Shown here piece after piece: positions 1-21,251 of a stretch of DNA of 21,251 nt. The position numbers were made by a program, and so were the translations under genes. The stretch covers positions 1-21,251 of the IMG/VR virus record IMGVR_UViG_3300024306_000548, one strand, 5' to 3'. The notes below the pieces were generated by a model. It had not been told where the DNA came from, ran no database searches, and was given only the letters and a program-made list of their open reading frames with translations. Position 1 is the stretch's first letter. Every line of letters starts with the position of its first letter. The stretch comes from a virus.

Positions 1-2
1 CA

Positions 3-2120
3 AATCCAGATGTAGGTCATACCAATTATCAATATGTAGCAGGTAAGCAACGTTTGTCTATGCTACGTAAGGATGTATATGGTCAATACGAGCCTCCCCA
101 CCTTTATGAAATTGTAAAGAAAAATGTTGAGGTCGGATTGTATACACCAGAGTTGCTTGAATGGTATTCGGAAGATGACTGGAATAAAATGAATGACATG
201 TTAGATCATTCTAAAGACGAGGAATACAGTTACGCAGCTATCGAACAATTGATCGAAAAGTATCTCGTGCGTAACCGAGCTACTAAGGAGATCTATGAAA
301 CACCACAAATTCGTTACATGGTTGCTGCCGCGACTGTCTTCCATAAAGAAGAGCCGAATAGTGCAAGAATGCGTTACATTAAAGAATATTATACAGCGGC
401 ATCCGATGGCTTGTTTACTCTTGCTACACCTGTCTTGGCTGGGCTCGGCACTCCTACTAAACAGTTTTCTAGTTGTGTTCTTATCCGCAGTGACGACGAT
501 CTGGATAGCATATTTGCTTCTGGAGAGATGATGGCCAAGTATGCCAGCAAACGTGCAGGCATTGGTTTAGAAATTGGTCGTCTACGATCATTAGGCAGTC
601 CTATACGTGGCGGCGAAATCATGCATACTGGCATGATTCCTTTTTTAAAGAAGTGGTTCGGTGATTTACGTTCTTGCTCACAAGGTGGCATTAGAAACGC
701 TAGTGCTACAGTCTTTTATCCTATTTGGCATCATCAGTTTGACGACCTCATTGTTCTTAAAAACAATCAGGGAACTGAAGAAACTCGCGTTAGACACATG
801 GACTACGGAGTTGTCTTATCAGCGTTCTTTTGGCGTAGGTTTAAAAATAAGGAACATATTACGTTCTTTGATCCTAACGAAGTTCCTGATCTTTACGAAG
901 CCTTCTATAAAGACACAGACTTATTCGAAGATCTATATGTAAAATATGAAAAGCGCAAAGACCTACGCAAAAAGGTTATGAGCGCAGAAGAAGTTTTCAA
1001 GGGTGGTATACTGAAAGAACGCACAGATACGGGTCGTATCTATTTGGTCTTTATTGATAATGTAATGAATCAAGGACCATTTGATCCTGAATATCATACG
1101 ATATATCAGAGTAACCTGTGCTGTGAGATTCTATTGCCCACACGTCCGTTTAAACGACTTGATGACGATGCTGGTCGCATAGCGTTATGCACACTGGGAT
1201 CTATCAACTGGGGTGCGTTCCGGAACCCAGAGGATATGCGTAGAGCCTGTAGGATTCTACAGCGTAGCCTGTGTAACATCCTTGACTACCAAGACTTCTT
1301 GTCGATACAGAGTAAACTCAGTAACGATGAGATTCAGCCGTTAGGTATCGGTGTTACTAACCTAGCCTACTGGCATGCTAAGAGAGGAATAAAATATGGC
1401 GACAAAGATGCACTATCGGAAGTTAAAAGTTGGATGGAACATCAGGCCTACTATCTTACCGAAGCCACAGTTGAACTTGCCAAGGAGAGAGGCAAGTGTA
1501 AAGACTCAGACAAAACCAGATACGGTCAAGGAATCTTCCCCTGGGAGCTCAGAGCCAACGGAGTTAACGACCTTACAGACTTCACTCCTGAACTTGATTG
1601 GGAATCTCTTAGGAAAGAAATGAAAGAACATGGAGTTCGAAATGCCACCTTAATGGCAATCGCTCCAGTAGAAAGTTCTAGTGTTGTGATCAATTCGACC
1701 AACGGTATTGAAATGCCTATGAGTTTGATTTCTACAAAAGAATCAAAAGCAGGATCATTCACGCAGGTAGTTCCAGAATACAATAGATTAAAAAACAAAT
1801 ATCAATTAATGTGGGATCAAAGAGATTGTCAGGGTTACTTAAAAACCGCAGCAGTATTAGCGGCATATGTTGATCAAAGTATTTCTACAAATACTTTTTA
1901 CAATCCTGCACATTTCCCTTCAAGGAAAGTTCCAACTACATTGATCGCTAAGAATTTGATGCAGGCTCAGATGTGGGGTATCAAAACTTTCTATTACAGC
2001 TTGATTAATAAAGCAGGAGCCAAACACGAAGAAGCTACCCCCGAAGTTCATTACAACGGATTCCATGAGAGAGAAATTGAAACAAGTATAGAAGAAGATT
2101 GCGAGGCATGTAAATTATGA
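3..2120 (+). CDS. nrdA: Ribonucleoside-diphosphate reductase class Ia, large (alpha) subunit, 5' end missing
   Basis: Reduces NDPs to dNDPs together with NrdB. The frame is open from base 3 without a start, so the gene is cut by the window edge. By comparison with E. coli NrdA (761 aa), roughly the first 70 residues, the ATP-cone region, lie outside. Visible family landmarks: FSSCVLI (redox cysteine), SNLCCEI (active-site Asn/Cys/Glu), ALCTLGS (second redox cysteine), the radical-path tyrosine pair in TFYYS, and a C-terminal CEAC that serves as the thioredoxin/glutaredoxin shuttle pair (E. coli has CESGAC). Stop TGA overlaps the nrdB start by 4 bases (ATGA). No frameshift or intron seen. It supplies deoxynucleotides for phage replication with the downstream nrdB and glutaredoxin genes. 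Confidence 0.97.
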   Translation, partial: NPDVGHTNYQYVAGKQRLSMLRKDVYGQYEPPHLYEIVKKNVEVGLYTPELLEWYSEDDWNKMNDMLDHSKDEEYSYAAIEQLIEKYLVRNRATKEIYETPQIRYMVAAATVFHKEEPNSARMRYIKEYYTAASDGLFTLATPVLAGLGTPTKQFSSCVLIRSDDDLDSIFASGEMMAKYASKRAGIGLEIGRLRSLGSPIRGGEIMHTGMIPFLKKWFGDLRSCSQGGIRNASATVFYPIWHHQFDDLIVLKNNQGTEETRVRHMDYGVVLSAFFWRRFKNKEHITFFDPNEVPDLYEAFYKDTDLFEDLYVKYEKRKDLRKKVMSAEEVFKGGILKERTDTGRIYLVFIDNVMNQGPFDPEYHTIYQSNLCCEILLPTRPFKRLDDDAGRIALCTLGSINWGAFRNPEDMRRACRILQRSLCNILDYQDFLSIQSKLSNDEIQPLGIGVTNLAYWHAKRGIKYGDKDALSEVKSWMEHQAYYLTEATVELAKERGKCKDSDKTRYGQGIFPWELRANGVNDLTDFTPELDWESLRKEMKEHGVRNATLMAIAPVESSSVVINSTNGIEMPMSLISTKESKAGSFTQVVPEYNRLKNKYQLMWDQRDCQGYLKTAAVLAAYVDQSISTNTFYNPAHFPSRKVPTTLIAKNLMQAQMWGIKTFYYSLINKAGAKHEEATPEVHYNGFHEREIETSIEEDCEACKL

Positions 2121-3217
2121 GTTTAGCACAATACAATTTAAAACACAGCACAGATTATCTAAGTCGAAAAATGTTTTTGGACCCAGCCGGTCCTGTAACT
2201 ATTCAACGATTCGAAGAAGTAAAATATAACAAGTTAGCCAGTTTCGAAACAACAGCACGTGGTTTCTTTTGGGTTCCGGAAGAAATCAGTCTGACCAAAG
2301 ATGCACAAGATTTTAAAGATGCCAGCGATGCAGTTAAGCATATCTTTACCAGTAATCTTTTGCGTCAAACAGCATTAGACAGTTTACAAGGACGAGCTCC
2401 TGCACAGGTATTCATGCCTGTGGTAAGCCTTCCTGAACTTGAAGCACTAGTTAATAACTGGACATTCTTTGAAACAAACATTCATAGTCGTTCATACAGT
2501 CACATCATTCGTAACATCTACAACGTGCCTAAAGAAGTATTCAATACAATTCACGAGACTAAAGAAATCGTAGAAATGGCATCTAGTATCGGTATTCAAT
2601 ATGAACGATTACATATGATTAATTGTCGTAAAGAACTAGGTGAGAAGTTTGCTGAACAAGAGCATATCAAAGCTATCTGGTTAGCACTAAATGCCAGTTA
2701 TGGTCTAGAAGCATTCCGCTTCATGGTATCGTTCGCTACATCCTTAGCAATGGTAGAGAACAAGATTTTTATTGGCAACGGCAACATCATTAGCTTGATT
2801 TTACAAGACGAACTTCTACACAAAGGTTGGACTGCTTGGATTATTAATCAAGTGGTAAAGGAAGATCCTAGATTCGCCAAAGCCAAAGAAGAATGTGAAG
2901 CAGAAGTATATCAAATGTATATGGATGTGATCCGTGAAGAAAAAGAATGGGCTGACTATCTGTTCAAGAAAGGAACAGTGATTGGTCTGAATTCAAATAT
3001 TTTAAAAGATTTTGTAGACTATACAGCCGCTACTGCTCTAAAAGACATCGGAATTAAATACGGACATCCTGCTCCAAAAACGACTCCGATTCCTTGGTTC
3101 AACAAGCACAGCGATACACATAAAAAACAAACTGCACTTCAAGAAAATGAATCTACCAATTACGTTATTGGTGTGATGAGTGATAATCTTGACTATGACG
3201 AGTTACCGGCTATATAA
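2117..3217 (+). CDS. nrdB: Ribonucleotide reductase class Ia, small (beta) subunit
   Basis: Carries the diiron-tyrosyl radical for NrdA; 366 aa, close to the E. coli 376. Candidate metal ligands are D88, E119, H123, E198, E232 and H235, with radical tyrosine Y127 in HSRSY. The first helix motif reads FFETNIHSRSY, so Glu and His are four residues apart, one more than in E. coli (ETIH). I believe some marine-phage and SAR11-type NrdB share this spacing but could not check. The C-terminal acidic tail (DNLDYDELPAI) is the usual NrdA-docking tail. Translationally coupled to nrdA by ATGA. A sigma70-like promoter for the following genes lies inside its last codons. Confidence 0.97.
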   Translation: MSLAQYNLKHSTDYLSRKMFLDPAGPVTIQRFEEVKYNKLASFETTARGFFWVPEEISLTKDAQDFKDASDAVKHIFTSNLLRQTALDSLQGRAPAQVFMPVVSLPELEALVNNWTFFETNIHSRSYSHIIRNIYNVPKEVFNTIHETKEIVEMASSIGIQYERLHMINCRKELGEKFAEQEHIKAIWLALNASYGLEAFRFMVSFATSLAMVENKIFIGNGNIISLILQDELLHKGWTAWIINQVVKEDPRFAKAKEECEAEVYQMYMDVIREEKEWADYLFKKGTVIGLNSNILKDFVDYTAATALKDIGIKYGHPAPKTTPIPWFNKHSDTHKKQTALQENESTNYVIGVMSDNLDYDELPAI

Positions 3218-3218
3218 T
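3189..3218 (+). promoter_or_regulatory. Sigma70-like promoter inside nrdB 3' end
   Basis: TTGACT (3189-3194), 18-bp spacer, TATAAT (3213-3218). It would start transcription at about 3225, next to the ATG at 3226, so the small gene there may be read from an almost leaderless transcript. Similar promoters occur in other gene ends in this window. Confidence 0.6.
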
Positions 3219-3225
3219 AAAGATT

Positions 3226-3393
3226 ATGTTTAAAGCACAATTCAAACGACACTCGCCCTACGAATCTTGGACTACCATTGGACACTATGGTAATGAAGAA
3301 TCTGCCATGGCAGCAGCATTGAGTTACAAAAACAAAGGTATGCTGATGGTTAGGGTTACAGATAAAAACGGCGCTGTCGTATTCACAGGTTAA
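3226..3393 (+). CDS. Small phage protein of unknown function (55 aa)
   Basis: Starts MFKAQFKRHSPYESW and ends VVFTG; too short for most ORF finders. It fills the nrdB-glutaredoxin gap, is in-phase from ATG to TAA and sits on the coding strand. The pattern (basic start, WTTIG, a run of Ala and Ser, then MVRVTDKNGAVVF) suggests a small alpha/beta fold. No strong SD is visible; the ATG lies where a transcript from the 3189-3218 promoter would begin. No function can be assigned. Its placement among nrd genes suggests early expression. Confidence 0.7.
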   Translation: MFKAQFKRHSPYESWTTIGHYGNEESAMAAALSYKNKGMLMVRVTDKNGAVVFTG

Positions 3394-3404
3394 AAAGGAA
3401 TAAA

Positions 3405-3644
3405 ATGAAAGCTATTGTTTGGAGTAAGTATCATTGCCCTTTTTGCGATCAAGCAAAAGCACTCTTGACTCAAAAAGGAATTCAATTTGAAGAAAAGAAA
3501 GTCGGTGACGGATTTACCAAAGAAGATCTATTGGAAGCAGTTCCAACAGCAAGAACAGTGCCGCAGATATTTTTAGATGGTAAATTGATCGGCGGCTTTA
3601 CAGAACTTAAAAAGTATTTTGAAGAGGAAAGAAATGTTAATTGA
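3405..3644 (+). CDS. Glutaredoxin, dithiol CPFC type
   Basis: 79-aa single-domain glutaredoxin. The active site CPFC is at residues 11-14, the cis-proline motif TVP at 52-54 and the GG glutathione-binding pair at 64-65. The length matches E. coli Grx1/Grx3 and T4 NrdC-like proteins. It very likely re-reduces the C-terminal cysteine pair of NrdA, which explains its place after nrdAB. The SD AAGGA lies 5-6 bases before ATG. Its last 11 bases overlap the next gene. Confidence 0.95.
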   Translation: MKAIVWSKYHCPFCDQAKALLTQKGIQFEEKKVGDGFTKEDLLEAVPTARTVPQIFLDGKLIGGFTELKKYFEEERNVN

Positions 3645-3924
3645 TAAAGGTGTATCAGTAGGTGAAGTTGTCACACTTAAACTAACTAGCGGCGAAGAGA
3701 TAGTTGCGAAATTAGCTGAAGAAACTGCAACATATTATAAATTAAATAGACCAATGGTTATCGGCATGGGACAAAAAGGTCCGGGGCTAATGCCGTATCT
3801 GTTTACAGTGAGCCCAGAAAAAGATATTAAACTGTCAAAGACAACGGTGACTGTATGCGAAGCTACTGATAAAGGGTTTGCTGATCAATTTATTCAGTCA
3901 ACTACAGGTATAGCATTGGCCTAA
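3634..3924 (+). CDS. Small beta-rich phage protein, possibly Sm-like fold
   Basis: 96 aa from ATG 3634, chosen over the in-frame TTG at 3619 because GAGGAAAG sits just ahead of it. It opens VGEVVTLKLTSGEEIVAKL, a short strand-turn-strand pattern typical of small SH3/Sm-like barrels. This is followed by a Gly/Met-rich middle and a C-terminal TGIALA. The fold idea rests on pattern only; the function is unknown. It overlaps the glutaredoxin end by 11 bases, so it is probably translationally coupled and co-transcribed with it. Confidence 0.8.
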   Translation: MLIDKGVSVGEVVTLKLTSGEEIVAKLAEETATYYKLNRPMVIGMGQKGPGLMPYLFTVSPEKDIKLSKTTVTVCEATDKGFADQFIQSTTGIALA

Positions 3925-3925
3925 C

Positions 3926-4909
3926 ATGACTAAGCCGATACAACGCATTGGCGATGCAAATAATAGAGGAGGTAACATCTCAAATGCAGATGGAAACTCT
4001 ACAGTGTTTGCCAACGGTAGATTAGCCAGCGTTGATACAAGTTTAGTTAGATATCCCAGATCTACAACTACAACATCGTCCGGTAGCGGCACAGTCTCGG
4101 CGCACGGAAAGCCTATCAACTATACAGATAATCCGGATTCGGACGGTGCTGTTCGTATCGGTGGAAGCGGAGATGTGTTTGTTGGCGACGATATTGACCA
4201 AGATATCCCGAGTATTAGATTAGTAGTTGAGGCCGACGAAGAAGACGTTCACGATCCAGGTTCGGGCGCCACTGCTTTCGCATCTGTTCCTAGATCCGAT
4301 AGAGAAAAGGCAGTTCCGGATCCAGCACCAACAGGTAATAAAAATACAGAACCTAGCAAATTCACCGGAACTCCAACAGCGGATTGTGGCGGTGTTGAAG
4401 CAGAAGTAACTGCGGCAGCTACGTTAGATAAAATAGAAAAAATACAATTAAGTCCACGATTTACTGTAGGTAAACTAACACGAAAACCGAATGTGGCTTT
4501 TGATAATCCTTTAGAACCGCCGGGTGGTAGTTTATCTAGAGAAGAGATAGTTTGTAATTTAAAATTACTATGCATCAACTGCCTAGAACCAATATATAAC
4601 AAATATTCGAACGCATTTATCACTAATACCTGGAGGAAACCCAGCGGCAATCCAAACAGTCAACATCCAAAAGGCATGGCCGCAGACATACAGTTCAGAG
4701 GTGTTACGAAATCAGAATATTTTAAGATAGCACAGGTAATCAAAGATTTAGTTCCTTACGATCAATTATTATTAGAATATAAGACCACAGGAACTGGCTT
4801 ACCGTGGATACATATTAGTTTTAACAAAGCAGGAAATAGGAAACAGGTTCTTACTTTCCTCAACGATAAGACCTATGCTCAAGGACTTGTTGATTTAGCG
4901 GACAAATAA
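3926..4909 (+). CDS. PAAR-repeat spike protein fused to M15-type peptidoglycan peptidase
   Basis: 327 aa. Residues 1-90 resemble the PAAR tip of contractile tails: PIQRIGDANNRGGN, later AHGKPINY, then RIGGSGDVFVGDD. Residues 95-200 are a Pro/Ser/Thr-rich linker. Residues 205-325 match the M15 D,D-peptidase/VanY-like fold: SQHPKGMAAD gives zinc ligands H247 and D254, and PWIHISF gives H296, with Glu284 as possible catalytic base. Known logic: in T4 the PAAR tip (gp5.4) and lysozyme (gp5) are separate, whereas here the tip and a cell-wall enzyme are one chain. It probably acts at the baseplate needle during penetration. It starts one base after the previous stop and has no clear SD, so coupling is likely. 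A secreted endolysin is a less likely alternative, as no signal peptide is seen. Confidence 0.85.
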   Translation: MTKPIQRIGDANNRGGNISNADGNSTVFANGRLASVDTSLVRYPRSTTTTSSGSGTVSAHGKPINYTDNPDSDGAVRIGGSGDVFVGDDIDQDIPSIRLVVEADEEDVHDPGSGATAFASVPRSDREKAVPDPAPTGNKNTEPSKFTGTPTADCGGVEAEVTAAATLDKIEKIQLSPRFTVGKLTRKPNVAFDNPLEPPGGSLSREEIVCNLKLLCINCLEPIYNKYSNAFITNTWRKPSGNPNSQHPKGMAADIQFRGVTKSEYFKIAQVIKDLVPYDQLLLEYKTTGTGLPWIHISFNKAGNRKQVLTFLNDKTYAQGLVDLADK

Positions 4910-4910
4910 C

Positions 4911-5321
4911 ATGAAAAAATTATTTTGGAACATTTTAGGATTTTTAAGTTTAGGCATGGCCTACATCGGAGTAGTAACTCCAGGCATACCATACAGCCCG
5001 TTTGTGGTGTTTGCTGCATACTGTTTCTCGAAAGGCTCAGAACGTATGCATCGCTGGATTTACAATCATAAGATCTTCGGACCATTCCTAACCAACTGGA
5101 ATGAAAAGCGTGTGTTCCCACAAAAGATGCGCTATCTGATGTTTTTTATGATGAGTCTAAGTCTTGTGTTAATGTATACTGGAGGAGTTAAACCAATTGG
5201 AATTATCTCAACTGCTATCTTTATGGCCCTTGTGGCTGTTTGGGCTTGCCGTTATCCTAACAGCGTTGAAGAACATGATCGTAGAAAAACAGAAGGTAAA
5301 AAAATCGGATGGCTAAAATAA
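4911..5321 (+). CDS. DUF454 (YbaN-like) inner-membrane protein
   Basis: 136 aa with about three or four hydrophobic segments (residues ~6-26, ~28-40, ~80-95, ~98-113). The signature is GVVTPGIPYSPFVVFAAYCF followed by KGSERMHRWIYNH, which parallels E. coli YbaN (GVVLPVLPTTPFILLAAWCF, then SPRFHAWL). The family has no established function. The C-terminus is charged and cytoplasmic-looking (EEHDRRKTEGKK). It begins immediately after the spike gene and overlaps the next gene by 13 bases. A host-derived accessory membrane gene in a phage is unusual. Confidence 0.88.
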   Translation: MKKLFWNILGFLSLGMAYIGVVTPGIPYSPFVVFAAYCFSKGSERMHRWIYNHKIFGPFLTNWNEKRVFPQKMRYLMFFMMSLSLVLMYTGGVKPIGIISTAIFMALVAVWACRYPNSVEEHDRRKTEGKKIGWLK

Positions 5322-5566
5322 CCCTAGACGAGTTAATGGACATTGCATTCGCCCACGAAGAGGGCGACCCTATCGATTGGGGTGTGTTCAAAGAAGGACA
5401 AGAGCAAGCAATGAAAATGATCGGAACCAGTATATTAGAACAATTTGACAAAGAAGTAATCGGTGACGGTGATCGTCTAATACTATTGGCTGTGATTACC
5501 AAATTAATAACTGAAAACATGATTTTGCATTCTAAACTATTGACAGCTACAAAAAAAGATGTTTAA
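5309..5566 (+). CDS. Small acidic phage protein, unknown (85 aa)
   Basis: Starts MAKITLDELMDIAFAHEEGDP and is predicted mostly helical (EGQEQAMKMIGTSILEQF, RLILLAVITKLITENMIL). No recognised domain. It overlaps the DUF454 gene by 13 bases in another frame; GAAGG lies about 14 bases ahead of ATG, so initiation probably depends on coupling. A sigma70-like promoter for the tRNA lies inside its last codons. Confidence 0.75.
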   Translation: MAKITLDELMDIAFAHEEGDPIDWGVFKEGQEQAMKMIGTSILEQFDKEVIGDGDRLILLAVITKLITENMILHSKLLTATKKDV

Positions 5567-5568
5567 AT
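5540..5568 (+). promoter_or_regulatory. Sigma70-like promoter for suppressor tRNA
   Basis: TTGACA (5540-5545), 17-bp spacer, TTAAAT (5563-5568). The overlapping TTTAAATA (5562-5569) also resembles a T4 late box. Either would start RNA within a few bases of the tRNA 5' end at 5578. Confidence 0.55.
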
Positions 5569-5577
5569 ACGTTTAAT

Positions 5578-5652
5578 GCGCTCGGTTACTGGCGGTCGGT
5601 TAGGAGACTCTAAATCTCTGGTTGGCGGGTTCGATTCCCGTCGAGCGCACCA
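5578..5652 (+). tRNA. tRNA with CUA anticodon (amber suppressor)
   Basis: Acceptor GCGCTCG (5578-5584) pairs fully with CGAGCGC (5642-5648), followed by A73 and an encoded CCA (5650-5652). Anticodon arm: GGAGA/TCTCT around loop CTCTAAA (5608-5614), with U33 then CUA at 5610-5612 and A37. Variable loop of 5 (GGTTG). T arm: GCGGG/CCCGT with loop TTCGATT. The D arm is weak: about 3 bp (ACT/GGT), and position 8 is not the usual U. CUA reads UAG stop codons. Reading the loop as Arg(UCU) or Leu(UAA) would lose U33. The charging amino acid is unclear (G1-C72, A73, short variable loop). It may act on the in-frame TAG at 6849. Confidence 0.85.
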
Positions 5653-5662
5653 AAGGATTTAC

Positions 5663-5899
5663 ATGCAGTTTGAAACCAAAGAAGAAGCAGAAGCATTTGT
5701 TCTTAAGATCATGGGACCTCCTAGACGCAGGCTAGAAGGCGCTGAACACGATCAAGTTTGGTTAATGCTGCAAATGACAGAACCGGTTAGAGAGACTAAC
5801 AATCAACATAGCTGGTGTGCTGAATATAATGTTGGCGGAATAATGTATGATGTGCATTATTTCCCAAACGAAGATCCGTTTATAGAACAGTATCTATAA
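5663..5899 (+). CDS. Small phage protein, unknown (78 aa)
   Basis: ATG 5663 is preceded by AAAGGA at the very end of the tRNA. The longer open frame upstream merely runs through the tRNA and is not coding. It begins MQFETKEEAEAFVLKIMG and later has HSWCAEYNVGGIMYDVHYFP, an alpha/beta small domain. No family recognised. The stop codon TAA (5897-5899) lies within a T4-type late box. Confidence 0.75.
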   Translation: MQFETKEEAEAFVLKIMGPPRRRLEGAEHDQVWLMLQMTEPVRETNNQHSWCAEYNVGGIMYDVHYFPNEDPFIEQYL

Positions 5900-5902
5900 A
5901 TA
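5895..5902 (+). promoter_or_regulatory. T4-type late promoter (exact TATAAATA)
   Basis: TATAAATA overlaps the stop codon of the gene before it and matches the T4 late consensus exactly, with no sigma70 -35 at the right distance. Expected start is about 5908, upstream of the zinc-ribbon gene. Confidence 0.65.
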
Positions 5903-5907
5903 GATGC

Positions 5908-5963
5908 GTGGGAAGGTCCCACACCCAACACTCTTTAAATGATAGGTCTTTAGAGTGTAGACC
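5908..5963 (+). promoter_or_regulatory. Structured leader of the zinc-ribbon gene
   Basis: GTGGGA/TCCCAC (5908-5913/5917-5922) forms a hairpin at the predicted 5' end. Then ACACTCT (5928-5934) can pair with AGAGTGT (5952-5958), while GGTCT (5945-5949) can pair with AGACC (5959-5963). The two later helices interlock with no spare linker, so they look mutually exclusive. SD AAAAGGAG follows at 5966-5973. No known riboswitch class recognised. Confidence 0.45.
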
Positions 5964-5978
5964 GTAAAAGGAGAAAAC

Positions 5979-6704
5979 ATGATGTATCAATCAAAGCTCG
6001 CCGCGGCAATCAAAGTCAACGGCAAAGTCCTAAGAGAGTTCAAGGACACAGTTCACATACCATTCGGCAGTGAATATACAATCTTACTAAAAAATCTCAA
6101 CACACAACGAGCAGTAGTCAATGTATTCATTGACGGTGATGATATGGTTCCGGGAGGAATCGTTCTCAACGCCGGACAAGAAATTGATCTAGAACGTTCT
6201 GTAAAGAACGGTAATCTCACAGAAGGCAACAGGTTTAAGTTCATCGAACGCACAGGTGCAGTAGAAAAACACCGTGGCATTAAACTAGAAGATGGATTAG
6301 TTCGTATTGAATTCCAATTTGAACAACCTCGTCCGATCTACAATACACCCTGGATCTCAGCCAGCGGATCTACCATTTATCCACAAGGCGGAATACTACG
6401 AAACTCTACAGCAGATTGGGCAGCACCAGCTGGATCAGTAACTTGCTCTGCGGTCAACTATGCCGCTACCAACGATGTAGGTATCACTGTTCCTGGTTCG
6501 AAGAGCACACAGAGTTTCCAAACTACTCATGTTGGTCTTTTGGAATCTACTAAACATAGCATGGTGTTCAAACTGTTTGGTGGCACTATGCCTGAACCAA
6601 TCACAGTCAAGCATAAACCAAAGTGCGTGACCTGCGGCAAGCAGAATAAAGCTACTAGCAAGTTTTGCCAAGAGTGTGGAACTGCTCTTGAAATATTCGC
6701 ATAA
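5979..6704 (+). CDS. Phage protein with C-terminal zinc ribbon (241 aa)
   Basis: The N-terminal ~200 residues are beta-rich (VHIPFGSEYTILLKNLN, VNVFIDGDDMVPGG, VRIEFQFE) and of unknown function. I believe similar proteins recur in large T4-like marine phages. The C-terminus carries a CxxC-x10-CxxC zinc ribbon (C216, C219, C230, C233) followed by GTALEIFA. Strong SD AAAAGGAG ahead of ATG; the second codon is also ATG. It is driven by the exact late box at 5895, so it may be a virion or late-expressed protein (inference). Confidence 0.82.
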   Translation: MMYQSKLAAAIKVNGKVLREFKDTVHIPFGSEYTILLKNLNTQRAVVNVFIDGDDMVPGGIVLNAGQEIDLERSVKNGNLTEGNRFKFIERTGAVEKHRGIKLEDGLVRIEFQFEQPRPIYNTPWISASGSTIYPQGGILRNSTADWAAPAGSVTCSAVNYAATNDVGITVPGSKSTQSFQTTHVGLLESTKHSMVFKLFGGTMPEPITVKHKPKCVTCGKQNKATSKFCQECGTALEIFA

Positions 6705-6716
6705 AGATTGTATAGT
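6688..6716 (+). promoter_or_regulatory. Sigma70-like promoter with overlapping late-type box
   Basis: TTGAAA (6688-6693), 17-bp spacer, TATAGT (6711-6716), within the end of the zinc-ribbon gene; TGTAAATA (6716-6723) directly follows. Transcription would begin about 6723, just before the structured leader. Confidence 0.55.
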
Positions 6717-6728
6717 GTAAATAAGTTT

Positions 6729-6829
6729 GCCGGACCTGTAACCATATTCCGGCTCCGCTGACGCGAAAACAGGATGGGCTGCGCTCACGGGGTTTGATAG
6801 TTTCCTGACACAAAAAAACTATCATTTTT
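6729..6829 (+). ncRNA. Structured leader RNA ending in terminator-like hairpin
   Basis: This stretch is GC-richer than its surroundings and shows nested pairings. GCCGGA (6729-6734) pairs with TCCGGC (6748-6753). CCTGT (6735-6739), inside that loop, can pair with ACAGG (6769-6773), giving pseudoknot topology. GATAGTTT (6796-6803) pairs with AAACTATC (6816-6823) and is followed by ATTTTT. SD AAAGGA and ATG 6843 follow at once. The order promoter, folded domain, terminator hairpin, SD is that of a riboswitch or attenuator. I recognise no known class. It could also be a free-standing small RNA. Confidence 0.5.
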
Positions 6830-6842
6830 AAAGGAAAATAAA

Positions 6843-7403
6843 ATGCAATAGATTGAATATGCTTGTAAGGATGTAGTGTTCCATTTTAACAAAAAACACT
6901 TAGAGGACCAATCAATACCTATGTGGGTCCTAAAAACACATGGGGAATCATTTTACGTTCATCACGTTACCTGCGAGATACCTTGGACTACCAAGGAAAC
7001 ACCAGACAACTCGCACACCAAAGGTAGCATCAAGATCAAAGACTGTTTGCTGACTATCGACGGCGACAACTCTGCTACTATTTCTACTCTCACTATATTT
7101 GATAAGATCCGGTTACGGAACCAGAAGCTTGGTATCACCCGAATTATATTTGGTTGGGGATCCACCATGCACAAGGCCTTGGCGGGAAACGAGTTTAAGC
7201 ATTCGCCATTCAAGAATGTAGAAGGTTCGTGTGGCAGCAGTTACATTATTTGCGATCTGCTGAAAAAAGAAGAAGCCACTTTGGCAGCATTGAAGTATCC
7301 AAACAGTTGGCGCATACTCAAACCAAACGAAGCCTATTATCAGAAATATGATCAGAAAGGCACAATTTGGGAAGAAGATGAACTTGACTTAGAAGAAGAA
7401 TAA
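6843..7403 (+). CDS. Phage protein with in-frame amber at codon 3
   Basis: ATG 6843 has an excellent SD (AAGGA, 8-9 bases upstream) but reads ATG CAA TAG ATT GAA TAT, then stays open for 183 further codons (IEYACKDVVFHFNKKHLED onward) to TAA at 7401. With UAG suppressed the protein is 186 aa. Otherwise translation could restart at GTG 6876, which has AAGG 5 bases ahead, giving 175 aa beginning MFHFNKKH. The 10 residues between TAG and GTG look like genuine coding sequence. The suppressor tRNA at 5578 could decode this codon. The protein has an alpha/beta pattern, a Gly/Ser-rich GWGST, and an acidic tail EEDELDLEEE. Function unknown. Confidence 0.7.
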
Positions 7404-7412
7404 ATATATAAT
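7384..7412 (+). promoter_or_regulatory. Consensus sigma70-like promoter of the tmRNA
   Basis: TTGACT (7384-7389), 17-bp spacer, TATAAT (7407-7412), inside the end of the preceding gene. AATAAATA (7399-7406) overlaps it as a possible late box. Predicted start is about 7419, just before the acceptor piece. Confidence 0.7.
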
Positions 7413-7418
7413 GTAAGT

Positions 7419-7740
7419 TATTGCTGTATGAAGCGGAAGGAAAAGTGTTCTGGACGTGGGTTCGAGGCCCACCACCTCCACCTAAGTGTATAAGGTATAT
7501 TTAGGTGGGGGTGAATTCTGGTTTCGACAGGGCAAAGAGTAGAGAAGTGGACAGCACGGTAAGGCAGAAACCGTAGGGTTGGGGTTTCCCGGCCGTAGAC
7601 GCAAAAAAAGTAATCGCAAACGACGATTCATTTGACTTCGCAGCACTAAGCTTCACAGGTAACACTGTAGGCGGTCGTGTTGCACTAGCAGCCTAAGAAA
7701 CTGCAAGTCTGGGGTAGCTATACCTTATAACCCAAAATAG
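7419..7740 (+). ncRNA. ssrA: Circularly permuted (two-piece) tmRNA
   Basis: The 3' tRNA half comes first. Acceptor piece ~7419-7482: T arm GTGGG/CCCAC around TTCGAGG, then CACCTCC, discriminator A 7480 and CC 7481-7482 (the final A is not encoded). An intervening loop 7483-7506 follows. The coding piece from 7507 begins GGGGGTGAATTCTGG then TTTCGACAGGG. Acceptor stem 7507-7513/7473-7479 pairs 7 of 7 (one G-U), extended by 6-7 more pairs into the loop. ACAGCA (7551-7556) pairs with TGCTGT (7422-7427), the P2 helix that rejoins the two pieces. Pseudoknot 1 and the resume region resemble E. coli (AAAAAAAGTAATC then GCAAACGACG). It rescues stalled ribosomes and tags nascent chains; the 3' end of the coding piece is uncertain. 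Confidence 0.92.
7616..7696 (+). other. tmRNA tag reading frame (26 codons)
   Basis: Resume codon GCA 7616; the peptide begins ANDDSFDFAA, continues through LSFTGNT and ends GGRVALAA before TAA 7694-7696. The ANDD start and LAA end are the usual proteobacterial tag signature, LAA being the ClpXP/ClpAP recognition end. The usual tag is about 8-15 residues; here about 14 extra residues lie between a first FAAL and the terminal ALAA. Confidence 0.88.
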
Positions 7741-7741
7741 T

Positions 7742-7766
7742 AAAGGCTACTTCGGTAGCCTTTTTT
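7742..7766 (+). terminator. Rho-independent terminator of tmRNA
   Basis: AAAGGCTAC/GTAGCCTTT stem around a TTCG tetraloop, followed by a run of six T. Confidence 0.93.
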
Positions 7767-7767
7767 A

Positions 7768-7796
7768 TTGCACTCGCACAACAAAGACTATATACT
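7768..7796 (+). promoter_or_regulatory. Sigma70-like promoter of outer-membrane protein gene
   Basis: TTGCAC (7768-7773), 17-bp spacer, TATACT (7791-7796), beginning right behind the tmRNA terminator. Predicted start about 7803, inside the dyad at 7801-7826. Confidence 0.7.
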
Positions 7797-7800
7797 TGCT

Positions 7801-7826
7801 AATGATCAGTGATTTCACTAATCATT
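7801..7826 (+). promoter_or_regulatory. Operator-like dyad at the transcription start
   Basis: AATGAT, one base, AGTGA, TT, TCACT, one base, ATCATT: 11 of 12 positions per arm are symmetric around 7813/7814. It lies over the start point of the promoter at 7768-7796, the classic place for a repressor. The centre of two bases is too tight for an RNA hairpin loop, so a protein-binding DNA site is more likely. Its AATGAT half-site recurs upstream of pqqA. Confidence 0.55.
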
Positions 7827-7890
7827 TGTCGTGATGTTATCAAATTAATACAGACAGTAAGACACACGATCTCACATAAGGAAATTAAAG

Positions 7891-8442
7891 ATGAAGAAAA
7901 TTGCATTAGCAACAGTATTGGTTTTGGCCGCTTCGGTAGCCTCAGCCGCAGAAATGGGTCTAGAGTATAAGGACTATAACGGAGTAAATGGTGGCGACAA
8001 TGCCAATGGTTACAGTTTAACTGTAGCAGGCAATGTAGCACCTGGCATCAAGTTAGATGCTAAATTCCAAAATAAACAAGTCGATGGAACTAACACCTTG
8101 TCAACTCGTTTAGAAACAGGTGTAACTGGTTCTGCTACTATTTCTGGTCCTGTATCAGCATATGTTCGTGGTGCAGTCGGCGAGAAGTTCACTAATACCA
8201 CAGACTTTTCATACTACTCAATCGAACCGGGTGTAGCGGTCAAACAAGGTCCAGTTGGTGTTAGCCTAGGTTGGAGATATCGTGATGCATTCAACGATGC
8301 TAACGGTGACCAGACCAGAACATGGCGGGCTAAACTAGGTTACGATCTAACCAAAGTAGACAATGTCTATGTAGGTTACGACCGTCAACGAGGTGACAGC
8401 GACTATAACGCTTGGCGCATTGGCTACGTAAGAAGTTTCTAA
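7891..8442 (+). CDS. Small outer-membrane beta-barrel protein
   Basis: 183 aa. A signal peptide of about 19 residues (MKKIALATVLVLAASVASA) is cleaved before AEMG. The rest alternates polar and hydrophobic residues in strand-length blocks, rich in Gly, Asn and Tyr. The chain ends YVRSF, with the C-terminal Phe that BAM recognises. The size suits an 8-stranded barrel. SD AAGGAA precedes ATG. It has its own promoter, operator dyad and terminator, so it is a single-gene cassette. A phage copy could mask receptors (superinfection exclusion) or alter permeability; both are inference. It could also be a host-derived porin fragment. Confidence 0.85.
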   Translation: MKKIALATVLVLAASVASAAEMGLEYKDYNGVNGGDNANGYSLTVAGNVAPGIKLDAKFQNKQVDGTNTLSTRLETGVTGSATISGPVSAYVRGAVGEKFTNTTDFSYYSIEPGVAVKQGPVGVSLGWRYRDAFNDANGDQTRTWRAKLGYDLTKVDNVYVGYDRQRGDSDYNAWRIGYVRSF

Positions 8443-8459
8443 TCCAATTAGATTCCACC

Positions 8460-8482
8460 AAAGGCCCCTAAGGGGCCTTTTT
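8460..8482 (+). terminator. Rho-independent terminator
   Basis: AAAGGCCCC/GGGGCCTTT with loop TAA and five T; ends the outer-membrane protein unit. Confidence 0.94.
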
Positions 8483-8545
8483 ATTTTCCAAAACGTTATT
8501 GATTTTTTCTATTAGCGTTATTAAAAAATATTTAGGAAAAACCTA

Positions 8546-8575
8546 TTGATTTTACGTTTTAATAGGATATATAAT
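8546..8575 (+). promoter_or_regulatory. Sigma70-like promoter of the peroxide-defence operon
   Basis: TTGATT (8546-8551), 18-bp spacer, TATAAT (8570-8575). An inverted repeat CCTATT (8542-8547) / AATAGG (8561-8566) brackets the -35 to spacer region and could be a regulator site. The leader to ATG 8631 is about 48 bases, with SD AAGGAG. Confidence 0.7.
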
Positions 8576-8630
8576 ACACACATAGAACAGAAGTTCTTAA
8601 AAGTTTTCAAACACACACAAGGAGATTGAA

Positions 8631-9164
8631 ATGAAAACAGTTGGTAATAAACTAGAAAAATTTGCCGTAACAGGAGTTAATCCAGGTAAGGATGATTTTT
8701 TCACAATTACAGACGAATCATTTGCTGGCAAGTGGAAAGTAATCGTTTACTATCCAAAGGACTTTACATTCGTATGTCCAACTGAAATCGTTGCATATGA
8801 TAAACTATTCCAAGACTTTGCTGACCGTGATGCTGTATTGTTGACTGGTTCAACAGACAACGAGTTCTGCAAACTTGCATGGCAAGCTGCACACGAGGAT
8901 CTAAAGAAGATCAAGCATATTCAATTCGCTGACACACAGCGTGGTGAACTAAGTCTTATTGAGCAACTAGGTGTATTCTATGCTCCAGCCGGTGCTGCAC
9001 TTCGCGCCACATTCATCGTTGACCCGGACAACGTTATCCAACACGTTACTGTCAACAACTTGAACGTTGGTCGTAGCCCAGAAGAAACTCTACGTATTCT
9101 TGATGCGCTACAAACTGGCGAACTTTGTGCATGTAACCGCACAGTCGGCGGCGAAACACTGTAA
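8631..9164 (+). CDS. ahpC: Peroxiredoxin AhpC, mycobacterial type
   Basis: 177-aa 2-Cys peroxiredoxin that reduces H2O2 and organic peroxides. Peroxidatic C49 sits in PKDFTFVCPTE. The C-terminal ELCACNR gives resolving-cysteine candidates C166 and C168, the CxC arrangement of Mycobacterium AhpC, which is recycled by AhpD rather than AhpF. Consistently, an ahpD gene lies 500 bases downstream in the same run. The chain is slightly shorter than bacterial AhpC (~187-195). Good SD (AAGGAG). The stop overlaps the next ATG (TAATG). Confidence 0.95.
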   Translation: MKTVGNKLEKFAVTGVNPGKDDFFTITDESFAGKWKVIVYYPKDFTFVCPTEIVAYDKLFQDFADRDAVLLTGSTDNEFCKLAWQAAHEDLKKIKHIQFADTQRGELSLIEQLGVFYAPAGAALRATFIVDPDNVIQHVTVNNLNVGRSPEETLRILDALQTGELCACNRTVGGETL

Positions 9165-9496
9165 TGTATTATCACGCACACGTCTACTGGAAAACACAAG
9201 AACAGCGTTTGATTGCTCTTGTGCTTAGAGACATGCTTTCTAAGTTAGACTGTTCGTTAGGCAGGGTTTGGGATGAGCCCATTGGCCCCCATCCTCTGCC
9301 AATGTATCAAGTTAACTTTAATAGTAAAAATTATAAAGAGGTTGTTTCGTTACTTAAAGATAAGAATATTAGCATTCTTATTCATGAAGACACAGGAGAC
9401 GACCTGCGTGACCATACAGAAGGTGCTCGTTGGATAGGTCAAGAACTCAAACTTGACCTTGAATGGTTAGAAAAATACACAAGGAGTAAAAAATGA
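9164..9496 (+). CDS. DOPA 4,5-dioxygenase-family protein
   Basis: 110 aa, matching the small DOPA-dioxygenase-like family: YHAHVYW (H4, H6), GRVWDEPIGPHPLPMYQV (H43), LIHEDTGDDLRDHTEGARWIG (H74, H84) and LDLEWLE. These His residues are the usual metal-site candidates. Bacterial members are mostly uncharacterised, so ring cleavage of a catechol is known only for plant/fungal relatives. It sits between ahpC and ahpD, overlapping both neighbours by 1 and 4 bases, which implies a role in the same oxidative-stress unit. That role is inference. Confidence 0.88.
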   Translation: MYYHAHVYWKTQEQRLIALVLRDMLSKLDCSLGRVWDEPIGPHPLPMYQVNFNSKNYKEVVSLLKDKNISILIHEDTGDDLRDHTEGARWIGQELKLDLEWLEKYTRSKK

Positions 9497-9654
9497 AACC
9501 AGTATTGATACAAAACTTAATCAAACACAACAAGGGAAAGTATAAGGCAACTCCTATTACTGAAGAAGACCGTAAACAGCATGATCGTGCTATGGGAAAG
9601 TTTATCTTTTGGTTTGTGGCATTTTTGTTTATTACGGGTCTCGTAATTGCCTAA
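9493..9654 (+). CDS. Small single-pass membrane protein (53 aa)
   Basis: Begins ATGA on the previous stop, with AAGGAG ahead. A basic N-terminal half (LIKHNKGKYKATPITEEDRKQHDR) precedes one C-terminal membrane segment (FIFWFVAFLFITGLVIA), so it looks C-tail anchored with the bulk in the cytoplasm. No family recognised. It is embedded in the peroxide-defence operon. Confidence 0.75.
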   Translation: MKPVLIQNLIKHNKGKYKATPITEEDRKQHDRAMGKFIFWFVAFLFITGLVIA

Positions 9655-9664
9655 GGAGACAAAC

Positions 9665-10180
9665 ATGACAGCATGGGTAGATACAATTAAAGAAGCATTA
9701 CCTGAGTATGCTAAAGACACTAAACTGAATCTCGATTCAGTCGTGAAGCGTTCAACCCTACCGCAGGAAGTAGCAGAAGGTTGTGCCGTGGCAGCAGCAA
9801 TGGCTACAGGCAACGGAAAATTGGTTAGCTTTATTCAAAGCGGTATGGAAAATACTATAGAGAGAGATGCTGCCTTAACAGCCGCAAGTCTAATGGGTAT
9901 GAACAATGTTTGGTATCCGTATGTAGAAATGGTAGACGATCCAGCACTTAAGGGATTGCCACCTCAGCTACGTATGAATGCTATCAGCACACACGGGGGC
10001 ACGACACAGGACCGTTTTGAAGCTTATGCTTTATCGGCCAGTATCGTAGGCAAATGCCATTTCTGTGTGGCAGCACATTATGATACTTTAAAGAAGGCAG
10101 GTTACACCGTAGAACAATTACGTGATATTGGACGTATAGCGGCAGTTATCACTAGTGTGGCAAAGGTGTTAAACAGTTAA
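9665..10180 (+). CDS. ahpD: Alkylhydroperoxidase AhpD
   Basis: 171 aa from ATG 9665 (SD AAGGAG); a longer TTG start lacks support. AhpD landmarks: E119, C131-HF-C134 and H138 in KCHFCVAAHYDTLKKAG. In Mycobacterium AhpD, Cys130/Cys133 with Glu118 and His137 relay electrons from lipoamide dehydrogenase/SucB to AhpC. Here the residue before the second Cys is Phe, while the His follows the first Cys; from memory the mycobacterial order is the reverse. The pairing with ahpC gives the phage a complete AhpF-independent peroxide reductase that would draw on host lipoamide. Confidence 0.93.
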   Translation: MTAWVDTIKEALPEYAKDTKLNLDSVVKRSTLPQEVAEGCAVAAAMATGNGKLVSFIQSGMENTIERDAALTAASLMGMNNVWYPYVEMVDDPALKGLPPQLRMNAISTHGGTTQDRFEAYALSASIVGKCHFCVAAHYDTLKKAGYTVEQLRDIGRIAAVITSVAKVLNS

Positions 10181-10186
10181 TAAATA
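10179..10186 (+). promoter_or_regulatory. T4-type late promoter candidate
   Basis: AATAAATA overlaps the ahpD stop codon; expected start about 10192, followed by SD AAGGAGG for the small gene at 10209. No sigma70 -35 seen. Confidence 0.5.
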
Positions 10187-10208
10187 TTAGTCAAGGAGGG
10201 GCAAGACT

Positions 10209-10367
10209 ATGAAACAGAAAAAGCTCATAGCGGAACTGTATAAGGCTTGCTTCGACCACGACGCCAAGAAGATGGCCGAACTCAAACAAATTGAGTTCCA
10301 GAAAATCTTGAAACGCAAGGCCGAAGGTAAGCATTTTACACACCGATGGACCGTGGTTCAGATTTAA
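10209..10367 (+). CDS. Small basic phage protein (52 aa)
   Basis: SD AAGGAGGGG then ATG 10209. It starts [21 protein letters not shown] and ends [10 protein letters not shown]. It is a helical Lys-rich small protein with alternating Lys/Glu; function unknown. It stands alone between two late-type boxes. Confidence 0.72.
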
Positions 10368-10383
10368 TTACTTGTAACTGATC

Positions 10384-10445
10384 TGTAATATTACACACAG
10401 TAAAGAGCGGTAAATATTAGCACTATGCTAAAAACTTACCGCTCT
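10384..10445 (+). promoter_or_regulatory. Palindrome and nested inverted repeat around a start codon
   Basis: TGTAATATTACA (10384-10395) is a perfect 12-bp palindrome. AGAGCGGTAA (10404-10413) pairs perfectly with TTACCGCTCT (10436-10445). Inside, TTAGCA (10417-10422) pairs with TGCTAA (10426-10431) around CTA. The ATG (10425-10427) is therefore partly in the inner stem, and the right outer arm falls in codons 4-7. No SD is near the start. A GGTAAATA late box (10409-10416) lies in the left arm. Confidence 0.6.
10409..10416 (+). promoter_or_regulatory. T4-type late promoter candidate, nearly leaderless
   Basis: GGTAAATA; by T4 spacing the RNA would start near 10422, two or three bases before the ATG at 10425. 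It shares the GGTAAATA sequence with 17103-17110, which also lies just ahead of an SD-less start. Confidence 0.45.
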
Positions 10446-11270
10446 ATTTTTATCTCAGATATACATTTGGGAACCCGAGATTGTAAAGCAGAACAACTAA
10501 ACAACTTTTTAAAGCACAATACTTGCGAAACACTTTATCTAGTTGGCGACATTATCGATGCATGGCGCATACAACAAAATAAATGGCGATGGAAACAAAG
10601 CCACACGAATGTCGTTAGAAGAATCATGGGACACGCCAAACGCGGCACTCGAGTCGTATATATAGCAGGTAATCATGACGAATTCTTAAGACCATTGATG
10701 CCTTATGGTATCGGTTTTGGTAACATAGAAGTTGTTAATCAAATAGAACATATCGGTGTAGACACTAAACACTACCTTGTGGTTCACGGAGATCTATTCG
10801 ATGGTATTACTAGACTAGCACCTTGGTTGAGTTTCTTAGGAGACAAAGCCTACGATTTTGTTCTAATGTTAAACAACAAGTTTAATTGGATTCGACATCG
10901 TATGGGTTTTGGCTATTGGAGTTTATCTAAATATCTCAAGAGTCGTGTTAAGAAAGCCGTAGATTTTATATTCCAGTTTGAAAAGAATCTAGTAGCCTAC
11001 TGTCGAAAGCGTGGGTTTGATGGTGTCATCTGCGGACATATACATCATGCAGAGATCAAAGAGATAGACGGTATGATTTACATGAATGACGGCGATTGGG
11101 TAGAATCAATGACGGCTCTGGTAGAACATCATGACGGTCATTGGGAAATCATAACTTGGACCAAGGAGCGGGATGATGTGGTTAATGATATTAATAGCAG
11201 TTCACATAAACAATCCTCAAGACGTGCCAGGAAGGATAACTCTACAGTTTCAAACACAGCAACACTGTGA
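10425..11270 (+). CDS. LpxH-like metallophosphoesterase (UDP-2,3-diacylglucosamine diphosphatase family)
   Basis: 281 aa with the calcineurin-type dimetal signature in order: SDIHLG (D12, H14), VGDIID (D42), AGNHDE (N83, H84), VVHGD (H121) and CGHIHH (H205, H207). IHLGTRDCKAEQL and the spacing match the LpxH/YbbF-like branch that cleaves UDP-2,3-diacylglucosamine in lipid A synthesis. The Ser/Arg/Lys-rich tail after residue ~255 is unusual. In a phage it could rework lipid A or act on another pyrophosphate; the exact substrate is not shown. The start lies within a nested hairpin without SD. A glycosyltransferase follows, which supports an envelope role. Confidence 0.85.
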   Translation: MLKTYRSIFISDIHLGTRDCKAEQLNNFLKHNTCETLYLVGDIIDAWRIQQNKWRWKQSHTNVVRRIMGHAKRGTRVVYIAGNHDEFLRPLMPYGIGFGNIEVVNQIEHIGVDTKHYLVVHGDLFDGITRLAPWLSFLGDKAYDFVLMLNNKFNWIRHRMGFGYWSLSKYLKSRVKKAVDFIFQFEKNLVAYCRKRGFDGVICGHIHHAEIKEIDGMIYMNDGDWVESMTALVEHHDGHWEIITWTKERDDVVNDINSSSHKQSSRRARKDNSTVSNTATL

Positions 11271-11330
11271 ACAGGTTTTATCAACAATGTCTTATTGGTT
11301 AAAGTTTGAAAGTTTTAAGGTAGAGGGAAG

Positions 11331-12047
11331 ATGTCAGAAAATAAATTAAGTGATTTGATTACTATTGTAATACCTTGCAAAAACGAAGAAAATTATATTT
11401 TTAGTCTTTTAGAACACTTGCTATGGCAAAATGTTGGAGATACTAAAATCTATATCGCAGATGCATCCACAGATAAAACAAGAGATGTAATAGCAAAATA
11501 CTTTGATAGATTAAATATTGAAATCATAGATGGTGGACCTGTCGCTGTTGCAAGAAACAACGGAGCCAGATTAGTCAATACCCCTTATATTTTATTTGTA
11601 GATAGCGATGTTAGATTTTTTTCTCCTTATACAATAAAAGACTGCGTTGAAACTATTCATTCAAATAACTTAGACTTAGTGTCTGTAAATGCAAAATGCT
11701 ATGTCCGTGATATTCGAGCACAGATCGGATTCTCAATTTTTAATTTTATCAATAATATATTGAAACATTGGTCTCCGTTCGCAGTCGGGGCCTTTATGTT
11801 GACTCGAACAGACAAGTTTAGGGAATATGGCGGATTCGAAGAACATTATGTAGCCAGCGAGGACTTTTTCCTTTCAAAAAAATATTCTCCAGAAAAGTTT
11901 AAAATAGTGAATCATTATTTTGGACAAGATAATAGGAGATTTAAAAAAATGGGTTATTTTGGTATGGCATGGTTTTTATTGAAAAACTTCTATAATAGAA
12001 ATAATAAAGCATATTGGAATACCGTTGATCATTCTCGTTATTGGTGA
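11331..12047 (+). CDS. GT2 (GT-A fold) glycosyltransferase
   Basis: 238 aa. The N-terminal nucleotide-sugar fold is clear: ITIVIPCKNEENYIFSLLEHL, then IYIADASTDKTRD, GPVAVARNNGA and the metal-binding FVDSDVRFF, with VASEDFFLSKKY as the acidic ED catalytic region. The C-terminus is basic and aromatic. SD is GAGGG, with ATG at 11331. The gene is more AT-rich than its neighbours (many AAA/ATT runs), suggesting separate acquisition. Likely roles are glycosylating host envelope, phage DNA or virion proteins; the sequence does not decide. Confidence 0.88.
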   Translation: MSENKLSDLITIVIPCKNEENYIFSLLEHLLWQNVGDTKIYIADASTDKTRDVIAKYFDRLNIEIIDGGPVAVARNNGARLVNTPYILFVDSDVRFFSPYTIKDCVETIHSNNLDLVSVNAKCYVRDIRAQIGFSIFNFINNILKHWSPFAVGAFMLTRTDKFREYGGFEEHYVASEDFFLSKKYSPEKFKIVNHYFGQDNRRFKKMGYFGMAWFLLKNFYNRNNKAYWNTVDHSRYW

Positions 12048-12082
12048 TCATAAAATACACTATGATCATTTAATGATTATCA
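12026..12082 (+). promoter_or_regulatory. TGATCAT/AATGAT operator cluster upstream of pqqA
   Basis: TGATCAT occurs three times, at 12026, 12045 and 12063 (spacings 19 and 18 bp, about two helical turns), then TGATTATCA at 12074-12082. TGATCATA (12045-12052) and TATGATCA (12061-12068) are a perfect inverted repeat. ATCATTTAATGAT (12065-12077) is a perfect 13-bp palindrome. The cluster begins in the end of the glycosyltransferase gene and ends 26 bp before the pqqA -10. Confidence 0.55.
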
Positions 12083-12108
12083 GTATGGTTTTCATGGTGT
12101 TTTTGTCA

Positions 12109-12114
12109 TATAAT
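12109..12114 (+). promoter_or_regulatory. -10 element of pqqA promoter
   Basis: TATAAT is exact, but no good -35 stands 16-18 bp upstream (TGGTTT at 12086). With the dyads just upstream this suggests an activator-dependent promoter (inference). Leader to ATG is about 50 bases. Confidence 0.5.
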
Positions 12115-12171
12115 ACAGATACATACTAATGCAACGGTATGATATTTTATTTGTTAACAAGGAGAAACACT

Positions 12172-12243
12172 ATGTGGACCAAACCAGAAGCAGTTGAAAT
12201 GCGTTACGGTTTTGAAGTTACTATGTATATCATGAATCGATAA
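12172..12243 (+). CDS. pqqA: PqqA, pyrroloquinoline quinone precursor peptide
   Basis: 23-aa peptide, exactly the usual PqqA size. It begins MWTKPEAVEMRYG and ends FEVTMYIMNR. The family hallmark is E-x-x-x-Y: here E15 and Y19 in GFEVTMY, the Glu and Tyr whose side chains PqqE crosslinks to build PQQ. MWTKP, GFEVTMY and the final NR match beta/gammaproteobacterial PqqA as I remember them. SD AAGGAG lies 8 bases ahead, and a strong terminator follows within 25 bases, so it is a complete one-gene unit. No pqqBCDE is present in the window; the peptide would have to use host enzymes. PQQ is the cofactor of methanol dehydrogenases (MxaF/XoxF), pointing to a methylotrophic host. Confidence 0.9.
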   Translation: MWTKPEAVEMRYGFEVTMYIMNR

Positions 12244-12263
12244 TACATACAGTTACTCCAAAC

Positions 12264-12288
12264 AAAGGCCCACTTCGGTGGGCTTTTT
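12264..12288 (+). terminator. Rho-independent terminator of pqqA
   Basis: GCCCAC/GTGGGC with TTCG loop, extended by a G-U and A-T pairs, followed by TTTTT. Confidence 0.94.
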
Positions 12289-12289
12289 C

Positions 12290-12317
12290 TTGACTTCTGT
12301 GTTAAGTATGTTACAAT
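12290..12317 (+). promoter_or_regulatory. Sigma70-like promoter of the SGNH-SDR pair
   Basis: TTGACT (12290-12295), 16-bp spacer, TACAAT (12312-12317), starting right at the pqqA terminator. Expected start about 12324. Confidence 0.65.
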
Positions 12318-12333
12318 TAGAGAAAGGTATCTT

Positions 12334-12744
12334 ATGTTAGAATGTTTAATTTTAGGTGATAGTATCGCAGTTGGAACAGCTAACGTTCGCAAAGAATGCG
12401 TGAGTTATAGTGTTGGCGGAATCAATACTAACGGATGGAATAAAAAATTTTCCGATAAAGAATTATTGGCCGGAACAGTTATTATTAGTTTGGGCACTAA
12501 CGATCATAGCGGAGTCCATACTTTTAAAGAATTGAGTGCAATGAGATCTCGTGTAACGGCATCTCGTGTATATTGGATTCTTCCTCCCTGCAATGACAAA
12601 TTCTGTAAGCCTCATGTAAATGACGTTGTAGAAATTATTGCTCGCAGTCGCGGTGATATCGTTATCAAAACGGATCGACTACAAAAAGATGCTATTCATC
12701 CTAGCTGGGCAGGCTATAAAGAACTAGCGGAGAAAACACGTTGA
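12334..12744 (+). CDS. Small SGNH/GDSL hydrolase
   Basis: 136 aa with the conserved blocks: LGDSI (catalytic Ser10), VGG around residue 28, LGTND (54-57), and DAIHPSWAGY with D119 and H122 completing the triad. It is shorter than typical bacterial SGNH esterases (~180-200) but all blocks are present. No signal peptide, so it is cytoplasmic. SD AAAGG. It overlaps the next start (TTGA). Substrate unknown; removal of acyl groups from glycans fits the neighbouring sugar genes. Confidence 0.85.
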   Translation: MLECLILGDSIAVGTANVRKECVSYSVGGINTNGWNKKFSDKELLAGTVIISLGTNDHSGVHTFKELSAMRSRVTASRVYWILPPCNDKFCKPHVNDVVEIIARSRGDIVIKTDRLQKDAIHPSWAGYKELAEKTR

Positions 12745-13709
12745 ACATTTTAGTAACAGGTGGCCTAGGACTTATCGGCCATAATGTCGTTAGAAAATTA
12801 GAAGAACAAGGGCATACTGTGGTTGTCTATGATAACATGACCAACTATGGTATTATTCCTCAAGAAGAAATCAATCATCTAATTCAAGAACGCAGGAAGT
12901 TTATCAAGCATTCTGAAATACACGAAATGGACATCCTGCAAGTGAGCATGTTTGATTGGTTGCTGCCCAAACACAACATCGAAGCAATCATACATCTTGC
13001 TTCATTTCCTCGGCAGAAAGTTGTTAATGCCAATCCCTGTTGGGGCAGCACAGTTATGAGCACTGGACTATTGGCCTTACTTGAAAAGGCTGTCCAGCAC
13101 GGTGTTCGTAGATTTACCTATGCCAGCTCTAGTATGGTGTATGGCGACTTTCAAGATTTCGTCACAGAAGATGCTATTTGTCGTCCTCAAGGACAATACG
13201 GTATTCTTAAACTAGCAGGCGAATGGCTAGTCAAAGACTACACTCGTAAGCATGGTATCGAACATACTATCCTAAGACCAAGTGCCGTGTATGGCCCACT
13301 TGATGTAGAAGATCGTGTCATCTCAAAGTTCTTGCTCACTGCCATGCGAGGAGAAACACTTAAGGTAAACGGTCCTAACGAAACTCTAGATTTTACCTAT
13401 GTAGATGATGCCGCCAATGGATTTGTTGCTGCCACTCTTTCAGACAAAGCAGCCAACGGCACATACAATATCACCAAAAGTCATAGTAAAACACTTCTAA
13501 GTGCCGCCGAACTTGCAGTAAAATTGGCAGGTCGTGGCAGCATCGAAGTTCGAGATAAAGATGCAGATTTTCCTAGTCGCGGAGCATTAGATATTACCCG
13601 AGCCCGAAATGACTTTGGATTTGATCCAAAAGTAGATGTAGATGAAGGATTCCAAATTTACTACGATTGGCTCAAAAATGATCCTTATTTTGGTGTTGAC
13701 AAACGCTGA
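12741..13709 (+). CDS. NAD-dependent epimerase/dehydratase (extended SDR)
   Basis: 322 aa. The N-terminal Rossmann motif is GGLGLIG (7-13), with acidic VVYDN after strand two selecting NAD. The catalytic set is SSS then YGILK (Tyr and Lys about residues 154-158). Later LRPSAVYGP and DFTYVDDAANG are typical of the nucleotide-sugar epimerase branch. Start TTG 12741 overlaps the SGNH stop by TTGA, and the Rossmann strand MNILVTGG begins right there. It probably makes a nucleotide sugar for a glycosyltransferase; the substrate is not determinable. A promoter for the next gene is embedded in its 3' end. Confidence 0.92.
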   Translation: MNILVTGGLGLIGHNVVRKLEEQGHTVVVYDNMTNYGIIPQEEINHLIQERRKFIKHSEIHEMDILQVSMFDWLLPKHNIEAIIHLASFPRQKVVNANPCWGSTVMSTGLLALLEKAVQHGVRRFTYASSSMVYGDFQDFVTEDAICRPQGQYGILKLAGEWLVKDYTRKHGIEHTILRPSAVYGPLDVEDRVISKFLLTAMRGETLKVNGPNETLDFTYVDDAANGFVAATLSDKAANGTYNITKSHSKTLLSAAELAVKLAGRGSIEVRDKDADFPSRGALDITRARNDFGFDPKVDVDEGFQIYYDWLKNDPYFGVDKR

Positions 13710-13724
13710 CAAAGAAGTTATACT
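13696..13724 (+). promoter_or_regulatory. Consensus sigma70-like promoter
   Basis: TTGACA (13696-13701), 17-bp spacer, TATACT (13719-13724), near-ideal, overlapping the stop of the SDR gene. Drives the gene at 13755. Confidence 0.75.
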
Positions 13725-13754
13725 ATCCTTACAGTAAATTTTTAGGAGAATACT

Positions 13755-14144
13755 TTGAGTATGCATTTGGAAGGTCCGTGGTTGTCAACTACAGGCAAGA
13801 AAAAAGGCAAACAAAAGTTTCGCAATGCCGATCAGGCAAGAAAGGCTAGACAATTGGACGAAAGTTGGAAAGACCTGCTCAAACGTCATGGTATTGAGCA
13901 AGAAGAAAAAAGACGCAAACGTGCATTGTCGTCTGGGACTTATGTGCCAAAATCAGAACCATTTCGTAGAGAAACTCCTCACATTCCTAGTTTGGATCCT
14001 ACTAATATGGCTCCTTGTCTCAAAGCACCAGACAAAGTTTATACGGGCACCTTGATTAAAGGTATTGGCACCATGCACAAGAGCAATGCCGTTCCTATCT
14101 TTTCGGACGAAGAAGCAGTTGAAATTGCCAAAATGCGTCGATAA
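13755..14144 (+). CDS. Basic phage protein, unknown (129 aa)
   Basis: Begins at TTG 13755 (AGGAGA 6 bases ahead) or ATG 13761. It reads MHLEGPWLSTTGKKKGKQKF, then a Lys/Arg-rich helical stretch (QARKARQLDESWKDLL, EEKRRKRAL), a Pro-rich middle, and TGTLIKGIGTMHKSNAVPIFSDEEAVEIAKMRR. I have the impression of similar proteins in other large phages but no function. The basic helix suggests nucleic-acid contact (inference). Confidence 0.82.
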   Translation: MSMHLEGPWLSTTGKKKGKQKFRNADQARKARQLDESWKDLLKRHGIEQEEKRRKRALSSGTYVPKSEPFRRETPHIPSLDPTNMAPCLKAPDKVYTGTLIKGIGTMHKSNAVPIFSDEEAVEIAKMRR

Positions 14145-14157
14145 TCATCGGTTTTCG

Positions 14158-14166
14158 TGCTATAAT
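14158..14166 (+). promoter_or_regulatory. Extended -10 promoter
   Basis: TGCTATAAT fits the TGnTATAAT extended -10 pattern with no -35 at 16-18 bp. Start about 14173, giving a 55-base leader to ATG 14228. Confidence 0.45.
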
Positions 14167-14227
14167 ATGAAAGATGAGCTATATAAATTTACGTTTCGCA
14201 AAGAAACTAAGATAGTAGGTCCAAAGT

Positions 14228-14398
14228 ATGTCAAAAGCAGAAAAGGATCCGCGAGTCTTGGCCTATGAGAAACCCGTGAGATTCGGGCGGTCAAGTTCGC
14301 CAAAGGCACATGAGTTATGAGATCATGCGTCCAATGGAGACAACTACACGAACCCAGGGTTCTTTCAAGAGCCTCGTGAAGTTACTCCCCTAATGTAA
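14228..14398 (+). pseudogene. Short phage ORF interrupted by in-frame TGA (56 codons)
   Basis: ATG 14228 reads MSKAEKDPRVLAYEKPVRFG then RSSSPKAHEL, TGA at 14318-14320, then continues DHASNGDNYTNPGFFQEPRE and VTPLM to TAA 14396-14398. Both halves look protein-like, and the second half has no start codon of its own in frame before its end. TGG (Trp) would become TGA by one change. It may be a recent nonsense mutation, a sequencing error, or UGA readthrough. A 30-aa truncated product would otherwise be made. The same DNA can also fold strongly as RNA (14336-14388), so a non-coding role is the competing view. Confidence 0.45.
14336..14388 (+). other. Long imperfect hairpin
   Basis: GGAG, AACT and CACGA (14336-14351) pair in register with TCGTG, AGTT and CTCC (14374-14388), separated by one- or two-base bulges. 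Inside, GGTTCT (14358-14363) pairs with AGAGCC (14368-14373) around TTCA. It lies within the second half of the TGA-interrupted ORF. Confidence 0.4.
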
Positions 14399-14399
14399 T

Positions 14400-14415
14400 G
14401 TTGTAGCAATACAAC
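14400..14415 (+). promoter_or_regulatory. GNRA-capped hairpin before SleB gene SD
   Basis: GTTGTA/TACAAC with a GCAA tetraloop, 8 bases ahead of the SD AAAGGAGG. No T run follows, so it is not a terminator; it may stabilise or expose the ribosome site. Confidence 0.45.
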
Positions 14416-14435
14416 ACCAAGTGAAAGGAGGACTT

Positions 14436-14990
14436 ATGGAAAAGTCAATTCGTTTTGTATCCTATTTTTTAGGATTTTTAGCAGTAGCCTTTTTGGTTCA
14501 ATATCTAACCACAACCAAATTTGCTACATTGAAAGAAAAGAACGGCTATTACAGCCAGGATGTTGTTTCGATTAAAACTCGAGAGCAACAATTAGATTGT
14601 TTAGCATTAAACATCTATCGCGAAGCAGGCTATGAGCCTTTTGAAGGAAAGGTAGCTGTCGCTCAAGTCACCCTAAATCGAGTTCAAGCTGGTAAGTTTG
14701 GTAAAGATGTCTGTGGTGTCGTATACCAAAAAAATGTCATTATGGAAAAGGTTGTATGTCAATTCTCATGGGCTTGCGACCATTCTGCAAAGACAAGACC
14801 AGTAAACAAGGAGGCTTACAATGAAAGCTACGAAGTCGCAAAAAAAGTTCTTTTGGAAGGATTTAGATTATCTGTTCTCAAAGATGCTCTGTATTATCAT
14901 GCCACCTATGTCAACCCAAGATGGCCGTTGGAAAAGATTGGGCAAATAGGTCAACACATTTTTTATAAAGGAAAGGAAACCAAAATATGA
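14436..14990 (+). CDS. SleB/CwlJ-type cell-wall hydrolase with N-terminal membrane anchor
   Basis: 184 aa from ATG 14436, chosen because SD AAAGGAGG precedes it; the upstream GTG lies within the SD. Residues ~6-24 form one membrane segment (VSYFLGFLAVAFLVQYL), like signal-arrest endolysins. Residues ~50-180 match the Hydrolase_2 (SleB) domain: DCLALNIYREAGYEPFEGKV with the catalytic Glu, AVAQVTLNRV, CGVVYQ, CQFSW and ALYYHA. The family acts as a lytic transglycosylase on peptidoglycan. Followed with ATGA overlap by a small multi-pass membrane protein, which forms a likely lysis pair. Confidence 0.9.
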   Translation: MEKSIRFVSYFLGFLAVAFLVQYLTTTKFATLKEKNGYYSQDVVSIKTREQQLDCLALNIYREAGYEPFEGKVAVAQVTLNRVQAGKFGKDVCGVVYQKNVIMEKVVCQFSWACDHSAKTRPVNKEAYNESYEVAKKVLLEGFRLSVLKDALYYHATYVNPRWPLEKIGQIGQHIFYKGKETKI

Positions 14991-15289
14991 TCGACAACAT
15001 CAACAAACTCAAAGAGTTCGTTCAAACCAAAATTTCTGTAATCTCTTCTGAAACATTTGGTTGGTTGGCAGCGATTGTATTACACGCTTCTACCGTTCCA
15101 AGCCTACTAGCAGTAATGGCTGGACTCACAGACAGACTGCCAGGCGTAGACCTAGTTCTACTAGTTTGGACAGGCCTTACACTATTGTTTATCAAAGCAG
15201 CTATCCAAAAAGATATGCTCAATATTGTTACTATCGGAGTTGGCTTTATTATTCAAGCAACAATGATGGCACTAATTTTCTTTAAATGA
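14987..15289 (+). CDS. Small multi-pass membrane protein, possible holin
   Basis: 100 aa with about three hydrophobic segments (residues ~25-46, ~53-71, ~77-99) after an amphipathic, charged N-terminus (MIDNINKLKEFVQTKISV). No family recognised. Size, topology and placement directly behind a SAR-like cell-wall hydrolase with ATGA coupling suggest a holin or pinholin. That is inference from context. Overlaps the next gene by ATGA. Confidence 0.7.
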   Translation: MIDNINKLKEFVQTKISVISSETFGWLAAIVLHASTVPSLLAVMAGLTDRLPGVDLVLLVWTGLTLLFIKAAIQKDMLNIVTIGVGFIIQATMMALIFFK

Positions 15290-15834
15290 TAGACGTTATT
15301 GAAGATCTTGCTCCAAAATCTCTTGCAGATAAATTGGAGCAAGTTTTTTCCGACGATGATTGTGTTTGGAACTTATCTCCTAGTTGCGGAGGATACGGGG
15401 AAACTTATGTGTCTAATGGAGTTAAAATTTTAGACACTCATCAAATGTATCATACACTAGTTGTTGATAATCTACCAAAATCTGCAATTACAGCTCTTGC
15501 TCTTTGCGTTTCGTTTTTTCTAGAACAAAGAACAGGAATATTTCCAAAACATTTTAGTAGAGTGAAAGCCAACTTGTTATTTCCTATGTTCGAGGATGAA
15601 ATTCAATGTCATCCATTACATACTGATCGAGAAGAAGCTGAATCAAAATCAATGATCTATTATGTTAACGATAGCGATGGTCCTACAAGATTTTTTGACG
15701 AACACGGTAATATTATTAAAACTGTTTATCCAAAAAAAGGAACGGCTGTATTATTTCCGTCCAATACAATCCACGCTAGTTCCTGTCCAATCAATAGTTC
15801 AAAGCGCATAGTGATTAACTATGTTTTCTTTTAA
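15286..15834 (+). CDS. 2-oxoglutarate/Fe(II)-dependent oxygenase
   Basis: 182 aa with the HxD...H iron facial triad: HPLHTD (H112, D114) and TIHASS (H163). R174 in SSKRIVINYVF is the candidate 2OG-binding arginine. The core GTAVLFPSNTIH and YYVNDSDGPTRFF match the prolyl-hydroxylase-like 2OG family common in T4-like marine phages. Substrate unknown; protein, lipid A or DNA modification are all possible. Coupled by ATGA to the membrane protein, although this may be only compaction. Ends with no terminator; a new promoter follows 23 bases later. Confidence 0.9.
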   Translation: MIDVIEDLAPKSLADKLEQVFSDDDCVWNLSPSCGGYGETYVSNGVKILDTHQMYHTLVVDNLPKSAITALALCVSFFLEQRTGIFPKHFSRVKANLLFPMFEDEIQCHPLHTDREEAESKSMIYYVNDSDGPTRFFDEHGNIIKTVYPKKGTAVLFPSNTIHASSCPINSSKRIVINYVFF

Positions 15835-15856
15835 TCTATTTTGGTGATTATTGTAG

Positions 15857-15885
15857 TTGACTTTGGTTGGCGGTGATGCTATACT
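15857..15885 (+). promoter_or_regulatory. Consensus sigma70-like promoter of lipoprotein cluster
   Basis: TTGACT (15857-15862), 17-bp spacer, TATACT (15880-15885), preceded by TGC as an extended -10. Leader of about 30 bases with SD AAAGG. Confidence 0.78.
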
Positions 15886-15920
15886 AACAATGTCGTAATT
15901 CACACACAGAAAGGCAGTTT

Positions 15921-16400
15921 ATGAAAAAGGCAATCGCAGTAGGCATTTTGGCAGCAGCCATTACTGGTTGTTCGTCAATGAAAGATATTCCAGATCGCAA
16001 GACTTATGCTCAGCCGTCTTGGTATCAAGATTGTGCTCAAGAAGGCGTCAAGGGTTGGTTCTGGTGGAAAGAAGATATGGTCTATGCTTGTGGTGCAGGT
16101 GAGTCAGCTTATGCACAGGCCGCTGAAGAGCAAATGGACGCAATCGCTATGAATAACTTTGCTAAACGCATCAATGGCACAGTTAACAGCGAAACTATAA
16201 TTGATATCAAAGACGATAAGAAAACTACTCGAACTTTGATTTCTTACAAAGTAGACAACACAGCTATCCGTAAACACGTCAAGACTGAAAAAGGTCACTT
16301 CACTATGAACGGACGTCATTACACTTATGTTCGTCTTGAAATGAAGAAAGAGACTTTCGAACAGTTGATCGCTGAAGCTAAAGCACAGAAAGCACAATAA
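15921..16400 (+). CDS. Lipoprotein, LPP20-like
   Basis: 159 aa. Signal peptide MKKAIAVGILAAAITGCSS with lipobox ITGC, so mature lipid-anchored Cys16-type N-terminus. The domain has the LPP20 look: ACGAGESAYAQAAEEQMDAIA, NFAKRINGTVNSETI, RTLISYKVDN and YTYVRLEMKKETFEQL. Mature residue 2 is Ser, which favours outer-membrane sorting. Tyr/Trp-rich segment after the Cys (SWYQDCAQEGVKGWFWW). Function of the family is unclear. The stop overlaps the next start (TAATG). Confidence 0.82.
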   Translation: MKKAIAVGILAAAITGCSSMKDIPDRKTYAQPSWYQDCAQEGVKGWFWWKEDMVYACGAGESAYAQAAEEQMDAIAMNNFAKRINGTVNSETIIDIKDDKKTTRTLISYKVDNTAIRKHVKTEKGHFTMNGRHYTYVRLEMKKETFEQLIAEAKAQKAQ

Positions 16401-16753
16401 TGGACGGCTACAAAGTCAAAGAACTGATGTGGCTAATCGTTCTAGGTCTAATAGTTGTCATCTACTTGACAGGGTGTAGTTCTGCTCCTAGAGTGCAGGC
16501 ACAACAACCTCAATACTGTTACACCAGTCAAACCATTCAAACTGAAAATGGTGAACGTGTCAATAGTAGAACTCAAGTAGAATGCACAGATGACCAAGTT
16601 AAAAGGCTAACTGTCGCTCGTGTTGGTTTATCAAAAAATTGTGGTTATTTTACTAGTTGGATGAAGAAGGGTGGTCAGGATGTTCAATACCGTGCGATCA
16701 GTTGCCAGTTGCCTGATGGTAGCTGGGAAATTGTTGATACTTACGGTCAGTAG
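16400..16753 (+). CDS. Second lipoprotein, surface-antigen-like C-terminus
   Basis: 117 aa. The N-terminus MDGYKVKELMWLIVLGLIVV leads to a lipobox LTGCSS. The C-terminal half (KNCGYFTSWMKKGGQDVQYR, then AISCQLPDGSWEIVD) resembles the Cys...Cys-x-PDGSW ending of small bacterial surface-antigen domains. It is the only gene in the window that ends in TAG (16751-16753); a suppressed read would add just 10 residues to a second TAG. The next gene starts 74 bases inside it. Confidence 0.82.
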   Translation: MDGYKVKELMWLIVLGLIVVIYLTGCSSAPRVQAQQPQYCYTSQTIQTENGERVNSRTQVECTDDQVKRLTVARVGLSKNCGYFTSWMKKGGQDVQYRAISCQLPDGSWEIVDTYGQ

Positions 16754-17111
16754 TCCCGTATTTGCCAACGACATAGAAGAACCTAGATTCTTTGAATATC
16801 GTAATGGAGGTTTTATGAACCGCCTTACTGATATTAGTTTTGGGTGGTTTAAGACATTAGATGACGAACAAAAGGTTTCTTATAACCAAGCATTAGCTCA
16901 TGCAGTTTTTTATGCTAATAATGGAGAACCAGTTCGGTGGTATAAAAAAGATGCCAGTGGTGTTATTGTTCCAGCAATGACATGGCCAAGTGGTGCTGGG
17001 TATTGTCGTAGAATGCACATACAGGCCATTGCATACGGGGTAGAAAAAACAATGTCGGCTACTGCCTGTTTTAACGATGTAGATAATCGATGGACATGGG
17101 TAGGTAAATAA
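16680..17111 (+). CDS. Secreted protein, surface-antigen-like
   Basis: 143 aa from ATG 16680 (AAGG 9 bases ahead). This start gives a clean signal peptide MFNTVRSVASCLMVAGKLLI..SSPVFA cleaved before NDIEEP; alternative starts lose it. The mature part has TDISFGWFKTLDDEQKVSYN and a C-terminal CRRMHIQAIAYGVEK..ATACF..WTWV, which parallels the Cys...Cys-PDGSW end of the preceding lipoprotein. The two may be distant relatives. It overlaps that gene by 74 bases in another frame, an unusually long coding overlap here. Likely periplasmic. Confidence 0.78.
   Translation: MFNTVRSVASCLMVAGKLLILTVSSPVFANDIEEPRFFEYRNGGFMNRLTDISFGWFKTLDDEQKVSYNQALAHAVFYANNGEPVRWYKKDASGVIVPAMTWPSGAGYCRRMHIQAIAYGVEKTMSATACFNDVDNRWTWVGK
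17103..17110 (+). promoter_or_regulatory. T4-type late promoter candidate, nearly leaderless
   Basis: GGTAAATA overlaps the stop of the previous gene; the T4-like start would be about 17116 and ATG is 17118. No SD is near that ATG. Confidence 0.45.
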
Positions 17112-17117
17112 TTTTTC

Positions 17118-18539
17118 ATGAGAATACAAAATAGTGATAAACTTATAGCCTATTTGGCACTGGTAAGCGGATTATCAATATCCGCTGTCGCCATTTATTA
17201 TAGCGTAGCTGGCCTAATGGCTATTTTTGCTGCCGCGGCAATACCTATTATGATTATGGGTGTTGTTTTGGAAATAGGCAAATTGTCAGCCACTGTTTGG
17301 TTAAAACAGAATTGGTTAAGAGCTCCTCGGTTCCTTAAGACATATTTGTTGTTAGCCATAATGTCGTTGATGTTATTAACATCGATGGGTATTTTTGGTT
17401 ACCTTTCGAAAGCACATCTGGATCAAGCGATTCCTACAGGTGATGTTGCGGCCAAGGTGTCGTTACTAGACGAAAAGATTAAAACAGAAAAAGACAATAT
17501 CGAAACTGCTAGAACTGCGTTAAAGCAGATGGATGCACAAGTAGATGCTAGACTTAGTCGCAGTGATGACGAAAAAGGTGCAGAACGTGCTGTTCAAATA
17601 CGTAGACAGCAACAGGCAGAGCGAGGACGCTTACAAAAAGAAATTGGTGATGCTCAGGCTCGTATTGCTAAACTAAATGAAGAACGTGCTCCTATAGCTG
17701 CTGAACTTCGCAAAGTAGAAGCAGAAGTTGGTCCAATCAAATATATTGCCGCACTAATCTACGGTGACAATCCAGATGGTGATCTATTAGAACGTGCTGT
17801 TCGCTGGGTTATTATTGTTATCGTTTTGGTATTCGATCCTCTTGCAGTTATTCTATTATTAGCAAGTCAATATAGTTTTGCTTGGTTCCGTGCTCAAAAT
17901 GAAGAAGATGAATCTAAACCGATTGAAAAGAAAGAAGAGCCGGAACACGACGATGGATTTAAATTCCTAGCCGATGACGAAGATCTGTATCCAGAAGGCA
18001 AACCAGTAACCTCAAATGATCCTCATCCAGTGGGATGGATGTATCCCAAATATGCCAACATCCAAGATTATCGTGTAGAGGATGCCGACGATGAAACATC
18101 AGACGGTATCGTTCCTCATACACCTAATCTAGAAGTAATCAATAATGTAGATCTTGAACCAAAATTTGACGAGAAAAAACCTCTAGAAGAATGGAACGAA
18201 ATGATTGCTGAAGCCGAAAAGGCCGTGCAAGAAGAAGAGGATCACGAAATCATTGCTCAGGCATCGCATTCTGAAAAAGAAGCTATGTCAAAGTGGAAGG
18301 CAGAGCATCCAGATAGTAGTTTAAAACACCAACGTAAACTATTAGAAAGAGGAATGATCGAAGAGCTACCCTGGATGAAATATCTAAAAGCTCAACCAGA
18401 TTTCTCAGACGACGAAGCAGCCGAAGAAGCTGCTAAATGGGCACAAGAACAACTAGAAAAGAAAAAGAGCGGATATGTGCAAAATGCCGAACAAAGCGAA
18501 AAAACAATTTGGCAGAGAGTGCAGGACGCTAAAAAATGA
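17118..18539 (+). CDS. Large membrane protein with coiled coil and acidic tail
   Basis: 473 aa. Membrane segments at about residues 10-30, 34-51 and 74-95, then a periplasmic or cytoplasmic coiled coil (~112-195: LLDEKIKTEKDNIETARTAL, RGRLQKEIGDAQARIAKLNE). A further segment (~228-250: VRWVIIVIVLVFDPLAVILL) is followed by a long acidic Glu/Asp-rich tail with HQRKLLERGMIEELPWMKYL near the end. I believe similar proteins occur in T4-like marine phages without known function. It might organise the host membrane or sense lysis; this is speculation. The stop is coupled to the next gene by ATGA. Confidence 0.85.
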   Translation: MRIQNSDKLIAYLALVSGLSISAVAIYYSVAGLMAIFAAAAIPIMIMGVVLEIGKLSATVWLKQNWLRAPRFLKTYLLLAIMSLMLLTSMGIFGYLSKAHLDQAIPTGDVAAKVSLLDEKIKTEKDNIETARTALKQMDAQVDARLSRSDDEKGAERAVQIRRQQQAERGRLQKEIGDAQARIAKLNEERAPIAAELRKVEAEVGPIKYIAALIYGDNPDGDLLERAVRWVIIVIVLVFDPLAVILLLASQYSFAWFRAQNEEDESKPIEKKEEPEHDDGFKFLADDEDLYPEGKPVTSNDPHPVGWMYPKYANIQDYRVEDADDETSDGIVPHTPNLEVINNVDLEPKFDEKKPLEEWNEMIAEAEKAVQEEEDHEIIAQASHSEKEAMSKWKAEHPDSSLKHQRKLLERGMIEELPWMKYLKAQPDFSDDEAAEEAAKWAQEQLEKKKSGYVQNAEQSEKTIWQRVQDAKK

Positions 18540-18928
18540 CTGACAGAATTCTAGTAGTAACCCCTCCAGACGATATCTTACTACAGGGTATCAGAATATT
18601 GCATGTCGATCTAAACGAAGAACAAAGTTCTATCGTATCTAACGCACTAATGCAAACCGACTTACCACACAATATCATTAATTACGTTTGGAAGATGGGA
18701 GATAAGGTTGATTGGTTATTAGATAAAACCACAAAATCTAATCTCATAATTTTTAATGCCGACGGCCCCTCGGATCCGGGGTTAGACGTTATTTTAGGTT
18801 GGACCGCGGCACAACCACAATCCTATTATTTTGGTAGACTCAGAGATTTACATCAGGCCAATGATCGTGTAATATATAATAGTGATGATATTTTAAACTT
18901 ACTGGAGAAAATCTCAAAACGAACATGA
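18536..18928 (+). CDS. Phage protein, unknown (130 aa)
   Basis: Starts [20 protein letters not shown] by ATGA coupling. Alternating strands and helices ([39 protein letters not shown]) suggest a flavodoxin/receiver-like alpha/beta fold, but no catalytic motif is visible. Coupled by ATGA to bS21. Confidence 0.8.
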
Positions 18929-19161
18929 AAAATTATAACCAACACAAAGGAACTGGAGTTACAGTAAAAGAGCATGAGAACATTAATCAAGCTCTAAGAA
19001 GATTTAAAAAGAAAGTAGAAGATTCTGGAGTTCTAGATACTTTAAGAAAGAAAGAATTCTACGAAAAGCCAACTACCGAACGCAAACGTAAAAAAGGTGC
19101 AGCCAAGGCTCGTTGGAAAAAGAAATTGCGTGAGCAACAGCTACCACCAAAACTATTCTAA
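18925..19161 (+). CDS. rpsU: Ribosomal protein bS21, phage copy
   Basis: 78 aa. The core [20 protein letters not shown] then [14 protein letters not shown] is the bS21 signature (E. coli: [34 protein letters not shown]). A basic C-terminal helix [12 protein letters not shown] follows. bS21 sits near the anti-SD of 16S rRNA and is easily exchanged. Phage copies are known from pelagiphages and large phages, where replacement of the host protein is thought to favour phage mRNA. No SD of its own; coupled by ATGA. Confidence 0.95.
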
Positions 19162-19173
19162 GAAAGGTTTCAA

Positions 19174-20193
19174 ATGCGTATCGAAGATGAAGTCAAACTA
19201 GACTTCCGTGATGTGCTGATCCGTCCTAAGCGTTCTACTCTTTCGAGTCGCAAAGAAGTAGATCTTAAAAGAACATACAAATTTAAACACAGTGGTTGGG
19301 AATGGACTGGAGTTCCCATCATGGCATCTAACATGGATGGCGTTGGCACGTTGACTATGGCAGAAGCATTGCATGAACATCAAATGTTTACCTGCCTAGT
19401 TAAATCTTATGACGAAGAGGACATCCAAGACACTTTAGGAAAAATTGGAGGTAACTACCTTGCTGTCAGCACAGGGACTAGTGATAGTGACTTTCTAAAA
19501 TTAAGAAGGATCATTAATGCATATCCCGAAATACATTTTATCTGTATTGATGTTGCTAACGGATATCAAGAAAGGTTCGGAGAGTATGTGGCCAAAGTCC
19601 GCACAGCTCTTCCTCATTGCACGATTATTGCCGGTAACGTTGTTACTGCGGACATGACACAGGAGTTAATTTTACGTGGCGCAGATATTGTTAAAGTTGG
19701 GATCGGCCCTGGCAGTGTTTGCACGACTCGTATACAGACTGGGGTTGGGTATCCTCAACTTTCTGCTATCATCGAGTGCGCTGATGCTGCTCATGGCCTT
19801 GGTGGTCATATCGTGGCTGATGGCGGCTGCACTTGCCCCGGTGATGTGGCTAAAGCGTTTGGTGCTGGGGCAGACTTCGTGATGCTAGGCGGTATGCTAG
19901 CCGGGCACGACGAAGGTGGCGGGCAAGTCAAAGATGGAATGATTACATTTTATGGAATGAGTTCTGATACTGCTATGAACAAACATCATGGTGGTGTAGC
20001 AGAATATCGTAGCAGCGAAGGCAGAACGGTTAATATAAAATATAAAGGTCAAGTTCGAGATACAGTATTAGATATTCTCGGAGGACTTCGTTCATCTTGC
20101 ACCTATGTAGGCGCACCAACACTTAAACAATTGTCTAAATGCACTACATTTATTCGTGTTAGTAGACAAATTAATGATGTATTTGTAAAATAA
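19174..20193 (+). CDS. guaC: GMP reductase (IMPDH/GMPR family)
   Basis: 339 aa (E. coli GuaC 347). [16 protein letters not shown], the catalytic-cysteine loop [11 protein letters not shown], then [20 protein letters not shown] and [30 protein letters not shown] and [12 protein letters not shown] are GMP-reductase rather than IMPDH features, and no CBS domains are present. It converts GMP to IMP with NADPH, so it would salvage host guanine nucleotides for dATP/dGTP balance alongside NrdAB. SD AAAGG, ATG 19174. Confidence 0.95.
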
Positions 20194-20196
20194 TGC

Positions 20197-20225
20197 TTGA
20201 CTACTATAACAAAAGAAAGTATAAT
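20197..20225 (+). promoter_or_regulatory. Consensus sigma70-like promoter, leaderless start
   Basis: TTGACT (20197-20202), 17-bp spacer, TATAAT (20220-20225). Expected +1 is about 20232, the A of the exonuclease ATG, which has no SD. Confidence 0.75.
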
Positions 20226-20231
20226 AATACT

Positions 20232-20822
20232 ATGACTACGAATACAGATATTATGATCGATTTGGAGACACTTGATGTTCTCCCTTCCGCAACAATTCTT
20301 ACCATAGGAGCAGTTAAGTTTGATCCTTTTGGTTCTGACGTAGAAGAGCCCTCGATGGAGAAATTCTATGTTCGTGTTGATGTAGACAGTTGCGATAAAA
20401 TCGGTTGCACAGTTAGCCAAGCTACATTAGATTGGTGGAGTAACCAAAGCAAGGCTGCACAAGACGAAGCGTTTGATCCTAATGGTAGGATCGACATCAC
20501 TGATGCTATGAATCAATTATATAAATTTTGCTGGGGAGCCAAACGTGTTTGGAGCCACGGTGCTGGATTTGATGTTATTATTTGTGAACACCTATTCCGT
20601 AAAATTGGCAAAGCAGTTCCTTGGCAATTTTGGGAAGTTCGCGATACTAGAACTTTATTTGATCTAGGAATTAACCCTAATCGTCCTCCGGTTTTAAAAC
20701 ATCATGCCCTAGAAGATGCTTGGAATCAAGCAGTGGGTGTTCAAAACGTGTTTAAATCCCTAAGAACAGCTAGTTCTGCATTAGACGGAAAATTGTTCGC
20801 ACCTCTGGCCAATCAGAGATAA
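20232..20822 (+). CDS. DnaQ/DexA-like 3'-5' exonuclease
   Basis: 196 aa from ATG 20232; a longer start at 20193 would run through the promoter. DEDD motifs: MIDLETLD (Exo I, Asp/Glu), WSHGAGFDVIICEHLF (Exo II Asp), HHALEDAWNQA (Exo III, His/Asp of the DEDDh class). The layout resembles T4 DexA, a phage exonuclease that degrades single-stranded DNA. It may trim host DNA or proofread recombination products. Its stop lies in a late-type box. Confidence 0.9.
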   Translation: MTTNTDIMIDLETLDVLPSATILTIGAVKFDPFGSDVEEPSMEKFYVRVDVDSCDKIGCTVSQATLDWWSNQSKAAQDEAFDPNGRIDITDAMNQLYKFCWGAKRVWSHGAGFDVIICEHLFRKIGKAVPWQFWEVRDTRTLFDLGINPNRPPVLKHHALEDAWNQAVGVQNVFKSLRTASSALDGKLFAPLANQR

Positions 20823-20825
20823 ATA
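20818..20825 (+). promoter_or_regulatory. T4-type late promoter candidate for dnaK
   Basis: GATAAATA overlaps the stop codon of the exonuclease; expected start about 20831, which is the first base of the leader hairpin. Confidence 0.5.
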
Positions 20826-20830
20826 TTTTT

Positions 20831-20859
20831 GTAGTAATGCACCTTTAGGGTATTGCTAC
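20831..20859 (+). promoter_or_regulatory. 5'-end hairpin of dnaK leader
   Basis: GTAGTAATGC (20831-20840) pairs with GTATTGCTAC (20850-20859), 10 bp with two G-U pairs and a 9-base loop. It begins at the predicted late start. A second small GGGC/GCCC hairpin follows, then SD TAAGGAG. Confidence 0.45.
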
Positions 20860-20901
20860 AGGGCATAGGGCCCAAATAGATCTTACTTTATAAGGAGATA
20901 G

Positions 20902-21251
<350 letters not shown>

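Follow-up and report, generated by a model that had tools for sequence, protein, structure and literature searches.

A putative peroxide-defence transcription unit, ahpC-ahpD, with an interval for variable cargo in uncultured phages

A virus record from IMG/VR (IMGVR_UViG_3300024306_000548; the whole stretch of 21,251 nt is termed the window) carries on its + strand, from position 8546 to 10180, a tightly packed series comprising a promoter, ahpC, a gene for a DODA-like protein, a gene for a 53-aa peptide, and ahpD. The first gene (8631-9164) encodes a 2-Cys peroxiredoxin of 177 aa (PF00578, 7e-21) with cysteines at positions 49, 80, 166 and 168 and a CAC tail; the DODA-like gene (9164-9496) encodes 110 aa (PF08883, 3e-26) with histidines H4, H6, H43, H74 and H84; the 53-aa peptide (9493-9654), a possible tail anchor judging by eye from its hydrophobic C-terminus, has no match in Pfam or PHROG; and ahpD (9665-10180, ATG start at 9665) encodes 171 aa (PF02627, 4e-10) with E119, C131, C134 and H138. 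The tight coupling reported in a preliminary description of this DNA is borne out on this single strand by overlaps of 1 nt (TAATG) between ahpC and the DODA-like gene and of 4 nt between the latter and the peptide gene, and by a spacing of 10 nt from there to ahpD. The sequence AAGGAG precedes ahpC, the peptide gene and ahpD, but not the DODA-like gene; because that gene starts within the TAATG junction and has no Shine-Dalgarno sequence of its own, its translation probably depends on that of ahpC. A 53-aa protein 39% identical to the window peptide directly follows ahpC in another viral locus (L277).

The peroxidatic residue of AhpC, C49, sits in an FVCP motif, and C166 and C168 of the CAC tail are the resolving cysteines. 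The best PDB matches are the Mycobacterium tuberculosis proteins for both AhpC (2bmx, 5e-42) and AhpD (1gu9/1knc, 2e-25). An FVCP motif, a C-terminal CxC and an adjacent AhpD with its Glu, CxxC and His are all present, features of the AhpD-dependent AhpC of the M. tuberculosis type; the earlier assignment of the protein to this type is supported, and the numbering then given for the four AhpD residues is correct when counted from the ATG at 9665. These attributes extend well beyond the window. We assembled 161 viral loci (the best 80 for each gene, six DODA loci and the window, with overlaps), which encode 120 distinct AhpC-AhpD protein pairs. The CxC tail occurs in all 120; FVCP occurs in 117, the alignment of the other three beginning only past this motif; and the AhpD motif E-x11-CxxCxxxH occurs in 116, the other four being truncated by the contig end. 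Purifying selection is evident in ahpC, ahpD and the DODA-like gene: nonsynonymous change in ahpC lies far below synonymous change (pN 0.02-0.15, pS 0.54-0.73), although the synonymous sites of ahpD are saturated.

A source of electrons is less readily found within these genomes. Searches of 16 records (the window and 15 relatives, some of them fragments) gave no match to AhpF, lipoamide dehydrogenase (Lpd) or a lipoyl domain; electrons would therefore come from the host, and the reducing power of the phage AhpC-AhpD pair appears to be borrowed from the infected cell. In the earlier portrayal of a complete, AhpF-free pathway, completeness is thus not supported. An account of mycobacteria gives the corresponding electron chain as NADH, Lpd, DlaT, AhpD and AhpC (PMC12028322).

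By its gene content the contig is phage DNA. It includes matches to phage-type NrdA, NrdB, exonuclease and endolysin, and 19 of its 32 called CDS have relatives in a single 20.5-kb locus (L063), part of a 353,123-base record (G016) that carries T4-type gp23 capsid and terminase genes. No structural gene, gp23 and terminase included, was seen within the 21-kb window. Among 38 ahpC-ahpD records tested, gp23 was found in 14 and terminase in 11; gp23 was absent from 24, as it may be from fragments, and the records longer than 250 kb carried gp23 in seven of seven cases and terminase in six of seven. The source is probably an uncultured, water-borne, T4-like jumbo phage with a betaproteobacterial host. 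Our best guess of the host as a betaproteobacterium draws on the nearest cellular AhpC and AhpD, which come from Burkholderiales, and on a permuted tmRNA (7370-7767, + strand) that fits the betaproteobacterial model (RF04321, 118 bits; RF01850, 103 bits). The tmRNA gene has its own promoter (7384-7412) and terminator (7742-7763) and a predicted 26-aa tag, ANDDSFDFAALSFTGNTVGGRVALAA. Of 120 representative phage loci, 39 encode a tmRNA; in 27 of those 39 it shares a strand with ahpC and lies upstream of it by no more than 2 kb, and many of the phage tags contain an extra FTGNTV-containing stretch ahead of the usual ALAA end. A tRNA with a CTA anticodon, labelled Pyl by ARAGORN and possibly an amber suppressor, lies at 5578-5652 (+ strand) and recurs at further phage loci with ahpC (11 of the 120 representatives); TAG ends only one of the 32 called window CDS. 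The suggested link to methanol or methylotroph metabolism found no evidence.

The pair had been called unusual in phage, which holds for named phages and fails for uncultured ones. Among 50,697 named phage records there was no match to AhpD and none to DODA, and the 17 AhpC matches were distant, being 28-47% identical to the window protein. The pair is common in IMG/VR, with at least 598 AhpC places confirmed (598 of the 600 pattern matches listed) and at least 580 AhpD places (580 of 600 listed). Both genes lie on one strand with ahpC first in 155 of the 161 viral loci, three others having ahpC alone and three ahpD alone, a recurrence that places the arrangement beyond chance. Since large water-borne phages retain the pair and AhpD is absent from the named records, work on cultured phages would miss it. 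In the open-access literature searched, no phage was described as carrying both ahpC and ahpD.

The same two genes form a familiar bacterial operon. The best 80 bacterial AhpC loci belong mostly to Burkholderiales or their relatives, and in 79 of them (one, L170, was set aside) ahpD lies 14-197 nt downstream in 70 and was not found in the DNA examined in nine. The locus set aside is a 5.9-kb contig binned as Bacteroidota, with an AhpC 82% identical to that of the window and other genes between ahpC and ahpD; it is probably a misbinned phage contig. A bacterial operon with DODA between ahpC and ahpD was sought and none was found in the bacterial loci searched; no DODA gene occurred at any of the best 80 bacterial AhpC loci, with flanks of up to 6 kb, and an initial pattern scan of genome contigs that included DODA gave 42 pattern matches, none confirmed. 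The order ahpC-dodA-ahpD, for which a synteny search had been proposed, recurs in viral lineages and in none of these 80 loci. In the AhpC tree a branch with SH-aLRT 100 separates all 89 phage rows from the 42 bacterial rows; the AhpD tree needs two changes, and one of its bacterial-labelled rows is the probable phage contig just described. A first AhpC tree held 60 of the 89 phage rows and a second all 89, the AhpD tree held 60 of 100, and the trees omitted near-identical rows and AhpC sequences no longer than 165 aa. The pair was probably acquired once, from an ahpC-ahpD operon like that of Burkholderiales; this single origin is valid only for near relatives of the window phage, because the phage AhpC sample was centred on the window.

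Upstream of ahpC the phage sequences share features that are new relative to the bacterial operon. In the window a sigma-70-like promoter, TTGATT-N18-TATAAT, occupies 8546-8575 (+ strand, 8546 being its first base) and matches the consensus; an inverted repeat with 6-bp arms, CCTATT...AATAGG, surrounds its -35 hexamer (8542-8566, +); and the leader contains a hairpin, AGAAC-AGAA-GTTCT (8584-8597, +), with the stem pattern of phage ahpC leaders. Controls were shuffles of each sequence itself, mononucleotide for the sigma-70 sites and dinucleotide for stems and inverted repeats; the promoter and leader rows share ancestry, so that the following counts are not independent. Of 109 distinct phage sequences upstream of ahpC, 73 have a TTGATT-N17/18-TATAAT-like site (at least 9 of 12 positions) at 40-72 nt from the gene, and a sigma-70 site of at least 10 of 12 lies within 150 nt of ahpC in 56 of 114, as against 7.4% of shuffles; across window positions 7300-10700, consensus matches are no commoner than in shuffles. 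Stems of at least 5 bp occur within the first 32 nt after the -10 element in 60 of 74 phage ahpC leaders (shuffles 17.4, highest 29), as against a background frequency at other promoters in these loci (44 of 285; shuffles 41.8). The stems have 31 different 5' arms, and pairing has therefore been kept while sequence changed. Mean folding energy of the ahpC leaders is -4.89, compared with -2.20 for shuffles, 56 of 66 leaders falling below their own shuffle mean. RNAalifold, run on a MAFFT alignment of 66 ahpC leaders, returned no consensus hairpin, and for this reason the claim of a hairpin rests on the per-sequence stems, the shuffles and the 285 other promoters. Of the 74 phage ahpC promoters, 15 have inverted repeats of at least 7 bp around the -35 element, compared with 2.4 in shuffles; the figure for the other promoters is 11 of 285, and the repeats at ahpC promoters differ in sequence between phages. 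No OxyR-type site was seen by eye in the region upstream of ahpC. Judged by these patterns, ahpC in the phages is served by a sigma-70-like promoter of its own, followed by a leader hairpin whose sequence varies.

A second feature that sets the phages apart from the bacterial operon is the interval between ahpC and ahpD, which on present sequence comparisons is a cargo slot. Among 120 phage pairs it is shorter than 30 nt in 51, 30-200 nt in nine, 200-700 nt in 38 and longer than 700 nt in 22. The 105 inserted ORFs, named by scanning one representative of each named cluster, are mostly GDSL-like hydrolases (35) and class II aldolases (14), followed by DUF2061 (5), TerC (4), a cluster of I-TevI-type homing endonucleases (4), Bax1-I (3), DODA (3), SHMT (2), class V aminotransferase (2), cytochrome c (1) and others. 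Because the inserts span so many families, DODA is one cargo among many. The window has a GDSL-like gene as well, at 12334-12744 and hence outside the interval, whose relatives are the commonest insert there in other phages.

The 110-aa protein itself is a PF08883 DODA-like protein by profile (92.1 bits against a cut-off of 25) and by predicted fold, ring cleavage being putative. Its AlphaFold (AF2) model (pLDDT 94.7) matches 2peb_A (Z 18.0, rmsd 1.3 A over 105 residues) and 2p8i_A (Z 15.6), the next unrelated row scoring 7.2, and the five histidines are invariant in 17 DODA sequences. Two accounts of DODA enzymes (PMC12186922 and PMC13263728) compare them with LigB/YgiD, and in the text available from them activity of PF08883 is not established. 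A wider scan yielded 25 viral DODA loci, nine with ahpC and ahpD (six distinct lineages) and 16 without; the gene lies between ahpC and ahpD in five lineages and after ahpD in L277, and is absent from nine of nine large ahpC-ahpD records tested. At two loci with no ahpC nearby (L268:7324-8327 and L270:7489-8324) a PTPS (QueD-like) gene directly precedes the DODA-like gene, which hints at a connection with pterins or deazapurines; other viral DODA loci have Rieske or radical-SAM-like genes nearby, and QueE-like assignments there fall below Pfam cut-offs.

The reading we favour, and consider quite likely, is that these genes form a transcription unit with which an uncultured T4-like jumbo phage of a probable betaproteobacterial host defends against peroxide, and in which AhpD is recharged by the host lipoyl system. 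Host RNA polymerase would transcribe the unit from the sigma-70-type promoter, giving an mRNA with a short 5' hairpin. C49 of AhpC would reduce H2O2, organic hydroperoxides or peroxynitrite and form a disulfide with C166/C168, which AhpD would reduce via C131/C134 with E119 and H138, to be recharged in turn by lipoylated E2, lipoamide dehydrogenase and NADH of the host. During a long infection this could keep the infected cell functional, along with phage enzymes sensitive to oxidants, for example the class I ribonucleotide reductase whose gene lies about 5 kb upstream. The DODA-like protein and 53-aa peptide would be cargo inserted between ahpC and ahpD and translated with ahpC.

That the contig might instead be a fragment of bacterial chromosome bearing an ordinary operon is extremely improbable. 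The preliminary description had named this as what would undermine it, and ahpC-ahpD is indeed ordinary in Burkholderiales and their relatives (70 of the 79 bacterial loci); the window AhpC is only 62-69% identical to theirs, however, and the phage-type genes, the synteny with jumbo-phage records and the lack of DODA at all 80 bacterial loci argue for a phage. A narrower purpose for the pair, counter-defence that blunts an oxidative burst or a redox-triggered defence set off by infection, strikes us as rather unlikely: a host-type promoter might permit early expression, and the related phages are large and carry T4-type capsid genes, but nothing separates counter-defence from general peroxide removal.

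Similarly modest is the chance that the DODA-like protein is a working partner co-translated with AhpC, a metal-dependent enzyme removing autoxidising catechols or other sources of peroxide. Its invariant histidines, its position within a few genes of ahpC or ahpD in six lineages (the window species, L262, L263, L264, L265 and L277) and the TAATG junction with ahpC in the window, L262 and L264 favour such a role. Against it stand the 16 of 25 viral DODA loci lacking ahpC or ahpD within 8 kb, the PTPS gene directly upstream at two, the absence of DODA from all nine large records, and a slot that also takes GDSL-like, aldolase, TerC, SHMT and homing-endonuclease genes. The dioxygenase-like gene, earlier proposed as an added enzyme of the pathway, is better described as occasional cargo, and a part for it in peroxide removal is unsupported. 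It is quite improbable that the jumbo-phage group shares, as one ancestral whole, an anti-peroxide unit fed by host lipoyl electrons, with a hairpin controlling ahpC specifically and with DODA, where present, as a functional partner. Under the favoured reading of a peroxide-defence unit, phage peroxide defence would no longer be a matter of single peroxiredoxin genes but of two enzymes that together apparently need the host lipoyl-dehydrogenase hub, which yields a direct prediction of the host functions that the phage has to sustain during infection.

Several known systems resemble parts of this unit. Virus-encoded ahpC has been reported in Microcystis virus populations (PMC12542629), likewise as a virus-carried metabolic gene in freshwater, although the available portion of that report mentions neither ahpD nor an operon. 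Solved members of the PF08883 DOPA 4,5-dioxygenase family (2peb, 2nyh, 2p8i) share the fold and the five conserved histidines of the DODA-like protein, but the nearest cellular copies found are only 28-40% identical and do not adjoin ahpC. Chromosomal ahpC-ahpD operons of Burkholderiales (Cupriavidus, Achromobacter, Caballeronia) have the identical gene order and encode an AhpC 62-69% and an AhpD mostly 51-60% identical to the window proteins, yet their gap, always 14-197 nt in 70 loci, is too short for cargo. The peroxidase-peroxynitrite reductase AhpC/AhpD of M. tuberculosis provides the closest PDB relatives of both proteins, with peroxidatic Cys, CxC and Glu/CxxC/His present in each system; the phage AhpD has CHFC where that of M. 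tuberculosis has CSHC, and the phage pair differs further in being virus-borne, often with other genes inserted between, and in lacking an Lpd or lipoyl partner in the phage records searched.

What the first reader, a model, noticed from the sequence alone, without database searches (positions are those of the whole stretch)
12172..12243. A phage-encoded PqqA peptide as a self-contained transcription unit
Seen: a 23-codon gene with good SD, the E15-x-x-x-Y19 crosslink pair in GFEVTMY, its own TATAAT box and operator-like dyads, and a strong terminator. Known: PqqA is the ribosomal precursor that PqqB/C/D/E mature into PQQ, cofactor of methanol dehydrogenases. Inferred: the phage supplies only the substrate peptide so that host enzymes make more PQQ, or divert it, during infection of a methylotroph. 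This is a metabolic takeover by peptide dosage rather than by an enzyme. I do not know of a described example with certainty.
Basis: partly seen in the sequence, partly recalled or inferred. Interest (0 to 1): 0.95.

Follow-up and report, generated by a model that had tools for sequence, protein, structure and literature searches.

The report
Phage PQQ-precursor gene with host-type operator
This phage carries a complete 23-residue gene for PqqA, the peptide that bacteria consume to make the methanol-oxidation cofactor PQQ; the same gene, usually unannotated, sits in many unrelated phages of methanol-eating bacteria, mostly behind a copy of the bacterium's own pqqA promoter boxes.

Summary
Window 12172-12243 encodes PqqA (Pfam PF08042, 35.9 bits against a cut-off of 21.1; NCBIfam equivalog TIGR02107, 34.8 against 20) with E15 and Y19, an SD, a TATAAT box and a strong terminator, inside a tailed-phage contig. 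The claim that no example is described is wrong: a Lake Baikal methylotroph phage with PqqA was reported in 2020.

What appears new is scale and wiring. At least 120 IMG/VR contigs and nine phage isolates of Methylophilales (Venkman, P19250A, MEP301, MEP401/402, four Melnitz strains) carry pqqA, nearly always unannotated. In a scan that left positions 15-19 free, every phage peptide kept E15, T17 and Y19. None of 50 pqqA-bearing phage records has PqqE; one has a methanol dehydrogenase.

Phage pqqA is preceded by an operator-like box that also lies ahead of pqqA in the host family, with matching spacing to the -10 box. Methylophilaceae themselves hold a median of four pqqA copies. Best explanation: the phage adds one more dose of the only consumed component of PQQ synthesis, under host-type control, to keep methanol oxidation running during infection. 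Function is inferred; no expression or biochemistry was available.

The parts
12172..12243 (+). pqqA, 23 codons, MWTKPEAVEMRYGFEVTMYIMNR
   Evidence: PF08042 35.9 bits; TIGR02107 34.8 bits; pN 0.15 versus pS 0.60 among synteny-sampled orthologues
12160..12164 (+). Shine-Dalgarno AGGAG
   Evidence: read directly; similar SD in nearly all phage pqqA
12069..12087 (+). host-type pqqA operator box TTTAATGATTATCAGTATG
   Evidence: best PWM site in the window, 20.7 bits, next best 11.5; motif found de novo and cross-validated; in host pqqA promoters
12109..12114 (+). -10 box TATAAT, about 40 nt after the start of the operator box
   Evidence: preferred operator to -10 offset of 39-40 nt in phages
12121..12142 (+). 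imperfect dyad ACATACT...GGTATGA downstream of the -10; ACATACT...AGTATGT in relatives
   Evidence: alignment of orthologues; function unknown
12264..12289 (+). intrinsic terminator of pqqA
   Evidence: fold -18.5 kcal/mol, z -4.5; hairpin kept in L314 by changes on both sides of the stem (CCC/GGG to CTC/GAG)
12290..12317 (+). promoter-like site of the next gene (TTGACT-16-TACAAT), i.e. the boundary of the pqqA unit
12334..13709 (+). downstream SGNH-like hydrolase and sugar epimerase genes, the synteny anchor in relatives
   Evidence: Pfam; conserved next to pqqA in L303-L305, L309-L315, L084

Best explanation
The phage carries a functional, stand-alone pqqA under a host-type pqqA promoter. 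On infection of a Methylophilaceae cell, the host regulator and RNA polymerase read it, and the host's PqqD/PqqE/PqqB/PqqC convert the peptide to PQQ. Shown here: gene identity, purifying selection, conservation of the cross-linked residues, recurrence in unrelated phages of one host family, absence of PqqE, and the shared operator architecture. Inferred: expression during infection, maturation by host enzymes, higher PQQ, and phage benefit.
For: Profile membership. In the scan that fixed only residues 1-2 and 9-14, every peptide keeps E15, T17 and Y19, while positions 4, 6, 7, 21 and 23 vary. pS 0.61 and pN 0.10 over 165 unique sequences; 0.60 and 0.15 in the synteny-sampled set. Nine Methylophilales phage isolates of at least three groups carry it. 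Melnitz (OM43) has it, whereas the related SAR11 phages Mosig and HTVC008M, both in the collection, give no hit at E<=10. No PqqE in 50 records, one MDH. Hosts: 149 of 150 genomes, median 4 copies. Operator: held-out phage clusters hit at 68-75% with a 2% control rate, 24 of 29 clusters; EM log-likelihood 965 versus 148-186 for control genes; -10 peak at offset 39 in phages, and at 62 in hosts (two boxes 23 bp apart); 19 of 26 perfect host operators lie 91-134 nt ahead of pqqA. Relatives that lack pqqA lack the operator too.
Against: No expression, PQQ or maturation data. Hosts already hold about four copies, so the gain from one more is unproven. Four close relatives (L306-L308, L351) lack pqqA in their records. 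The window variant Y12 is in none of 187 Methylophilaceae genomes, so its exact host is not identified. MEP402 has no good operator at the usual place. A terminator follows only 71 of 173 phage pqqA, though only 82 of 1627 control genes.
Confidence: 0.72

Rival explanations
1. Competitive decoy: the phage peptide occupies PqqD/PqqE and lowers or diverts host PQQ synthesis.
For: A peptide that binds PqqD/PqqE could compete; phage variants differ from host PqqA at Y12 and in the termini.
Against: A blocker need not be a substrate, yet E15, T17 and Y19 are kept by every phage peptide in an unconstrained sample. Many phage peptides are identical to host PqqA. K4T/S, at first suspected to be phage-specific, is common in hosts.
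Confidence: 0.08
2. Regulator sponge: the operator titrates a host transcription factor and the peptide is incidental.
For: Operator present in 24 of 29 phage clusters.
Against: One site per phage beside several host sites; the peptide is under strong purifying selection; operator-like sites are nearly absent ahead of other phage genes (10 of 1525, all weaker).
Confidence: 0.05
3. Selectively neutral host passenger, or misassigned bacterial DNA.
For: Hosts have many pqqA copies to pick up; one 'Acinetobacter phage' hit is indeed a contig with pqqBCDE.
Against: Nine isolate genomes; tail, DNA polymerase and ligase genes in the 74-kb relative L312; purifying selection over saturated synonymous divergence.
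Confidence: 0.04
4. The peptide is processed to PQQ mainly for a phage-encoded PQQ enzyme or for redox protection rather than for host methanol oxidation.
For: One record (L262) and the Baikal phage VP_266 encode a methanol dehydrogenase (PMC7678222); the window also encodes a peroxiredoxin and an AhpD-like protein.
Against: 49 of 50 records show no such dehydrogenase, though most are fragments; no link from PQQ to the redox genes was found.
Confidence: 0.08

Closest known systems
PqqA in the Lake Baikal T4-like Methylophilaceae phage VP_266 (Coutinho et al. 2020, PMC7678222)
   Same: Phage of a methylotroph encoding PqqA, interpreted as a boost to PQQ and methanol oxidation.
   Different: There PqqA accompanied a phage methanol dehydrogenase and was one case; here it usually stands alone, recurs in many lineages, and has a host-type operator.
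Stand-alone extra pqqA copies of Methylophilaceae (PMC4109929); five pqqA copies also in the methylotroph of PMC9851590
   Same: Same peptide, same promoter boxes (Methylophilaceae), several copies apart from pqqBCDE.
   Different: Chromosomal; hosts often keep two boxes 23 bp apart, phages mostly one of the two.
Cyanophage psbA (from general knowledge, not tested here)
   Same: Logic: the phage replaces the host component that is consumed fastest.
   Different: psbA encodes a protein that wears out; PqqA is a peptide consumed as raw material.
Viral pqqA/pqqD/pqqE listed as phosphorus-cycling AMGs in reservoir sediments (PMC13188868)
   Same: Viral pqqA noted.
   Different: Listed by annotation, without the methylotroph context or regulation.

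Membership tests
PqqA (PF08042 / TIGR02107) | Score above the curated profile cut-offs | tested here: met
   35.9 versus 21.1 and 34.8 versus 20 bits
PqqA (PF08042 / TIGR02107) | Glu and Tyr spaced E-x3-Y, the pair joined into PQQ | tested here: met
   E15 and Y19; kept in every peptide of the unconstrained scan
PqqA (PF08042 / TIGR02107) | Next to pqqBCDE (usual in many bacteria, not required by the family models) | tested here: not met
   None of the neighbouring window ORFs scanned is a Pqq enzyme; PqqE in 0 of 50 other pqqA phage records. Not defining in this host family, where most pqqA copies are stand-alone
PqqA (PF08042 / TIGR02107) | Cross-linked by PqqE with PqqD and converted to PQQ | not testable with these tools
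   needs biochemistry
Phage auxiliary metabolic gene | Host-type metabolic gene within a genuine phage genome | tested here: met
   nine isolates; phage tail and replication genes in relative L312
Phage auxiliary metabolic gene | Expressed during infection and changes host metabolism | not testable with these tools
   no expression data
Host pqqA regulon (operator defined here) | Box TT[AC]ATGA-N3-TC..TA or CTCATGA-N3-TCATGAG at set distance from the -10 ahead of pqqA | tested here: met
   12069-12087, about 40 nt before the -10
Host pqqA regulon (operator defined here) | Bound by the regulator that controls host pqqA | not testable with these tools
   regulator unknown

The most novel reading that the evidence does not exclude
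Phages of Methylophilaceae share a portable cassette, host pqqA operator plus promoter plus pqqA (often plus terminator), that plugs into the host's PQQ regulon. The phage thereby feeds one consumable peptide to host enzymes and keeps methanol oxidation alive after host shut-off. The cassette is near-universal among phages of this host family, has been gained independently by unrelated tailed phages, and has been overlooked because 23-codon genes are not called.
Probability: 0.6. Interest if true: 0.82.

Novelty: new variant of a known kind. Interest (0 to 1): 0.72.

Why it matters
If true, the limiting resource of methylotroph infection is a raw-material peptide rather than an enzyme, and phages solve it with 72 bases and the host's own switch. 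Phage PqqA would be a simple marker for methylotroph phages in metagenomes. It also defines an unnamed host operator and therefore an unknown regulator of PQQ synthesis. Existing lab systems (Venkman, Melnitz and MEP phages on OM43) could test it directly, and published genomes and annotation pipelines would need re-reading for genes this short.

Tried and rejected
Two collection scans used wrong spacings and are void (23 instead of 22 free bases, shown: 21 instead of 18). 'Acinetobacter phage MD-2021a' hit rejected: bacterial pqqABCDE neighbourhood. K4T/S as a phage-specific change rejected: 80 of 150 host genomes have it. No PqqA outside Methylophilales-type phages in the phage collection with a Pseudomonas/alphaproteobacterial-type query. 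tmRNA as host evidence rejected: DNA matches in Methylophilaceae cover only the terminator hairpin. No PDB relative. Gp23 as a T4 marker: not found in the records of the window's lineage, which are incomplete. First single-linkage clustering was inflated by a spurious antisense ORF over pqqA and was redone without it. No paper in the held library was found that describes the pqqA operator.

Full report
WHAT IS THERE. The reading frame at 12172-12243(+) encodes MWTKPEAVEMRYGFEVTMYIMNR. It exceeds the curated cut-offs of both PqqA models, and no other place in the record matches. E15 and Y19, the residues joined into PQQ, are present. An AGGAG ribosome site, a TATAAT box and a strong terminator surround it, and a new promoter-like site for the next gene starts right behind the terminator. 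The record is an IMG/VR virus contig with ribonucleotide reductase genes and an endolysin/baseplate-hub-type protein. A 74-kb relative (L312) carries tail, DNA polymerase and ligase genes.

IT IS NOT THE FIRST. Coutinho et al. 2020 (PMC7678222, read) reported PqqA in a T4-like Methylophilaceae phage from Lake Baikal next to a methanol dehydrogenase. A 2026 paper lists viral pqqA, pqqD and pqqE in reservoir sediments (PMC13188868).

HOW COMMON. tblastn of the phage collection finds the gene in Venkman, P19250A, MEP301, MEP401, MEP402 and four Melnitz strains, plus one metagenomic podovirus. In five of the nine isolate genomes nothing is annotated there; in Melnitz (four strains) the only feature is a hypothetical protein, antisense in the strain inspected. 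The text searches I made of the isolate papers for PQQ returned only growth-medium PQQ (PMC9004378) or nothing (PMC10580990, PMC8024684, PMC8163748). Grouping 191 phage loci by shared neighbouring genes gives 29 clusters, with the window, Venkman/P19250A/MEP301, Melnitz and MEP402 in four different ones; contigs are fragments, so the count is approximate. Melnitz's relatives on SAR11, Mosig and HTVC008M, are in the collection and give no PqqA hit. Non-Methylophilales phages gave none except one 'Acinetobacter phage' with two records; the one inspected has the match beside pqqBCDE and is bacterial in content. I could not list all Methylophilales phages, so 'all isolates' is not claimed.

SELECTION. 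In the pooled set of 161 phage peptides, E15, T17 and Y19 are invariant. Part of that set came from the first scan, which required them; the second scan did not, and the 56 sequences that only it found differ from the first pattern at K4, not at E15 or Y19. Across 165 unique sequences pS is 0.61 and pN 0.10. To avoid choosing by the motif, I sampled relatives through the neighbouring epimerase gene: seven orthologues give pS 0.60 and pN 0.15 in frame, with no such excess in the other two frames. Their peptides drift to forms such as GFEISMY but keep E15 and Y19. Four relatives (L306-L308, L351) have another small ORF in front of the same terminator and no pqqA in their records.

HOST. The phage peptides carry the Methylophilaceae signature, and the commonest forms are identical to host PqqA. 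In 150 Methylophilaceae genomes 149 have pqqA, median four copies, up to twelve; one pqqBCDE set is typical (PMC4109929). K4T, first suspected to be phage-specific, is common in hosts. The window's Y12 occurs in none of 187 host genomes, so this is probably an established phage-lineage variant, and the exact host is unknown.

SUBSTRATE ONLY. No PqqE in 50 pqqA-bearing phage records; one, L262, has a PQQ-dependent methanol dehydrogenase. Most records are partial.

THE OPERATOR. Aligned orthologues share a block about 100 nt upstream. De novo EM on 177 phage pqqA upstream regions finds TT[AC]ATGATTTTC-x-TTA in 87%. Held-out clusters hit at 68-75% with a 2% rate in other phage genes; 24 of 29 clusters hit, and the log-likelihood is 965 against 148-186 for control sets. 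The same EM on host pqqA promoters gives CTCATGA-N3-TCATGAG, an inverted repeat, and the phage matrix finds 61-80% of host promoters at thresholds that take 3-8% of shuffles. A strict search for the host form in 60 genomes hits 26; of 26 sites examined, 19 lie 91-134 nt ahead of pqqA and one ahead of pqqB. Hosts have a second box 23 bp downstream and a -10 at 62 nt from the first; phages have the -10 at 39 nt (42 of 128; background 3.7 per offset) or at 61-62 nt, and a few keep both boxes 23 bp apart. The arithmetic 62-23=39 identifies the common phage box with the host's promoter-proximal box. In phages the right half is degenerate, so dyad symmetry there is weak; homology rests on position and sequence. 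In the window the box is at 12069-12087, by far the best site in 21 kb. Relatives without pqqA lack the box. MEP402 is an exception. A box just upstream of a -10 without a good -35 suggests an activator; that is inference.

TRANSCRIPTION UNIT. A terminator lies within 90 nt of 71 of 173 phage pqqA genes versus 82 of 1627 control genes, so a self-contained unit is frequent but not universal.

MECHANISM. PqqA is consumed one for one; the enzymes turn over (established knowledge; PMC9851590, calls the other Pqq proteins possibly reusable). The host multiplies pqqA alone and the phage does likewise behind the host's own switch. The simplest reading is extra substrate under host-type control during infection. 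A decoy would not need both cross-linked residues; a regulator sponge would not need the peptide. Expression, maturation and benefit remain to be shown.

VERDICT. Observation confirmed. Interpretation right in its core but not first of its kind. New here, as far as the held literature shows: the breadth across unrelated phages and isolates, and the shared host-type operator.

Noticed in passing
window 7370-7787: Permuted, betaproteobacterial-type tmRNA in the phage (Rfam tmRNA_permuted 118 bits, beta_tmRNA 103 bits) with an unusually long predicted tag, ANDDSFDFAALSFTGNTVGGRVALAA; not a recent copy of a Methylophilaceae tmRNA.
   Followed up: partly
window 5578-5652: tRNA with anticodon CTA, called tRNA-Pyl by ARAGORN and possibly an amber suppressor; only 1 of 31 ORFs considered in the window ends in TAG.
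   Followed up: partly
window 20905-21251: Start of an open frame that reads as a DnaK/Hsp70, conserved at 87-96% in relatives.
   Followed up: no
window 7891-10180: Signal-peptide protein that looks like an outer-membrane beta-barrel (no Pfam match), AhpC/Prx-type peroxiredoxin and AhpD/CMD-like protein in a row.
   Followed up: no
window 10425-12047: Metallophosphoesterase (LpxH-like) and glycosyltransferase genes sit between ahpD and pqqA here but not in L313, L314 or L312: a local gene-exchange spot.
   Followed up: partly
L306-L308, L351: A different small ORF (MTKAIKEKKPESSKIRE...) precedes the same terminator where pqqA sits in the other relatives.
   Followed up: partly
L432, L436, L443-L446: In hosts the perfect operator also precedes a secreted glycine-zipper-like outer-membrane protein and a protein with a YHS-like stretch, candidate members of the PQQ regulon.
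   Followed up: no
L262 record (72 kb): Phage record with pqqA and a full-length PQQ-dependent methanol dehydrogenase (608 bits), like Baikal VP_266.
   Followed up: partly
CAKLQF020000010.1 (L127): Record labelled Acinetobacter phage holds pqqABCDE, fur and ppk next to each other, so it is bacterial in content.
   Followed up: yes
L132, L201, L203: Gammaproteobacterial (Methylophaga-type) MAG contigs carry two or three pqqA copies in close tandem.
   Followed up: no
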